Part shown: positions 1-57,667 of the stretch, one piece after another | Position numbering within the stretch: the first letter of the stretch is position 1 | Layout: every line of letters starts with the position of its first letter | Assembly (NCBI GenBank): GCA_028875185.1 | Contig: JAPPFH010000103.1 | Location: forward strand, 1 to 57,667 | DNA from: Chloroflexota bacterium | Lineage (GTDB): Bacteria > Chloroflexota > Anaerolineae > Aggregatilineales > Phototrophicaceae | Direction: 5' to 3' | Length of the DNA: 57,667 bases | Translations under genes and position numbers: made by a program | Notes under the pieces: generated by a model | Seen by the model: only the letters and a program-made list of their open reading frames with translations | What the model was told of the DNA's origin: nothing | The model's database searches: none

Positions 1-195
1 GCACTTGGAGTTGCTTGTGATTGGCACATCGAAGCATCCATATCCAATCGGATTAAACCTGTCCTGTCCTCAGTCCTTGTGGGGCGCGCGTAGACACTGC
101 GCTACGGCAAGGGGCCGGGTCACGTATACATAGACCTTCGGGGATGGGGGATTGTCGCGGCATCAATAATTCACTACGCCATATGTCCTTGGCGC
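1..195. other. Gene-free left edge with repeat fragments
   Basis: I see no gene here. Positions 57-76 contain, on the minus strand, the GACAGGACAG repeat module seen again near 27.3, 38.35 and 46.24 kb. It is followed by GGGGCGCGCGTAGACACTGC (about 81-100) and a G-rich stretch (108-120) resembling the reverse complement of the C-rich module. This looks like a degraded composite intergenic repeat in reverse orientation. Confidence 0.5.
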
Positions 196-224
196 TTGCG
201 CCCGACTCCAATGGATAGTAAAAT
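196..224 (+). promoter_or_regulatory. Candidate sigma-70-type promoter
   Basis: TTGCGC (196-201) and TAAAAT (219-224) are separated by 17 bases, about 33 bases before the start of the first small gene. The -35 box is a moderate match only. It would drive the small membrane protein and the cytochrome c gene. Confidence 0.45.
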
Positions 225-256
225 GCCTCCAGCGAATGCGGCTTGAGGAGAAGCGT

Positions 257-529
257 ATGAAAGCCTTGGGGGCGGTGGCGTTGGTGTTAGTTATTCTGCT
301 GGGCGGCGGCGCCATCACATCCAATTTGCTTTCATCCGACCTGGCGATACAGCAAACGACCGACCCCAGCGGGGATTTTCTCACTGCCACGCCCGATCAA
401 GCGGTCGCCTTCATCCTGGTCACTGGATTCATCATCTTTAATGTCTTGGGCGCTGGCTTGACGCTCTTGATTGTTTTCTGGCTGCTGAATCGTCAAGTGA
501 CCGCTGTCCGCCAAGAATCCAGCAGCTGA
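257..529 (+). CDS. Small two-TM membrane protein
   Basis: A 90-residue protein with two hydrophobic segments. The first, near the N-terminus (residues about 3-22), is glycine-rich and could be a signal anchor. The second is near residues 50-75, and the protein ends with a short polar tail. I chose the ATG at 257 because GAGGAG sits 5-6 bases upstream; an in-frame ATG at 236 would add seven charged residues and has no such site. It lies 45 bases before a membrane-anchored cytochrome c gene, so a role as a small partner in an electron-transfer complex is possible. I do not recognise the family, and the functional link is inference from adjacency. Confidence 0.65.
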   Translation: MKALGAVALVLVILLGGGAITSNLLSSDLAIQQTTDPSGDFLTATPDQAVAFILVTGFIIFNVLGAGLTLLIVFWLLNRQVTAVRQESSS

Positions 530-574
530 TTTCTCCCGGCAGCCGCCGCCCCTTCGCCCAGCCATGAGCCTTTG

Positions 575-1042
575 ATGACCGAAGGCGAACCAAGCTCCCG
601 CCAAGCGCAAAAGAAGCTGGTCATCGCGGTCGCGGTTTTGGCTGGCTTGGGATTCAGCCTCGTTCTGGCTCTGGCGATCAGCGCGAGCCCGTCAAGCAAT
701 TCCGCCCCCATCGATAGCGGTTCATACGCCGACGCCCTGAATACAGCACTGACCGGCGCGGACGCTGACATCGGCGAGCGGCTGATTAATGAAACTGACT
801 GCGCCACTTGTCATTTGACCGGCGATGGAAGTACGGCGCCGCGTTTCGCTGGGCTGGCATCGGTGGCAAGCGCGCGCCGGCCGCCGCTCACAGCCGACCA
901 ATATCTCTACGAAGCCATCGTGTTTCCAGCGGCGCATCTGGTTGACGGCTACGTCAACGCCATGCCCAACGATTATGGCGAACGCTTTTCCCTCGCCGAC
1001 CTCGGCCACATGATCGCCCACTTTTTGACGCTTACTGAATGA
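575..1042 (+). CDS. Membrane-anchored monoheme cytochrome c
   Basis: A 155-residue protein with an N-terminal hydrophobic anchor (about residues 14-36) and one CATCH motif, which fits the CxxCH site for covalent heme attachment. A downstream Met in the NAMPNDY context is a plausible sixth heme ligand. The soluble domain should face the extracytoplasmic side and carry electrons. The start is ambiguous: TTG at 572 is directly followed by ATG at 575, and ATG is preferred. The upstream small membrane gene is on the same strand and probably co-transcribed. No oxidase or bc1 subunits are visible in the window, so the redox partner is unknown. Confidence 0.8.
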   Translation: MTEGEPSSRQAQKKLVIAVAVLAGLGFSLVLALAISASPSSNSAPIDSGSYADALNTALTGADADIGERLINETDCATCHLTGDGSTAPRFAGLASVASARRPPLTADQYLYEAIVFPAAHLVDGYVNAMPNDYGERFSLADLGHMIAHFLTLTE

Positions 1043-1198
1043 GAAAACAGCAATGCGACCCTCGCATTTCGCGTAGACCTTGGCCGCCGGCACAGAGATT
1101 GCTTTATGCCTTGGGAAGTTCTCATGCAGCTGGAATCCGCGCTTCTGAGATGTGGAACGGAAGTGATCCGACATCAAGCGCAGAAGATAATCTTTGCA

Positions 1199-1247
1199 GT
1201 CTCTGTGTTCTCTGCGATGCCTCTTTTCCCCCGTGGCGCAGAGATTA
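1199..1247. repeat. ACCACAGAGG-type intergenic repeat (degenerate)
   Basis: Reads ctctgtgttctctgcgatg followed by a T/C-rich run and gtggcgcagag, matching in reverse complement the ACCACAGAGG...AACACAGAG repeats at 7968, 15217 and 31276. It fills most of the gap between the cytochrome c and rqcH genes. I see no other feature in 1043-1266. Confidence 0.5.
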
Positions 1248-1266
1248 GGGAATTGGATCGACCGAC

Positions 1267-2979
1267 ATGAACCTCGACACCTTCACCATCTCCGCCCTTG
1301 CGGACGAATTTCAGGAAACGATTATCGGCGGCCGCATTCAAGATGTGATTGATGTCGACGCGCTAGGGATCGGGCTTGAAATCTACGCCAATCGAATGCG
1401 GCGGTATCTCTATCTCAGCGCCGACTCCCATCATCCGCGTCTGCACTTAGTCGATGCCAAGCTGCGCCGAGGCATTTCCAAGCCGACTCAACTGGGCTTG
1501 CTGCTGCGGCGCTATGCCGAGGGAGGCTTGCTCACGCGTGTGACGCAGCCAGCTTGGGAACGGATTCTCGAACTCGAGATCGAAGCGCGGGATGACCGAT
1601 TGCGCATCATCGCCGAGTTAATGCCGCGGCGCGCCAACATTCTCCTTGTCCAAGACGGGATAATCTTGGATTGCCTGAAACGTGTGGGTCCAGAAGAGAA
1701 CCGCTATCGGCTCAGCTTGCCCAATCATGAATATATTCCGCCGCCTCCCATTCGCGGTCAAATGGATCCGGCAGCGGTTACCGAAGCTGACATACAGAAC
1801 TTGCTCGCAAGCGTGGAAAAAGAATCGACGCAAATCAGGCGATTGCTGCCCGGGCGAATCCTAGGCCTGAGTCCCCTGCTGGCGCGCGAGATCGCCTTCC
1901 GCGCGACCGGCGACCCCGGGGCGCGCGCGGCCGACGCCGACGCGAGCCAATTTTTTGCGGCATTTAGAGATGTCATGGCGCCACTCTTGCAGCGGCAGTG
2001 GCAACCCGGATTCGGCGCCATCGAAGGCCTGCCCGAAGCTTTCAGCGTATTTCCGCTGACTCACATAACCTGGCGCGGTACGGAGACCGTCAGCGCGGCG
2101 CTGCAAAGCTGCTTAAGTGCGATAACTGGCGCTGATGCCTACAAAGAAGCCAAGAAGCCGGTGCAAGCGGCAATCGACGATACCAAAACGAAGCTGCGGG
2201 CGAAGATCGAATCTCTGCGGCGGGGATTACGCGATGAGGGAGAGCTGCAGCGCCTAAGGCAGGCGGGCGAACTGATACTTGCCTACCAGTATGCGCTTGC
2301 GGCCGGGCAAGCCGAGCTGCGCGCCCACTATGACATGAATGGACCAGAATTGGTGGTCGCGCTGGATCCTGATCAATCGCCGCTGGAGAACGCGCAAGCC
2401 TATTTTCGCCGCTACGAAAAAGCCAAGTCAGCGGCGGAAGCGCTGCCCGCGCTGATTCGTGAAACGCGACTGGAGTTGGACTTTGCCGATCAGTTGGAAA
2501 GCGACTTGGAGGCGGCCGCCAACTGGCCAGAGATTGATGACGTGATTCAGATTCTGCAATCGCGCGGTCATTGGGTTGGCGCGCGTCTCAAGCGAATCGG
2601 CGGCGGCGGGCGCGGCGGTCCCTTGCGCCTGGTCAGCCGCGACGGCTATGTAATCTGGGTGGGACGCAACAGCAGGCAGAATGAGCAGGTCACATTCAAA
2701 ACAGCCAAGGCCGGGGATATATGGCTGCACGCGCGCGATGTCCCCGGCGCGCATGTGGTCATTCGCAACGATGGCCGGCGGATCAGCGACACGCTGATCA
2801 CGGAGGCGGCTGCCGTCGCCGCCTGGTACAGCAAGCGCCGGTCTGACGTTAATGTTCCCGTCGATTACACCCGTGTCAAGTATGTCAAGGCGATCAAAGG
2901 CGCCGGTCCGGGCATGGTAAGCTATCGCAGCGAATCGACGCTATCGGTTCAACCTCACGACGAATCCATTCTCAATTGA
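1267..2979 (+). CDS. rqcH: NFACT-family ribosome rescue factor RqcH
   Basis: A 570-residue protein of the NFACT family (RqcH/Rqc2, older name fibronectin-binding protein). These factors bind obstructed 50S subunits and recruit tRNA-Ala to add C-terminal alanine tails. The N-terminal NFACT-N domain begins MNLDTFTISALADEF and carries ELMPRRANILLVQ. The middle is a coiled coil (about 290-440), and the C-terminal NFACT-R domain (about 460-560) has GDIWLHARDVPGAHVVIR. At the position of the family's functional Asp-Arg pair (D97/R98 in B. subtilis RqcH) I read WERIL with E98-R99, a conservative change. It appears to be a single-gene unit. Family assignment is firm; the tailing activity is inferred from the family. 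Confidence 0.9.
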   Translation: MNLDTFTISALADEFQETIIGGRIQDVIDVDALGIGLEIYANRMRRYLYLSADSHHPRLHLVDAKLRRGISKPTQLGLLLRRYAEGGLLTRVTQPAWERILELEIEARDDRLRIIAELMPRRANILLVQDGIILDCLKRVGPEENRYRLSLPNHEYIPPPPIRGQMDPAAVTEADIQNLLASVEKESTQIRRLLPGRILGLSPLLAREIAFRATGDPGARAADADASQFFAAFRDVMAPLLQRQWQPGFGAIEGLPEAFSVFPLTHITWRGTETVSAALQSCLSAITGADAYKEAKKPVQAAIDDTKTKLRAKIESLRRGLRDEGELQRLRQAGELILAYQYALAAGQAELRAHYDMNGPELVVALDPDQSPLENAQAYFRRYEKAKSAAEALPALIRETRLELDFADQLESDLEAAANWPEIDDVIQILQSRGHWVGARLKRIGGGGRGGPLRLVSRDGYVIWVGRNSRQNEQVTFKTAKAGDIWLHARDVPGAHVVIRNDGRRISDTLITEAAAVAAWYSKRRSDVNVPVDYTRVKYVKAIKGAGPGMVSYRSESTLSVQPHDESILN

Positions 2980-3040
2980 TTCACCCGCCGCAATTAGACC
3001 TTTGCGGGATAATCCGCCGGGGCGCCCACTGTATTGCAAA

Positions 3041-3070
3041 TTGTAGAGGCTACCCAATGGGTCGCCCGTT
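3041..3070. repeat. Palindromic intergenic repeat overlapping a gene end
   Basis: TTGTAGAGGCTACCCAATGG continued by GTCGCCCGTT: a short inverted repeat (GGCTACCCAATGGGTCGCC) of the family found throughout the window. Read on the minus strand, the arm supplies codons for the final residues (RPIG) and the TAG stop of the GT9 gene. Confidence 0.75.
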
Positions 3071-4255
3071 ACCGCCCAACACCTGCCGAACCGCCAACAG
3101 CACTCGCTCCACCGAAATGTCCCGCACGCAAGGGTGGTATTCAAGATTGTCGGCGCGCCAATCCAGGATGCGGCAAGGTCGGCAGGCGATTGGCGCCGTC
3201 ACCACCGCCTGCCGCCGAGGGTCGCCCCAGGGCGCAAACTCAACTGGATCAGCCGGACCGAATAGCGCAACCGTCGGCGTTTGGACGGCAGACCCAATGT
3301 GCATTGCGCCGCTGTCGGGTCCCAATACCACGAGCGCCCGCCGGTAAAGCGCCGCCAGCTGTCCAACGCTCGTGCTTCCCGCCATGCTGATGACAGCCCC
3401 GTTCATCCTGGCTCCAATCTCGTCGATGATCGCTTGCTCGCCCGCTGTGCCAGTGAATATGATCTCAGCATCCAATTCTTGCGCGAGACGGTCGGCGACC
3501 GCCGCCCATTTTTCCGCGCGCCAGATTTTACTGACGGCGCCAGAGCCGGGATGAATGCAGATAAATGGCGCGCCCGATGGGAGGCCGCAATCAGCCAGTT
3601 GCGCCTCGATCGACTCGTGATCTTGCGCCCGAATCGGCAAATCCAGCTGCGGCTCGCGCCTCCTGGCGATACCGGTGAACGCCTCCGCCAAGCGCAGGTT
3701 TTGCTCGACGACATGCTGATGCTTAAACGTCTGGGCGGCAGTAAGGAAGGGCGCGACCCCCGGCAGGTTATAACCGATCCGTTGTCTGATGCCAGCCAGC
3801 TTAGCCAGCAGCGCGCCCCACCAATGATCGGGGCGCATAATGATGGCGCAGTCATAACCCACCCGCCGCAGCTTCCGCGCCGATTGCAGCGTAAGCAGAT
3901 AAGCATTGGCGCCCACCGCCGCGCCGCGCCCGAAGCCGGGAAATGGCAGCGTCAGCACCTGGTCAATATCGTCGAAGTTGGCGAGCAATTCCGCGCTAGT
4001 GTCTCCACAGAGCACATGAATGCTTAGCGCGGGACGCTCGTTTTTGATCGCCCTGATCGCCGGCGTCGTCAGCAGCATATCGCCAAGGTGATCGGGCCGG
4101 ATGATGAGCAGTCGATTCGCGTCCGCGGCGCGCGGCGATACCGGCGCCCGGGCGAGCAGCGTGAGGAGAAGATTGCGAAGATGATGTTTCGGCGACGGCT
4201 TGCGCAGCGCCGCAGCCATCCTCTGATTGCGGCGCGCCAGCCTTTCCCTATCCAA
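3050..4255 (-). CDS. Glycosyltransferase family 9 (heptosyltransferase-like)
   Basis: A 401-residue GT9/ADP-heptose:LPS heptosyltransferase-type protein, somewhat longer than usual because of a basic N-terminal extension of about 45 residues. The N-terminal Rossmann domain starts LLIIRPDHLGDMLLTTPAIR (about 49-68). The C-terminal nucleotide-sugar domain has IHPGSGAVSKIWRAEKW and LGPDSGAMHIGSA. The start overlaps the upstream glycosyltransferase gene by 8 bases, indicating translational coupling. It probably transfers a sugar during surface polysaccharide synthesis; the exact sugar cannot be read. The last residues and stop codon lie inside the 3041-3070 palindromic repeat. Confidence 0.88.
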   Translation of the reverse strand: MDRERLARRNQRMAAALRKPSPKHHLRNLLLTLLARAPVSPRAADANRLLIIRPDHLGDMLLTTPAIRAIKNERPALSIHVLCGDTSAELLANFDDIDQVLTLPFPGFGRGAAVGANAYLLTLQSARKLRRVGYDCAIIMRPDHWWGALLAKLAGIRQRIGYNLPGVAPFLTAAQTFKHQHVVEQNLRLAEAFTGIARRREPQLDLPIRAQDHESIEAQLADCGLPSGAPFICIHPGSGAVSKIWRAEKWAAVADRLAQELDAEIIFTGTAGEQAIIDEIGARMNGAVISMAGSTSVGQLAALYRRALVVLGPDSGAMHIGSAVQTPTVALFGPADPVEFAPWGDPRRQAVVTAPIACRPCRILDWRADNLEYHPCVRDISVERVLLAVRQVLGGNGRPIG

Positions 4256-5459
4256 GTCCCAGCTCCTCGTAAACGCGCAGGAGCCGCGGAATCAGCGTCG
4301 ACCAGTCGTAATGCATGCTCACTCGCGCTCGCGCCAGCGCGCCCAGTTCACGCCGCCGTTTCTCATCATCGAACAGCGAGACGATCGCCCGGGCAAATGC
4401 CGCTGCGTCATCGGCGATGCATAGCGCGCCCTTCACTTCGTCATTCAAGCCGGCCGCGCCTATCGACGTGGAGACGACCGCGCAGCCAGCCGCCATCGCC
4501 TCCAGGATTTTCAGGCGGGTGCCGCTCCCCATTCGCAGCGGCGCGATGTAAACGGCAGCCTCATGCAGAAACGGCAGCACCGATTCTACCCAGCCGGTGA
4601 TGCGCACGCTTTCATGTTCAGCGAGACGCTTTAGCCGCCGATGCGGATTCCGCCCGACGATGAGCAGACCCGCCTGCGGATTGCATTCCCGCACCAAGGG
4701 ATACACCGCGCTATGAAACCACTCGACGGCGTCAACGTTGGGTCGATAATCCATTTTGCCGCTGAATACCAGCTGGCGTGGCGCGCGCGCCGCTTCCGCC
4801 GCCGGCTTGTATTCTGCAACCTGAATCCCATTGGGAATAACGCGCACTGGCGCGCCGCCGTGCTTGAGCAGGAAGCCGCGGTCTTGCTCGCTGACGGCGA
4901 TAACCGCGTCGACAGCTCGGCAAATCTCCCGCTCATACTGCTGCAAGCGCGCCGATTGTATGGTCGAGTACATGGCCGCTGGAAGCCGCCGCGTCAGGCC
5001 CTGATCCACCTGGGCGACAACACGCTGCAATTCGGCTTCCGCGTTCAGCGCGTCATACACGATCTTGGCGCTCGTATTGGAAGCCTCGATCAGGCTTAGG
5101 TAACAGCCCAGCTCAATGCCGGAAAACTGAATTAAGTCGTACGCATTCTCCCGCAGAAGCCTGCCCAGCATACGCCGGTACTCCGGGCTTGCCAGCCGGA
5201 AGGCTATATCGGCTTGCCCGCTGCCCAGGAGCTTGACGATGCGCTTGAGCTTGCCGTGACGCGGCGTGGCTACGATATGCGCTTCCTCGCAGAGTTCAAA
5301 GAGCGGATTTGATTCTCGATCAGGCGCGGTCTCTGCGAAGCTCAAGAGGCTGAGGCGGTGGCCAGCCGCAGCCAGCCCGCGAATGACGCCCATGTTGCGG
5401 ATGGCTGCGCCCGACTCGCTCGGGTAGGGCAGGTCAGGCGTGAGCAGAAGGATTCTCAT
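4248..5459 (-). CDS. Glycosyltransferase family 4
   Basis: A 403-residue GT-B fold glycosyltransferase. The start MRILLLTPDLPYPSESGAAI at 5459 fits the family's first beta strand; an upstream in-frame ATG at 5513 would add 18 low-complexity residues partly encoded by a repeat. The donor-site EX7E region is visible as MGSGTRLKILEAMAAG, and the second domain starts near LVFSGKMDYRPNVDAVEWF. The architecture resembles GT4 enzymes from polysaccharide clusters. It overlaps the GT9 gene by 8 bases and lies about 100 bases downstream of another GT4 gene, so three glycosyltransferases form a minus-strand set. Substrate unknown. Confidence 0.88.
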   Translation of the reverse strand: MRILLLTPDLPYPSESGAAIRNMGVIRGLAAAGHRLSLLSFAETAPDRESNPLFELCEEAHIVATPRHGKLKRIVKLLGSGQADIAFRLASPEYRRMLGRLLRENAYDLIQFSGIELGCYLSLIEASNTSAKIVYDALNAEAELQRVVAQVDQGLTRRLPAAMYSTIQSARLQQYEREICRAVDAVIAVSEQDRGFLLKHGGAPVRVIPNGIQVAEYKPAAEAARAPRQLVFSGKMDYRPNVDAVEWFHSAVYPLVRECNPQAGLLIVGRNPHRRLKRLAEHESVRITGWVESVLPFLHEAAVYIAPLRMGSGTRLKILEAMAAGCAVVSTSIGAAGLNDEVKGALCIADDAAAFARAIVSLFDDEKRRRELGALARARVSMHYDWSTLIPRLLRVYEELGLG

Positions 5460-5478
5460 CGCAGCCCTCCACCGCCGG

Positions 5479-5510
5479 CTGTAGGGGCGACTCGGTGAGT
5501 CGCCCGCCGG
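5479..5510. repeat. Palindromic intergenic repeat
   Basis: CTGTAGGGGCGACTCGGTGA continuing to GTCGCCCGCC, with arms GCGACTC/GAGTCGC around GGT. It sits just upstream of the GT4 start at 5459 and would fold within or near the transcript leader. Confidence 0.7.
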
Positions 5511-5559
5511 CATCCGCCACCGATTCCGCTCATGTTTGGCCAGTCTAATCGGAATCCGC

Positions 5560-6663
5560 TCAATTCAGCACCGCGTCATAACACTCGAGTACGCCGCGCG
5601 CCGTATCGCTCCAGCGAAAGTCCGCCGCCCGCCGCCGCCCAGCCACCGATTGCGCCTCGCGCCAATCGCTGTCCGACAGCGTTTTCTTCAGCGCTTCGGT
5701 AATTGTAGCCGGGTCATTGGGATCAATCAGCGCGCCGACATCACCGACGATCTCCGGCAGTGAGGAGACATGGCTGACGATTGGCGCCGTCCCGCAAGCC
5801 ATCGCCTCCAGCGCCGGCAAGCCGAACCCCTCGTAGAAAGATGGCGTCACCAGCGCCAGCGCGTGATTGTATAGCGCTGGCAACTGCGCGTCGCTGACGC
5901 CCTGCTTGATAATCATATCGCCCGCGAGCCCCACCGATTCGAGATCAGCCATGAGCTTTTCGTAGTGCCAACCAGCGCGGCCGACTATGACCAGCTTCGG
6001 CGCATCTGGCAGCTCATGCTTGAGATCGCGATAGGCGCGCGCCAATCCCACAAGATTCTTGCGCGGTTCCAGCGTGCCAACGAAGAGGACGAATTCAGAC
6101 GGCAGGCCCAGCTCGCGGATGATCGGCGCTGTTGCCCGGCGCGGGAGCGGCTTGAAAGATTCGTCAACGCCATGCAGTTGAACCGAAATCTTGTCGGCGG
6201 GCACATCGAGCATGTCGATGAGGTCTTGTTTAGTCGCCTGGCTGACCGACAGGATGTGATCGGCGCGCTTCACCGACTCGCGCATTTGACCATGATAATA
6301 GCGCCGGCTGTCGGCGGTGAGATATTCCGGATAATGGATGAAACTGAGATCGTGCACCGTGATGATGTGGCGGCGGCCGCCGCGCATCGGCGCGATGAAG
6401 TCCGGGCTGTGCAGCAGATCGAAACGGTGGCGCCACAGCTCCAGCGAGAGCGCCAGTCTTTCCCAGGCGTAATGCGGCGGCGTCCATGTTCTGGCTGACG
6501 AAAAGCGCTTCGACAGGCGCGTGCTGGACTTTCGGCTCTGGAGTATTGTGATTCTGTGCGCGGGTTGCAACTCTTCGAAAGCGCTGACGATCTCCCTGAT
6601 GTATCTACTGGTGCCGCCAACGCGATAGTGGATCAGGCGAGCATCGATTCCGATATGTGCCAT
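5560..6663 (-). CDS. Glycosyltransferase family 4 (mannosyltransferase-like)
   Basis: A 367-residue GT4-type enzyme. It starts MAHIGIDARLIHYRVGGTSR, typical of bacterial mannosyltransferase-like GT4 proteins (glycine-rich GGTSRY loop). The C-terminal domain has FVGTLEPRKNL (phosphate-contacting R/K) and SFYEGFGLPALEAMACG (EX7E motif). It heads the minus-strand group of three glycosyltransferases. The likely role is transfer of a sugar from a nucleotide sugar during glycan assembly; manC, for GDP-mannose supply, lies elsewhere in the window at 41 kb. Donor identity is not determined. Confidence 0.88.
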   Translation of the reverse strand: MAHIGIDARLIHYRVGGTSRYIREIVSAFEELQPAHRITILQSRKSSTRLSKRFSSARTWTPPHYAWERLALSLELWRHRFDLLHSPDFIAPMRGGRRHIITVHDLSFIHYPEYLTADSRRYYHGQMRESVKRADHILSVSQATKQDLIDMLDVPADKISVQLHGVDESFKPLPRRATAPIIRELGLPSEFVLFVGTLEPRKNLVGLARAYRDLKHELPDAPKLVIVGRAGWHYEKLMADLESVGLAGDMIIKQGVSDAQLPALYNHALALVTPSFYEGFGLPALEAMACGTAPIVSHVSSLPEIVGDVGALIDPNDPATITEALKKTLSDSDWREAQSVAGRRRAADFRWSDTARGVLECYDAVLN

Positions 6664-6752
6664 TTCGCCAGTATAGCGGTATCATTAGGCGCACGCTAGC
6701 GGCAACCGCCACCTGTGGGCAACCCTAAGGCGTAGCCCGCCATACACGCAAT

Positions 6753-6890
6753 CTGTAGGGGCGAGCGACCTGCAGTGTCCACGCGCAGCGGTGGCTCGCC
6801 CGCCACACCAAGTAATCTGTAGGGGCGACACTTGTGTCGCCCTCCCGCCAATCCCAACCCGTAGGGGCTACCCATTGGGTCGCCCTAAAA
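6753..6890. repeat. Cluster of three palindromic intergenic repeats
   Basis: Three copies lie in tandem between a divergent glycosyltransferase and the sugar kinase. 6753-6803 is a long-arm variant containing the block tgcagtgtccacgcgcagcg. 6817-6846 has arms GGGCGACAC/GTGTCGCCC. 6861-6890 has GGGGCTACCCATTGGGTCGC. A further degenerate stretch runs 6694-6741. No gene is visible in 6664-6911. Confidence 0.7.
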
Positions 6891-6911
6891 CAGCCACAAT
6901 AGGACGAAACC

Positions 6912-7886
6912 ATGACCCAAACCGACGTACTCACCCTTGGCGAATCGATGATGCGCTTGACGCCGCCCGGTTTCCTGCGTATTGAACAGACGCGATCCTT
7001 CGACATTTGGGTGGGCGGAACCGAGTCGAACACGGCGGTCGGTCTGGCGCGGCTGGGCATGAATGCCGCCTGGCTGTCGCGATTGCCGGCGACGCCGATG
7101 GGTCGTTACATCAGCAATCGCGTCGGGCAATATGGCGTTGATGTGAGCAATGTGGTCTGGGCGAATGAAGAGGAACGGCTGGGCATCTATTTCCACGAGA
7201 AGGCGCAGGCGCCGCGCGCCAGCGAAATCATATACGACCGCCGCGATTCGGCGATGAGCCGCATGAAGCCCGAAGACTTGCCCGAGGGCTTGTTTGAGAC
7301 GGGCGGCGCCCGCCTCTTGCACCTCACCGGCATAACGCTGGCGATCAGCGAAAGCGCGCGCGAAACGGCGCAGGCGGCGATCGAGCGGGCGAAGGCGGCC
7401 GGCTTTCGCGTCAGCTTCGATACCAATTATCGCAGCAAACTCTGGAGCGGCGCCGAAGCGGTGGAGCGCTGCGAGCACGCATTGTCGCGGGCCGATGTGA
7501 TCTTCTGCCCCTTGGGAGACTATCAGGTGATGTACGGCGAAGCAAACGCGGCGGACGCAATCGAGGCGCTCTCCGAGAAATACCCGGCGTCCTTGATTGT
7601 CATGACCTTGGGCGCGGACGGCGCGCAAGCCCGCGCCCCCGAGGGCGAGACCCTGCGGCAGCCGGCGATATTGGCGGGCGAAGTTGGGCGCATCGGCGGC
7701 GGCGACGCCTTCACCGCCGGTTTCCTTTACGCCTGGCTGACCTTCGGCGATATTGAATTAGCGCTGAAGTGGGGCGTGGCGATGTCGGCGCATAAATATA
7801 CCATTCCCGGCGACTTGCCGCTGGTGGATCGCGCTGCCGTCGCCGCTCTGGTCGCTGGCGCGGCGGGCGGCGGCTTGATCCGTTGA
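6912..7886 (+). CDS. kdgK: PfkB-family sugar kinase (2-keto-3-deoxygluconate kinase-like)
   Basis: A 324-residue ribokinase/PfkB-type kinase. The N-terminus LTLGESMMRLTPPG and the central DTNYRSKLW are typical of 2-keto-3-deoxygluconate kinases. The PfkB signature with catalytic Asp is IGGGDAFTAGFLYA near the C-terminus, where GAGD is more usual. KDG kinases make 2-keto-3-deoxy-6-phosphogluconate for the Entner-Doudoroff or uronate pathways. No KDPG aldolase lies next to it, so specificity is inferred from motifs; a fructokinase-like role is the alternative. It is a single-gene unit followed by repeats. Confidence 0.82.
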   Translation: MTQTDVLTLGESMMRLTPPGFLRIEQTRSFDIWVGGTESNTAVGLARLGMNAAWLSRLPATPMGRYISNRVGQYGVDVSNVVWANEEERLGIYFHEKAQAPRASEIIYDRRDSAMSRMKPEDLPEGLFETGGARLLHLTGITLAISESARETAQAAIERAKAAGFRVSFDTNYRSKLWSGAEAVERCEHALSRADVIFCPLGDYQVMYGEANAADAIEALSEKYPASLIVMTLGADGAQARAPEGETLRQPAILAGEVGRIGGGDAFTAGFLYAWLTFGDIELALKWGVAMSAHKYTIPGDLPLVDRAAVAALVAGAAGGGLIR

Positions 7887-7967
7887 ATGCGGCGCTTTCG
7901 GTGACGCGCGGTTGAATTGAGCAAGTGTATAGACAGTGTGTGGATAGGTGGGGGTAGCCCATAAGAT

Positions 7968-8033
7968 TCTTTCACCACAGAGGAATCGAGGCAACTCAGC
8001 GAGCACAGATGGGACGACCCAATGGGTAGCCCA
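7968..8033. repeat. ACCACAGAGG repeat fused to a palindromic repeat
   Basis: Positions 7968-8010 hold TTCTTTCACCACAGAGGAAT with further GCAACTCAGCGAGCACAGA, one copy of the ACCACAGAGG family. It is directly joined to gggacgacccaatgggtagc (8011-8033), a palindromic copy. The rest of 7887-8158 holds no gene that I can support. Confidence 0.6.
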
Positions 8034-8115
8034 GACCGGTTGGGATTGTGGAGGCGCAGGTGGCGGGGAGAGGATTAAGCGAGTGAGGCATCTGGCGCGC
8101 AAGCATCCAATCTCC

Positions 8116-8121
8116 TATAAT
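8116..8121 (+). promoter_or_regulatory. Possible -10 box of the ABC exporter gene
   Basis: A perfect TATAAT 37 bases before the ABC exporter ATG. The expected -35 region is a poor match, so this is a weak call. Confidence 0.3.
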
Positions 8122-8158
8122 CGGCAGCTTATGCCCTAGACAGAAAACACGCCTGCCG

Positions 8159-9964
8159 ATGACAATTGCGGAAACCGATAAACGCCACCCCTTCATCCGT
8201 CTGCTGAATTACGCCTCCGCCTACAAGCGGCGCGTGGCTTTGGCGACAGTCTATTCGGTGCTGGGCAAGCTCTTCGATATCATGCCGCCCTTGCTGATCG
8301 GCATGGCGGTTGATATCGTCGTGCAGCGGGGTGACTCGCTGCTGGGCCGCCTGGGCGTTGCCGATCTATCCGCCCAGCTGCTCATCCTCGGCTTTATCAC
8401 GCTGATCGTCTGGACGCTGGAATCGGTATTCGGTTACATCCAGCGCACCTACTGGCGCAACCTGGCGCAATCGCTGCAGCACGACCTGCGCGTCGACGCT
8501 TATGATCATGTCCAGCACTTGGAAATGGCTTACTTCGAGGATCAGAGCACCGGCGGCTTGATGTCCGTGCTCAATGACGACATCAATCAACTGGAGCGCT
8601 TCCTCGATATCGGCGCTAGCGATGTGGTGCAGATCCTGACGACCGTCATCGTCATCGGGGGAATCTTCTTCTTCCTGGCGCCGAGCGTCGCCTGGATGGC
8701 GGCGATCCCCATTCCATTGATCATCTGGGGGTCTTTGAGGTTTCAGGAGATGTTGGGTCCGCGCTACAGCGCCGTGCGCGAACAGGTGAGCATGATCAAT
8801 CATCACTTGTCCAACAGTTTGAGCGGCATCGCCACCATCAAGAGCTTCACAGCCGAGGATTACGAAGCCGAGCGGCTGCGCATCGAGAGCGATGAATATG
8901 TCGAGCGCAATCGGCGGGCGATACGCTTGAGCTCGGCGTTTACGCCTTTGATTCGCATGGCGATCGTCTGCGGTTTCATCGCCATCACCATAGCTGGCGG
9001 GCAATTGGCATTGAGCGGCGCGCTGGATGTCGGCGCGTACAGCGTGCTGATCTTCATGACGCAGCGTTTGCTTTGGCCGCTGACGAAACTGGGCGAGACC
9101 TTCGATCAATATCAGCGCGCCATGGCTTCGACCAATCGGATCCTAGATTTGCTCGCCATCAAGTCGAACGTCAACGATGGAAGCCGTCGCCTGCCGCTCA
9201 GCCAGGTGCGCGGGCATATGCGCCTGGATGATGTCGAATTTGCCTATAGCGATGGACGCGAGGTCATCAGGGGTTTGACGCTTGATGTGCCGCCCGGCGA
9301 TACGGTGGCGATCGTAGGGGCGACCGGCGCCGGCAAGAGCACGGTCATCAAGTTGCTGTTGCGCTACTATGATGCCACTGGCGGCTGCGTCACGCTAGAT
9401 GGTTACGATCTTCGCGCGCTCAAACAAGAGGACATTCGGAGCGCCATCGGTTTGGTCAGCCAGGATGTATTTCTTTTTCATGGGACGGTGCGCGAGAATA
9501 TTGCCTACGGCCGCAATGGCGATGTGCCCGATGAGTTGATTGCGGAAGCGGCGATGATCGCGGAAGCGCATGAATTCATCGCCGAGCTGCCGCAGGGCTA
9601 TGACACCATCGTCGGCGAGCGCGGGCAGAAGCTGTCAGGCGGCCAGCGGCAGCGCTTGTCGATCGCGCGCGCCGTGCTCAAAGACCCGCCGATTCTGATC
9701 CTGGATGAAGCGACCTCGTCCGTCGACAACGAGACGGAAGCGGCGATACAGCGCTCGCTGGAGCGCATCGTCGTCGGTCGGACGACCATCGTGATCGCCC
9801 ATCGGCTGTCGACGGTGCGCAATGCCGACATGATCTACGTGCTTCAAGACGGCCAGCTGCTTGAGAGCGGCCACCACGATGACTTGCTGCTGCTGGATGG
9901 TCTCTACGCGTCACTTTGGCGGGTGCAGACGGGCGAGCTTGTGCTTGCCGGGGCGATTCACTAG
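8159..9964 (+). CDS. ABC transporter, fused permease and ATPase (exporter type)
   Basis: A 601-residue half-transporter of the MsbA/ABCB type with an N-terminal six-helix membrane domain (about 20-320) followed by a nucleotide-binding domain. Walker A is GATGAGKST (near 387), the signature [14 protein letters not shown] (near 492), Walker [13 protein letters not shown] (near 511) and the H-loop IAHRLST. All ATPase motifs are intact. It should act as a dimer exporting lipids, drugs or peptides; the substrate cannot be read. The 3' end overlaps the convergent Gfo/Idh gene by 4 bases, so the two transcripts must collide or read through. Confidence 0.9.
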
Positions 9965-10929
9965 CGCGCGGCCGCCAGGAGCCTGTCGACGACAAGCATG
10001 TTGTCCACGGCATCGGCGGGGGCGAAGCGCGGCGGCCGCCCGGTGAGCAGGGCGTCGGCGAAATCTTCGACCATCAGCTGATATTGATCGACAGCGGGAA
10101 TGATGTGTTCGATGTAGCTGTCTCCCTGCCGATGCCGAACGATGGCGTCAGCGGCTTTGTCGATGACGAAGCTCTGCGGCACGGTGATCATGCCTTCGCT
10201 GCCTTTGAGCGTGTAGGTGTGCTGGCTTTGGGAGCGCAAGCCGCAATCGAAGCAGCCGAGGACGCCGGAGGGAAAATCAAGCGTGCAGAGCGCCGTCTCA
10301 TCGACCTTGCTGCGCTCGCCGATACGGGCGAAAGCCGAGACGCGCTCCGGCTCTTCGCCGGTCATGAAGCGCATCAGGTTGACACAGTAACAGCCGACAT
10401 CCATCAGCGCGCCGCCAGCCAACGTTTTGCTCAAACGAATGTTGGCTTCGTCAGAAATGGGAAAGGTGAAACTGCTGTTGATGATTTGCAATTCGCCGAT
10501 GCCGCCGGCCGCCAGAATTTCCTTTACTTTGGCGTGCTGGGGATGAAAGCGGTACATGAATGCTTCAGCCAGGGGGACCTTATGTTTCTCGAAGGCGTCA
10601 ACGATGCTTTGGGCTTCGGGCGCATCGCTGGCGAAGGGCTTCTCGCTGAGCGTCGGGATGCCGGCTTCGGCGCATTTGACGCTCCACTCGGCGTGCATGC
10701 TGTTGGGCAGCGGATTGTAAATCGCGTCAATGTCGCCATCGGCGAGCAGCTCTTCGTAACTGCCGCAGGCGCGCGGTACGCCATGCTGTGAAGCCCAGGC
10801 TCGGGCGCGCTCAAGCGAGCGGCTGGCGACGACGGCGACTTCGCCGTTTCGCGAGGCTTGAATCGCGGGGATGACGCGTCTTCCGATTCGGGCTGTGCTC
10901 AAGACGCCCCAGCGGATTTTGTCGGCCAT
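9961..10929 (-). CDS. Gfo/Idh/MocA-family oxidoreductase
   Basis: A 322-residue NAD(P)-dependent dehydrogenase. The N-terminal Rossmann domain begins [19 protein letters not shown] and contains the family's conserved EKP motif in LSEKPFA (about residue 95). The C-terminal alpha/beta domain carries [13 protein letters not shown] and a [13 protein letters not shown] stretch typical of the glucose-fructose oxidoreductase and dihydrodiol dehydrogenase branch. An AGGAG ribosome-binding site lies 6 bases before the ATG. It probably oxidises or reduces a sugar or sugar-derived alcohol. It is convergent with the ABC exporter gene. Confidence 0.87.
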
Positions 10930-10987
10930 GTCTGGCTCCTATGTAGAATCAAGTCAATACTGCTGATTGCAAATCTATTGCCAGCAT

Positions 10988-11075
10988 GGGAGAGCCACCG
11001 GGTCGCGTAGACGCTGACCGTCGCTCGCCCGTACAATTGCGCTCCGACGGGCGACCTGCTAGGTCGCGCCTACAA
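10988..11075. repeat. Two adjacent palindromic intergenic repeats
   Basis: 10988-11034 is a long-arm copy containing gtcgcgtagacgctgaccgt, comparable to the insert at 46121 and 88. 11048-11075 is a short copy (CGGGCGACCTGCTAGGTCGC). They lie between the upstream region of the Gfo/Idh gene and the 3' end of the solute-binding protein gene. Confidence 0.65.
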
Positions 11076-11092
11076 ATTCGACTTAAATTCAG

Positions 11093-11896
11093 TTACAGCC
11101 ATTTGTCGATGATTGTAGCGAGTTTGCCGTTTTCTTTCAAAGCAGCGAGCGCGCTGTCCACGAGCTTCCAGGCGTCAACGCGGTCGATGCGAATGGCGAT
11201 GGCGTATGGCTCGTGAGTGATGTATTCATAGCGCGCCCCCCATTCAGCCCGCGCGCGCAGATAGAGCCGCAGGGTGGTGGCGTCCACGATGGCGCTATCG
11301 GCGAGCCCAAGGCGCAGCGCGTCCAAGGCGTATTCGGGCAGCTCGTAGGGCAGCCGCTGAAGAGCGCGGTCCGCTCCTTCCCAGCCGCGGATCTGGCTGT
11401 CGGCATTGCTGGCATATTCGTAGGCGATGCGCGGTTTCGCTGGCGATTCAAGATTCGAATCCCGGCCGGTGGCTGCCGTTACAGTGACAAGACCATTGTC
11501 GAAATAAGAACCCGTATAGCGCAGCTCTTGCGTGCGCGCAGGATCAATTCGCAGCGCCGATATGAGGAGATCGACTTGACCGCTAATGAGCGCGTCATGC
11601 AAGGCATAGAAGCCGATATTCAGGAAGCGGACCGGCATTTCAAGCTCGGACCCGATGGCTTTGGCGAGGTCGATGTCCAAACCGCGGACGGACTCGCCAT
11701 CATCAAGAGCGAAGGGCGGGAAGCTGGCGTCGAGGCCGACGACAATCTCGCCCCCCGGAAAGGCGCGATTAATGTTTGGCGGCGCATTCCGATGAATGAG
11801 CAGGCTGGCAAGTATGAGCGCGGCAGCAAGGGCAAGCGGGATTGCCAGGCTTAAGATTTTCCGGCGTGTTAATCGGCGCTGGGTGGCAGCAGCCAT
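11093..11896 (-). CDS. Family 3 extracellular solute-binding protein
   Basis: A 267-residue protein with an N-terminal basic stretch and one hydrophobic segment (about residues 13-33), then a bacterial family 3 substrate-binding domain. The domain opens EIVVGLDASFPPFALDDGES and continues GLDIDLAKAIGSEL, the classic amino-acid-binding layout. No lipobox cysteine is visible, so it is probably held by an uncleaved signal anchor or secreted. No permease or ATPase subunit is adjacent, so it may serve a distant ABC importer or act as a sensor. Its start overlaps the upstream glycoside hydrolase gene by 28 bases, indicating a two-gene operon. Confidence 0.85.
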   Translation of the reverse strand: MAAATQRRLTRRKILSLAIPLALAAALILASLLIHRNAPPNINRAFPGGEIVVGLDASFPPFALDDGESVRGLDIDLAKAIGSELEMPVRFLNIGFYALHDALISGQVDLLISALRIDPARTQELRYTGSYFDNGLVTVTAATGRDSNLESPAKPRIAYEYASNADSQIRGWEGADRALQRLPYELPEYALDALRLGLADSAIVDATTLRLYLRARAEWGARYEYITHEPYAIAIRIDRVDAWKLVDSALAALKENGKLATIIDKWL

Positions 11897-13029
11897 GGGC
11901 GCTCGCTCCTTTTCCAGCCGCGGGCGTAATCTTGTAGGGCGAAATAAATCGGCTTCTCCCGGAAATCGGCGCTCATCAAGGTGAAATTATCGGGATAGCT
12001 GAGTAAATCGGCGGGATAGCGAAGCGCCCAGACGCAGAGATTCTCAACCCAATCCCAATGTGCCGCGGCATATTCGAAGGCTTGGATTGTATAGGCGGAA
12101 CGTTGCGAGGGGCGGACGGCGCCGGACCAGCGGGGATGGTCATTCCAGCCGAATTCGGTGATGAAGGCCCGCTTGGCGCCATCGCCATTGGCGATCAAAA
12201 CCCGGCGCAGGAGCTCGGCGCGGCGAAAGTTCAGGCGCTGGGGCGCTGGCGCGGCGGCGGGCGGCTCGCGGAAGCCGTAGGTGTGAATCGCCAGGGCGTC
12301 AAAGTAAGGGCTTGCGCCAGCTTGATACATTGCGCTGAGGTACTCGATTTCGTTTAATCCAGCGGCGCTGCCCGCGGCTTCCAGGGTGGGCGCCAGGGCG
12401 CCAGCGAGGACTTGCGCGTCAGGGTTTGCCGTTTTGATTTGCTGGTAGCTGTCGCGCAGCAAGCGGGTGTAGGCGGCTGGGTCGACCGGTCGATAACCCC
12501 ATTCAAAACTGACGTTCGGCTCGTTCCAAATGATGATCGCTTGTATTGCCTCTCGGTAGCGGGCGGCAAAGGCGCCGGCATAGCGGGCGAAATGGTCGAA
12601 GGATGCTTCGGGCAGAAAGTTGAGAGTGGTGGGCGAATCTGAGCCGCTTGGGCGCGCCCAAGCCGGAACGAGCCCAAGGCGGGCGATGACGTTTATGCCT
12701 TGCCGCCGCGCATGGCGGATTATCCGGTCGGCATGAAACCAGCTATAGTCACCGGGTTGCGTTTCGGCATAAGCCCAGGGAAAGAATTGCACGATGGTGG
12801 CGGCGCCCAACTCGCGCGTGAGTTGCAGGGAGCGCTTGATTTTCGCTTCTTCCACTTCGTTTTCAAGCAAAGTGTGGACGCAGAGGCGCGGCTGGGCAGT
12901 TTCGACTGTCTGCTGCTCACCCAAGGGGACGGATTCTGAAGCCGGGCGGGGCAGGGCAAGGGCAATCGCAATCGCGAGAAGGGCGATGAGGATAAAGAAG
13001 CGCTTGCGATGTTTGGCAAGGTGGATCAC
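11869..13029 (-). CDS. Exported glycoside hydrolase-like protein (clan A TIM barrel)
   Basis: A 386-residue protein with an N-terminal signal anchor (FFILIALLAIAIALALP) and a TIM-barrel glycosidase domain. The acid/base motif is IIIWNEPN, and the likely nucleophile lies in RAFITEFGW, a pattern of clan GH-A enzymes such as GH39 or GH5. Other barrel landmarks are GINVIARLGLVPAWAR and ALAIHTYGF. It probably cleaves an oligo- or polysaccharide outside the cytoplasm; the substrate is not readable. It is the first gene of a pair with the solute-binding protein, with a 28-base overlap. Confidence 0.78.
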   Translation of the reverse strand: MIHLAKHRKRFFILIALLAIAIALALPRPASESVPLGEQQTVETAQPRLCVHTLLENEVEEAKIKRSLQLTRELGAATIVQFFPWAYAETQPGDYSWFHADRIIRHARRQGINVIARLGLVPAWARPSGSDSPTTLNFLPEASFDHFARYAGAFAARYREAIQAIIIWNEPNVSFEWGYRPVDPAAYTRLLRDSYQQIKTANPDAQVLAGALAPTLEAAGSAAGLNEIEYLSAMYQAGASPYFDALAIHTYGFREPPAAAPAPQRLNFRRAELLRRVLIANGDGAKRAFITEFGWNDHPRWSGAVRPSQRSAYTIQAFEYAAAHWDWVENLCVWALRYPADLLSYPDNFTLMSADFREKPIYFALQDYARGWKRSERPWLLPPSAD

Positions 13030-13424
13030 TTATTGACCTTCAGCGAATACGGCGCAGTTTTTATTCACCACCGAGAACACAGAAGTAGTTCCAAGCAAGC
13101 AATGAGAAAAATTGCAGCATGGAAGAATATACCCAAAATAATCAGAATGTTGTAGGGGCGAGCCGGTGGCTCGCCCACTCTTGCCATAGATTGCTGGTCA
13201 GTTTTCGCATGACTAACTTGGATTCACTGAGTTTTATGTTTAGCGAACTGATGCTGCCGTTGGAGTGAAGGCATTTCATGCGAGACGGGATAGATGACAT
13301 TGCATCTGCAATCAGATACAATAACGAGAGTTGCGTGGCTCACTCACTATAAAGTTGATGGTCGCGAAGGCGCAAGCGGAATGTCGGATTTTTCTCAGCA
13401 AGCAACCATATCGGATGATGGACT
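13030..13424. other. Gene-free stretch with two repeat copies
   Basis: Positions 13057-13086 hold a degenerate ACCACAGAGG-type repeat (TTATTCACCACCGAGAACAC). 13150-13178 is a palindromic repeat (TTGTAGGGGCGAGCCGGTGG then CTCGCCC). From 13179 to 13424 the DNA is visibly more AT-rich, with no convincing reading frame, RNA or promoter. Confidence 0.55.
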
Positions 13425-14150
13425 GTGCCGCAGCGAATCATAGCGATGTGGTCGGGGCCGCGCAATATCTCAACGGCGATGATGCGCGCTTGGGAGAGCC
13501 GCGCCGATACGCGAGTCATCGATGAGCCGTTTTACGCGCACTACTTGGCGCGCACCGGGTATGATCATCCGGGTTCCGATGAGGTCATCCGCTGCGGCGA
13601 GACCGACTGGCGCGAGGTCGTCAGGGCTTTGGTTGCGAATGGCGGCGCGACGCCGATCTTCTTTCAAAAGCATATGTCGCAGCACATGCTGGCGCATATC
13701 GACAGAAGCTGGCTGGGACGGGTCGCCCACTGCTTTTTGATTCGCGATCCGCGCCGAATGCTGCTGTCGTTCGCCAAGGTCATTCCCAATCCGCGGCTTG
13801 ATCAGACGGGGCTGCCGCAGCAGGTGGAGATATTCAACACGGTTCGGGAGGCTAACGGAGCGGTTCCGCCGGTGATTGCGGCGAAGGATATCTTGCTGGC
13901 GCCGGAGCGAGCGCTGCGAAAGCTATGCGCAGCGCTGGATGTGCCTTTTGACCGGGCGATGCTTCGTTGGAAGGCGGGGCGGCGGGAGAGCGACGGCGTT
14001 TGGGCAAAGCACTGGTATGGCGCAGTTGAAAGGTCGACCGGCTTCGCGCCTTATGAAGAAGATGACAGCGCGTTGCCGGCGCGGATGAATGGCTTGCTGG
14101 AGGAATGCCTGAGTTTGTATGAGCAAATGGCGCGGCATCGTATTCGGTGA
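13425..14150 (+). CDS. Sulfotransferase-family protein
   Basis: A 241-residue protein starting at a GTG codon (PQRIIAMWSGPRNISTAM). The SGPRNIST loop near residues 11-18 fits the 5'-phosphosulfate-binding loop of PAPS-dependent sulfotransferases, and IRDPRRMLLSFAK fits the 3'-phosphate-binding segment. The nearest ATG is inside the first strand, so the GTG start is preferred. It lies 93 bases upstream of an aminotransferase-like gene on the same strand. From memory, this sulfotransferase subtype is repeatedly found next to or fused with branched-chain-aminotransferase-like domains. The substrate is unknown and the activity is inferred from fold motifs. Confidence 0.75.
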   Translation: MPQRIIAMWSGPRNISTAMMRAWESRADTRVIDEPFYAHYLARTGYDHPGSDEVIRCGETDWREVVRALVANGGATPIFFQKHMSQHMLAHIDRSWLGRVAHCFLIRDPRRMLLSFAKVIPNPRLDQTGLPQQVEIFNTVREANGAVPPVIAAKDILLAPERALRKLCAALDVPFDRAMLRWKAGRRESDGVWAKHWYGAVERSTGFAPYEEDDSALPARMNGLLEECLSLYEQMARHRIR

Positions 14151-14243
14151 GCGCTTGGGATGGTGTGGGAGGGCGGGTCAATGTGCGCCACTACAGGTTG
14201 GGAAATGTTGTGCGGTTGATTTGTAAGCAATTAGGTTGGGGCG

Positions 14244-15161
14244 ATGAAGCAGGAATTTAATCCGAAGAACAGCGATCTGCTAATCAATATCAATGGAAAG
14301 CTCTATCACCGCGATGTCGCCGGCATCAGTCCCTTTGATTCGGCAGTGCAAGGCGGCGATGCGGTTTGGGAAGGGCTGCGCCTGTATCAAGGGCGGATTT
14401 TCAAATTGATCCCGCACTTGGATCGTCTGCGCGATTCGGCTATGGCGATGGCTTTCAGCGAGATCCCGTCGCATGATGAGATCATTGCGGAGATCAGCAA
14501 GACGTTGATGGCGAATGAGATGACCGATGGCGCGCACATCCGCCTGACGCTCAGCCGCGGCGTCAAATATACCAGTGGCATGGATACGCGGCTTAATGCG
14601 CAGGGACCCACCTTGATTGTGCTGGCGGAACATAAGCCGCCGGTTTATGACAAGAGCGGCATTCGGCTCATCACCTCGAGCGTTCGGCGGATCCCGCCCG
14701 ATTGCGTCGATCAGAATATACATTCTTGCAATTTGATCAATTCGATTCTGGCCAAGATTCAAGCCAACGCCGCCGGCGCCGATGACGCGTTGATGCTCGA
14801 TTATCGGGGTTATGTTGCGGAGACGAATGCAACGCATGTCTTCATCGTGCAGGACGGCATGGCGCTGACGTCGGACACGGGTTCTTGCCCGGAGGGCATC
14901 ACGCGGGCGACTGTGCTCGAGATCTGCGAGGGCGCTGGCATCCCCTATCAGGTCAAGGACATTTCACTGAGCGAGGTTTATCGGGCTAATGAAATGTTTT
15001 GCACGGGCACGATGGGCGAGCTGGCGCCGGTGGTTGAGCTGGATGGTCGTCAGATTGGCGACGGCAAGGCGGGACCGATGACGCAGCGCTTGAGCGCGCT
15101 GTTCCGCGAACGCACGGAGCGTGAAGGTTATCGAGTGGTGGAATTGGCGACTTCGGGTTAG
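14244..15161 (+). CDS. Class IV aminotransferase homologue lacking the PLP lysine
   Basis: A 305-residue fold-type IV aminotransferase homologue (branched-chain or D-amino-acid aminotransferase family). Recognisable landmarks are DAVWEGLRLYQGRIFKL, ADDALMLDYRGYVAET and MFCTGTMGELAPV. The segment that normally holds the Schiff-base lysine (DIKSLNLL in D-amino-acid aminotransferase) reads NIHSCNLINSILAKI. The codon at 14721-14723 is CAT, giving His160, so standard PLP catalysis is unlikely. The reading frame is otherwise intact over the full family length, arguing for selection rather than decay. It pairs with the upstream sulfotransferase gene. Family is clear; function is unknown and may be non-transaminase or PLP-independent. 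Confidence 0.85.
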   Translation: MKQEFNPKNSDLLININGKLYHRDVAGISPFDSAVQGGDAVWEGLRLYQGRIFKLIPHLDRLRDSAMAMAFSEIPSHDEIIAEISKTLMANEMTDGAHIRLTLSRGVKYTSGMDTRLNAQGPTLIVLAEHKPPVYDKSGIRLITSSVRRIPPDCVDQNIHSCNLINSILAKIQANAAGADDALMLDYRGYVAETNATHVFIVQDGMALTSDTGSCPEGITRATVLEICEGAGIPYQVKDISLSEVYRANEMFCTGTMGELAPVVELDGRQIGDGKAGPMTQRLSALFRERTEREGYRVVELATSG

Positions 15162-15216
15162 TATTTTGGGGAGTGGTGATTTTGATGGGTTTCGCCATTG
15201 GTCGAGAACCGCTCAG

Positions 15217-15274
15217 TTTTTCACCACAGAGGACGAGAGGCAAGACAGAGAACACAGAGGTCAAGGTTTTTTCA
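15217..15274. repeat. ACCACAGAGG-type intergenic repeat
   Basis: TTTTCACCACAGAGGACGAG continuing through CAGAGAACACAGAGGTCAAG, one of the best preserved copies of this family in the window. The rest of 15162-15450 shows no gene. Confidence 0.65.
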
Positions 15275-15450
15275 ACTTCGGGGGCGCGCAGACGGCCAAA
15301 GTATCGTCAATATCGAGGGTTACGCGGGTCACGTGGGCGTCTGCCGAGTACACCGAGGTTGCTTTGCGGAATCGCGCTAAATCAGTAGCGCATCAATTGC
15401 AAGACGCGCAAGGTTTGTGTATTCATCCCTTAGTCTAAAGGAGCGAGTCC

Positions 15451-17718
15451 ATGTCAGAGTTCTCATTTGTTGGCAAACCGACGCCGGTGATTGACGGTCC
15501 CGCCAAGGTGACGGGCAATTTGAAATATACTGGCGACCTCAAGCTGGCGGGCATGCTGCACGCGCGTTTTGTGTTGAGCGCTTTTGCGCACGCCAATATT
15601 ACCGGCGTTGACGCGAGCGCCGCGCTTGCGATACCCGGCGTTCAGCAGGTATTGACCGCCGATGATTTGCCCGATGTGACGCCTTCTTCACGCGCCCGCT
15701 TGATGCTCGCGCGAGGGCGCGTGATCTTTGTCGGGCAGCCGATCGCCATCGTCCTGGCGGATACGGCGGCGGCGGCCGCGGATGGCGCCGAGTTGGTTGC
15801 GGTGGATTACGATCCCTTGGACGCGGTGACATCCATGGATGACGCTGTGGCGGAGGGGGCGAATATTGTTTGGCCCAACGGCATCCCGACCGGCGCTGGC
15901 GATGAAGCGGCGCATGGCGCCGATACGGGCGGTGAATCGGAAGGCGATGAAGAAGAAATCTCGAATATCGCGGGCTCAACCAAGATGGAAACGGGCAATA
16001 TCGATGCCGCGTTTGCCGAAGCCGAAGTGGTCGTCGAGCGCAGTTTTGATACGCCGATGGTGCATCAGAGTTCGATCGAAACGCAAGGCTGGGTGGCGCA
16101 GCCTAATCCGCTGAATGGCGGCTTGACAATGTGGGGCAGCATTCAGTCGCCCTTCGGCGTGCGTTACGATGTCGCCGATGTGTTGGGTGTGCCGGAATCG
16201 GATGTGACAGTCTACGGCATGCCGGTCGGAGGCGCGTTCGGCGCCAAGTTCGGATTGTACGAGCCGCTAGTGGGCTTGGTCGCCGCAACCGTCGGTCGGC
16301 CGGTCAGCTTGATTTTGACGCGCGGCGAAGAATTGCTGAGCACCAACCCGGCGCCGGCGCTGCGTATCCGCGGCAAGCTGGGATTTAAAAGTGATGGCAG
16401 GCTGATCGCTATGCAGTCGGATGTGACGGCGGACACGGGTGTTTATCCGAGCGGGCTTGGCGGGTTCGCGGCGATGCAGTTCGCCAGTTTTTATCGCTGC
16501 GAGAACTTGCGCCTGGAATCGACCAATGTCGTCACGAACAAGCAGTCGGTTGGCGCTTATCGCGCGCCGACATCACCGACCGCGTTCATGGCGGTGGAGA
16601 CCTTGTTCGATGAAGCGGCGGCGCAGTTGGGCATGGATCCGGTGGAATTACGCTTGATGAACGCGGCGCGCACAGGGGATCCGGCGCCCGATGGCGAGGA
16701 TTTTCCCGTTATCGGAATGGTGGAAACGCTGGAAGCGGCGCAAGAACATCCGCTTTGGAAGAACCGTGACGATTCGCGGGCGAAGGGCCGCGGCGTCGGC
16801 ATTGCCATCGGCGGCTGGATGGGTGGCTTGGAACCGGGCGCGTCGGTCTGCAAGCTGAATCGCGATGGTGTATTGCAGGTGCAGATCGGCACGGCGGATT
16901 TATCGGGCACGCCGACATCGTTCGCGCAGCTGGCGGCCGAGGCTTATGGCGTTGATGTGGACAAGGTGCGCTTCGTCTACAGCGATACCGACAGCGCGCC
17001 ATATGGCGGCGGCGTCGGCGGCAGCAAAACGCTCTATACGCTGGGCAACGCTGTGATCCGCGCGGCGGAAGACGCTAGGCGGCAGACGCTGGCCATCGCG
17101 GCTGAGGAGTTCGAGGTATCGGCTGAAGACCTGGAAATCGTCGATGGGCGGGTGCAGGTGCGGGGCTTCCCCGATCGCTCGGTGGCATTGGGCGACCTGG
17201 CTGGCAAGGCGATGACATTCGGCGGAAAATACGATCCGATTCATGGCAGCGGCAGCCAGTCAGTGACCGATCGGGCGCCTTCATTCTGCGCGCAAATCGC
17301 CGAGGTCGCGGTTGATGAAGAGACGGGCGAGGTTGACCTGCTGAATCTGGCGGTGGTGCAGGAAGTTGGGCGGGCGATCAATCCAATGACGGTGGAGGGT
17401 CAGATGCAGGGCGGCGCGGTACAGGGCGTCGGCTGGGCGCTGTATGAAGAGATGCGCTATGACGATGACGGTCAGTTGCTTTCCGGCTCTTGGATGGATT
17501 ATGCGATGCCCGATGCGGTGCAAGCGTCGCCGATTCAGACGCAGATCGTTGAAGTGCCTTCGATCAGCGGGCCCTTCGGCGCGCGTGGCGTCGGCGAGCC
17601 GCCGGTGATTCCGACGGTGGCGGCGATTGCCAATGCGGTGGCGCATGCGACGGGTGTTCGCATGACGCAGACGCCGATGACGGCGCCACGAGTGTTGGAG
17701 GCTTTGCAAGGACGCTAG
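15451..17718 (+). CDS. Xanthine dehydrogenase-family molybdopterin-binding large subunit
   Basis: A 755-residue large subunit of the molybdenum hydroxylase family (xanthine dehydrogenase, aldehyde oxidase). The N-terminal a/b hammerhead begins VIDGPAKVTGNLKYTGDLKL. The molybdopterin domains include GGAFGAKFG and the C-terminal GARGVGEPP (near 710), whose Glu is the catalytic base. The active-site loop reads GAYRAPTSP (near 368), not the AYRCSFR type of aerobic CO dehydrogenase, so CoxL is excluded. An unusual acidic insert lies near residues 145-175 (ESEGDEEEIS). A strong AAAGGAG ribosome-binding site precedes the ATG. The FAD and 2Fe-2S subunits normally encoded alongside are absent, so it is an orphan here. 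Confidence 0.87.
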   Translation: MSEFSFVGKPTPVIDGPAKVTGNLKYTGDLKLAGMLHARFVLSAFAHANITGVDASAALAIPGVQQVLTADDLPDVTPSSRARLMLARGRVIFVGQPIAIVLADTAAAAADGAELVAVDYDPLDAVTSMDDAVAEGANIVWPNGIPTGAGDEAAHGADTGGESEGDEEEISNIAGSTKMETGNIDAAFAEAEVVVERSFDTPMVHQSSIETQGWVAQPNPLNGGLTMWGSIQSPFGVRYDVADVLGVPESDVTVYGMPVGGAFGAKFGLYEPLVGLVAATVGRPVSLILTRGEELLSTNPAPALRIRGKLGFKSDGRLIAMQSDVTADTGVYPSGLGGFAAMQFASFYRCENLRLESTNVVTNKQSVGAYRAPTSPTAFMAVETLFDEAAAQLGMDPVELRLMNAARTGDPAPDGEDFPVIGMVETLEAAQEHPLWKNRDDSRAKGRGVGIAIGGWMGGLEPGASVCKLNRDGVLQVQIGTADLSGTPTSFAQLAAEAYGVDVDKVRFVYSDTDSAPYGGGVGGSKTLYTLGNAVIRAAEDARRQTLAIAAEEFEVSAEDLEIVDGRVQVRGFPDRSVALGDLAGKAMTFGGKYDPIHGSGSQSVTDRAPSFCAQIAEVAVDEETGEVDLLNLAVVQEVGRAINPMTVEGQMQGGAVQGVGWALYEEMRYDDDGQLLSGSWMDYAMPDAVQASPIQTQIVEVPSISGPFGARGVGEPPVIPTVAAIANAVAHATGVRMTQTPMTAPRVLEALQGR

Positions 17719-17734
17719 AATCTGACAGTTGCAG

Positions 17735-17760
17735 GGGCGTGTCGCTGACACGCTCTTTCT
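17735..17760 (+). terminator. Repeat-derived hairpin terminator candidate
   Basis: Stem GGGCGTGTC / GACACGCTC (9 pairs, one G-T) with loop GCT, followed by TTTCT, 17 bases after the molybdenum hydroxylase stop. It is also a copy of the palindromic repeat family, so the repeat may double as an intrinsic terminator. The T tract is short. Confidence 0.45.
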
Positions 17761-17840
17761 ACCCCCCTCGGTCTCCCCGTATCAACGGGGGAGGCTAAGT
17801 GTGCGCAAATTCGGCGCTGGGCTGAGTCAGGAATTAGCAA

Positions 17841-17870
17841 TTGTAGGGGCAGGTCGATGGCTCGCCCATT
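17841..17870. repeat. Palindromic intergenic repeat
   Basis: TTGTAGGGGCAGGTCGATGG then CTCGCCCATT, a partly degenerate copy 39 bases before the dehalogenase start. A C-rich module (17755-17783) precedes it. Confidence 0.6.
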
Positions 17871-17908
17871 GACTTGTGATGGTAGGCCAAGCCTAAGGAC
17901 ATGCGCCG

Positions 17909-18790
17909 ATGCAGAAAAACACCATTTCAGCCGAATTCCCGTTTGATTCCAAATACATTGATGTTCTTGACGCCAAGATGCACTACATCGACGAGGGAGA
18001 AGGCGACCCAATACTATTCTTGCACGGCAACCCGACATCAAGTTATGTATGGCGAAATATCATCCCGCATCTTGTGCCACAGGGCAGGTGTATTGCGCTA
18101 GACCTTATCGGTATGGGAAAGTCGGACAAGCCGAATATAAGCTATAGATTTGTTGAACACTTCAAATATGTGAATGGATTCATTGAAAAGCTTGAACTCG
18201 CGAACATTACTCTGGTTTTGCAAGACTGGGGCTCTGGGCTTGGCTTTCACTACGCGGCGCTCAACGACGACAATGTGAAGGCGCTTGCGTTCATGGAAGC
18301 GATTTTGCGACCGATGTCGTGGACTGAATTTCCCATCGGTCCACGAATTGGCTTCAAGCTGTTTAGGATGCCCGGCATCGGCTGGCTTATGCTCAGCGTA
18401 ATGAACATGTTCGTGAGGCAGATCCTGCCACAGATGACCGTACGCAAGCTAACCGCCCAAGAGATGCGGCGCTATCTTGAGCCCTTCCCGAGCATTAAGA
18501 GCCGCAGGTCCGTGCGACAGTGGCCCCTCGAGATTCCGATGGGTGGCAGACCGGAAGATATGATTGAACTGGTTTCAGCCTATAGTCAGAAACTTCAGAT
18601 CTCCGAAGCGCCGAAATTGCTCTTTTACGGCAACCCGGGCGCCATCGTCAACGCCAATGCCGTGGAATGGTGTCGGCGGAATCTTAAGAATCTGAAGACG
18701 GTGGACGTCGGAGATGGGCTTCACTATTTGCAGGAAGACAATCCGCGCCTGATAGGCGAAGAACTGGCGAAATGGTACACAAGTCTCTAG
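17909..18790 (+). CDS. dhaA: Haloalkane dehalogenase (DhaA type, HLD-II)
   Basis: A 293-residue alpha/beta hydrolase that should cleave carbon-halogen bonds of haloalkanes to alcohol plus halide. All five residues of the Rhodococcus DhaA catalytic pentad appear at the same numbering: N41 in HGNPTSSYVW, D106-W107 in QDWGSG, E130 in FMEAI, and H272 in GLHYLQEDNP. The cap domain (about 130-215) is more divergent than the core, and the protein is collinear with DhaA. Codon use is visibly more AT-rich than neighbouring genes, and an IS3 remnant abuts the 3' end, which together suggest horizontal acquisition. An AAGGAC ribosome-binding site precedes the ATG. Substrate range cannot be read. Confidence 0.92.
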   Translation: MQKNTISAEFPFDSKYIDVLDAKMHYIDEGEGDPILFLHGNPTSSYVWRNIIPHLVPQGRCIALDLIGMGKSDKPNISYRFVEHFKYVNGFIEKLELANITLVLQDWGSGLGFHYAALNDDNVKALAFMEAILRPMSWTEFPIGPRIGFKLFRMPGIGWLMLSVMNMFVRQILPQMTVRKLTAQEMRRYLEPFPSIKSRRSVRQWPLEIPMGGRPEDMIELVSAYSQKLQISEAPKLLFYGNPGAIVNANAVEWCRRNLKNLKTVDVGDGLHYLQEDNPRLIGEELAKWYTSL

Positions 18791-18876
18791 GCGGGGCGCC
18801 AACGCTTCCGGCCCGATACTATCTCCAACACGACCTGCGCTTTGAACTCCGGATTGAACATAGGCGCTTTTCCCAT
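18787..18876 (-). pseudogene. IS3-family transposase OrfA remnant
   Basis: A 29-codon fragment beginning MGKAPMFNPEFKAQVVLEIV, which matches the start of the helix-turn-helix of IS3-type OrfA proteins (typically PEFKAQVVLEVLSG), then truncated after SGRKRWRPA. The fragment overlaps the dehalogenase stop codon by 4 bases. The neighbouring sequence ggtgtccaggttttcgggag (about 18925) could be a decayed insertion-sequence end. This is the only mobile-element trace I can support in the window. Confidence 0.65.
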
Positions 18877-19097
18877 GGTGGTTTCCCGTCTTGCTGAAAC
18901 ACAAGCATACTCTCTCAACTCGGTGTCCAGGTTTTCGGGAGCATTGCAGGTTGAACAACGGTGAACTGTCCTCAAAAGGCAAACTATCCCCCATCTCCAC
19001 TGATCCAGAATTAGTCTCCAGATTCACTTTACGGATAGCCAAACAATCTTGACCCGCTACAATTAAAGGCAAGTTCCAACCTGTATGGGAGAATCTC

Positions 19098-20135
19098 ATG
19101 GAATATCGCGCGCTCGGACGCACCGGCGTACCGGTAAGCGAGCTATGCCTCGGCTGCATGAACTTCAGCCATCCGACCCCGGAGGCCGAAAGTTTTGATA
19201 TCATGGACCGCGCTATTGACGCCGGCATCAACTTCTTCGATACCGCCAATGTTTACTCGCGCGGCGGCAGCGAGACCGTCGTCGGCAAGGCGCTGAAACG
19301 AAACGGCAAGCGACATCGCATCGTGCTGGCGACAAAAGTCCACGGTCGTATGGACGAAGAGGACATCTTGTCTGCCGGCAACAACCGGCGCCACATTATC
19401 GAACAATGCGAAGCCTCGCTGAAACGCCTGAGTACTGATTATATTGACCTCTATCAACTGCATCGCGCCAATCCGGAAATCCCCATCGACGAGACCCTGC
19501 GCGCCCTAGATGATCTGATCGGCGCCGGCAAAGTGCGCTACATCGGGACGAGCACCTTTCCCTCCTGGCGGGTGATGGAGTCCTTTTGGGTGTCGAAAGA
19601 ACTGGGACTGAATCGATTCGTCAGCGAGCAGCCGCCCTATCACCTGCTTGACCGCAGCATCGAGCGCGAACTGATCCCGCTGGCGCAGAGCTATGGCTTG
19701 GCGATTATCCCCTGGTCGCCACTGGCGCGCGGCTTTCTCACCGGCAAATACAAACGCGGCCAGCCGATACCGGGCAACAGTCGCTTCGGCGCGGATGCCG
19801 GGCGTGGCGCTGCCGTCGAGCGCCGTCGAGACCAGCACTTTACCGACCGCGCTTTCGACATCCTTGACTTGGTAACTGATTTGGCTCTGGAGAAGGGCTG
19901 CAGCCCCAGCCAGGTTGCGCTGGCTTGGGTCTTGAGCAAACCCGGCGTCACCAGCCCAATCATCGGGCCACGCACGATGTCGCACCTTGATGACAACCTT
20001 GGCGCAATTGATGTGGAGCTGACTGATGAAGATCACGCCCGGCTCGATGATCTGGCCGAACCGGAACTGGCGACCGTGCCTTACTATCACGGCCGCATGG
20101 TCAATCTGAGAGCCTCCGATCACGCCTGGCTTTGA
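19098..20135 (+). CDS. Aldo/keto reductase
   Basis: A 345-residue NADPH-dependent aldo/keto reductase starting MEYRALGRTGVPVSELCLGC. The catalytic tetrad is visible: Asp and Tyr in FFDTANVYSRG, Lys in LATKVHG and His in LYQLHRAN. The C-terminal cofactor-binding region SPIIGPRTMSHLDDNLGAI fits the AKR subfamily that includes YhdN/Tas-like enzymes. It probably reduces an aldehyde or ketone. It stands alone between the IS3 remnant and a repeat-rich gap. Confidence 0.9.
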   Translation: MEYRALGRTGVPVSELCLGCMNFSHPTPEAESFDIMDRAIDAGINFFDTANVYSRGGSETVVGKALKRNGKRHRIVLATKVHGRMDEEDILSAGNNRRHIIEQCEASLKRLSTDYIDLYQLHRANPEIPIDETLRALDDLIGAGKVRYIGTSTFPSWRVMESFWVSKELGLNRFVSEQPPYHLLDRSIERELIPLAQSYGLAIIPWSPLARGFLTGKYKRGQPIPGNSRFGADAGRGAAVERRRDQHFTDRAFDILDLVTDLALEKGCSPSQVALAWVLSKPGVTSPIIGPRTMSHLDDNLGAIDVELTDEDHARLDDLAEPELATVPYYHGRMVNLRASDHAWL

Positions 20136-20148
20136 TTACAAGCGTCCT

Positions 20149-20329
20149 GTTGCGGCGACGCTTGTGTCGCCCGTCGCACCAGCAACGTATGTACGGGCGA
20201 GCGGCTAACTCCCTCCTCAGTAAATGCAAGTAAGTCATACAAATGAAATCTGTAAGGGCGTTTCGCCGAAAAGCCCAAAAAATGCGCTTGGAAAAGCGGG
20301 CGTCTCAGCGAGACGCCCCTACATTTTCT
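20149..20329. repeat. Three palindromic repeats in a gene-free gap
   Basis: 20149-20176 has arms GGCGAC/GTCGCC. 20250-20280 is a variant with GGGCGTTTCGCCGAAAAGCCC. 20296-20329 has strong arms GGGCGTCTC/GAGACGCCC followed by a T-rich run, which could terminate transcription. They lie between two convergent genes (AKR ends 20135, OYE ends 20431). Confidence 0.65.
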
Positions 20330-20430
20330 CTATATTCTCGCATAATTTTCCTGACGCTACTTCTGTCTATCAGCTATGTGTGAGTAGGCTCCTTGTGGGA
20401 CAGGGGCCTGGGGGATGGGTTGGAAATGCT

Positions 20431-21864
20431 TCATGACACCGCTCCCTTTTTGAGCGCAATCAAACGCTCATACTCGGCGCTTGACTTGTAGAAATCGTCG
20501 AGCGGATAACAACCGGAGACCATGCCATTGCGCGGCGCCGTGGTGCAGTCGCTGAAGGTGCGGCAAATCCGTTTCCGGTCGAGCGTTCTGCCAGCCAGCA
20601 AATCTGCCGGCAATTCCGGGTAGCTTAGCGCCATGCGGCCCAAGCCGATAAAGTCGGTCATGCCTGAGCGAAGAGCCGCCCCGGCTACATTGGGCAGCCA
20701 GTCCTGCAAATATGAATAACCCGACCCCACTATCGTTAAATCAGGGAAACTCGCTTTGAGCGCTGCGGTGACCTTGATCTGACGCGCCACGCCAACCAGC
20801 GGATCTTCCGGCAGCAGGTAGCCATCCGATGGTGGAAAAGCAGCCGGACGCTGGATGTGGAAATTGTAATACGGGCTGCCAGCGGTAACGCAAACCAGTT
20901 GAATATCGAGTTCTCGCAGCAGCGCCAGGAATTTGCGCGGCTCGGTCAAGTCGTAACCGACGCCGCTGCCATCGCCGCCAAAAGCATAAGGATAGCGCGG
21001 GCCATGATACGGCGCCGGCTCACCAATGCGATCCGCGCCCGCTTGAAAGGGAATCCAGTCCACGGCGCTCAGCCGCACGCCAATATCCAAGCCCGGCGCT
21101 CGTGAACGAATCAGCTCAGTCGTCTCTCGCAGAAAGCGCGTCCGGTTCTCAAAGCAGCCGCCAAATTTGCCGCGTCTGTCCACCGCGCTCAAAAACTCAT
21201 GACCGAGGTAGCCGTGGCAATGCTTGATATCGACAAAGTCGTAACCAGCCTGCTGCGCCAATACGGCTGCCTCGCAGAAGTCGTCTATCAGCTGCTCGAT
21301 CTCCTCATCGGAAATGACATAAGAGTCGTCATCGACTTGAAACTTCGCATCGAGAAGCGGATGGCGATAGAGAACCATGGGCGCCAACTGAGCGCTGTTG
21401 GGACGGCAAAATCGTCCCGAATGCGTCAATTGCAGACCGATCAACGGCTCGTCGCCGCTCCCGAAATTCTGTTTATGCGTCTGCAACAAGCCGCCGCGCA
21501 AGGCTTCGAGACCGCCGACGGTCGCCGCATTGATGACCAACTGACGCGCGTTCGCCCGCCCGTCATGACGCACAGCCACCGCCTCTCCGCCCCAAATCAG
21601 CTTTGCGCCGCTCTTTCCAAAGCGCCGCCAGCGCCGCCGTGTTAACTCCGACGGCCTCCCGTCAGGCTCGCCATCCCAGCCTTCCATTGGCAGCACCGCA
21701 AAGCGATTCGATAGTTCGCGTCCGCGATACACATAGCGCTGCGCAAGCGGTGATTCCTTGCCGAAGACGGCAATTTCGTCAACCGGCAAGTCGGCGCCGA
21801 CCGCGTCGCAGTAAGTCTTGAATTGCGCAAATGTCCGCAGCTGCGCCACCGGCCTGCGCCTCAT
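20431..21864 (-). CDS. NADH:flavin oxidoreductase (Old Yellow Enzyme family)
   Basis: A 477-residue FMN-dependent OYE-type TIM barrel. The N-terminal part has [13 protein letters not shown], followed by LTHSGRFC (His substrate site) and [19 protein letters not shown] (conserved catalytic region). Toward the C-terminus [10 protein letters not shown] and [14 protein letters not shown] mark the FMN phosphate site. Such enzymes reduce activated C=C bonds or nitro groups. It ends with [14 protein letters not shown], so it lacks the C-terminal FAD domain of 2,4-dienoyl-CoA reductases. The start is 3 bases after the upstream aldolase-like gene, indicating co-translation in a catabolic-looking operon. 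Confidence 0.88.
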
Positions 21865-21867
21865 TGA

Positions 21868-22839
21868 TTAGCGCTCCTTCAGTATGCCCATCCGCGCCGC
21901 AATATCGCGCAGAATCGCAACATCGCTCGCCGGGCGAGTCGGCGACGCGCTGTGTGTACGGTCTGAATTTATCCAACCACGCAGCTTGAGAAATTGGGCG
22001 GCTGAATGCTTGTAGGCCGGCACCGGCGGCCGAAATGCGAGAAACCCCAGATATTGAATGATGTCATTCAATTCGTAGAAGCCGGGATCCCCCGCCAGCC
22101 ACATGGCGTCGCGTTCGGCGAAGAGATCGGGCGCAAACGTGCTCAAGCCGAGCAAGTAATCGCTGCCGTAAATGACCATGTCAATCGCCAGGTCGTTGCC
22201 GGTGAAGACCTTAAAATCCGGGCGCGCGGCATCGCGCAGCGCGATCCGCTCCCATTCCAGTTGCCGATTGAGCGACGAATGCTTCGCGCCGATGCAACTG
22301 GCGATGCCCAGCAGTCCGCGATAGGTATCGAGATCGTAAATCGCGCCAAATGGGGCAAACATCTCCCCCAATTCAAAGGCGATGAAATTGTCGGTCTTCT
22401 CCCCGATAGTCTCATACGACCTTACGATTTCCGTCCCGCCTTGCTGTGTCAAGCCATAGGACTGAAAGATGATCGGCGCGCCACCCTGGCTTTGAATACT
22501 GTCAACCTGGCGGAAGTAAGCATCAGCAGCGAAAGGAGCGCCTGGTTCGTCCGAAACGAACGCGCCGGCGACAAAGTTGCCGCCAGCGAGCGCGCAGCGC
22601 GTCGCTCTTAATACCTTCCGCCGATTTTCCTCGCTGATCAAGTTGGCGAAGCCGGTGTCCATATTGACCGCCGGCGTCAAACCCGCCTCAGCCGTGCGCC
22701 GCACATGATCCGCCAGCCCGGGCCAGTCAATGTCGCCGTTCTCTCTAAAGGGCAGCAGAATCGCCGAGATGCCCGTAATCTTGCGCTTGGGTCGGATCAT
22801 CGCGGTCGGGTTGATCTTTGACAGCGCTTCCCGATTCAT
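21868..22839 (-). CDS. Dihydrodipicolinate synthase-family lyase/aldolase
   Basis: A 323-residue DapA/NAL-superfamily TIM barrel. The N-terminal [20 protein letters not shown] is characteristic, and [15 protein letters not shown] probably contains the Schiff-base lysine. Housekeeping DapA proteins are shorter (about 290) and carry different active-site signatures, so this is more likely a catabolic aldolase or hydratase for a 2-keto acid. It lies between the interrupted PhyH gene (88 bases upstream) and the OYE gene (3 bases downstream) on the same strand. Confidence 0.8.
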
Positions 22840-22926
22840 TGTCTCATCCTTGTCCCGCGCCGCATGGTCGCTATCTCCGGTCGTGTAATCGGGCAGGCAT
22901 TCGATTGCGTCTTCACATGCCCTCGT

Positions 22927-23697
22927 TTATTCATTCCCCGGCGATATCGCATCCACCGGTCTAATTTCGTAGCGCGGATTCTCCTTCAGCAAACCGATAT
23001 CGACGCCAGCGCGCGCCGCCCGCACATCATCCCGGTGGAACTGCACCGCATAACCCAACCGCGGTTCATCGCTGCTGTTCGCGCCCGAGCCATGCAAGGT
23101 CAGCCGCGAGAAGGCGACCGCGTCACCGGGCATCATTCGCAGCGGCAGAAAGTCTTCCGGCTCGATCGCCACCGTCCGGTGCCCGTCTCTGTCTTCGCTT
23201 TCAACCGAGTCCAGCGTTCCCATCAGGTGCGACGCCGGCGCCATCTGCAGGCAGCCGTTCTCCGGCTTCATTTCCATCAATGCAAACCAAATGTTGATGC
23301 CCGGCCCATCAAAGCGCGTATATTGATTGTCCTGATGGAAGTGAAACCGGCCGCCGCCTCCGCCGCTCTTCACCGCCGTGAAAGGCATGTAGAGCGTTGA
23401 CGGACCGCCCATTAGCCGCGCCGCGATCGCCAGCAAGGCTTCGCTGTGGATGAGCCGTTCCAGCGCCGATCCCGCCAGATACTGCCTGCTCTGGCGCAGC
23501 TTGTCCTTCGAGGTCGATGCCGCGCGAAGCTACTCCGGTGAAACGCCCAGCGCCGCCATCACAGCGACGACTTCCTCCGCCAGCGCAGCAGCCGCCGCAG
23601 CGCTTATCAAACCAGGCAGCGACAAGTATCCATTATTGCCATAGAATTGGAATTCGTTGTCGGTCAATTCGGAATATCGCAGGATTTCATTTGCCAT
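22927..23697 (-). pseudogene. Phytanoyl-CoA dioxygenase family gene with in-frame TAG
   Basis: The reading frame starts MANEILRYSELTDNEFQFYG at 23697, with GAAAGG 7 bases upstream, and runs to 22927. A single TAG at 23530-23532 (codon 56) interrupts it. The frame is identical on both sides, and the bridging codons read LRAASTSKDKLRQSRQYLAG without another stop. The downstream part carries the Fe(II) ligands HxD (FHFHQDNQ) and the distal His (LTLHGSG), plus the 2-oxoglutarate-binding Arg (EPRLGYAV). It would be a roughly 255-residue PhyH oxygenase, distinct from the PhyH gene opposite it. Explanations are a recent nonsense mutation, a base-call error or suppression; all but this codon look intact. 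Confidence 0.8.
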
Positions 23698-23725
23698 CAT
23701 CCGGCCTTTCATGAGCGCCAGCAAC

Positions 23726-23752
23726 TTGGATTTAGACATCGAAGCGTATAAT
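23726..23752 (+). promoter_or_regulatory. Candidate promoter in the divergent PhyH intergenic region
   Basis: TTGGAT (23726-23731) and a perfect TATAAT (23747-23752) with a short 15-base spacer, 36 bases before the plus-strand PhyH start. The opposite-facing interrupted PhyH gene begins only 91 bases away, so control elements are probably shared. Confidence 0.4.
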
Positions 23753-23787
23753 ATCATCAAAACGCTATTCAGCTTGAGGCTCAACAC

Positions 23788-24678
23788 ATGCAAATCAGAT
23801 TCGGCTACCGTGACTTACAGTTCCCGAGCGATGAGCTCCGCCCGCTGCGCGAAAGCCAATCGCTGCTGGCGGATGTCGAGGCGCTCTGGCGGCGTTTTGA
23901 CGACGACGGCTACCTGCTGCTGCGCGGCCTGCTGGAGCGGGAAACTGTGCTAAATGCTCGCAATGTCATCTTGCAGCACATGCAAGCCCAACAGGCTTTG
24001 CAGCCGGATACGCCCCTGCTCGAGGGCGTCATGCCCCGCGGCGGTAAATCCGTGCAAATGATGGGCCGCAAAGGCATCGCGCATCATCCCGCAGTTCTTG
24101 ACACTTTTGAACATCCCGCTCTTTTCGCCCTATTCGAAGGTCTCTTTGCCGAACCCGCGCTGACCTACCCCTATAAGTGGCTGCGGGGAGTCGGCAACGA
24201 AGAATACACGGGAGCGCACTTCGATTTCGTCTATATGGGGCGCGGCTCGCCGAACCTCTATACGGTCTGGATTCCCTTGGATGATATCGAAGTCACTCGC
24301 GGCACCCTCGCCATCTGCCGCGGCTCGCACAACCTGGCGAGCTTCGCCCGCATCCGCGACACATACGGGAAAATGGATGTCGATCGCGACCGCATCGAGG
24401 GTTGGTTCGAGCTTGATCCGCTGAAAATAGTTGAGCGCTTCGGCGGACAATGGCACGGAGCCAACTATCGCGCCGGCGATGTGATCATCTTCGGCATGCA
24501 CACCATGCACGCGTCCACCACGAACCTCAGCAACCGTTTCCGCCTCAGCTGCGATGTCCGTTTCCAGCCAGCCAGCGACCCGGTCGATGAGCGCTGGAAA
24601 CGCAGTGGGCCTGGGCATTATAGCGCCGGCGCGGCAGTACGCGACATGGCTTCGGCGCGCGAAGAATGGGGTGTCTAG
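23788..24678 (+). CDS. Phytanoyl-CoA dioxygenase family protein
   Basis: A 296-residue non-heme Fe(II)/2-oxoglutarate oxygenase of the PhyH family. The metal triad is visible as HxD in GAHFDFVYMG and the distal His in MHTMHAST, with RLSCDVRFQ supplying the likely 2-oxoglutarate Arg. Such enzymes hydroxylate or demethylate small molecules. It is the first gene of a plus-strand operon with creatininase-like, PanE-like and SDR genes, and it is divergent from a second PhyH gene. Substrate unknown. Confidence 0.87.
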   Translation: MQIRFGYRDLQFPSDELRPLRESQSLLADVEALWRRFDDDGYLLLRGLLERETVLNARNVILQHMQAQQALQPDTPLLEGVMPRGGKSVQMMGRKGIAHHPAVLDTFEHPALFALFEGLFAEPALTYPYKWLRGVGNEEYTGAHFDFVYMGRGSPNLYTVWIPLDDIEVTRGTLAICRGSHNLASFARIRDTYGKMDVDRDRIEGWFELDPLKIVERFGGQWHGANYRAGDVIIFGMHTMHASTTNLSNRFRLSCDVRFQPASDPVDERWKRSGPGHYSAGAAVRDMASAREEWGV

Positions 24679-24715
24679 CAGCGGATTCAATCGTGATATG
24701 CCCAAAGGACGCAGC

Positions 24716-25417
24716 ATGCAAATCTCCGAAATGAACTGGATGCAGGTCGAGCAATATCTCGCATCTGACGACCGCTGCATCTTGCCGACCGGCAGCACCG
24801 AGCAGCACGCCTATCTCAGCTTGACCGTCGACGCGATCCTCGCGGCGCGCCTCGCCAATGAAGCCGGCGCAATCGCCCAGGCGCCGGTTTATCCCGTGAT
24901 TCCTTACGGCTTGGCGCAGCAGTGGACCGCCTATCCCGGCACCGTAAACCTTCGGGTCGAGACTTATCTGGCGCTGATTCGTGATGTTCTGGATAGCATC
25001 CGCCGCGCCGGATTCCGCCGGATTCTGCTGGTCAACGGTCATGGCGGCAACGCGCCCGCCCAAGGCATGCTGCGCGAGTGGATGATGGACAACCCTGATT
25101 CAAGGGTTAAATGGCACAATTGGTACAACGCGCCACGTACCTGGGCGAAAGTGCTGGAGACCGACTCGGTTGCCTCGCACGCCTCCTGGATGGAGAATTA
25201 TCCTTGGACGCGCCTGGCTGGCGTCGCATTGCCAGACGAGCCAAAACCACAAACCGAACTCGAGGCGCTGATGACGCTCAGCCCGGAGAAGACGCGGCGT
25301 CTCCTCGGCGATGGCAATATGGGCGGGCTTTATCAGCGAGACGATGACGAGATGCTGGCGATTTGGCAGGTCGCGGTCGAAGAGACGGTCGCCACCCTCG
25401 AAGGAGATTGGGGCTAG
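24716..25417 (+). CDS. Creatininase-family amidohydrolase
   Basis: A 233-residue protein of the creatininase superfamily. The ATG at 24716 is chosen because AAAGGA lies 7 bases upstream and the family N-terminus begins there (MQISEMNWMQVEQYL). Metal-site motifs are LPTGSTEQHAYLSLTVDA (Glu, His and Asp ligands) and LLVNGHGGNAPA. The usual EQHGPHLP becomes EQHAYLSL, so the substrate pocket may differ. Members hydrolyse cyclic or linear amides (creatinine, formamides, mycofactocin precursor). It sits between PhyH and a PanE-like gene with a 37-base gap before it and none after, suggesting hydrolysis of an amide or lactam intermediate. Confidence 0.85.
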   Translation: MQISEMNWMQVEQYLASDDRCILPTGSTEQHAYLSLTVDAILAARLANEAGAIAQAPVYPVIPYGLAQQWTAYPGTVNLRVETYLALIRDVLDSIRRAGFRRILLVNGHGGNAPAQGMLREWMMDNPDSRVKWHNWYNAPRTWAKVLETDSVASHASWMENYPWTRLAGVALPDEPKPQTELEALMTLSPEKTRRLLGDGNMGGLYQRDDDEMLAIWQVAVEETVATLEGDWG

Positions 25418-26425
25418 ATGCGAATCCTTATTTGGGGCGCCGGCGCCATCGGCGGGACGCTTGGCGCATATTTGATTAGAGCCGGGCATGTCATTCACTT
25501 CGTCGACATCGTCGAGGCGCATGTTAGGGCGATTAACCAGTCGGGCTTGCGAATCAAAGGACCCGTCGACGAATTCACGATGGCGGCGGAGGCGCGCCTG
25601 CCCGATCAACTTAGCGGGAAGCACGGAGCCATACTCCTCTGCACGAAATCGCAGCATACGCGCGCGGCGACCGAATCGCTGGCGCCCTTTCTCGCTGATG
25701 ACGGCTTCGTGATGTCGGTTCAGAATGGATTGAACGAACTGATTATTGAGGAGATTGTTGGGCGCGAACGGACGCTGGGCGCGTTTGTGAATTTCAGCGC
25801 CGACTATCACGCGCCCGGCGAGATCCTCTTCGGTGGACGCGGCGCGGTCGTCATCGGCGAATTGAATGGGGCAATCACTCCACGACTCAAGCGCGTGGAA
25901 TCAATCTTCCGCGACTTCGATGAAAATACGCTGGTCTCCGAGAATATTTGGGGTTATCTCTGGGGTAAAGAAGCCTACGGCGCCATGCTCTTCGTATCCG
26001 CGCTGACGCATCAGTCCATCGCCGAGGCGCTTTCAGACGCGCGCTACCGCCATCTCTACATTCGCGCCGCGGGTGAAATCCTGAGTCTCGCCGCCGGGCT
26101 TGGCATCGAGGTTTATGGCTTCAACGGCTTCGAGCCGGCCTCATTCCTGGCTGACGACCGCGCTGGAATAAACCTGTCGCTTGATACGCTGGTCGCCTTC
26201 AACAAGGTTTCCGCCAAGACGCACAGCGGCATCTGGCGTGACCTGGCGGTGCGCAAGCGCCCTACCGAAGTCGTGATGTACCAGCCCATCCTCGCCCAGG
26301 CGGAGCATGTCAACCTCGAGCTTCCGTTGACCCGCCGCTGGATCCAGATGATTCGCGAGATTGAAAACGGCGCGCGCGAACAATCACTCGCAAACCTCGA
26401 CGAATTGAATGCGGAGTTTGCATGA
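25418..26425 (+). CDS. Ketopantoate reductase-like protein (PanE/ApbA family)
   Basis: A 335-residue NADP-dependent dehydrogenase. The N-terminal nucleotide-binding loop is ILIWGAGAIGGTLGAYL, followed by LCTKSQHT and VMSVQNGLNE (conserved Lys and Asn regions). The C-terminal helical domain has WGYLWGKEAYGAM with the expected active-site Lys. The start codon follows the creatininase stop with no gap. Because it sits in a catabolic-looking operon, I think it reduces a 2-keto acid other than ketopantoate; a housekeeping PanE role remains possible. Confidence 0.84.
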   Translation: MRILIWGAGAIGGTLGAYLIRAGHVIHFVDIVEAHVRAINQSGLRIKGPVDEFTMAAEARLPDQLSGKHGAILLCTKSQHTRAATESLAPFLADDGFVMSVQNGLNELIIEEIVGRERTLGAFVNFSADYHAPGEILFGGRGAVVIGELNGAITPRLKRVESIFRDFDENTLVSENIWGYLWGKEAYGAMLFVSALTHQSIAEALSDARYRHLYIRAAGEILSLAAGLGIEVYGFNGFEPASFLADDRAGINLSLDTLVAFNKVSAKTHSGIWRDLAVRKRPTEVVMYQPILAQAEHVNLELPLTRRWIQMIREIENGAREQSLANLDELNAEFA

Positions 26426-27192
26426 ACATACAATTTCCGGGCAAGACGGCGATCGTAACGGGCGCGGCGCATGGCTTCGGCCGCGCGATCGCCATCGCTT
26501 TTGCCGAGCGCGGCGCTTCCGTCTGGGCATGCGACATCCTCGGCGATGAACTTGGCAGAACGAAACAACTTTGCGCTGAGGCGGGCGGTCGCTGTCGCGT
26601 CAAGGTGGTCGATGTTAAAGATCGTGACCAGATATTCGCTTTCGTTGATGAGATTCTGGCGGCCGATAAGGCAATGCACATCCTGGTCAACAATGCCGGC
26701 GGTGTCCTGGGGCAAGTGGGCAGACCGCTGGAAGAGATCAGCGAGCGGGACTGGGACAACATATTCGAGGTCAACGCGCGCGGCGCCTTTTACTTCGCGC
26801 AAGCGGCCGCGCCGAGCATGAAAGCGCGGCAATACGGCCGCATCATCAACATCTCCAGCGGCGCCGGCTTGGGCGTCAGCCTCACCGGCATCCAAGCCTA
26901 CGCTTCGGCCAAGGCGGCGCAAATCGGATTGACCCGGCAGCTTGCCCATGAGCTCGGCGAATGGAATATCACCGTCAACAATATCGCGCCCGGCTTCGTC
27001 TTATCCAATCCAAATTCAATCAAGCAGTTCGAGTCTTACGGAGCGGACGGCCAGCGCTCGCTGGTCAATCGCTTCGCCCTCAAGCGGCTGGGCAGGGCGG
27101 AAGATATCGCCAGCGGCGTTCTTTTCTTCGCCTCAGATTACGCGAATTGGATCACGGGCCAGGTCTTGTCCATTGATGGCGGCAAACTATAG
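26422..27192 (+). CDS. Short-chain dehydrogenase/reductase
   Basis: A 256-residue classical SDR. The cofactor motif is VTGAAHGFGRA, the structural motif LVNNAGG, and the catalytic Ser-Tyr-Lys are in INISSGAGLG and AYASAKAAQ. The C-terminal WITGQVLSIDGGK is standard for the family. It overlaps the PanE-like gene by 4 bases (ATGA), so translation is coupled. It probably catalyses an alcohol/ketone interconversion in the same pathway. Confidence 0.9.
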   Translation: MNIQFPGKTAIVTGAAHGFGRAIAIAFAERGASVWACDILGDELGRTKQLCAEAGGRCRVKVVDVKDRDQIFAFVDEILAADKAMHILVNNAGGVLGQVGRPLEEISERDWDNIFEVNARGAFYFAQAAAPSMKARQYGRIINISSGAGLGVSLTGIQAYASAKAAQIGLTRQLAHELGEWNITVNNIAPGFVLSNPNSIKQFESYGADGQRSLVNRFALKRLGRAEDIASGVLFFASDYANWITGQVLSIDGGKL

Positions 27193-27210
27193 TCCGCGTT
27201 TGAAGCGCAA

Positions 27211-27410
27211 TTCTACCCGCGCCCCCTTTCCCCAGCGAGCTAGGACGCGCGGACGCGGACCCACCAGAAACGGGTTGTTGACGACAGGACAGTTTTGCAG
27301 CGGGCAGCATTTCGTCTTAGATTACGTGTATTCTTGGGCGCTTTCGGGCGACCCAATGGGTCGCCCCTACAACTTTAGCGCTCCGTCGCTCGCCGCTACA
27401 ATTTTCGCCG
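27211..27410. repeat. Composite intergenic repeat (three modules in order)
   Basis: A C-rich module (27211-27243, ttctacccgcgccccctttc) is followed by the GACAGGACAGTTTTGCAGCG module (about 27280-27326). Two palindromic copies come next (27345-27371, GGGCGACCCAATGGGTCGCC, and a degenerate 27384-27408). The same order recurs at 38316-38586 and 46205-46327. No gene is visible between 27193 and 27499. Confidence 0.65.
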
Positions 27411-27499
27411 AGAGCGACGCACCCAATCTGAATGAAGCCAGTTGTTAGAGTAGTGGTATGATTTGTCTGGTTGAGCGCAAGGGGACAAGGGGAGGCGAT

Positions 27500-28543
27500 A
27501 TGCGCGACTACGGTGAGACCAGAGACGGCCAGACGATACAGGAATACAGCCTGCGGAATGCGGCAGGCATGGAAGTGAAATTCATCACCTTCGGCGGCAT
27601 CTTGACTTCGATTCGCGTGCCGGACCGGCAGGGCAGATTCGCAAATGTGGCATTAGGATTCAGCAAATTAGCCGATTACGAAGCCGAGCACCCGTACTTC
27701 GGCGCGATAACGGGCCGCTACGCCAATCGAATCGGCGGCGGCGCGTTCAGCCTGGACGGAAGAGACTACCAATTATTCAAAAACGACGGGGGCAATTCGC
27801 TGCATGGCGGCGCGGTTGGGTTTGACAAGCGCGTTTGGGTCGCCAGCGAATCGAATGGCGCGGTGGAGCTGGCATATCGCAGCAGCGATGGCGAAGAAGG
27901 TTATCCGGGCAATCTTGATGTGAGCGTCCGTTACAGTTTGGACGCCGACAATGGATTGCGCATAGATTACGCGGCGGAAACGGATGCGCCGACAGTGCTC
28001 AATTTGACAAATCACAGTTACTTCAATCTGATGGGCGAGGGCGAAGGCACGATTTACGATCATATTCTTACGCTGAACGCCGATGCGTATACGCCGACGG
28101 ATGCGAACCAGATCCCCACAGGCGAGATCGCGCCTGTGGCGGGCAGTCCCTTTGATTTTCGGACGGCGAAAACGATCGGGTCGGGTCAGCGGTCGGCGCA
28201 TCCGCAGATTGTGGCGGCACAAGGTTACGATCATAATTTCGTCTTGAACCGGCGGGGCTTGGGCAAGGGCGAGCTGGGACTAGCGGCGCGCGCCTATGAA
28301 CCTAGGTCGGGGCGCGTAATGGAAGTGTGGACAACGGAGCCGGGCGTACAATTTTACGCCGGCAATTTTCTTGATGCGACGTTGATTGGGGCGAGCGGGC
28401 GGCTTTATCGGCAGAGCGATGGATTCGCGCTGGAAACCCAGCATTTCCCCGACTCGCCGAACAAGCCGCAGTTTCCGACGACAGTCTTGCGCCCGGGCGC
28501 GCGTAAGGAATCGACTACGGTTTATCGGTTTTCGACTGACTAG
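27500..28543 (+). CDS. galM: Aldose 1-epimerase (mutarotase)
   Basis: A 347-residue galactose mutarotase. The start at 27500 is supported by an AAGGGGAGG ribosome-binding site; an in-frame ATG at 27458 lacks one. Landmarks are FGAITGRYANRIG, NSLHGG, LTNHSYFNL (catalytic His) and EPGVQFYAGNF (catalytic Glu near the C-terminus). It interconverts alpha and beta anomers of aldoses, feeding sugar catabolism. It is a single gene facing the convergent M81 gene. Confidence 0.92.
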   Translation: MRDYGETRDGQTIQEYSLRNAAGMEVKFITFGGILTSIRVPDRQGRFANVALGFSKLADYEAEHPYFGAITGRYANRIGGGAFSLDGRDYQLFKNDGGNSLHGGAVGFDKRVWVASESNGAVELAYRSSDGEEGYPGNLDVSVRYSLDADNGLRIDYAAETDAPTVLNLTNHSYFNLMGEGEGTIYDHILTLNADAYTPTDANQIPTGEIAPVAGSPFDFRTAKTIGSGQRSAHPQIVAAQGYDHNFVLNRRGLGKGELGLAARAYEPRSGRVMEVWTTEPGVQFYAGNFLDATLIGASGRLYRQSDGFALETQHFPDSPNKPQFPTTVLRPGARKESTTVYRFSTD

Positions 28544-28625
28544 CGGGCCGGTATTGCCACCCGCCTCGGGGCCCCGCTCCGACAAGGGGCTGAGGAGCGG
28601 GCATGTTTGGGATCGGCGGGTCTTA

Positions 28626-28653
28626 TCGCAACGGGTCAGCCAACGGCTGAACC
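28626..28653. repeat. Palindromic element between convergent genes
   Basis: CGGGTCAGCCAACGGCTGAA then CCCTACAG: arms GGGTCAGCC/GGCTGAACCC with the CTACAG border typical of the window's palindromic repeats, though the arms differ from most. It may serve as a terminator between galM and the M81 gene. Confidence 0.45.
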
Positions 28654-28744
28654 CTACAGCGTTCATCAGGTTGGAGAAATGTGAGGGCGGCCCGAGGGAC
28701 AACCCATAATATTCGGGTATAGGGATGCTGGAGATTGAGCGCCG

Positions 28745-30166
28745 CTAGAAAAGCTGAACGCGGGGCGTCCACTGCATGTTGGCGTCGAAGGGATAGCAGG
28801 GGCGGGTTATGCGCTTGAATGGCAACGACAGGATGTCCTGATTGACGGCGCCGGGCGAGAGCGCGAGATAAGCTGCGCGCGCCATTGACTTGAGTTCCGG
28901 TACCAGATAGCCGATTTTGACAGCGACAATTTTATGGGCTTCGGGAACGATGCCTACGTCGAGGAATTGCTGGCGATGGTGGAATGGCGTGCGTTTGGTC
29001 GTCAGGATGACGCGGATGCCGCCGGCTTTGAGCAGCGCTTGTGGATTGGAGTCGTCGTGTCTGATGAATTGCACCTGTCCGCGCAGGGGCAGCGGTCGCG
29101 CGTTTAGCATGCCAAGCTTACCGCCGATTTTCAGCTTGACTTCGGCTCCCGCGCCGGCGCTGAGGCAGCGCTTCACCGCGTCGGCATCGGCTATTGCGGC
29201 ATAGACAAGGTCGGGCGGCTGAAGCGCGAGCGCGCGCTCCAGGAAATAGGTGACATCGCCGACGCCGCCGGCGGTGGGATTGTCGCCGGAATCGCTGATA
29301 AAGACCGGAGCGAGTTTTTGCGCCATAGCCCGCTGAATGCAGTCATCCACCGAAAGCGCTTCGACGCCAAAGCGGAAGTCGGCGCGATATTTCCAGAAGC
29401 GTTGAGCGAGACGCCGCGCTGAATCGGATGCGGTGTCGATGGCGCGCCCGATGGCGATAGCGCAGGCGGTCATGCGCGGCTCGTCCGCCCAGACGTAGCC
29501 GACTTGAATGGTGGCGTCCATGACGCGATCGCCATCGATTTCACCCGCGATCGCCTGATAGACGCGAGCGCCTGGTTCCCATTCCGTACTGGTCTTCTCG
29601 CCCGGCAGCGCGACCGGGATTCTGACGTAAGCGCGGCGCGGTCGGATGCCTTCGCGCAGGCAGCGCAATAGCAGCCGGACGGCTCTTTCGCGCGTTTCGA
29701 TGGTGTCTATATGGGGCGCCGTACGGTATCCGGTGATGATGTCGAGCTGGCCCATAATGCGTTCCGAGACATTGCCGTGCAGATCGTAGCTGGCGGCAAG
29801 CAGACAGTCCGGACCCACGAGCGCGCGAAGGGCGGCGTAAAATTCGCCTTCGGCATCGTCCATACCGCAGACATTCATGGCGCCGTGCATATCAAGGTAT
29901 ACGCCGTCGAGCGGCAGCAGCTTGGTCAGTCTATCGAGGATTTCGCTTTTGATCGCGTTGTATGCTCGCGCTTCGACCGGACCGCCAGGCATGGCTTTTG
30001 CAGAGACGACGCCGGAGAAGCGCGCGCCGGGGAAACGCGGCAAAAAAGGATAGAGCTCGGCAAAATGCGGATCGCCTGCGCGGGTGAGGCGGAAGTCTTG
30101 CAGGCGGGTTGGTAGAGGCGAGAAGGTGCAGCTTTCGGTGGCGATGCCGCAAATAGCGATTTTCAT
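28745..30166 (-). CDS. M81-family metallopeptidase (MlrC-like)
   Basis: A 473-residue protein of the M81/MlrC (microcystinase C-like) family. The N-terminal domain opens KIAICGIATESCTFSPLPT and contains VYLDMHGAM and AASYDLHGNVS (metal ligands), then TGYRTAPHIDT. The C-terminal domain has SDSGDNPTAGGVGD, a conserved metal-site region. Family members are predicted zinc amidases of small peptides or peptide-like compounds. The ATG overlaps the upstream ROK kinase stop by one base (TAATG), so the two are an operon. Confidence 0.86.
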   Translation of the reverse strand: MKIAICGIATESCTFSPLPTRLQDFRLTRAGDPHFAELYPFLPRFPGARFSGVVSAKAMPGGPVEARAYNAIKSEILDRLTKLLPLDGVYLDMHGAMNVCGMDDAEGEFYAALRALVGPDCLLAASYDLHGNVSERIMGQLDIITGYRTAPHIDTIETRERAVRLLLRCLREGIRPRRAYVRIPVALPGEKTSTEWEPGARVYQAIAGEIDGDRVMDATIQVGYVWADEPRMTACAIAIGRAIDTASDSARRLAQRFWKYRADFRFGVEALSVDDCIQRAMAQKLAPVFISDSGDNPTAGGVGDVTYFLERALALQPPDLVYAAIADADAVKRCLSAGAGAEVKLKIGGKLGMLNARPLPLRGQVQFIRHDDSNPQALLKAGGIRVILTTKRTPFHHRQQFLDVGIVPEAHKIVAVKIGYLVPELKSMARAAYLALSPGAVNQDILSLPFKRITRPCYPFDANMQWTPRVQLF

Positions 30167-31119
30167 TAAACTTCCTGGGGCGCATCGTGATGCCAGACGA
30201 GAGCCGATGCGCCCAAGGCGGCGTCAGCAAGCGGCGACAGCAAAATTTCGACTGCGTCAACATTCAGCGGCAAACAGCGCGAACGCATGCTTTGGCGCAG
30301 CGGCGCTTCCAGCAGATGCCAACTCGCCTGCGCGAATCCGCCGGCGATGATAATCAGGCTTGGGTTGAAGAGGCTTACACAGAAGGCGCAGGCGATGCCG
30401 AGGGCATGCGCCGCTTCGCTCATCACGCGGGCTGCGAGCCTATCGCCCGCTTGCGCCAGATCGATAATCCGATGCGTGGTGATCGCGTCCGCGCGCAATG
30501 GCGAATCGGGATAATCGGCGATATGCTCATAAGCCCGCGCGACAATGCCCTTGCCGGAAGCGGTCATCTCAAGGCAGCCGCGCAGGCCGCAGGCGCAGGG
30601 AAGGCCGTGGATGGGGTCGAGGGAGAGGTGGCCGATTTCCATCGCCGAATTTGATGCGCCGCGCACCAGTCTGTTGTTCAGCATGATGGCGCCGCCGAGA
30701 CCAGTGCCAACAGCGAGATACACAAAGCTGGGGCTGCTTGAAGCAGCGCCAAAAAGCCGTTCGCCGATCGCGCCCGCGTTTACATCGTTGTCGATGTAAA
30801 CGGGCCGCTGAGGCGAGAGTCGTTCGGTGATGGCGTCGCGCAGGCGGAGATTTTTCCAGCCGAGATTGGCGGCATGCAGGGCGAGGCCGCGCTCGGAATC
30901 AACCGGTCCGGGAACGCCGATTCCAATGCCGCGGACGGATTGGTAAGCAGCCGTCAACAGGTTGAGCTGCTGGGCGATGCGATTGAGCGCAGTGGTGAAA
31001 TCGCTGCCGGCATCGGTGGGCAATGTCGATCGCTGGTGGATCTTGCCGTGGCGGTCGGCGACAACGAATGCCATTTTGGTGCCGCCGATGTCGAGACCGA
31101 TGGTGAGTTCTGCCGCCAA
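30166..31119 (-). CDS. ROK-family sugar kinase
   Basis: A 317-residue ROK protein. I chose a TTG start at 31119 because GAGG lies a few bases upstream and the ATP-binding strand ELTIGLDIGGTKMAFVV follows directly; upstream ATGs would add unrelated residues. The zinc signature is CACGLRGCLE, and the catalytic Asp is in PVYIDNDVNAGAIGE. There is no N-terminal helix-turn-helix, so it is a kinase (glucokinase or N-acylhexosamine kinase type), not a ROK repressor. It is coupled to the M81 gene by a 1-base overlap. Confidence 0.86.
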   Translation of the reverse strand: MAAELTIGLDIGGTKMAFVVADRHGKIHQRSTLPTDAGSDFTTALNRIAQQLNLLTAAYQSVRGIGIGVPGPVDSERGLALHAANLGWKNLRLRDAITERLSPQRPVYIDNDVNAGAIGERLFGAASSSPSFVYLAVGTGLGGAIMLNNRLVRGASNSAMEIGHLSLDPIHGLPCACGLRGCLEMTASGKGIVARAYEHIADYPDSPLRADAITTHRIIDLAQAGDRLAARVMSEAAHALGIACAFCVSLFNPSLIIIAGGFAQASWHLLEAPLRQSMRSRCLPLNVDAVEILLSPLADAALGASALVWHHDAPQEV

Positions 31120-31275
31120 TCGCGCACCTCGTACCCTCTGTGAGACGCCTCTGTCTACAAATTTACCAGGAAGCTGGCGCATGCGACAGCCAGCCAGGTG
31201 GTATTGGCGGCAGTCTATGGCGAGATGGGAGTGGTGAATTGCGAAGATATAATGCCTCCACGCGGTCAAACAAGA

Positions 31276-31325
31276 AATCTCTGTGTTCTCTGTGTATCCT
31301 CTTTTTCCTCTGTGGTGAAAAAATC
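31276..31325. repeat. ACCACAGAGG-type intergenic repeat (minus orientation)
   Basis: AATCTCTGTGTTCTCTGTGT continuing through CCTCTGTGGTGAAAA, the reverse complement of the copies at 7968 and 15217. The remainder of 31120-31452 holds a TATAAT at 31248 without a convincing -35 box, and no gene. Confidence 0.65.
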
Positions 31326-31452
31326 TCTATAACGCCCGGCAAAGGCGAAAACCTGCGAAATTCACCAGACCCGCGAGATTATGTGAGGGTTGCGCTACAG
31401 ATTTTGCGGTAGAATCCAGTTGGCGGTGGACGAGCGTTATCGGGAGAGAGCG

Positions 31453-32718
31453 ATGGCGGCGATCGACACGATTATCGTTGGGGCGGGCGGGCGCGGTTTG
31501 GCATACGGGCGGTTCGCCGCTGAGCATCCAAGCGAGTTGAAAGTCGTTGGCGTGGCCGAGCCTGATCTTATTCGCCGGGAACGTTTCTTGAGCGAGCACG
31601 ATGTGGCGCCCGATATGATCTTTGATGATTGGCAATCGATGCTTGACGGCGGCCGGAAGCTGGCTGCTACAGCGATCAATTGTACGATGGATCGCTTACA
31701 TTTTGAGTCGACGATGCGGATGCTGGACCAGGGTTATGACGTGCTGCTCGAGAAACCGATGGCGCCGCTACTCGAGGAGAATCTGCGCTTGGTCAAAAAG
31801 GCGGAAGATAGCGGGCGGCTGCTGCAGATCTGTCATGTGCTGCGGTATACGCCGTTTTGGCAAGCGCTGCGCGAGGTAGTGCATTCGGGGACGCTGGGCC
31901 GCATCATCAGCGTCACCCATAGGGAAAACCTGATTTATTACCATATGGCGCACAGTTTTGTGCGCGGCAATTGGCGCCAGGAAGCGAGCTCGGGACCGAT
32001 GATCCTGAGCAAGTGCTGCCACGACTTCGATATTCTGTTTTGGATTTTGCAGAAGAAGGTGGCATGGTTGCAGTCTTTCGGCAATTTGACTCACTTCCGC
32101 TGGGAGAATGCGCCAGAGAGCGCCACCGAGCGCTGCACTGATCCCTGCCCGGCGGCGGACAGTTGCAAATATGAGGCGACGAATCGTTACGTCCGTGATG
32201 GCGAAGGCTGGCCGCAGAACGCCGTGTCATATGTACCGACCAGCGCGGCGCGGCTGGAGCAGCTGAAGACGGATTGGTATGGACGATGCGTTTATCAGTG
32301 CGATAACGATGTAGTCGATCATCAGACGGTGAACATGGAGCTAGAAGATGGAACGACTGTCACGCTGGTCATGAATGGGCAGAGCGATGAAGAATGCCGC
32401 ACAATGCGCTGGGATGGCGCCAAGGCGACGCTTTATGGCAAGTTTTCTTCTCGCGGGCACGAGATTCGCGTACATCACCATTTGACGGGCGAGGTCGAAG
32501 AGATACCGGTGATCGCGCGCGACAGCAGTGGGCACGGCGGCGGCGACTACGGCATCCTGCGCAGCTTCATTGGCACGCTGCTGGGTCAGCCAGATGACAG
32601 TGTGACGACCGCGCGCGAATCGCTGGAGAGCCACCTGCTGGCATTTGCCGCGGAGGAATCGCGCCGGGAGAAGACGGTTGTCAATATGGATGAGTTTCGG
32701 CTGCGGCACGGTGTATGA
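31453..32718 (+). CDS. Gfo/Idh/MocA oxidoreductase with cysteine-rich insert
   Basis: A 421-residue dehydrogenase. The ATG at 31453 follows GGGAGAG; the family Rossmann start is DTIIVGAGGRGLAYG. EKP is at about 100-102, and SKCCHDFDILFWIL supplies the catalytic-region His/Asp. Unusual cysteines lie at about 228, 232, 238, 279 and 283 (RCTDPCPAADSCKYE and GRCVYQCDND), a spacing that could bind zinc or an Fe-S cluster. It probably oxidises a sugar or cyclitol. The divergent ROK/M81 operon next to it suggests a carbohydrate or amino-sugar context. Confidence 0.86.
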   Translation: MAAIDTIIVGAGGRGLAYGRFAAEHPSELKVVGVAEPDLIRRERFLSEHDVAPDMIFDDWQSMLDGGRKLAATAINCTMDRLHFESTMRMLDQGYDVLLEKPMAPLLEENLRLVKKAEDSGRLLQICHVLRYTPFWQALREVVHSGTLGRIISVTHRENLIYYHMAHSFVRGNWRQEASSGPMILSKCCHDFDILFWILQKKVAWLQSFGNLTHFRWENAPESATERCTDPCPAADSCKYEATNRYVRDGEGWPQNAVSYVPTSAARLEQLKTDWYGRCVYQCDNDVVDHQTVNMELEDGTTVTLVMNGQSDEECRTMRWDGAKATLYGKFSSRGHEIRVHHHLTGEVEEIPVIARDSSGHGGGDYGILRSFIGTLLGQPDDSVTTARESLESHLLAFAAEESRREKTVVNMDEFRLRHGV

Positions 32719-32765
32719 GACGCGCGAATCGCCCAGGGCGGTTGCGCCCGAGACCAGTAAACTAG

Positions 32766-32837
32766 CACCCCCGACAGGATTCGAACCTGTGCGCCTGGTT
32801 CCGGAAACCAGCGCTCTATCCCCTGAGCTACGGGGGC
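32766..32837 (-). tRNA. tRNA-Arg (anticodon CCG)
   Basis: On the minus strand the acceptor GCCCCCG pairs with CGGGGGT (G1-U72 wobble). The D arm is GCTC/GAGC and the anticodon stem CTGGT/ACCAG encloses TTCCGGA, giving anticodon CCG (reads CGG). The T arm is ACAGG TTCGAAT CCTGT. The discriminator is G and the 3' CCA is not encoded. Confidence 0.95.
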
Positions 32838-32916
32838 AATCGGCGCACATGGTAACAGAGAGACCACTTTTCTTCAAGCGTACGACGCATGCATAGTGGA
32901 GCAATCTTAGCATTGT

Positions 32917-33067
32917 TCTTACCACCGAGGACGCCGAGGACAACGAGGACAACGAGATTTGTCCGCCAATCGACAGAATCAGGATGCGAGGCAGGCTCGG
33001 CCTATTGGGTCGCCCGAATCCAGAAATCCTCAGCGGCAGCGGGCGACCAGATTGGTCGCCCCTACAA
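32917..33067. repeat. ACCACAGAGG-type and palindromic repeats
   Basis: 32917-32957 is a degenerate copy (TTCTTACCACCGAGGACGCC then repeated gaggacaac units). About 33002-33015 is half a palindrome (CTATTGGGTCGCCC). 33040-33067 is a good copy (CGGGCGACCAGATTGGTCGC). The stretch 32838-33262 carries no other gene, though a TATAAT occurs at 33242-33247. Confidence 0.6.
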
Positions 33068-33271
33068 GGAACACTTTTGCACATGACCTACTTGCGCTTA
33101 CTACGGGAGAGCGAAACAAGACTCACCCCTACAGCGCCATGTTTTTGCGTACATTGAGTCACAGTGACTTTGCAGTTGCGGACAAGCCTAACAGAATCGA
33201 TTATATGGGCGATTTTTCGCTCAAGCGCCGTCACAAATTGATATAATGTTGGCGGTTACGTAGTGGCAGGC

Positions 33272-34009
33272 ATGACTGGTTTGAATGCGGGAGCTTTGAC
33301 TCGGATATCCTGGTTGGTACGCAGTAGTTGTTTCGCGGGAGCGCTGATGCTTGCTGGTTGCGGCGCAATCGGCGATGGCGCTGGGACCACGTCCATTGAC
33401 GGCGATCTAACTATGGCGGCCGCGGAAAGCGAGATGATTCGCGCTGCGGCGTCGGCGGAGCAGGTCATGGTAATGGAGACTATAGCCGTGGCAGGTACGC
33501 AAATTGCTGATATGGCGGCGGTCAATGCGGCGCTGGGCGCCACGCTACGCGCGCATCAGACTGGCACGCCGGAAGTACGGCCCGTTGTCGTCAGCGCGGA
33601 TGATATGGGCAGTACGCTTGAGGGCGATATGATGGTTGAAGCGGAGGAGCGAGCGCAGCCCGACGGCGCGATGCGCGTATCGAACCTATCAAGCGCGGCG
33701 AGCCGCGACCCAGAAAGCGGCTGCTCGACCGGAACTGTCAGGCAGTTTAGCAGCAGCGCCGAAATGATATACGTTATCGCTCAGGTAACCGCGCTGCAAA
33801 GCGGCGTCTTGTTTGAAGTGGACTGGCGTTTTAATGGGCGGAGCATTTATCGCCCAGAGTGGCTGGCTGATTTTTCGGAGTCGTTTGTGTGTATTTGGTT
33901 TTTTGCGACGCCGGTCGATTTTCCGTTCTTGCCTGGCAATTATGAGGCGACCATGTACGCCGATGGTCTGGCAGTTGGCACAACCGAATTTGAAATAGAC
34001 AGTGGATGA
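33272..34009 (+). CDS. Lipoprotein of unknown function
   Basis: A 245-residue protein with a lipobox LMLAGC after a basic-hydrophobic signal segment, so it should be a lipid-anchored exported protein. A GTG at 33263 is an alternative start. The mature part is rich in Ala, Met and Glu up to about residue 140. It then has a compact C-terminal domain with AEMIYVIAQVTALQSG and GNYEATMYADGLAVG, which resembles a beta-sandwich sensor or ligand-binding fold. I do not recognise the family. The stop lies 10 bases before the M23 peptidase ATG, so they are probably co-expressed at the cell envelope. Confidence 0.7.
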   Translation: MTGLNAGALTRISWLVRSSCFAGALMLAGCGAIGDGAGTTSIDGDLTMAAAESEMIRAAASAEQVMVMETIAVAGTQIADMAAVNAALGATLRAHQTGTPEVRPVVVSADDMGSTLEGDMMVEAEERAQPDGAMRVSNLSSAASRDPESGCSTGTVRQFSSSAEMIYVIAQVTALQSGVLFEVDWRFNGRSIYRPEWLADFSESFVCIWFFATPVDFPFLPGNYEATMYADGLAVGTTEFEIDSG

Positions 34010-34019
34010 CGCGCTTCTC

Positions 34020-34934
34020 ATGAATCTTCGTCATTTTCGATGCGGGATGAATCTCTGGCTGACACTCGCAGTTTCGCTGTGGATTCCACGCGTCATAACG
34101 CAAGAGGCAACACCAACGCGCGAGACGATCGATCTGGCGCCGCAGTCCGCCACCGCAATCACGGAGATTGAAAGGGTGGAACACAACATTCTCCATCGTC
34201 CAATCGAGCTCGCTGAAGACAAGACGCATTGGATCGACCGAAGCTACGCCTATGGGGATACGCGCTTGAATGCGCGACCAGTGCATCTGGGTGTGGAATT
34301 CGTCAATGAGCGCAATACGGCGGTGTATGCGGCCAAGGCGGGCAGAGTTGTTTTCGCGGGCGAAGACACCGACGCGCAGCTGGGACCGATTCTGGATTAT
34401 TATGGCAAGGTGGTGGTCCTGTCTCATGACATAAGCTCGCTGGATGGCCAGCGATTGTTCACGCTATACGGTCATCTGGAGCGAATTGATGTGAAAACGG
34501 GCCAAATGGTGGGCGACCAGGCGCGCGTGGGACGCGTCGGGTCGTCGGGCGTTGCGCTAGGCGCTCATTTGCATTTTGAGGTGCGGGTAGGCGATCCCTT
34601 CGATTATCTCCAAACGCGCAATCCGGAACTTTGGCTGCAGCACTATCTCGATCATGGCATGATCGTCGGATCGCTGCGCGACCAAGACGGCGAAATGATG
34701 GCTGGCTGGCGACTTGCGGTGCGTACTGATGCGGACAGTCGCGATGTTTTTACCTACGGCGGCGATGAGGTGAATTCCGACCCGGTCTGGCGCGAGAACT
34801 TCACCGCTGGCGATTTGCGGGAAGGGGAGTACGAGATAGTTGTGTTGGACGAGAATGGCGCGCTGGCGCATCAAGAGCATGTAGAAGTTGAGGCTTATCG
34901 CACGACGGTTGTTGAGATCGTGCTGGAGAACTGA
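34020..34934 (+). CDS. M23-family peptidase-like protein
   Basis: A 304-residue exported protein with a hydrophobic N-terminus and a LytM/M23 domain (about 85-205). The zinc-site motifs are HLGVEF (H89, E93), LYGHL and HLHFEV. The first motif is normally HxGxD, so the second ligand is Glu instead of Asp, a change that can keep or weaken metal binding. The C-terminal domain (about 215-304) looks like a beta-rich accessory module. A GTG at 34002 overlapping the lipoprotein gene is an alternative start. It may cut peptidoglycan cross-bridges or act as a non-catalytic regulator. Confidence 0.82.
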   Translation: MNLRHFRCGMNLWLTLAVSLWIPRVITQEATPTRETIDLAPQSATAITEIERVEHNILHRPIELAEDKTHWIDRSYAYGDTRLNARPVHLGVEFVNERNTAVYAAKAGRVVFAGEDTDAQLGPILDYYGKVVVLSHDISSLDGQRLFTLYGHLERIDVKTGQMVGDQARVGRVGSSGVALGAHLHFEVRVGDPFDYLQTRNPELWLQHYLDHGMIVGSLRDQDGEMMAGWRLAVRTDADSRDVFTYGGDEVNSDPVWRENFTAGDLREGEYEIVVLDENGALAHQEHVEVEAYRTTVVEIVLEN

Positions 34935-35069
34935 GCGCTATGTTCCTGCGCCCGGTGCACTTGACGGCAAAGCCTGAACAGGGACTGGAATCGCCGCGCA
35001 TGTTCGACGCAGGCCGTTCCGCCGGCGTCGAGAGTGTCAATTTGAAGGATATTACCCGCCCCAAACAAT

Positions 35070-35141
35070 CTGTAGGGCCGAGCCTTGGCTCACCCTAAAC
35101 CTGTCTTGGAAAATGAGGGCGACACAATTGTCGCCCCTACA
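35070..35141. repeat. Two palindromic intergenic repeats
   Basis: 35070-35100 (CTGTAGGGCCGAGCCTTGGC then TCACCC) and 35116-35141 (GGGCGACACAATTGTCGCCC then CTACAC). The second has a perfect palindromic core. They lie between the M23 gene and the promoter of the MBL gene; no gene is seen in 34935-35274. Confidence 0.7.
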
Positions 35142-35198
35142 CACAATCTTGGGTGAAGCATGGCCGCCAAGTTCGGCACTCCTCCGGCGTCTGCGAGC

Positions 35199-35227
35199 TT
35201 GATTTTCATTAGCCCGCCCACTATACT
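35199..35227 (+). promoter_or_regulatory. Promoter of the MBL-greA unit
   Basis: TTGATT (35199-35204), 17 bases, TATACT (35222-35227). Start of transcription would be near 35234, about 40 bases before the MBL ATG. Both boxes and the spacing are close to consensus. Confidence 0.6.
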
Positions 35228-35274
35228 CATGCTCGCAGGATAGCTACCTGACAACCGGAACAGTCCCAAATTCA

Positions 35275-36174
35275 ATGCAGCGCGAACGAATCACGGATCA
35301 TATTTTCGTCTTTCGCAGCGATCAGTATGCGCAGGTGACAGCGGGCTTGGTCTTAACCGACGAAGGCGCGGTGCTGATCGACACCTTGCTTTACCCCGAG
35401 GAGACGCTACTGATCCGCCGTTATATTGAAGACGGCTTGGGGGCGAGCGTTAAATACGTAATCAATACGCATTTCCACGCCGACCACACCATCGGGACAT
35501 GTTTCTTCCCGGGCGCGCAGGTTATTGCGCATGAATTGTGCCGGGAAATGCTTGATGTGCGGGGCCGCGAGAGCTTGAGGCAATTGAAGGATAGCGCCGC
35601 TGAGTTTTACCCGGTCGAGCTGATTTTGCCCGATATCACCTTTGAAGATGAAATGTCGCTGCAATTGGGGGGGACAAACTTCAAGCTGCGGAAGAGCCCG
35701 GGGCATAGCCCGGATTCCATCGTCTGCTTGCTGGAGGAAGAGGAGGTGTTGTTCGCGGCTGATACGGTTATGCCGATTCCCTATTTCGTTGATGGCAGTT
35801 GCGATGACTTCACCAGGTCCTTGACGCGGCTTTTGGAACGCGACTACGAGAACATTGTGCAGGGCCATGGCGAAATCATCTTGCGCGGCGAAGTATCGGA
35901 AAAGATAACAAGCGACCTCGAGTATATGCGTTTGCTGGATGAAGCGGTGAGAAGCGCGCTGGATAAAGGGCTGGAAGACATAGAGAATCAGGTATCGCTA
36001 AGGCAGTGCGGCAAGAGCCACGTTTTGCTGAACGGCATCGTCCAGCAGCTGCACCAACATAATATCCGCGCCTTGGTGAATCAATATCAGGATAAATCTT
36101 GTGACGCGCCTGGTGAGCAATCGGGCGCTGGAGTCGAAAGAAAGAGGGCATGGCAAGCGAAGAAACTTATCTGA
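35275..36174 (+). CDS. Metallo-beta-lactamase fold hydrolase
   Basis: A 299-residue MBL-fold protein with the full metal motif INTHFHADHTIG (about 64-75), then SPGHSPDSIVCL, FAADTVMPI and VQGHGEII. It resembles the branch of MBL hydrolases acting on small esters or thioesters; the substrate is unknown. A basic/polar C-terminal tail (about 260-299) overlaps the greA start by 25 bases, so greA translation is coupled. The reading is confident at family level only. Confidence 0.87.
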   Translation: MQRERITDHIFVFRSDQYAQVTAGLVLTDEGAVLIDTLLYPEETLLIRRYIEDGLGASVKYVINTHFHADHTIGTCFFPGAQVIAHELCREMLDVRGRESLRQLKDSAAEFYPVELILPDITFEDEMSLQLGGTNFKLRKSPGHSPDSIVCLLEEEEVLFAADTVMPIPYFVDGSCDDFTRSLTRLLERDYENIVQGHGEIILRGEVSEKITSDLEYMRLLDEAVRSALDKGLEDIENQVSLRQCGKSHVLLNGIVQQLHQHNIRALVNQYQDKSCDAPGEQSGAGVERKRAWQAKKLI

Positions 36175-36620
36175 CCAAAGAGGGCGAAGACGCGCTGCGC
36201 CGCGAACTGACCCAACTGCGCGATACCCGCCGTCCGGCGCTGGCGCAAAGACTGAAGGAAGCGGCGGCGCAAGGCGACCTCAAAGAGAATGCGGATTACC
36301 ACGACGCCAAAGAGAAGCTCGGCTTTATTGAAGGGCGCGTACAGCAGATTGAGTCAATCTTGCGGAACGCGATAGTGGTTGACAGCAGCGAAGGCAGCGA
36401 TGAGGTGCGAATCGGCACCACCGTGATCATCCGAGAGGACGGCGAGGACGATGATGAGGAATACCGCATCGTCGGCAGCGCCGAGGCGAACCCACGCGAA
36501 CGTAAAATCTCGGAGAAGAGCCCGATCGGCTCGGCGCTGCTCGGCAAGCGCGCCGGGGAAAAGGTAAAAGTGGAGACACCGGACGGCGTCATCAAGTTCA
36601 GGATAGTCGAGATTCTCTAG
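36150..36620 (+). CDS. greA: Transcription elongation factor GreA
   Basis: A 156-residue GreA. The N-terminal coiled coil carries the tip motif GDLKENADYHDAKEK (acidic residues that reach the RNA polymerase active site). The C-terminal FKBP-like domain ends SPIGSALLGKRAGEKVKVET. It stimulates cleavage of backtracked transcripts and suppresses pausing. The start lies inside the MBL gene (25-base overlap), an uncommon partner. A likely terminator follows at 36669. Confidence 0.95.
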   Translation: MASEETYLTKEGEDALRRELTQLRDTRRPALAQRLKEAAAQGDLKENADYHDAKEKLGFIEGRVQQIESILRNAIVVDSSEGSDEVRIGTTVIIREDGEDDDEEYRIVGSAEANPRERKISEKSPIGSALLGKRAGEKVKVETPDGVIKFRIVEIL

Positions 36621-36668
36621 CCCTGCGGCGGCTTACATCCCCGAGTCTGGTACCTTGCAGCCGCTAGA

Positions 36669-36694
36669 AAGCCTCATCCGGTCGGATGGGGCTT
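36669..36694. terminator. Bidirectional terminator between convergent genes
   Basis: Stem AAGCCTCATCC / GGATGGGGCTT (11 pairs with one G-T) and loop GGTC, between the 3' ends of greA and the minus-strand gene at 36703. On the minus strand the stem is followed by TTTCT; on the plus strand it is followed by aagctttgct. Stem strength is good, U tracts are modest. Confidence 0.55.
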
Positions 36695-36702
36695 AAGCTT
36701 TG

Positions 36703-38085
36703 CTAGGAGTAAGGCATGAAGTTTCCAGTGCCGCCGAAGGGATCTTCCTCTTCATCTTCCGGGCGCTTTGCTGATGGCGAGGCGGCGCCTCCGGCCGGTG
36801 GCGGTGGTGTAGGTGAAGCAGCCTGCGATGGCGGCGAGATTTGCAGATCGGCATATTCATTGAAGGGCGATTGGGCCGGCGTCGGGTAGCCAGCGGCGGG
36901 GAGGGAAGCGCCCTGGCTCTGTTTGTGCCAGACTAGCAATTCGATCTGCAGCGTTTCGATTCCGCTGTTAGGCGTACCGCCGCCGTAGTTGCAGAGCACG
37001 GTTTTGATTTCCGCCTGGATCTGAACTGCGCCGCCGTCGACCAGCAGCCGGGCGCCCTTTTCGGCGGCGATGATATCAGTTGTCGGATCCTTGACGCGGT
37101 TGGCGACGGCTGAGAGCAGCGCTGGATCGCTCAAAGCCGCGGGCGCGGCGAAGACTTTGGTTATGGTCTCCTGGGAGGCCATATCGAAGCCCCAGAATTC
37201 GACCGATTGCAACTCATTGCCAACACGAGTGGCGAGCGATACGCCGCATTCGCCGAGAAACTGATTGCTGTGTTCCGGACCTAATTCAATGGCAAATGAC
37301 TCGTCGTAGTTTTGCCCTTTGACGTAGGTGGATATGGTCTGCAAAACGGGGGCGCCGAACTGCGGATGGAGAGATCCGCTTTTTTCTGTTTCGTCTTCGC
37401 CCCAGGGCGGCGCGGGCTGCGCCTCGCTAAAGGCTTGATATTGCGTCGGCGCAGCCGCGGCTGAGGGCGTCGCTTGCGCCACAGTGGCGGGCGCCGCCGC
37501 GGGATGCTCGCTCGCGGGCTGCTTAGTCGCTTCGCGCCCGGGATATATCGTGCGACCGGCTATCGTCAGGATGGGAATGGCAAGGGCGACAGCGGCCAAA
37601 GCGAGGATGATTTGAAGGGTGCTGAGGACCAAGCCCGGGTCTTGGGGCGCGAGCACGCCGACAAGATTGACGAAGCCGTCAATCTCCGTGAGCGCTTGCA
37701 AGGCGCCGCGCTCAGCCGCCGGGACATTAGTGTTCGCAGCCAAGCTTTCGACAACGTTTTGCGGGTACGGGATTTGCTGCAAGAACAGCAGCGCGTTGCC
37801 AGCGTCATAGTGAATGTCTTGAGAATGCCCGACGGCGACCATGCGCACCCATTGTTGGACCGCTTGCTGGCTCATGTGTCGTGGCGAGGCGCCGGTAAAC
37901 TGGGTCGGTATGATGACGTAGGCGGCAACCATGCCGATGACCATGCCAACGAGAACGAGTAGAACGGTGGCGCGATTGGGGCCGGCTTCGATCAGCTTCT
38001 GAATCCGCGGATTCGAGGCGCTAAAACCGCCGGCTGCAATCGATGACTTTCGCGCGCGGTCCGGTACGTGACCTTGAAGACTCAT
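36703..38085 (-). CDS. Two-TM membrane protein with proline-rich tail, unknown function
   Basis: A 460-residue protein. The ATG at 38085 follows GAAAGGG; a GTG at 38094 is possible. Two hydrophobic segments are visible: ATVLLVLVGMVIGMVAAYVI (about 40-60) and LQIILALAAVALAIPILTIA (about 157-176). Between them lies a compact, probably extracytoplasmic, helical region. A Pro/Ala-rich linker follows, then a soluble domain (about 230-390) with FLGECGVSLATRVG and CNYGGGTPNSGIETLQIELL. The tail is proline-rich and ends with an acidic stretch. I do not recognise the family. It stands between greA and a repeat array. Confidence 0.75.
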   Translation of the reverse strand: MSLQGHVPDRARKSSIAAGGFSASNPRIQKLIEAGPNRATVLLVLVGMVIGMVAAYVIIPTQFTGASPRHMSQQAVQQWVRMVAVGHSQDIHYDAGNALLFLQQIPYPQNVVESLAANTNVPAAERGALQALTEIDGFVNLVGVLAPQDPGLVLSTLQIILALAAVALAIPILTIAGRTIYPGREATKQPASEHPAAAPATVAQATPSAAAAPTQYQAFSEAQPAPPWGEDETEKSGSLHPQFGAPVLQTISTYVKGQNYDESFAIELGPEHSNQFLGECGVSLATRVGNELQSVEFWGFDMASQETITKVFAAPAALSDPALLSAVANRVKDPTTDIIAAEKGARLLVDGGAVQIQAEIKTVLCNYGGGTPNSGIETLQIELLVWHKQSQGASLPAAGYPTPAQSPFNEYADLQISPPSQAASPTPPPPAGGAASPSAKRPEDEEEDPFGGTGNFMPYS

Positions 38086-38315
38086 CAGATACACCCTTTC
38101 GAGTCCTGGGCTCTCGGCGAATCCGAGATACTAGGTCGAGATACAGCGCGGGACGAGGCGCCGCGCGCCGATGTGTTCCAGTATAGTCACAGTTCTGAAT
38201 CGGCGCAAAGCGAGGGACTGTCTAGTTGAGTGGGTATTTATCTTGGGAAGTATGGCGGGTTACGCAAGGAGTGCCGCAACAAGGATTGGCCGATACTGAG
38301 CGGTTGACCCGTACG

Positions 38316-38586
38316 TCTACCCCCGTCCCCCGGCTCTTTTCCCGAGGCATCAGCTGAAGACAGGACAGTTTTGCAGCGGGCAAAAACTTCCCGAATTCCG
38401 CATTTTTTGCGTAATTTAGGGCGACCCAGTGGGTAGCCCCTACAATTTTTGCGCTCTGTCGGGCGACCCAGTGGGTAGCCCCTACAATTTTTGCGCTCTG
38501 TCGGGCGACCCTGTGGGTAGCCCCTACAGTTTTCGCGCTCCGGCGGGCGATTCAGATGGTCGGGGCTACAGTTTGCGTTTCGGCCG
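38316..38586. repeat. Composite repeat with a four-unit 42-bp tandem array
   Basis: A C-rich module (38316-38345) and a GACAGGACAG module (about 38354-38400) lead into four palindromic units starting at 38419, 38461, 38503 and 38545, an exact period of 42 bases. Each unit begins GGGCGACCC and runs through CCCCTACAAT to a GCGCTC linker. The fourth unit is diverged and covers the last 11 codons and stop of topA (38552-38586). The rest of 38095-38315 holds nothing I can name. Confidence 0.8.
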
Positions 38587-40957
38587 GTGATGGCTCTTCC
38601 AGCTTTTTGAGGTCTCTGGGCAGTTGCCATACGGTGTAATCGCAATCGGGGTAGCGGCTGCAGCCGTAGAAGGTCCTGCCTTTGCGGCTGCGCTGGCGGA
38701 CGATTTCGCCGCTTTCAGCCTCGCCGCACTGGGGACAGCGCAATCCCAATCGCTCAAGGTAGCGTTCGGTATGTTTGCATTCCGGATAATTGGAGCAGCC
38801 GATGAATTTGCCGTAGCGCGAATGCTTGATTACCAGATCGCCGTTTTCACATCTGGGGCAGATGCGCCCGACCTTCTCGATGATATTCTGTCGCGGCATC
38901 TTGTCCCGCGCTGTATTGAGGCGCTCGGCGAAGGGGTGGTAGAACTCATCGAGCATCGGTCGCCAGTCGGCTTTGCCTTCGGATACCTGGTCCAGTTGGT
39001 CTTCCATGTTCGCTGTGAAGTCGTAATCCATCTCGACATCGAAGTACTCGGACAGCAGGTCACTGACGATTCGGCCCGTCTTAGTGGGGCTCAGGCGGCG
39101 ATCGGTCTGCGTGACGTAGTCGCGGGTTTGGATGACACTGACTGTGGGGGCGTAGGTGCTTGGGCGGCCGATGCCCTTGTCTTCCAACTGCTTTATGAGC
39201 GTCGCTTCGGTGTATCGCGGCGGCGGCTGGGTGAAATGCTGCTCCGGGAGGATTTTGCGCAGATCAAGGATTTCGCCGGCCTCCAAATCGGGGAAGGTCT
39301 GAACGCGGCCGCCAGCTGCTTCGCGCCGGCGCCGTTCTTCCGCGCTGTAGATCGCCAGATGCCCGGCGAATTTCAACTTGCGGCCGGAAGCGCGGAAGCG
39401 ATAGGGCATATCGTTTGGCGCCCGTCCCGCCTTTACTTCGATGCTGAGCGTGTTGTAGATGGCGGGCGACATTTGGCTGGCGACCAAGCGCTGCCAGATA
39501 AGGGTGTAGAGTTGCAGCTGCGGTCGGCTGAGGAATGATTGCAAGGATTCGGGACTTCGCATGACGCTGGTGGGGCGAATGGCTTCGTGCGCTTCCTGCG
39601 CGCCTTTAGCTCTGGTTTTGTAAACGGGCGGCTTGTTCGGCACGTGATTGGCGCCGTGGCGCTCGCTGATGAAAGCCCGCGCTTCCGCAACGGCTTGCTT
39701 GGATACCTGGACGCTGTCGGTACGCATATAGGTAATCAAGCCCACGGGATTGCCCTGGCCGATGTCGATGCCCTCGTAAAGCTGCTGCGCGAGCTGCATC
39801 GTGCGGCGGGCGCTGAAACGATGGCGGCTGGAGGCGGCTTGCTGCAACGTACTGGTGGTGAAGGGCGGGGCGGGGCGGCTTTGGCTTGTGCCGCGCTTTA
39901 CGGAGTCGACAAGATACTGACTCTGGCGCAGGGTTGCGACATGCGGCTGCACGGTCGCCTCGCTGTCCAGGACCGGTGGCAAGTCGCTCTTGGGGTTGAA
40001 TGTCACATTGGCATCAGCGATTTTCGTCAAGCGGGACGTGAAGTTCGATGCGTCGCCACCGTTGGTTCGCTTGGCCAAATTTGCATCGATCGTCCAATAC
40101 TCGACTGGCGCATGCGCTTCGATTTCTTTTTCGCGCTCGACGACCAGGCGCAGCGCTATGCTTTGAACGCGCCCGGCGGATAGACCTCCGCGCACTTTCG
40201 ACCAGAGCAGTTGCGAGACCTGGTAGCCAACAAGCCGGTCCAGGATGCGCCGAGCCTGTTGGGCATTAACCAGGTCCATATTGATTTGACGCGGTTGGGA
40301 AAAGGCATCGGCGACCGCGCTGTCGGTGATCTCATGGAAGACGACCCGCTTGACGTTCTCAAGCGGTATTTCCGCCTCGTCGATAATGTGCCAGGCAATG
40401 GCTTCGCCTTCGCGATCGGGATCAGTGGCGAGGTAGATTTCGTCGGCGCCGACAGCGGCAGCCTCAAGCTCCTTGAAGACCGCTTTCTTCTCATTTGGAA
40501 CACGGTAACGCGGTTCAAAGTTGTTCTCGACATCGACAGACAGGCGGCTCTTCAAGAGGTCGCGCACGTGACCGACTGAGGACATCACGGTGTAGCCGTC
40601 GCCGAGATAGCCACCGATGCTGCGCGCTTTTGCGGGTGACTCGACGATGACCAGCTTGCCGATGTCTTTGCGCTTGGCTTTGGGTTTCGCGCGCGACTTG
40701 GCTCTGGATTTGGGCTTGGCTGCCCGTTTGGGTTTCGCCTTTTTTCGTTTGGGACGCTCGATCTTCTCCGGTTTGGGGAGGCCTTCGTGGGCGGCGGTCG
40801 CGCCCATACGAAACAATTTGGTTCCACATTCGGCGCATTGTCCGCGAGTACCGGGTACGCCCGTCTTTGTGTACACGGGCACGGCAGCGCCCATATCTCG
40901 TTTAGTTCTGCATTTCACGCAGTAGGCTTGCAAGGCATCGGTATTGCTGTCAGCCAT
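38552..40957 (-). CDS. topA: DNA topoisomerase I with N-terminal zinc ribbon
   Basis: An 801-residue type IA topoisomerase that relaxes negative supercoils. Residues 1-50 form an extra zinc ribbon (YCVKCR at 12-17, CAEC at 41-44). A very basic KRAAKPKSRAKSRAKPKAKR-type linker (about 66-97) follows. The Toprim domain starts KLVIVESPAKA (101) with TDPDREGE (178-185), and the catalytic Tyr410 lies in GLITYMRTDS. Two C-terminal four-cysteine zinc fingers (CPRCENG and CPQCGEA) follow. The final residues and TGA lie in the 42-bp repeat array. It is the last gene of dprA-manC-topA, 29 bases after manC. Confidence 0.94.
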   Translation of the reverse strand: MADSNTDALQAYCVKCRTKRDMGAAVPVYTKTGVPGTRGQCAECGTKLFRMGATAAHEGLPKPEKIERPKRKKAKPKRAAKPKSRAKSRAKPKAKRKDIGKLVIVESPAKARSIGGYLGDGYTVMSSVGHVRDLLKSRLSVDVENNFEPRYRVPNEKKAVFKELEAAAVGADEIYLATDPDREGEAIAWHIIDEAEIPLENVKRVVFHEITDSAVADAFSQPRQINMDLVNAQQARRILDRLVGYQVSQLLWSKVRGGLSAGRVQSIALRLVVEREKEIEAHAPVEYWTIDANLAKRTNGGDASNFTSRLTKIADANVTFNPKSDLPPVLDSEATVQPHVATLRQSQYLVDSVKRGTSQSRPAPPFTTSTLQQAASSRHRFSARRTMQLAQQLYEGIDIGQGNPVGLITYMRTDSVQVSKQAVAEARAFISERHGANHVPNKPPVYKTRAKGAQEAHEAIRPTSVMRSPESLQSFLSRPQLQLYTLIWQRLVASQMSPAIYNTLSIEVKAGRAPNDMPYRFRASGRKLKFAGHLAIYSAEERRRREAAGGRVQTFPDLEAGEILDLRKILPEQHFTQPPPRYTEATLIKQLEDKGIGRPSTYAPTVSVIQTRDYVTQTDRRLSPTKTGRIVSDLLSEYFDVEMDYDFTANMEDQLDQVSEGKADWRPMLDEFYHPFAERLNTARDKMPRQNIIEKVGRICPRCENGDLVIKHSRYGKFIGCSNYPECKHTERYLERLGLRCPQCGEAESGEIVRQRSRKGRTFYGCSRYPDCDYTVWQLPRDLKKLEEPSPAETQTVAPTI

Positions 40958-40986
40958 ATCCCTTCCTCGTGAATGTGTGGATGATG

Positions 40987-42084
40987 TTAGAGATATTCTT
41001 CGTTTCCGTTTTCGCGCAGGTAGTCAACCACCTGCTTGACATCTTGCGTGCGGTCTTTGTGACAGATCAGCAGGGCGTCTTCGGTATCGACAACGACGAT
41101 GTCTTCGACGCCGATAGCCACCGTTAGGCGGTCGCTTAGGACGAGGGTATCTCGCGTATCGAGGATGACGCGGATATCGCTGGCGTCGCCTTTGACGCAA
41201 TTGCCGAAATTGTCTTGGGGCAGGATGTCGTAGAGCGATGTCCAATTGCCGACATCGCTCCAGCCGAAATCATTGGGGATGACGGCGATATTATCGGCTT
41301 TTTCCATGATGGCGAAGTCAATAGAGAGCCTGGGCATCGTCTCCCAGATGTCGTGCAGTTTCGTGGCGTAATCGGGCGCTTCAAAGGCGGATTGCAGATA
41401 TGCGCACATGGCGTATATCGCTGGCTGGTAGCGCTCGAAGTCTTGCATTGCGCGGTCGACGCGCCAGATGAACATGCCGGAGTTCCAACTGTATTGACCT
41501 GATGCGAGAAATTGCGTCGCGCGAACGATATCTGGTTTCTCGGTAAAGCGGTGAGATCTGTAGACCTTGAAGCCATTGACTTCCGCGAGGGCTTTGCCCT
41601 GTTGAATGTAGCCGAAGCCGGTGGCCGGATGGGAAGGCGAAATGCCGAGCGTGACGATCTGGCCCTCTTGCGCCACGTGCCAGGCGGCTTCCAGGACGCG
41701 ACAGAATTTTTCGCGCTGCACGATATGATGATCGGCTGGCAGGATGGCGACCGTCGCATCCGGGTCGCGCTTTTGGATGTAGCATAACGCGAGGGCGAGG
41801 GCGGGGGCGGTGTTTTTGGCATAGGGTTCGATGATGAAGTTTTCGGGTGGAATCTGCCCGACTTCCTTTTTCAGGTCGTTCATGAGTTCACGACCGGTGA
41901 CGATGAATATGCGCTCGGGCGGGAACAGAGTCGCGATGCGTTCCACGCTGGTGCGCGCCATCGAGTGGTCATCAATGAGTGGCAGCATTTGCTTGGGCAT
42001 ACGGGCGCGGCTCATGGGCCAGAGCCTTGTTCCATGCCCGCCCGCGGCGATCAGGGCGTAATAGTGCTCCATTGCGTCAGCCAT
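40987..42084 (-). CDS. manC: Mannose-1-phosphate guanylyltransferase
   Basis: A 365-residue nucleotidyltransferase that makes GDP-mannose from mannose-1-phosphate and GTP. The signature is ALIAAGGHGTRLWPMSRARM with PKQ following. FIIEPYAKNTAPA, ILPADHH, FTEKP and NDFGWSDVGNW are family motifs. There is no fused phosphomannose isomerase domain (the typical long form is about 470 residues). The start overlaps the dprA stop by one base (TAATG). It would supply GDP-mannose to glycosyltransferases such as those at 3-6.6 kb. Confidence 0.92.
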   Translation of the reverse strand: MADAMEHYYALIAAGGHGTRLWPMSRARMPKQMLPLIDDHSMARTSVERIATLFPPERIFIVTGRELMNDLKKEVGQIPPENFIIEPYAKNTAPALALALCYIQKRDPDATVAILPADHHIVQREKFCRVLEAAWHVAQEGQIVTLGISPSHPATGFGYIQQGKALAEVNGFKVYRSHRFTEKPDIVRATQFLASGQYSWNSGMFIWRVDRAMQDFERYQPAIYAMCAYLQSAFEAPDYATKLHDIWETMPRLSIDFAIMEKADNIAVIPNDFGWSDVGNWTSLYDILPQDNFGNCVKGDASDIRVILDTRDTLVLSDRLTVAIGVEDIVVVDTEDALLICHKDRTQDVKQVVDYLRENGNEEYL

Positions 42085-43193
42085 TAGCCTCCAGATTCCA
42101 GCGCACGGCAGTATTGCATAGGTCCGGCGCTATCCGCAAGTCCCTTTAGTTCTAGCATGGTCAAGGTGCTGGTCACGGTGGCGGTGGGCAGACGCGTCTG
42201 TCTGACGATTTCATCGACATGAATTGGATCAGCGCTGAGCTGCCTTAAAATCGCGTCTTCCGTATCGTTGGCGGGCTGCAGGCGCTCCGTTTGAATCTTC
42301 GTCTGCGTTCTGAAGTGGGAGAGATCCAGTTCTTCAAGGATGTCGTCGACTTCGGCGACGAGCTTCGCGCCCTCTTGTATCAGCTGATTGCAGCCGCGGC
42401 CGGAGAGGCTGAATATATTGTGGGGCAGGGCGAAGACATCCCGTCCCTGTTCGAGCGCGTGCGACACGGTATTAAGCGCGCCGCTCCTGGCAGGCGCTTC
42501 CGCGACCAGGACGCCCAGCGACATCCCGCTGATGAGCCGATTGCGCTGCGGAAAGTTTTTCGCCAGCGGCTTCGCGCCGAGCGGCATCTCACTGATGATA
42601 GCGCCATTTGCCGCAATCTCGCTAGCCAGGTCGGTATTTTCGCGCGGGTAAATTTGGTCGATGCCCGTGCCGACAATGGCGAAGGTGCGCCCGCCTACAG
42701 CCAGCGCGCCCCGATGCGCCGCGGCGTCAATGCCTTGCGCCAAGCCGGAGACGATAGCGACGCCTTGGCTCGCTAGCTGCGAAGCCAGTTGATTGGCGGC
42801 GTCCCAACCGTATTTGCTGGCTTTGCGCGTGCCAACGATGGCGAGGCGCTTTTCATCCTCCGGCTGGAGTTGACCGCGCGCGTAGAGCAGCAGGGGGCGG
42901 TCTGATAGTTGGCGGAGCAATGCCGGATAGGCATCGTCGTCAAGCGTGACCAGCGAGGCGCCGGCGCGCTCAACTGCTTCCATTTCAGCTTGAACATTGA
43001 TTGAACGGCGCGCGTGGCAGAATTGGCGCAGCAAGTTTCGCGGCAGATTGAGGCGCATCAGGCTGCTTTCCGGTTCGCGCCACAAGGCTTCCGCCGATTC
43101 AAAGCGCGCCAGCAGCCGTGAGGTCTTGACAACGCCAAAATTGGGGACGAGGTGCAGCCCCAACCAATACTGTTGGTGTGAAGATTCTTGCAT
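42084..43193 (-). CDS. dprA: DNA processing protein DprA
   Basis: A 369-residue DprA/Smf protein that protects incoming single-stranded DNA and loads RecA during transformation. The N-terminal helix-hairpin-helix/SAM-like region (1-75) is followed by the Rossmann fold with LAIVGTRKASKYG, IVSGLAQGIDAAAH and FPQRNRLISGMS. The C-terminal winged helix (about 305-369) is present. It is the first gene of a dprA-manC-topA unit, of which dprA-topA adjacency is common in bacteria. A candidate promoter lies at 43227-43254. Confidence 0.95.
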   Translation of the reverse strand: MQESSHQQYWLGLHLVPNFGVVKTSRLLARFESAEALWREPESSLMRLNLPRNLLRQFCHARRSINVQAEMEAVERAGASLVTLDDDAYPALLRQLSDRPLLLYARGQLQPEDEKRLAIVGTRKASKYGWDAANQLASQLASQGVAIVSGLAQGIDAAAHRGALAVGGRTFAIVGTGIDQIYPRENTDLASEIAANGAIISEMPLGAKPLAKNFPQRNRLISGMSLGVLVAEAPARSGALNTVSHALEQGRDVFALPHNIFSLSGRGCNQLIQEGAKLVAEVDDILEELDLSHFRTQTKIQTERLQPANDTEDAILRQLSADPIHVDEIVRQTRLPTATVTSTLTMLELKGLADSAGPMQYCRALESGG

Positions 43194-43226
43194 AAAGGTC
43201 CGTCAATGAAGGATGAACATCTTCAG

Positions 43227-43254
43227 CATATAACGCTGCGATTTTCTTTGTCAA
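43227..43254 (-). promoter_or_regulatory. Candidate promoter of dprA-manC-topA
   Basis: On the minus strand TTGACA (43249-43254), 16 bases, TATATG (43227-43232), about 34 bases before the dprA ATG. The -35 box is perfect; the -10 box matches four of six. Together with 43255-43426 this gap contains no gene that I can support. Confidence 0.5.
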
Positions 43255-43426
43255 GTGCGCTGGGTGGGCGGGCGGTGTGGGTTTTCTGTTTTGAGAATAT
43301 TGCGCCGGTTGCTTCGCCACAGCCCTCGCGAGTCAAATCATATTACGAAATAATCTGGCAGGTTCAGCGAAAGCGCGACCATAGTGGGCACGGAGATTTG
43401 ATGAGCAACCGGCTCGGTACAGGGCA

Positions 43427-43957
43427 TCAGCGGGGAGGCAGCAGACCTTCCGGCAGCGCCATGTTGATGATGCCGGCTTCAAAGTTTATGCTTTGAATAG
43501 TCTCGTCGTGCGCTGGGACCAGGACCTCGCCATATTCTTCGCCTTCGACGATATAGACATCGTTGGCGCCGGTCTGGAGCACTTCGCTTATACGACCGAT
43601 TTCGATTTGGTCGGCGATGACGCGCAGGCCGATCAGATCAAACAGGTAGTATTGGCCCTCTTCCAAGGGCGCGGCTTGGTCGGCGCTGATCATGACGACT
43701 TTGCCTCGCAGCAGCTCGGCCTCATTGCGATCGCGGCAGCCGGCGAAAGACAGCAGAGCGTAGCTCTTGTTGAAGCGGACGCCGTTCAGGGCGCGCCTTG
43801 CTGGCGCCGCATCGTCAGGCGCATCCGCCAGGTAAACATGGTCAAGTTGCGGCAGGCGATCCGGCTGCTCGGTGAGCACACGCATTCGGAGTTCGCCGCG
43901 TACGCCATGGGGCCGCAGTATCTCGCCGACAACGAGGTAGTTCGGTCGCCGCGGCAC
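43427..43957 (-). CDS. rimM: 16S rRNA processing protein RimM
   Basis: A 176-residue RimM, needed for maturation of the 30S head. I chose a GTG start at 43957 because the family N-terminus (YLVVGEILRPHGVRGELRMR) follows at once and it lies just after the khpA stop; an ATG at 44017 would overlap khpA by 53 bases. The PRC-barrel domain has GQYYLFDLIGLRV and ends VLVPAHDETIQSINF. It is the last gene of ffh-rpsP-khpA-rimM; trmD and rplS, often next, are absent here. Confidence 0.92.
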   Translation of the reverse strand: MPRRPNYLVVGEILRPHGVRGELRMRVLTEQPDRLPQLDHVYLADAPDDAAPARRALNGVRFNKSYALLSFAGCRDRNEAELLRGKVVMISADQAAPLEEGQYYLFDLIGLRVIADQIEIGRISEVLQTGANDVYIVEGEEYGEVLVPAHDETIQSINFEAGIINMALPEGLLPPR

Positions 43958-43964
43958 GGATATT

Positions 43965-44216
43965 TTATTCGATCTCCAAGATGACGCGCCGACGCCGGTC
44001 CCGTCCGCTTCCGGCATCCGCTGGCGGCATCGCGCGCAGCAGAGCGCGGATCGAATTGGCGACGCGGCCGTTGCGGCCGATGACGCGCCCCATGTCGTCC
44101 GAGGCGACTTTTAGCTCTATCACGACGCTGCGGCCGGTATCCTTGCGATTGACGCTGACCTCTTCCGGCGCGTTGACCAGATTTTCAGCGATGTATTGGA
44201 CCAGATTCTCTTCCAT
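43965..44216 (-). CDS. khpA: KH-domain RNA-binding protein KhpA
   Basis: An 83-residue single-KH protein with the RNA-binding loop in MGRVIGRNGRVANSIRALLR. KhpA proteins bind RNA, often with KhpB, affecting ribosome assembly or cell elongation. Placement between rpsP and rimM is the classical context. The C-terminal extension (GSGRDRRRRVILEIE) is normal for the family. The gap to rpsP is 23 bases. Confidence 0.93.
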   Translation of the reverse strand: MEENLVQYIAENLVNAPEEVSVNRKDTGRSVVIELKVASDDMGRVIGRNGRVANSIRALLRAMPPADAGSGRDRRRRVILEIE

Positions 44217-44239
44217 GGGAGGTTTTCCAACTGGATGGT

Positions 44240-44662
44240 TTAGTTTTCGTTCGCAGCTGCGTTATCGGCGGCAAGACGAGCAGCTTCGCGCGCTTTGATT
44301 TTGCTCTCGCCATCGCCAGGCGCCGGATAATTTGTCCTGGGGCTGGGCAGTTCAGGGCGGTTTTCTTCCGCCTCTCTGACCAGATCATCCATGTCCTCGC
44401 CGGCGCGCAAACGCTGGAAACGCTCCCAAGTGCCGGTGTGCTCGAGCAGGCGGCGAACGGCGTCGCTTGGTTGGGCGCCGACGCTAAGCCAGTAGAGCGC
44501 GCGATCTTCTTCGATGGTTTCAGTCGCGGGGCGGGTGCGCGGGTTGTAGTGGCCTATATTTTCCAGGTATTTGCCGTTGCGCGCCTTGCGCTGGTCGGTG
44601 ACGACCACGCGATAGCTGGGCTGGCGTTTCAAACCTTGACGGCGTAGACGAATGCGAACCAT
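44240..44662 (-). CDS. rpsP: 30S ribosomal protein S16
   Basis: A 140-residue S16, about 50 residues longer than the usual 80-90. The core [20 protein letters not shown] and [12 protein letters not shown] are standard. The extra C-terminal tail (about residues 90-140) is acidic, Ala-rich and probably disordered. It lies 23 bases after the ffh stop in the ffh-rpsP-khpA-rimM operon. Confidence 0.95.
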
Positions 44663-44685
44663 ATGTATTCTCCTGCCCCCTGGGC

Positions 44686-46023
44686 TTAAGCGGTTAAGCC
44701 GGGGATATTGGGCATTTTGCCTCTGCTTAGTTGATTCATAAGCCGGCTCATCTGCCTGAATTGTTTGAGCAACTCGTTAACATCGCGCACTTCGACGCCG
44801 CTGCCGGCGGCGATGCGTTTTTTGCGGCTGGCTTTCAAGATGCGCGGGTGGCGCCTTTCCTGCGGCGTCATAGAATTGATAATCGCTACAACCTTTTTGA
44901 CGCGCTTCTCGATATCGTCGTCGTTGAAATCAGCTTGTGTCTGCAATTTGGACATGCCGGGGATCATGCCCATGACCTTGCCCAGCGGACCCATGCGGCG
45001 GATCTTCTGCAGTTGATCGAGGAAATCCTGCAAAGAGAATTCATTCTTCATGATCTTGCTTTGCAGGCGCAGCGCTTCTTCTTCTTCGTAGAGCGTCTCG
45101 GTCTTTTCGATGAGCGACATGATGTCGCCCATGCCGAGGATGCGCTGGGCGATGCGATCGGGGTGGAACAGCTCCAAGGTGTCCGCGCTGACCTTCTCGC
45201 CAGTGCCCATATACTTGATGGGCACGCCGGTGACCGCGCGCATGGAGAGGGCGGCGCCGCCACGGGCGTCACCGTCAACACGGGTCAAGATCAAGCCGGT
45301 AATGCCAAGGTTTTCGTTGAAGCCGCGCGCGATATTGACCGCTTCCTGGCCGGTCATGGCGTCGGCGACGAGCAGGATCTCGGCTGGGGCGGCGATGCGC
45401 TTGATCGCTTCAAGCTCATCCATTTTTGTTTCGTCGATCTGCAGCCGACCGGCGGTATCGACCAGGACGACATCAATATCGTTGTCCCGCGCATGAGTCA
45501 AACCGCGCTTGACGATTTCGGGCGGCGCCGCCGATGCGCCCTCTTCGTAATGCGGCACGTTTATCTGCTTCGCCAAGGTCACCAATTGGTCGACCGCGGC
45601 GGGCCGGTAGGTGTCGGCGGCGATCATCAGCGGCTTGCGCCCTTCCGCGCGCAGATGAAGCGCCAGTTTGGCGGTATTGGTCGTTTTGCCCGAGCCTTGC
45701 AAGCCGACCATCATGATGACATGGGGCTTGCTGCTGCCGCTATAACTTAGGCGGCCCGGCTCGCCCAGCATATCCACCATTTCTTCGTGGATGATCTTCA
45801 CGACCTGCTCGCTAGGCTTCAGCGCCTTGTGCGCCTCTTCGCCGAGAGCGCGCTCGCGCACATCCTTGATGAAGTCTTTGACGATGGGCAGGGCGACATC
45901 AGCCTCAAGCAGCGCCATCCGCACTTCGCGCATGACGGCTTTGACGTCGGCTTCTTTGACTGTGCCGCCTTTACGCAAGCCTTCGAAGGCGGTGTCGAGT
46001 CTTTGGCTCAGTGATTCAAACAT
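44686..46023 (-). CDS. ffh: Signal recognition particle protein Ffh
   Basis: A 445-residue SRP54 homologue that targets nascent membrane proteins. The N domain (1-95) is followed by the G domain with GLQGSGKTT (P-loop), [21 protein letters not shown] and RVDGDARGG; the TKxD motif is TRVD here. The methionine-rich M domain carries GMIPGM and [15 protein letters not shown] (SRP RNA and signal peptide contact). It is the first gene of a four-gene operon behind a strong promoter at 46054-46082. Confidence 0.96.
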
Positions 46024-46053
46024 GAATGGTCTCGCTGAAATCGACGAAAGAGG

Positions 46054-46082
46054 ATTTTAGGGTAAGTCTAGGTCGCAGTCAA
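46054..46082 (-). promoter_or_regulatory. Strong promoter of ffh-rpsP-khpA-rimM
   Basis: Minus strand TTGACT (46077-46082), 17-base spacer, TAAAAT (46054-46059); predicted transcription start near 46047, about 24 bases before the ffh ATG. Five of six matches in both boxes. Confidence 0.65.
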
Positions 46083-46100
46083 GGCGCGGCTTGCGCAAAA

Positions 46101-46477
46101 GGGGGCGAGCCACCGCCGCGCGTAGACACTGCGGAACGCTCGCCCCTACAGAGGTTGGCTCGTAGGGGGTGGAATTCAAGCGGTTGCGCCCTCTTCTTGA
46201 GTTGCGGGCGACAAACCCCATCCCCTAACTGCCACTGAGGACAGGACAGTTTTTCCGCGAGCAAAATATCGTCCCGAATTCTACAATTGCTAGGGCTTTT
46301 TCGGGCGAGCCACCGTCTCGCCCCTACAGAGGTTGGCTCTTAGGGGGTGGAATTCAAGGGGTTGCGCCCTCTTTTTGAGTTGCGGGCGACAAACACCATC
46401 CCCGAACTGCCAAGCTTAACCCTGCGGGGCGCAAGGTTTGTTGTGCTGCGGTGGGCGACACAAATGTCGCCTCTACG
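46101..46477. repeat. Composite repeat region with a 94-bp direct repeat
   Basis: 46101-46149 is a long-arm palindrome with the insert gcgcgtagacactgcgg. 46141-46234 and 46319-46412 are direct copies of a 94-base segment (five mismatches by eye) that starts cgcccctacagaggttggct. Between them lie a GACAGGACAG module (46235-46281) and a short palindrome (46302-46327). 46451-46477 is another palindrome, whose border carries the TAG stop of the MFS gene. No gene is visible between the ffh promoter and 46473. Confidence 0.75.
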
Positions 46478-47657
46478 TTTTTTGCGTTACTGCTGGCACC
46501 AGCCGCAGCATAATCAGAAAGGCGAGAATGCCAAGACCGCCGGCGGCGAGCCCGATTGCCAGGAAGTTCCCGCCGCTGAATTTGTAGATGACGGCGCCGA
46601 GCGCCCCGCCAGCGACGCGGCCAAGCGAATGGGCGCCAACATTCGCGCTCATCATGACGGCGCGCGCTTGGGGCAGGATCTCGCTGAACAGCGGCAGAGC
46701 CGAAACGATGGCGGCTTCAATCGCGATAAACATGAGAAATATGCCGAGCATCGCCGCGGGCAAGCTGAATGACAGGTTGGGGATTATCAGAAAAAGCGCG
46801 GCGGCGATCAACATCCCGCACATTGTCGTTCGCTTGGCGCCGAATCTGTCGGCGAGGGTGATGACGATGAATTCACCGATGACCTCGGCCAGCGCGATGA
46901 CGATGGTGACGGCGCCCAGGGCAGTCAAGACCAGGTCGAAGCTGTCTTCCATCCAAAGTCCATAATTGATGTAGAAGATTTCATGCGAGGCCGTCAGGCA
47001 GACGGTGAAGAACAGGCCGAAGACGGCTGGCCGGTGGGCGCTGACGACGCGGATGGCCGCCAAGGGATTCATGATGCGCAGGCGTCGCTGCCCGCCGCCG
47101 CCCGCGGTTGGGTCTACGAGCAGCCAGAACACGACGGCGCTCGATCCGAGCAGGAGGGCGAGGAAGAAAAATATCGCTTGCAGGGTGCTGACATCAAGCA
47201 GGAAACCGGCGACGGGCGCCGCGATGACTAGGGACAAAGCCCAACTGAGTTCCGCAATGCCCATGACGCGGGCGCGCCGGCTGAAGTGGATGGCATCGCC
47301 AATATAGGCTTGAAACGTGGGGTCATAGATGATCTTGCCGACGCTGAAACCGAACATGACCAGGACGAAGACGCCATAGTCGGCGAAGATAGCGCCGAGC
47401 AAGCTCATGGCTGTCATCATGGTCAGCGCGCCCAACATGACGGCTTTCTTGCCGTAGCGCTCGGATAAGGTGCCGAAGAACGGGCTGAACAAACCGGCGC
47501 CGTTGGTCAGCGCGATGACATTCTGGATGTTATCGGCAGAGACGCCGAATGCGGCGCCGATTGGCGCGACGAAGGGATAGGGGAAGCGCCTGGTCACGTT
47601 GATGGCCAACCTGGCGAAAAAGATGGCGAAGATCGACCGGGCGACGCTCTTGTTCAC
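46473..47657 (-). CDS. MFS transporter
   Basis: A 394-residue major facilitator with about twelve hydrophobic segments and the loop 2-3 motif GTLSERYGKKAVMLG (G-x3-E/D-R-x-G-K/R-K pattern). The second half has the related ITLADRFGAKRTTM. It is probably a drug/metabolite efflux or sugar carrier; the substrate is not readable. It lies 26 bases after a metalloenzyme gene in the minus-strand block. Its TAG stop falls within the palindromic repeat 46451-46477. Confidence 0.88.
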   Translation of the reverse strand: MNKSVARSIFAIFFARLAINVTRRFPYPFVAPIGAAFGVSADNIQNVIALTNGAGLFSPFFGTLSERYGKKAVMLGALTMMTAMSLLGAIFADYGVFVLVMFGFSVGKIIYDPTFQAYIGDAIHFSRRARVMGIAELSWALSLVIAAPVAGFLLDVSTLQAIFFFLALLLGSSAVVFWLLVDPTAGGGGQRRLRIMNPLAAIRVVSAHRPAVFGLFFTVCLTASHEIFYINYGLWMEDSFDLVLTALGAVTIVIALAEVIGEFIVITLADRFGAKRTTMCGMLIAAALFLIIPNLSFSLPAAMLGIFLMFIAIEAAIVSALPLFSEILPQARAVMMSANVGAHSLGRVAGGALGAVIYKFSGGNFLAIGLAAGGLGILAFLIMLRLVPAVTQKT

Positions 47658-47683
47658 GAGTTGCTCAATTCGGCGAAAGTCGA

Positions 47684-48601
47684 TTAGCGGCTGCCGAAGA
47701 GCATTCTATCACAGGCGGGCGCGAAGTCGGTCAGGCTCTGAAAGCCGGCGGCGAACTCGGGCGCGCGCGCGCCGATGACCAGCGTTGGAATATCGTTCAA
47801 GGTGTGGCGGCGCGTGCTCAGATCCTCCATGTTGCCGTGGTCGCTGGTGATGACGATTAAGCCTTCGTCGTCTTGCCATTCTTCCAAAAGACCGGCGAGC
47901 AGCTGGTCAAAACGTTCCAGGATCTCAAGACCGCGCGCCAGCGGACCGCGATGCCCGATGCGGTCAGTCAGCCAGTGAGAATGAAAAGCGAAATCATAGC
48001 TGCGCGCTAACTTGGCTAGCAGCGAGCCCGCTTCGGCAGGCGAATAATCAGGCAAGCCTTCAATCTTGAGATGCTCTCGCCAGCTTTCGGTCGTCCATTC
48101 GGCAGTGAGAGCGCGGCGGTTGATGACGTCTTCGACCGTGAAGTGGGGCGCGCCCGATTCAAAGGCGGCTTGCTGCACACTGGAGCGCAGCGTTTTCCCC
48201 CGCGCGAAATTGCGAAGCAGGCCCGGCGGGTAGGCGGTCAACAGTCGGGCGGATTTGCCGCGCGAGGCAAGGCGCTTGAAGTAGGAGCTCTCGGCTATTA
48301 TTTCGCGCGTCCGCGCATCGGGCTTGGGACCATAGTGACGACCGGTGAGCTGGGGCAGGTTCAAGCCGGTGAGCAGACTGGCTTGTCCGGTACCGCTCTG
48401 AGGGCGGCCAGGCAGGCCAAGGCGCGGGTCGGTCGGGATAAAGATCGCGCGCTCGCTGCGCTGAAAGCCGGTTGACGCGAGCCAGGGTCTGCCGTTTGCC
48501 AGCTCATGCATGGTTGGCGTGTCCGCGCTGGCGAAGGGGTTGGCGGCCGGGTTGTCGGCGCCCAGACCGATGCCGTCCAAAAACAGTGTCAATATGCGCA
48601 T
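47684..48601 (-). CDS. Alkaline phosphatase-superfamily metalloenzyme
   Basis: A 305-residue protein with the core of cofactor-independent phosphoglycerate mutases and alkaline phosphatases: LTLFLDGIGLG (metal Asp), PQSGTGQASLLTG (catalytic Ser/Thr), FHSHWLTDRIGHRG and ITSDHGNMED with RRHT (C-terminal metal ligands). It is much shorter than phosphoglycerate mutase (about 510) because the phosphotransferase insert is absent. It may be a phosphohydrolase or phosphopentomutase-like enzyme of unknown substrate. It lies between an MBL gene and the MFS gene with short gaps (28 and 26 bases). Confidence 0.8.
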   Translation of the reverse strand: MRILTLFLDGIGLGADNPAANPFASADTPTMHELANGRPWLASTGFQRSERAIFIPTDPRLGLPGRPQSGTGQASLLTGLNLPQLTGRHYGPKPDARTREIIAESSYFKRLASRGKSARLLTAYPPGLLRNFARGKTLRSSVQQAAFESGAPHFTVEDVINRRALTAEWTTESWREHLKIEGLPDYSPAEAGSLLAKLARSYDFAFHSHWLTDRIGHRGPLARGLEILERFDQLLAGLLEEWQDDEGLIVITSDHGNMEDLSTRRHTLNDIPTLVIGARAPEFAAGFQSLTDFAPACDRMLFGSR

Positions 48602-48629
48602 GGCGCTGGCGGCTGAGCTTCGCGACCAA

Positions 48630-49277
48630 TCACGGTCGGTAGGAGAGTAAAAATGGATTCGTCAGGCCTTCGCGTCCGATGGTGGTGGCGCCCATGTGGC
48701 CCGGCAGGACATGCACATCATCATCAAGCGTCAGAAGCCGAGTAAAGATGGAGTTCAGCAGCAAATCGTGATCGCCGCCGGGCAAGTCGGTGCGGCCGAT
48801 GCTGCCGGCGAACAGTGAATCTCCGCTGAAGAGAATTTTGCGCTCGGCGAGGTAAAAGCTCAGGTGACCGGGCGCGTGACCCGGTGTGTATAGACTGAGC
48901 AAGCGCATGGAGTCGAGTTCTACAATATCGTTGTCCTTTAGCAGTCGATCCGGTTGCGCCGCTTCTGGCAACTGTCCCAAACCAAAATACAAGCCTTGCA
49001 GCGGGATCTCAGCCAGCAGCGCTTTGCAATCTTCGTGAATGAGGAAGGGGATCTGAAGCTGCCGCTTGACCTCGGCGCTGGCGAGCACGTGGTCCAGATG
49101 GGCGTGGGTGGCAATCATCAGCTTGATTTCCCAGCCTGCGTCTTCAGCGGCAGCCAGGATCGCGGGCGCGTCGTCAACCGGGTCTATCAGGATGGCGCTG
49201 TTCGTCTCCGTATCGGCGACCAAGTAAGCGTTCGTGGCGAAGGGTCCGAGGGTGAGCGATTTAATTTTGATGGGCAT
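48630..49277 (-). CDS. Glyoxalase II-like MBL hydrolase
   Basis: A 215-residue MBL-fold hydrolase of the glyoxalase II/YcbL type. Metal motifs are ATHAHLDHV, YTPGHAPGHLSFY, GDSLFAGSIGRTDLPGGD and VLPGHMGATTIGRE. The GRTDLPGGD motif is typical of the short bacterial type that hydrolyses thioesters such as S-lactoylglutathione or other thiol conjugates. It is 13 bases after the murJ stop and so belongs to the same transcript. Confidence 0.9.
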   Translation of the reverse strand: MPIKIKSLTLGPFATNAYLVADTETNSAILIDPVDDAPAILAAAEDAGWEIKLMIATHAHLDHVLASAEVKRQLQIPFLIHEDCKALLAEIPLQGLYFGLGQLPEAAQPDRLLKDNDIVELDSMRLLSLYTPGHAPGHLSFYLAERKILFSGDSLFAGSIGRTDLPGGDHDLLLNSIFTRLLTLDDDVHVLPGHMGATTIGREGLTNPFLLSYRP

Positions 49278-49290
49278 GTTAGCGCTTTCT

Positions 49291-50946
49291 TCAAGTCGGT
49301 TTAATGATAATCCATATTTCCGATAATTCCTGCATTTTCAGCAGCAGGGCGACGATGGCAAAGACAGCCGTGCCGACGAGGCCTTCCACGATCAGGCGCA
49401 GAATCGTGAAGGGCAGGCTATGGAACGAAACCGTCGAGATCCAAAGCGCGTCAACGATTGCGATCGCCGCCATCATGCAGAGTGAAGCCACGAGCGTTTT
49501 CAGCAGCGTGCGCGCGAGCGCGTTTTCGTGAAAACCATGCCAGCGCCGCCGCAGGATATAGAGCAGCGACAAGACTTCAAACATGACGCCAAGCGAATTG
49601 GCGAGCGCCAAGCCGCTAACGTTGCCGACTTGGCGCTTTATGCCAGCGTGGGGCAGCGTCTCCGCGATTGAGTTGAGCAAGACGCCCGCGTCGACAGCGC
49701 GCGCATCACTTAGCAAAATAGCGGCGACGAGGTTGATCGCGGCGCCGCCAAGGGCGGCATAGAGCGGCGTCAGCGTGTCTTTGTCTGCGTAGAAACTGCG
49801 CGCGACCACTTCCAAGGCGGAATGCACAATCAAGCCGAGGGTGAACATGCTCAGTGTGCTGTAAACCAGAGCCGAGGCGGAGGCGTCAAAGGCGCCGCGT
49901 TCCAGCAGGCTGATGAGCGGACGCCCAAGCGCAATCAGCCCGATGGCGGAGGGGATGCTGGTTATCAGGATGAAGCGCAGCGCGCCCGACATCGCGTCGC
50001 GCTTGCCGGTCATATCGTTCAACTCGCTCAAGGCGGCCAAGGTGGGGAAGATGACGATGCCCATAGCGGTGCCGAGCAGGGTCTGCGGGATTTGCATCAA
50101 ACGCCAGCCCCAATCGAGCGCGCTGACCGAGCCGACGCCCAGGCGCGACGCGATATTGTTCATCACCAAGAAGTTCAGGCTGAATACGCCGAGCCCGCCT
50201 ATGCGCGGGAGCATCAAGCGGATGACGCGCCAAAGCTGCGGATTGCGCAAGCCGAGATCAAAGCGCCAACGCATTCGATAGCGGAATAAGCCCGGCAACT
50301 GAATCGAGAAGTGCAGGGCGGCGCCCAAGACCGCGCCGTAGGCGATGCCATGAACGCCGATGCGAGGCAGCAGGAACAGCACCCCCGCCAGGATGCCAAT
50401 GTCAAACATGATCGGCGCCAGCGCCGGCAGCAGAAAGTGTTGATGTGAGTTGAGAATGCCGCTGAAGATGCCGCTGACCGCGAAGATGATCGTGCTGAGC
50501 AGCAATATGCGCATCATCTCGACCGTGATTTGGACGGTCTTCGCGGAGAAGCCGGGCGCGACCAGGTTGGCAACCAGCCAGGGCGCGAGCAGAAAAACGG
50601 CGACGCTAATCGCCAGCGCGAGCGCGAAAATGGTGGAGATCAGGTTGCTGGATAAAGTCCAGGCGGCTTCCAGATCGCCCTGAGCCAGGAAGCCGCTGAA
50701 GATGGGAATGAAGGCGTGCGTCAAGGCGCCGCCGGATATCAGGATGACGATGAGTTCGGGGATGCGATTGGCCGCGACATAGGCATCGAGCTCGCTGCCG
50801 ACGCCGAAGACGCCCGCGATGATCAAGGTTTGCGCGAGGCTGATCAGCTTGGCGGCGGCAAAGGCAATCATGACGGTCAGAGTGGAGCGGGCGATGCGGC
50901 GGTTGCGCTGCAACAGCTCGGGACGAGGCTTGTTCTTGTCGGTCAT
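49291..50946 (-). CDS. murJ: Lipid II flippase MurJ
   Basis: A 551-residue MATE-like polytopic protein with about fourteen hydrophobic helices. I chose the ATG at 50946 (MTDKNKPRPELLQRNRRIAR); an upstream start would add 44 residues that read like the shadow of the C39 gene. Landmarks are GSELDAYVAANRIPEL, SGGALTHAFIPIF, LPRIGGLGVFSLNFLVMNN and LLERGAFDASAS. It flips lipid II for peptidoglycan synthesis, implying a cell wall. The start is 8 bases after the C39-TPR stop. Confidence 0.93.
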   Translation of the reverse strand: MTDKNKPRPELLQRNRRIARSTLTVMIAFAAAKLISLAQTLIIAGVFGVGSELDAYVAANRIPELIVILISGGALTHAFIPIFSGFLAQGDLEAAWTLSSNLISTIFALALAISVAVFLLAPWLVANLVAPGFSAKTVQITVEMMRILLLSTIIFAVSGIFSGILNSHQHFLLPALAPIMFDIGILAGVLFLLPRIGVHGIAYGAVLGAALHFSIQLPGLFRYRMRWRFDLGLRNPQLWRVIRLMLPRIGGLGVFSLNFLVMNNIASRLGVGSVSALDWGWRLMQIPQTLLGTAMGIVIFPTLAALSELNDMTGKRDAMSGALRFILITSIPSAIGLIALGRPLISLLERGAFDASASALVYSTLSMFTLGLIVHSALEVVARSFYADKDTLTPLYAALGGAAINLVAAILLSDARAVDAGVLLNSIAETLPHAGIKRQVGNVSGLALANSLGVMFEVLSLLYILRRRWHGFHENALARTLLKTLVASLCMMAAIAIVDALWISTVSFHSLPFTILRLIVEGLVGTAVFAIVALLLKMQELSEIWIIIKPT

Positions 50947-50954
50947 GCGCGAAC

Positions 50955-52436
50955 CTAATTGAGGGCAGCCAATGCTTGAGCAGCGGCAGCGAAATGCCGG
51001 TTGTACGCCAGGGCGCGGCGGTAGGATGCAGCCGCCTCTTGTCGGTTGCCTTGCGCCTCTTGCGCCATGCCAGCCCAATAATATGTTTCTTCGAGTTCTC
51101 GCGCGTTGTTTTGATTGATGCGCGCGAGGCTCATGACATCGTCGTAGCGGCCGACATGGAAATAAGCGGCGAAAGCGCCATATTGATACCAGTGCATGCG
51201 CCAGGGCAACTGCCCGGTGCGATTCGCCTGATCGAAAGCGGCGGCGGCTTCGTCATAGCGCTCTAACGCAACTAGCGAAGTACCCATATTGAACCAGGCG
51301 AAGGCATTTTGCGGCGCGCGCCGCGCTTCCAATTGCGCTGTTTCGAAGGCGATTTGAGCCGCTTGTTTTTCGTTCCAGTAGTCACCCATCAGGTCGCGCA
51401 GAAGCGCTTCTCGCTGGGGCTCATATACGACAATGAATGTCCGGTTGAATGCCCGCCAGTGGATATCGACTTCGGCATAATCAATGCTGACGCCTTGGGC
51501 GGAATCGCCGACGCCGAGGAAGCTGTCGAAGAAAAAGAATACGTCGTTGGCGTCGTCATAAGCCACCAGCGCGCGATAATGACCGATCCAGTCATAGGCT
51601 TCAAACATGGCGCCGGTCTCGATGACGACTGGGAAATCGTTGGCGACCAACAGCTTCAGTAAATCAAGCGTGCCCCCCATGCGCACGATCGCCTTGACAT
51701 TGCTCTCCGCTTCGACGAAGGAAGCCAGCTCTTCGGGGCTGACATTCTTGTCTTCACGATTGGGTTTGAGGCGCTCGGCGGCGAAGGCTTGATTGCGCCG
51801 CCAGCCATAATAGCTGAGCGCCATTGTGATGGTGGCGGGACCGCAGTTGTTCCAAGTTTGCTGCTGGTGAAGCAGCCCGTAGATTCTGGCGGATGATGGC
51901 AGTCGGTTCGGCGTTGAGCGCGGCGCTGCGTTCTCCGGAGGGGCGGCTTGGGTGGGCAGCGGCGTCGGCGAGGGAATGGTGGCGACCAGGCTTGGCTCGG
52001 CCGATGGCGCGGTCGACGCAATTGCCGCTGTTGGCGTCGCCGTTGCAGCCGCCAGAGCCGCAGCATTAGCGGGCGCTTGGTCATCTAGCGCTGTTGGCCA
52101 AACAGTCGCGGTTGGCACGGCGATGTCGAGTGGCATATCCAGCAACGACAACGCGGCGTCGGCGTTCTGCGGGGCGATGATCGTGGGGAAAACGCCGCCT
52201 TCGGGGGTGGGCCGGCGCAGGACGCTCATGAAGGGCAACTGGTCGATGACGCGCTGCTGCTGTGCCGGGCGCAGCACTTCACGGAAACCAATTATGACTC
52301 CAGCGAAGCCAACTACGATTAGGAAAAAGAAGAGTATCACGCCCCAGAAGAGCAGCTTCGGCGGCGCCCGCAAACCATCATTGCGGCTGTTTAGGTAATA
52401 GCTGCGGCTCGGCTGAGTGTCGTGCAGGTTGCGCAA
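50955..52436 (-). CDS. Membrane-anchored C39 peptidase-like protein with TPRs
   Basis: A 493-residue protein starting at TTG (no ATG precedes residue 70). One TM helix (about 28-50) leads to a long Ala/Thr/Pro linker (about 105-180). A C39-type papain-fold domain (about 185-345) follows, with Q191-193, C198 in NNCGPATIT, H286 in IGHYRALV and D304 in FFDSFLG. TPR units then fill 360-490 (AWFNMGTSLVALERYDEAAA and YYWAGMAQEAQGNRQEAAAS). The catalytic residues look intact. The peptidase may be extracytoplasmic and act on envelope proteins or peptidoglycan-associated peptides. It shares a transcript with murJ. Confidence 0.83.
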   Translation of the reverse strand: MRNLHDTQPSRSYYLNSRNDGLRAPPKLLFWGVILFFFLIVVGFAGVIIGFREVLRPAQQQRVIDQLPFMSVLRRPTPEGGVFPTIIAPQNADAALSLLDMPLDIAVPTATVWPTALDDQAPANAAALAAATATPTAAIASTAPSAEPSLVATIPSPTPLPTQAAPPENAAPRSTPNRLPSSARIYGLLHQQQTWNNCGPATITMALSYYGWRRNQAFAAERLKPNREDKNVSPEELASFVEAESNVKAIVRMGGTLDLLKLLVANDFPVVIETGAMFEAYDWIGHYRALVAYDDANDVFFFFDSFLGVGDSAQGVSIDYAEVDIHWRAFNRTFIVVYEPQREALLRDLMGDYWNEKQAAQIAFETAQLEARRAPQNAFAWFNMGTSLVALERYDEAAAAFDQANRTGQLPWRMHWYQYGAFAAYFHVGRYDDVMSLARINQNNARELEETYYWAGMAQEAQGNRQEAAASYRRALAYNRHFAAAAQALAALN

Positions 52437-52568
52437 GATCCGGCTCTCGCTATTCGTTCATTTGGGCGGCGAGCGTCGGCTGACGCCTCTATCTCATACT
52501 ATAGCGGATTTGAGTTAAGCAGTTCCTAGTTTGTCATGTAAAAGCGTAATTGGCAGTATTTGGCAAAA

Positions 52569-52595
52569 GCGGGCGAGCCACCGGCTCTCCCCTAC
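52569..52595. repeat. Palindromic intergenic repeat
   Basis: GCGGGCGAGCCACCGGCTCT then CCCCTAC, in the gap 52437-52657 between ruvX and the C39-TPR gene. The surrounding DNA is AT-rich (TTATATCAGACACGCTTATT region) and could hold a promoter, but I see no clear pair of boxes. Confidence 0.65.
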
Positions 52596-52657
52596 GATGT
52601 TAAATTTTTTGGGATTTTCTCTTATATCAGACACGCTTATTCGTAGCCTGCAATCAT

Positions 52658-53110
52658 TTAGAATTTTGAAGCGCGCGGGGGGAACTTTGCCGAACCGTAG
52701 CTCAAGGCATCGAGATAAGACTGCAGAATGACGCGAGCGGCCAAATCGTCAATATGCTCGCGGGGACCGCGCTTGGCTTGCTTTGCGAGCGCGCCCGCTT
52801 CTACGCTTGTAAGATATTCGCTCACTTCGACGACGGGCAAGGGGACGACGCGGCGCAAGCGGACAATCCAATCGCGGACGATTTCAGCTTGCGTCGGGAG
52901 GCCCGCAGGCGCGTTGGGATTGTGTGGGACGCCGACAACCAGCCCAACGGCAGCTTCGCGCTTGGCGATATCAGCGATCGCAGCGAAATCGGCTGCTTCA
53001 CCCTTGCAGATAAGAATCGTAAGTTCGCGCGCGCCGATACCCATGGCGTCGCTCAGCGCCACACCGATGCGCGCCTTGCCGTGATCGATTCCGATCAATC
53101 GGCCAATCAT
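52658..53110 (-). CDS. ruvX: YqgF/RuvX-family Holliday junction resolvase-like protein
   Basis: A 150-residue RNase H-fold protein. GIDHGKARIGVALSD carries the first catalytic Asp, VGVPHNPN replaces the usual VGLPLN, and VSEYLTSVEA stands where VDERLTT is usual. HIDDLAARVILQSYL holds the last Asp. The protein family processes the 5' end of pre-16S rRNA or acts on Holliday junctions. Acidic residues appear to be kept, while the neighbouring Arg is Tyr. The start overlaps the baseplate-J-like gene by 4 bases. Confidence 0.88.
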   Translation of the reverse strand: MIGRLIGIDHGKARIGVALSDAMGIGARELTILICKGEAADFAAIADIAKREAAVGLVVGVPHNPNAPAGLPTQAEIVRDWIVRLRRVVPLPVVEVSEYLTSVEAGALAKQAKRGPREHIDDLAARVILQSYLDALSYGSAKFPPRASKF

Positions 53111-54660
53111 GCCGGATCTTTGAGGCGCAGGTCGATTCGGATGGCGAGAATCGGCATTTTAGCGAGACCTGGCGGATAGATGTTCAGAAGTGGCGGCTCG
53201 GCGGCGGAGATTGCGGGCTGCGCACGCAATAGCGCTTTGGCGTCGCTGAGGCTCAGCCCCGCCAGTTGGGCGCGCAATGCATCGACGTCTAGCGCAGCCA
53301 CAGCGCTGCCGCTGGCGCGCGCGGTGAACCTGACTTGCCCGTTTTGCTGGCTAAGCGCAAAGGGACCGCGCGAGTATTCGAAAGCTTCTTCAAGTAATGT
53401 CTTGCCCCGCGGCATCATCCCCCGCAGCCTGCCGAGCGCGATCTGGCGGCCATAGCGCTCATCAATAGCGATCGCGCTGACGACCGCGCGCATCGTCAGC
53501 GAAAGTTCAGTCGTCATCGTGCCGACATCGGCTGAGAAGTTGGTCCATGCTTTTCGCTCTTCTTCAATGCGAATTGACTCGATAATGATGATCTGGTTAT
53601 CGGACAGACCCAAGCGCATTTGTTCGAAGGCAAGCGATTGCAACTGAATGCGCACACTTTCCAGCAGACGCGCATGATCTTCGGCGGCGACCACTTTGAC
53701 ACTGCGAACCCCGCCGCCGGCGACGGGCGCCAGATTGATGACGGACACGTTTTCCGCCAGCGCGCCGAAAATCGTATTGATCATGCCGGCGCTGACGTTG
53801 CCGACGCTCCCGCGGTAGCCCTCTCGCGCTTCTACTGTGGCGTCCACGCTGCGGCCGATGCCAGCTGGCACGAATACGTTCGCGACCGTGTCAAAGAGAA
53901 TCGGCTCGCCGGCGCTGGTACCCAGGATCGTCCTCGCCGGGATGATCACGCTGGTATCGCCGAGATTTGTAAACGTCACCACACCGGCTGCCGACACGCT
54001 ATCCAGCCAGAAAGCGCCGCTGGTGGGAATGGTTGCGCTGGTTTCTACGGTTTTCAGCAGGGTCTTGGCGGGAATCAGGCCGCGCTCAAGATCTACGGCG
54101 GTCGCCTTCCTGTCGGCGATGATGTCGACGACGGCAACCATGTCTTCGTGCGCCAGAGTCACTTCAATGACCGCGCCTGGCAGGACGATGTAGAAAGCCG
54201 CGCCGATGACGCCAGCTAACAAGACCAGAACCAGAACCCGTTCGATAGCGCCGCGCCAGGGTGAATGCCGTTTGCGATCTTGAATCCGCGCGGCGATCAG
54301 GGCGAGATCGTCGGACCGCAGATCCGCGCCTAGCTTATGATAACGGGGCAGGAAGCGTTTCTGCCTTCCTCGTTTCCAGCGACCTGATTCGCTGGATTCG
54401 ATAGAATCGAAGCAACTGATGTTTAGCTCGGCGGCATGGCCGATAACATGCCGGTCTGCGGAGACGAGCGCCAGTTGAATCACGCGGCGGTAGGCTTCGC
54501 GTTGTATCAGCACAAGGTCAAGTTTGCGCTGAAGCGGGGCGCCTTCGGCGGGCCAAATCAGCAGAACGCGGCTTCCACGCAGAACTGAGAGACGCCTGCG
54601 CACGGTGACGACCGTGTCGCTCGCTTCAAGATAGAGGTGTTCGGTTGTGCTTGACATCAT
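53107..54660 (-). CDS. Membrane-anchored baseplate J-like protein
   Basis: A 517-residue protein. The cytoplasmic N-terminus (1-140) has VLLIWPAEGAPLQRKLDLVL, an element I recall from Chloroflexota proteins in this context. One TM helix (about 140-160, VLVLVLLAGVIGAAFYIVLP) follows. The external part resembles baseplate J/gp47-type beta domains, with ATIPTSGAFWL, GVVTFTNLGDTSVIIPARTI and GYRGSVGNVSAG. No other phage genes are near, so it is not a prophage. The 4-base overlap with ruvX and 57-base gap to alaS suggest one operon. Function unknown, possibly an envelope structural or tethering protein. Confidence 0.8.
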   Translation of the reverse strand: MMSSTTEHLYLEASDTVVTVRRRLSVLRGSRVLLIWPAEGAPLQRKLDLVLIQREAYRRVIQLALVSADRHVIGHAAELNISCFDSIESSESGRWKRGRQKRFLPRYHKLGADLRSDDLALIAARIQDRKRHSPWRGAIERVLVLVLLAGVIGAAFYIVLPGAVIEVTLAHEDMVAVVDIIADRKATAVDLERGLIPAKTLLKTVETSATIPTSGAFWLDSVSAAGVVTFTNLGDTSVIIPARTILGTSAGEPILFDTVANVFVPAGIGRSVDATVEAREGYRGSVGNVSAGMINTIFGALAENVSVINLAPVAGGGVRSVKVVAAEDHARLLESVRIQLQSLAFEQMRLGLSDNQIIIIESIRIEEERKAWTNFSADVGTMTTELSLTMRAVVSAIAIDERYGRQIALGRLRGMMPRGKTLLEEAFEYSRGPFALSQQNGQVRFTARASGSAVAALDVDALRAQLAGLSLSDAKALLRAQPAISAAEPPLLNIYPPGLAKMPILAIRIDLRLKDPA

Positions 54661-54717
54661 TTATGAGTATACGCCGAGGTGAAATAAAGGTAGGACCGGC
54701 AGGATGCGAAACCAGAA

Positions 54718-57414
54718 TCAGGCTTGGGCGATCAGATCACGCGCGGCTGCCAGCGCCTCTGGAATTTTGCTGCTGTCGGCGCCGCCGGCTTGCGCCATTT
54801 GCGGTCGGCCGCCGCCGCCACCGCCAACGATTCGGGCGATGGGTTTGATGATATCGCCAGCGCGCAGACCCTCTTTTACCAGCGAATCAGACACGGCGAC
54901 TACGATCTGGGGGCGTCCATCGTTGTCGCTAGCGAGGACCATCACGCCCGCCTCCACGCGGTTGCGGAACCAGTCGGTCATTTCGCGCATGGTTTCCATG
55001 GGCGTGTTATCGAGTTCGGCGACAAGCGCTTGTACGCCGTTCAGGCTTTCAAGGTTTCCCTCAATCATGCTGTTGAAGCTGTCGCGCGCCAGCTTGCGCC
55101 GCAAGTTTTCGATCTCGCGGCGGGCCGCGCCCAAATCGCTTTGCAGCCCGCGAATTCGGTCAGCAGCCGCGGCCGGGTCGGCGCCGACTTGGCGCGCGAT
55201 CGCGTTCAAGGTATTCAATTGTGCCTGTACGTAAACGTTGGCGGCCTCTCCGGTGAGCGCCTCGACGCGGCGAATGCCAGCGCTGACGCTGCTTTCGCTG
55301 GTAATAACGAAGCCACCAATTTCGGCGGTGCTGTCGACGTGCGCGCCGCCGCAAAGTTCGTAACTGTAGCGGTCATCGCCATGGGCAATGCTGACCGCGC
55401 GCACGGTATCGGCGTATTTCTCGCCGAAGAGCGCTATCGCGCCTTCCCCGCGCGCTTGCTCGAGGGTTTTGTAGGCCGCGGAAATGGGATAGTTCTCGAG
55501 TATTGCCGCTCTTATTTCCGCAGCAAGGGCAGCCAGTTCTTCGTCGGCGAGCTTTTCGGGGTGCGAGAAATCGAAGCGCAGCCGATCGGGCGCAACGAGT
55601 GAGCCTCTCTGCTGCACATGCGTGCCAAGCTGGTTGCGCAGCGCAGCATGCAGCAAGTGCGTGGCGGTATGATTGCGCGTGATGTCTTTTCGGCGCGGCG
55701 AGTTTACCGTTGCGGCGGCGCGGTCGCCGACAGCCGGCGCCCCTTCGACCACTTCGCCAAGGTGGACGACGAGGCCGCTGACCGGTTGTTTCATCGCTTC
55801 GACTTCAATGACCCAGCCGTCGCCGGCAATCGCGCCCGTGTCGCTGACTTGACCGCCGGCTTCCACATAGAAGCGGGTGTGGGCGAGCAGGACTTCGACT
55901 TTTTCGCCTAGAGAGGCGGAATCAACGCGCTTACCGTTCTGGCTCAGGGCGAGCACTTCGCTCTCGATCGGGGCAGCGGTGTAGGGATCGTAGGCGACGC
56001 CCGACGGCGGGAGCTGACCCGCCGCCTGCAAATCGGCGAGGAGCTGGCGATAGAATTCGCCCGTTTCGATTTCGCCCATGGCGCTGCCGCCGCCGCTGAT
56101 GATGGCGTGTTCGGCTTCGGCGGCGGCGAAACCGGCTTCGTCGATGGTGTAGCCGCGCTCTTCCACAATGTCTTTGCTGACCTGGAACGGCAGCCCCAGT
56201 GTCGCCTTGAGATAGAAGGCTTGATCGCCGGAGAGTTCGCGTCGGTCGCCGAGCTGAGCGAGCATATTGTCGAGTTCAATCAAACCGCGGTCCATTGTGC
56301 GGTGGAAGCGCTCTTCTTCCTGGGTGATGGCGCGCTTGATGCTTTCCGCGCCTTCGATGAGTTCGCTGTAATGGCCGCCCATGATGTCGATGACGGTATC
56401 GGCGATTTGCGCCAGGAAGGGTCGGTCAAAGCCGATTTCGCGGCCGAAGCGCGCCGCGCGCCGAATCACGATGCGGGGGATGGCGGCGCGTCCCTTGGCG
56501 CCCGGCGTGACGCCGTCGCTGATCAGGAAGACGGCCGCCCGAAGGTGATCGGCGATGACGCGATAGGGCACGATGTTGGCGTCGCGTTCGGCATCGCTGT
56601 GGCCGGTCAAAGCTTGCGTCCGCGCAACGATGGGCGTGAAGAGATCAGTTTCGTAGTTCGCTTCGACGCCTTGCAAAATCGTCAGGATGCGTTCGAAGCC
56701 CATGCCGGTGTCGACGCCGGGCGCGGGCAGGGGGACGTCCCACTGTCCGCTGTGATCGGGGTCGGCTTGCTGGCGGTTGAATTGCATGAAAACGAGATTC
56801 CAGATTTCGAGGAAGCGATCGTCTTCCGCTTGCAGCAGGGCGATGACATCGTCGTCGCCCTGATCGGGAAACTTGTCCCAATGGATTTCGGTGTTTGGCC
56901 CGCAGGGACCGGTGTCCGCCATCTGCCAGAAGTTGGTCGAAGGACCCATGCGAGCGATGCGCTTGGGACTGATGCCGACTTCGTTGACCCAACAGTCGTA
57001 AGATTCGTCGTCGTTCTCGTAGATAGTGACGGCGAGGCGTTTGGGCGGCAGCTTGTAGACATCGGTCAGCAACTCGAAGGCGTAGCGAATCGCGTCGCGC
57101 TTGAAATAGTCGCCGAAGCTGAAATTGCCGAGCATCTCGAAAAAGGTGTGATGCCGCAGCGAGGGACCGACATTTTCCAGATCATTGTGCTTGCCGCTGA
57201 CGCGCATGCACTTTTGCGAGGTGGCGGCGCGGCGGTAATCGCGCTGGTCCAAGCCGAGGAAGACGTCTTTGAATTGCACCATGCCGGCGTTGACAAAGAG
57301 CAGCGTGGGGTCGTCAGCGGGCACGAGCGAAGAAGACGAAACCGCTCGGTGTCCCCTTGCCGCGAAAAAGTCAAGAAATGCCTGCCGTACTTCCGTGCCG
57401 CTCATCTTTTTCAT
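54718..57414 (-). CDS. alaS: Alanyl-tRNA synthetase
   Basis: An 898-residue AlaS. Class II catalytic motifs include FVNAGMVQFKDVFLG, TSQKCMRVSGKHNDLENVG and FFEMLGNFSFGDYFK. The editing domain carries HTATHLLHAALR and CGGAHVDSTAEIGGF (zinc-type residues), and the C-terminal C-Ala domain ends GGGGGRPQMAQAGG. An AGGACTAACCA stretch with a reasonable ribosome-binding site precedes MKKMSGTEVRQ. It charges tRNA-Ala and thus also feeds RqcH tailing. Confidence 0.97.
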   Translation of the reverse strand: MKKMSGTEVRQAFLDFFAARGHRAVSSSSLVPADDPTLLFVNAGMVQFKDVFLGLDQRDYRRAATSQKCMRVSGKHNDLENVGPSLRHHTFFEMLGNFSFGDYFKRDAIRYAFELLTDVYKLPPKRLAVTIYENDDESYDCWVNEVGISPKRIARMGPSTNFWQMADTGPCGPNTEIHWDKFPDQGDDDVIALLQAEDDRFLEIWNLVFMQFNRQQADPDHSGQWDVPLPAPGVDTGMGFERILTILQGVEANYETDLFTPIVARTQALTGHSDAERDANIVPYRVIADHLRAAVFLISDGVTPGAKGRAAIPRIVIRRAARFGREIGFDRPFLAQIADTVIDIMGGHYSELIEGAESIKRAITQEEERFHRTMDRGLIELDNMLAQLGDRRELSGDQAFYLKATLGLPFQVSKDIVEERGYTIDEAGFAAAEAEHAIISGGGSAMGEIETGEFYRQLLADLQAAGQLPPSGVAYDPYTAAPIESEVLALSQNGKRVDSASLGEKVEVLLAHTRFYVEAGGQVSDTGAIAGDGWVIEVEAMKQPVSGLVVHLGEVVEGAPAVGDRAAATVNSPRRKDITRNHTATHLLHAALRNQLGTHVQQRGSLVAPDRLRFDFSHPEKLADEELAALAAEIRAAILENYPISAAYKTLEQARGEGAIALFGEKYADTVRAVSIAHGDDRYSYELCGGAHVDSTAEIGGFVITSESSVSAGIRRVEALTGEAANVYVQAQLNTLNAIARQVGADPAAAADRIRGLQSDLGAARREIENLRRKLARDSFNSMIEGNLESLNGVQALVAELDNTPMETMREMTDWFRNRVEAGVMVLASDNDGRPQIVVAVSDSLVKEGLRAGDIIKPIARIVGGGGGGRPQMAQAGGADSSKIPEALAAARDLIAQA

Positions 57415-57484
57415 TGGTTAGTCCTTCGCTGCAAACATAAGTCAAGCCAATGCCGAGCCCGTCCTAGCTGCGGCTGCGGGAAGA

Positions 57485-57490
57485 ATTATA
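57485..57490 (-). promoter_or_regulatory. Possible -10 box of the alaS unit
   Basis: TATAAT on the minus strand about 70 bases before the alaS ATG. With a 17-base spacer the -35 would be TGTTCA, a weak match. Listed as a low-confidence candidate. Confidence 0.35.
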
Positions 57491-57600
57491 GCCAGCGCCA
57501 GCGGTACTGAACAGGGGCGCGTCGCTATGGTATACTGGCGCTGTAGCAGGTGTCTTAGTCGCAGCTGCAAGCAAATCATGAAATCTCAAAGATGCCGCTG

Positions 57601-57638
57601 TTCTACCCCAGCCCCCGGCCCTTCCCCAGTGAACTAGG
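57601..57638. repeat. C-rich intergenic module at the right edge
   Basis: ttctaccccagcccccggcc followed by cttccccagtgaactagg, the same module as at 27211 and 38316. The window ends before a possible GACAGGACAG module would appear. A TATAAT at about 57653 faces right and may belong to a gene beyond the edge. Confidence 0.55.
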
Positions 57639-57667
57639 TGTATAGTCTTGGATTATAATGGCACTGT

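What the first reader, a model, noticed from the sequence alone, without database searches (positions are those of the whole stretch)
14700..14790. Class IV aminotransferase homologue with His at the PLP-lysine position
The segment NIHSCNLINSILAKI aligns residue for residue with DIKSLNLL... of D-amino-acid aminotransferase, where the lysine forms the PLP Schiff base. The codon is CAT (His160). The rest of the fold (EGLRLYQG, MLDYRGYVAET, CTGTMGELAPV) and the full length are kept. It is therefore probably a selected, non-classical family member rather than a decaying gene. It could be a lysine-independent PLP enzyme, a PLP sensor or a ligand-binding protein.
Basis: partly seen in the sequence, partly recalled or inferred. 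Interest (0 to 1): 0.7.

Follow-up and report, generated by a model that had tools for sequence, protein, structure and literature searches.

The report
Lysine-free aminotransferase homologue paired with sulfotransferase
A bacterial protein shaped like a vitamin-B6 aminotransferase has a histidine where the essential lysine should be, every close relative examined has the same histidine, and the protein nearly always occurs together with one particular sulfotransferase, so the two probably carry out an uncharacterised reaction together.

Summary
ORF 14244-15161 (305 aa, Pfam Aminotran_4) has His160 (CAT, 14721-14723) at the Schiff-base lysine column. It is not a local mutation: all 119 distinct sequences at 54% identity or more among the loci fetched have His, while the three paralogues in the genome have Lys. 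His proteins form one group (100/99) beside an Asn group that includes PDB 7z79; one loss of Lys can explain both. PLP-holding residues R61, E193, T220 and T256 are invariant in the His group; the Asn group has lost the Glu.

In 699 sampled genomes from three phyla it occurs in 47; all carry a Lys-free homologue (46 read at the column, one by a 74%-identical fragment). It is in 42 of 43 genomes with a read His type and in none of 81 with only Lys-type hits.

Best reading: a PLP- or PMP-using enzyme with His as acid/base, by analogy with ColD, in one pathway with a PAPS sulfotransferase, on an acidic amino or keto acid. Selection and pairing are shown; chemistry is inferred. A Lys-free relative already has a structure: a new variant, not a new kind.

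The parts
13425..14150 (+). PF19798 (Sulfotransfer_5) sulfotransferase gene, GTG start, 241 aa, first gene of the pair
   Evidence: Pfam 174 bits, cut-off 23.2; AF2 model pLDDT 93.7 whose 16 best Foldseek PDB matches are all sulfotransferases, at modest TM 0.40-0.57; invariant SGPR..ST, DEP, R107 and S115 in 29 sequences
14244..15161 (+). Lys-free class IV aminotransferase homologue, 305 aa
   Evidence: Pfam Aminotran_4 138.6 bits; AF2 pLDDT 83.0, best PDB match 7z79; dN/dS 0.049-0.088 in 7 of 9 pairs
14721..14723 (+). Codon CAT, His160, at the Schiff-base lysine column (IlvE K160)
   Evidence: in the 80 relatives the codon is CAT in 41 and CAC in 39
14424..14426 (+). Arg61, equivalent of IlvE R60 (PLP phosphate)
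   Evidence: 35 of 35 H, 13 of 13 N, 25 of 25 K rows; role from PMC9309667 passages
14820..14822 (+). Glu193, equivalent of IlvE E194 (PLP N1)
   Evidence: Glu in 119 of 119 distinct His sequences; Ser in 8 and Thr in 5 of 13 Asn sequences
14901..14903 (+). Thr220, equivalent of IlvE T222 (PLP phosphate)
   Evidence: role
15009..15011 (+). Thr256, equivalent of IlvE T258, in the GTMG turn that matches the alpha-carboxylate turn GTAA of BCAT
   Evidence: role of the turn from PMC8320979 passages
14379..14381 (+). Arg46, equivalent of IlvE R41 (alpha-carboxylate site)
   Evidence: 35 of 35 H and 13 of 13 N rows; role
14541..14543 (+). Arg100, equivalent of IlvE R98 (side-chain carboxylate)
   Evidence: role from PMC9309667 passages
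14565..14567 (+). Lys108, by alignment in the O-pocket loop
   Evidence: 119 of 119 distinct H, 12 of 13 N (other Arg); also in a minority of Lys types
14634..14636 (+). Lys131, at the position of IlvE W127 in the interdomain loop; candidate substrate-binding or relocated lysine
   Evidence: 119 of 119 distinct H, 12 of 13 N (other Ser); also in a minority of Lys types; alignment

Best explanation
The protein is a fold type IV enzyme that still binds PLP or PMP but has replaced the Schiff-base lysine with histidine. It would hold the cofactor non-covalently, form the external aldimine or ketimine directly with an acidic alpha-amino or alpha-keto acid, and use His160 as the acid/base, as the fold type I dehydratases ColD, E1 and SpnQ do with their Lys-to-His change. 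It works in one pathway with the neighbouring PAPS-dependent sulfotransferase, which either sulfonates the product or supplies a sulfated substrate. Shown by sequence and comparison: constant His, purifying selection, retained cofactor residues, near-strict co-occurrence and mostly adjacent genes. Inferred: cofactor binding, His as acid/base, substrate class, PAPS use, order of steps.
For: His160 in 119 of 119 distinct sequences at 54% identity or more; one group, 100/99. PLP phosphate residues and the N1 Glu invariant; the conserved Glu is part of the N1 network and N1 protonation is called essential for catalysis (PMC12429042 passages), so its retention argues for cofactor chemistry rather than mere ligand binding. 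Arg46, GTMG and Arg100, plus Lys108, Lys131 and His98, fit an acidic alpha-amino or alpha-keto acid. Sulfotransferase in 42 of 43 sampled genomes with a read His type and in 0 of 81 with only Lys-type hits. In 18 of 19 genomes picked because the sulfotransferase was not seen beside the AT, it lies on another contig. APS kinase is in the window's genome, so PAPS can probably be made. Precedent for His in place of Lys with PMP: PMC8987622 passages.
Against: No direct evidence of PLP or PMP binding or of any activity. ColD is of another fold type, so the parallel is by analogy. Lys131 might do the work of the lost lysine. Lys108 and Lys131 also occur in a minority of Lys types, so they are not special to this group. 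The sister Asn group has lost the Glu as well, so Lys-free relatives can do without normal PLP chemistry; 4 of the 8 sampled Asn genomes lack the sulfotransferase. Sampled genomes share ancestry, so co-occurrence counts are not independent events. One genome with a His type (G733) and one targeted genome (G374) have no sulfotransferase hit; missing sequence could be the reason but was not tested. Model confidence is low at residues 32-37 and 108-117.
Confidence: 0.45

Rival explanations
1. Non-catalytic partner: the AT homologue binds PLP, PMP or an amino acid and acts as a regulatory or scaffolding subunit of the sulfotransferase.
For: Loss of the Schiff-base Lys; near-strict co-occurrence; the sulfotransferase keeps what I recall as its active-site motifs, so it could be the only catalyst.
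Against: Conservation of the whole cofactor site, including the N1 Glu, and of the carboxylate site is more than a scaffold needs. Four of eight sampled genomes with the Asn sister type have no sulfotransferase.
Confidence: 0.25
2. Relocated lysine: Lys131 in the interdomain loop took over as Schiff-base lysine and the protein is a fairly ordinary PLP enzyme with a moved catalytic residue.
For: Lys131 is in 119 of 119 distinct His and 12 of 13 Asn sequences and aligns with IlvE W127 in the interdomain loop.
Against: By pairwise alignment at least eight Lys-type relatives have Lys at both columns (L262, L265; L307, L322, L331, L332, L333, L335), so Lys131 need not replace Lys160. No coordinates were at hand to measure its reach to PLP. 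Depositors of the Asn relative made an N174K variant (9j32, title); no paper on it was found.
Confidence: 0.12
3. PLP or PMP reservoir or sensor without a dedicated chemical role, with the sulfotransferase only a genomic fellow traveller.
For: Cofactor residues kept without the lysine.
Against: 47 of 47 sulfotransferase genomes carry a Lys-free AT, in many on another contig. Gene order is reversed in the Asn-type pairs yet adjacency is kept.
Confidence: 0.07
4. Decaying gene, local mutation or sequencing error.
For: None found.
Against: His in every close homologue fetched; dN/dS 0.049-0.088 in 7 of 9 pairs and both His codons in use.
Confidence: 0.01

Closest known systems
Aminotransferase-like protein of Variovorax paradoxus (PDB 7z79; N174K variant 9j32)
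   Same: Best PDB match by sequence and by fold; no Schiff-base Lys; the His and Asn groups lie together on the tree (100/96); Trp42, His98, Lys108 and Lys131 equivalents present
   Different: Asn instead of His; N1 Glu replaced by Ser; separate group; the four sampled Chloroflexota genomes whose Asn type is nearest to it have no sulfotransferase
Branched-chain aminotransferases, e.g. Archaeoglobus 5mqz and E. coli IlvE
   Same: Fold, PLP phosphate residues, N1 Glu, alpha-carboxylate Arg and GT turn
   Different: Schiff-base Lys replaced by His; Tyr165 replaced by Leu in 32 of 35 His rows; extra basic residues in the substrate region
ColD, E1 and SpnQ sugar 3-dehydratases
   Same: Active-site Lys replaced by His in an aminotransferase-derived enzyme; His as acid/base with PMP (PMC8987622 passages)
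   Different: Fold type I (recalled; the passages call them homologues of ASATs), sugar nucleotide substrates; only an analogy
PF19798 sulfotransferases; CurM and tyrosylprotein sulfotransferase structures as nearest solved folds
   Same: The partner belongs to PF19798 and its model matches CurM (4gbm) and TPST best
   Different: 8-18% identity to the sulfotransferases in the Foldseek list and no PDB sequence hit better than E 0.19; substrate unknown; paired with a PLP-fold protein
Plant chloroplast proteins with sulfotransferase-like and aminotransferase-like domains (At3g05190, At5g27410)
   Same: Recalled as fusions of the same two domain types
   Different: From memory, not tested; the open-access searches that named the loci returned nothing

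Membership tests
Class IV aminotransferase / PLP fold type IV | Pfam Aminotran_4 above gathering score | tested here: met
   138.6 bits against 28.5
Class IV aminotransferase / PLP fold type IV | Fold of BCAT and DAAT | tested here: met
   Foldseek TM 0.76-0.85 (by query) in the 50 rows shown, all aminotransferase-fold entries, probability 1.00
Class IV aminotransferase / PLP fold type IV | Schiff-base lysine | tested here: not met
   His in the window and in all 119 distinct sequences at 54% identity or more; so not filed as an aminotransferase
Class IV aminotransferase / PLP fold type IV | PLP phosphate residues and N1 Glu | tested here: met
   R61, G218, T220, T256, E193 aligned with IlvE R60, G220, T222, T258, E194
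Class IV aminotransferase / PLP fold type IV | Transaminase activity | not testable with these tools
   needs protein
Lys-free aminotransferase-like proteins of the 7z79 type | Same group on the tree | tested here: not met
   His and Asn proteins are neighbouring but separate groups, each 100/99
Lys-free aminotransferase-like proteins of the 7z79 type | Asn at the lysine column and Ser/Thr for the N1 Glu | tested here: not met
   His and Glu in the window's group
ColD/E1/SpnQ-type His-for-Lys dehydratases | Fold type I sugar aminotransferase scaffold | tested here: not met
   class IV aminotransferase family only in Pfam and fold type IV entries in the Foldseek rows shown; analogy only
ColD/E1/SpnQ-type His-for-Lys dehydratases | PMP cofactor with His acid/base | not testable with these tools
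   His position present; cofactor unknown
PF19798 sulfotransferase (partner) | Pfam model above cut-off and sulfotransferase fold | tested here: met
   174 bits against 23.2; Foldseek best 16 all sulfotransferases at TM 0.40-0.57, followed by a mix of P-loop kinases and further sulfotransferases
PF19798 sulfotransferase (partner) | PAPS-binding motifs | tested here: inconclusive
   invariant SGPR..ST near the N terminus and R107-x7-S115 fit 5' and 3' phosphosulfate motifs recalled from TPST/SULT; binding untested

The most novel reading that the evidence does not exclude
The pair is a two-enzyme sulfonation unit. The His-type protein makes an enamine from a hydroxylated or otherwise activated amino or keto acid by Lys-free PMP/PLP elimination, as ColD releases an enamine, and the sulfotransferase traps that carbon nucleophile with PAPS to give a C-sulfonate such as cysteate; in the alternative order the sulfotransferase makes a sulfate ester that the PLP enzyme eliminates. 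This would give genes to the orphan PAPS:2-aminoacrylate C-sulfotransferase activity that I recall from taurine biosynthesis (one search for that name found no paper in the library).
Probability: 0.1. Interest if true: 0.9.

Novelty: new variant of a known kind. Interest (0 to 1): 0.7.

Why it matters
PLP enzymes are usually recognised by their Schiff-base lysine. A conserved fold type IV group with His there, retaining the rest of the cofactor site, would be a further fold in which His replaced Lys, and so a natural test of what the lysine is for. Its near-perfect co-occurrence with an uncharacterised sulfotransferase gives a genetic handle on an unknown sulfur reaction in Planctomycetota, Chloroflexota and a third phylum (that of a genome titled Acidobacteria). 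Proteins of the neighbouring Asn type are annotated as aminotransferases in the plasmid records seen here, which is probably wrong for Lys-free members.

Tried and rejected
Decay or sequencing error: rejected. Paralogue confusion: the three other Aminotran_4 genes of the genome have Lys. A third conserved partner: none found among the divergent loci around the AT (80 loci; all long frames were clustered, so several clusters are antisense shadows) or around 19 of 20 regions holding a sulfotransferase on another contig than the AT (L165 was not in the script; there the sulfotransferase frame itself was clustered in 12 loci and its antisense shadow in 6, so the frame picking was crude). Bias check: one of the six peptide patterns held the His, but whole-protein searches without that need gave His in every hit of 54% identity or more that reaches the column. 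The finding that Lys131 and Lys108 also occur in some Lys types led me to lower the relocated-lysine rival from 0.15 to 0.12. The second-copy hits at 36-39% identity were not read. Literature: ten searches of an open-access library; in their listings I saw no paper on the His group, on the pair or on 7z79; most subscription journals are not held. Of the two papers that name PF19798, one uses it as a search model and one lists it (passages). Reach of Lys131 to PLP could not be measured, as no coordinates were available. The complex of the two proteins was not predicted. L110 (G374) has only 263 bases upstream of the AT, so the missing sulfotransferase there may be an assembly gap; not tested. 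The lysine column itself was left in the tree.

Full report
WHAT IS THERE. The window has a two-gene unit on the + strand. Gene 1 (13425-14150, GTG, 241 aa) matches Pfam PF19798 Sulfotransfer_5 at 174 bits. Gene 2 (14244-15161, ATG, 305 aa) matches Aminotran_4 at 138.6 bits. Codon 160 of gene 2, at 14721-14723, is CAT. Against E. coli IlvE, translated from MG1655, His160 falls on K160. The three other Aminotran_4 genes found in the same genome have Lys at this place.

IS HIS CONSTANT. Over all loci fetched, tblastn gives, among sequences distinct over a 150-residue stretch, His in 119 (lowest identity 55%), Asn in 13, Lys in 89, and 3 read as S or I; a multiple alignment shows those 3 to be Lys. 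Every non-His row has under 45% identity. Partial locus L210 ends before the column and was not counted. In the 80 relatives (the best 80 of 338) the codon is CAT in 41 and CAC in 39, and dN/dS against the window is 0.049-0.088 for 7 of 9 chosen pairs; the other two gave no value. A tree of 72 sequences (35 H, 13 N, 24 K: 70 of the 141 distinct sequences plus stretches of 7z79 and 5mqz) puts each residue state on one side of a branch: H 100/99, N 100/99, K 100/96, with two changes in all, the least possible; some Lys rows have long branches, and the root is drawn at the midpoint. The Chloroflexota His sequences, the window's among them, nest inside Planctomycetota ones, which suggests transfer between phyla.

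ACTIVE SITE. IlvE residues R60, G220, T222, T258 and E194 map to R61, G218, T220, T256 and E193; these are invariant in the 35 His sequences, and R61, R100, K108, K131, E193, T220 and T256 are the same in all 119 distinct His sequences. In the Asn group Glu193 is Ser in 8 and Thr in 5 of 13. The conserved Glu belongs to the N1 network, and N1 protonation is called essential for catalysis (PMC12429042, passages). The alpha-carboxylate Arg and GT turn of BCAT (PMC8320979, passages) are kept as Arg46 and GTMG. Lys108, Lys131 and His98 are shared by the His group and nearly all of the Asn group and are the exception in Lys types; they do occur there, for instance Lys131 in L262 and L265 and in L307, L322, L331, L332, L333 and L335. 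Lys131 aligns with IlvE W127, in the interdomain loop listed for E. coli BCAT as 125-136 (which seems to number without the first Met). The AF2 model (33 sequences, pLDDT 83.0, pTM 0.81) matches 7z79 best, with its N174K variant 9j32 also near the top, so Lys-free fold IV proteins were already known to crystallographers.

THE PARTNER. In the 80 loci, a homologue of gene 1 lies within the locus in 61, always upstream on the same strand, with 4-39 bases between the matched parts in 48. In 19 it does not. Of the 19 genomes behind those loci, 18 have exactly one copy, on a contig whose length differs from that of the AT contig; the exception is G374. Sampled co-occurrence: (a) phylum of G380, the genome of a contig titled Planctomycetota, 199 genomes, 79 with an AT hit: His in 27, a 114-residue fragment at 74% identity in G500 that ends before the column, Asn in G435, only Lys in 50; sulfotransferase in 29, exactly the first 29. 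(b) the window's phylum (Chloroflexota by the titles of its near relatives), 301 genomes, 26 with an AT hit: His in 2, Asn in 6, only Lys in 18; sulfotransferase in 4, namely both His and two of the Asn genomes. (c) phylum of G381, the genome of a contig titled Acidobacteria, 199 genomes, 28 with an AT hit: His in 14, Asn in 1, only Lys in 13; sulfotransferase in 14, namely 13 of the His genomes and the Asn genome, G733 being the miss. Together: 47 of 699 genomes have the sulfotransferase, and all 47 have a Lys-free AT (46 read at the column, G500 by similarity); 42 of 43 read His genomes have it, 4 of 8 Asn genomes have it, and none of the 81 with only Lys types does. Fisher p for the pooled table is 7e-68, but genomes share ancestry, so this is a description rather than a test of independent events. 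In the four sampled Asn genomes with a sulfotransferase, it lies directly downstream of the AT, the reverse of the His order, so pairing outlasted rearrangement. None of 14 named control genomes has PF19798.

THE SULFOTRANSFERASE. Its model (29 sequences, pLDDT 93.7) has sulfotransferases as its 16 best PDB matches by E-value, led by CurM and tyrosylprotein sulfotransferases, at TM 0.40-0.57; P-loop kinases come in from rank 17. By sequence alone no PDB chain is significant (best CurM, E 0.19). Invariant SGPR..ST, DEP and R107-S115 fit the PAPS motifs and the catalytic Glu that I recall from TPST. The window's genome has an APS kinase (202.5 bits), so PAPS is probably made.

HOW IT MOST LIKELY WORKS. 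PLP-type enzymes with His for Lys have a precedent: ColD, E1 and SpnQ use PMP, and the His abstracts a proton from the cofactor so that a hydroxyl leaves; ColD releases an enamine (PMC8987622, passages). By analogy the His-type protein would react with an acidic amino or keto acid held by Arg46, Arg100 and perhaps Lys108 and Lys131, with His160 as acid/base. The sulfotransferase would act before (making a sulfate leaving group) or after (sulfonating the product). These steps are inferred. I put 0.45 on the Lys-free PLP/PMP enzyme in a shared pathway, 0.25 on a non-catalytic partner, 0.12 on a relocated lysine.

NOVELTY. The fold and the loss of Lys are known (7z79). The His group with its cofactor site intact and its sulfotransferase partner was not seen in the listings of the ten open-access searches. 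I recall plant chloroplast proteins that fuse these two domain types; this was not tested and the searches naming them found nothing.

Noticed in passing
window 15451-17718: A molybdopterin-binding (xanthine dehydrogenase large-subunit type) gene follows the pair; the same family lies within the fetched flank in 31 of 80 loci, none of the divergent ones, so it looks like a genus-level neighbour and not part of the unit.
   Followed up: partly
tree rows L005 (window), L026, L031, L043, L045, L046, L051, L062, L066: The Chloroflexota His sequences nest inside Planctomycetota sequences, which suggests that the gene pair was transferred between phyla.
   Followed up: partly
L140, L143, L145: Asn-type relatives on plasmids of Paracoccus, Agrobacterium and Pantoea sit beside amino acid ABC transporter genes, with MmgE/PrpD in two of them, and no PF19798 hit was listed for those plasmids.
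   Followed up: no
L144:5001-5888: A Lys-type relative with one stop inside the matched stretch, not in the (incomplete) PLSDB gene table, precedes ilvB, an ACT-domain gene, ketol-acid reductoisomerase and ilvD on an Alkalihalophilus plasmid.
   Followed up: no
L232:4995-5780: A distant homologue of the sulfotransferase (32% identity) lies near cysC on a Dolichospermum plasmid; no aminotransferase is annotated in the 10.8 kb shown.
   Followed up: no
window 21868-22839: Weak DUF993 match (25.9 bits, cut-off 24) next to an FMN oxidoreductase gene.
   Followed up: no
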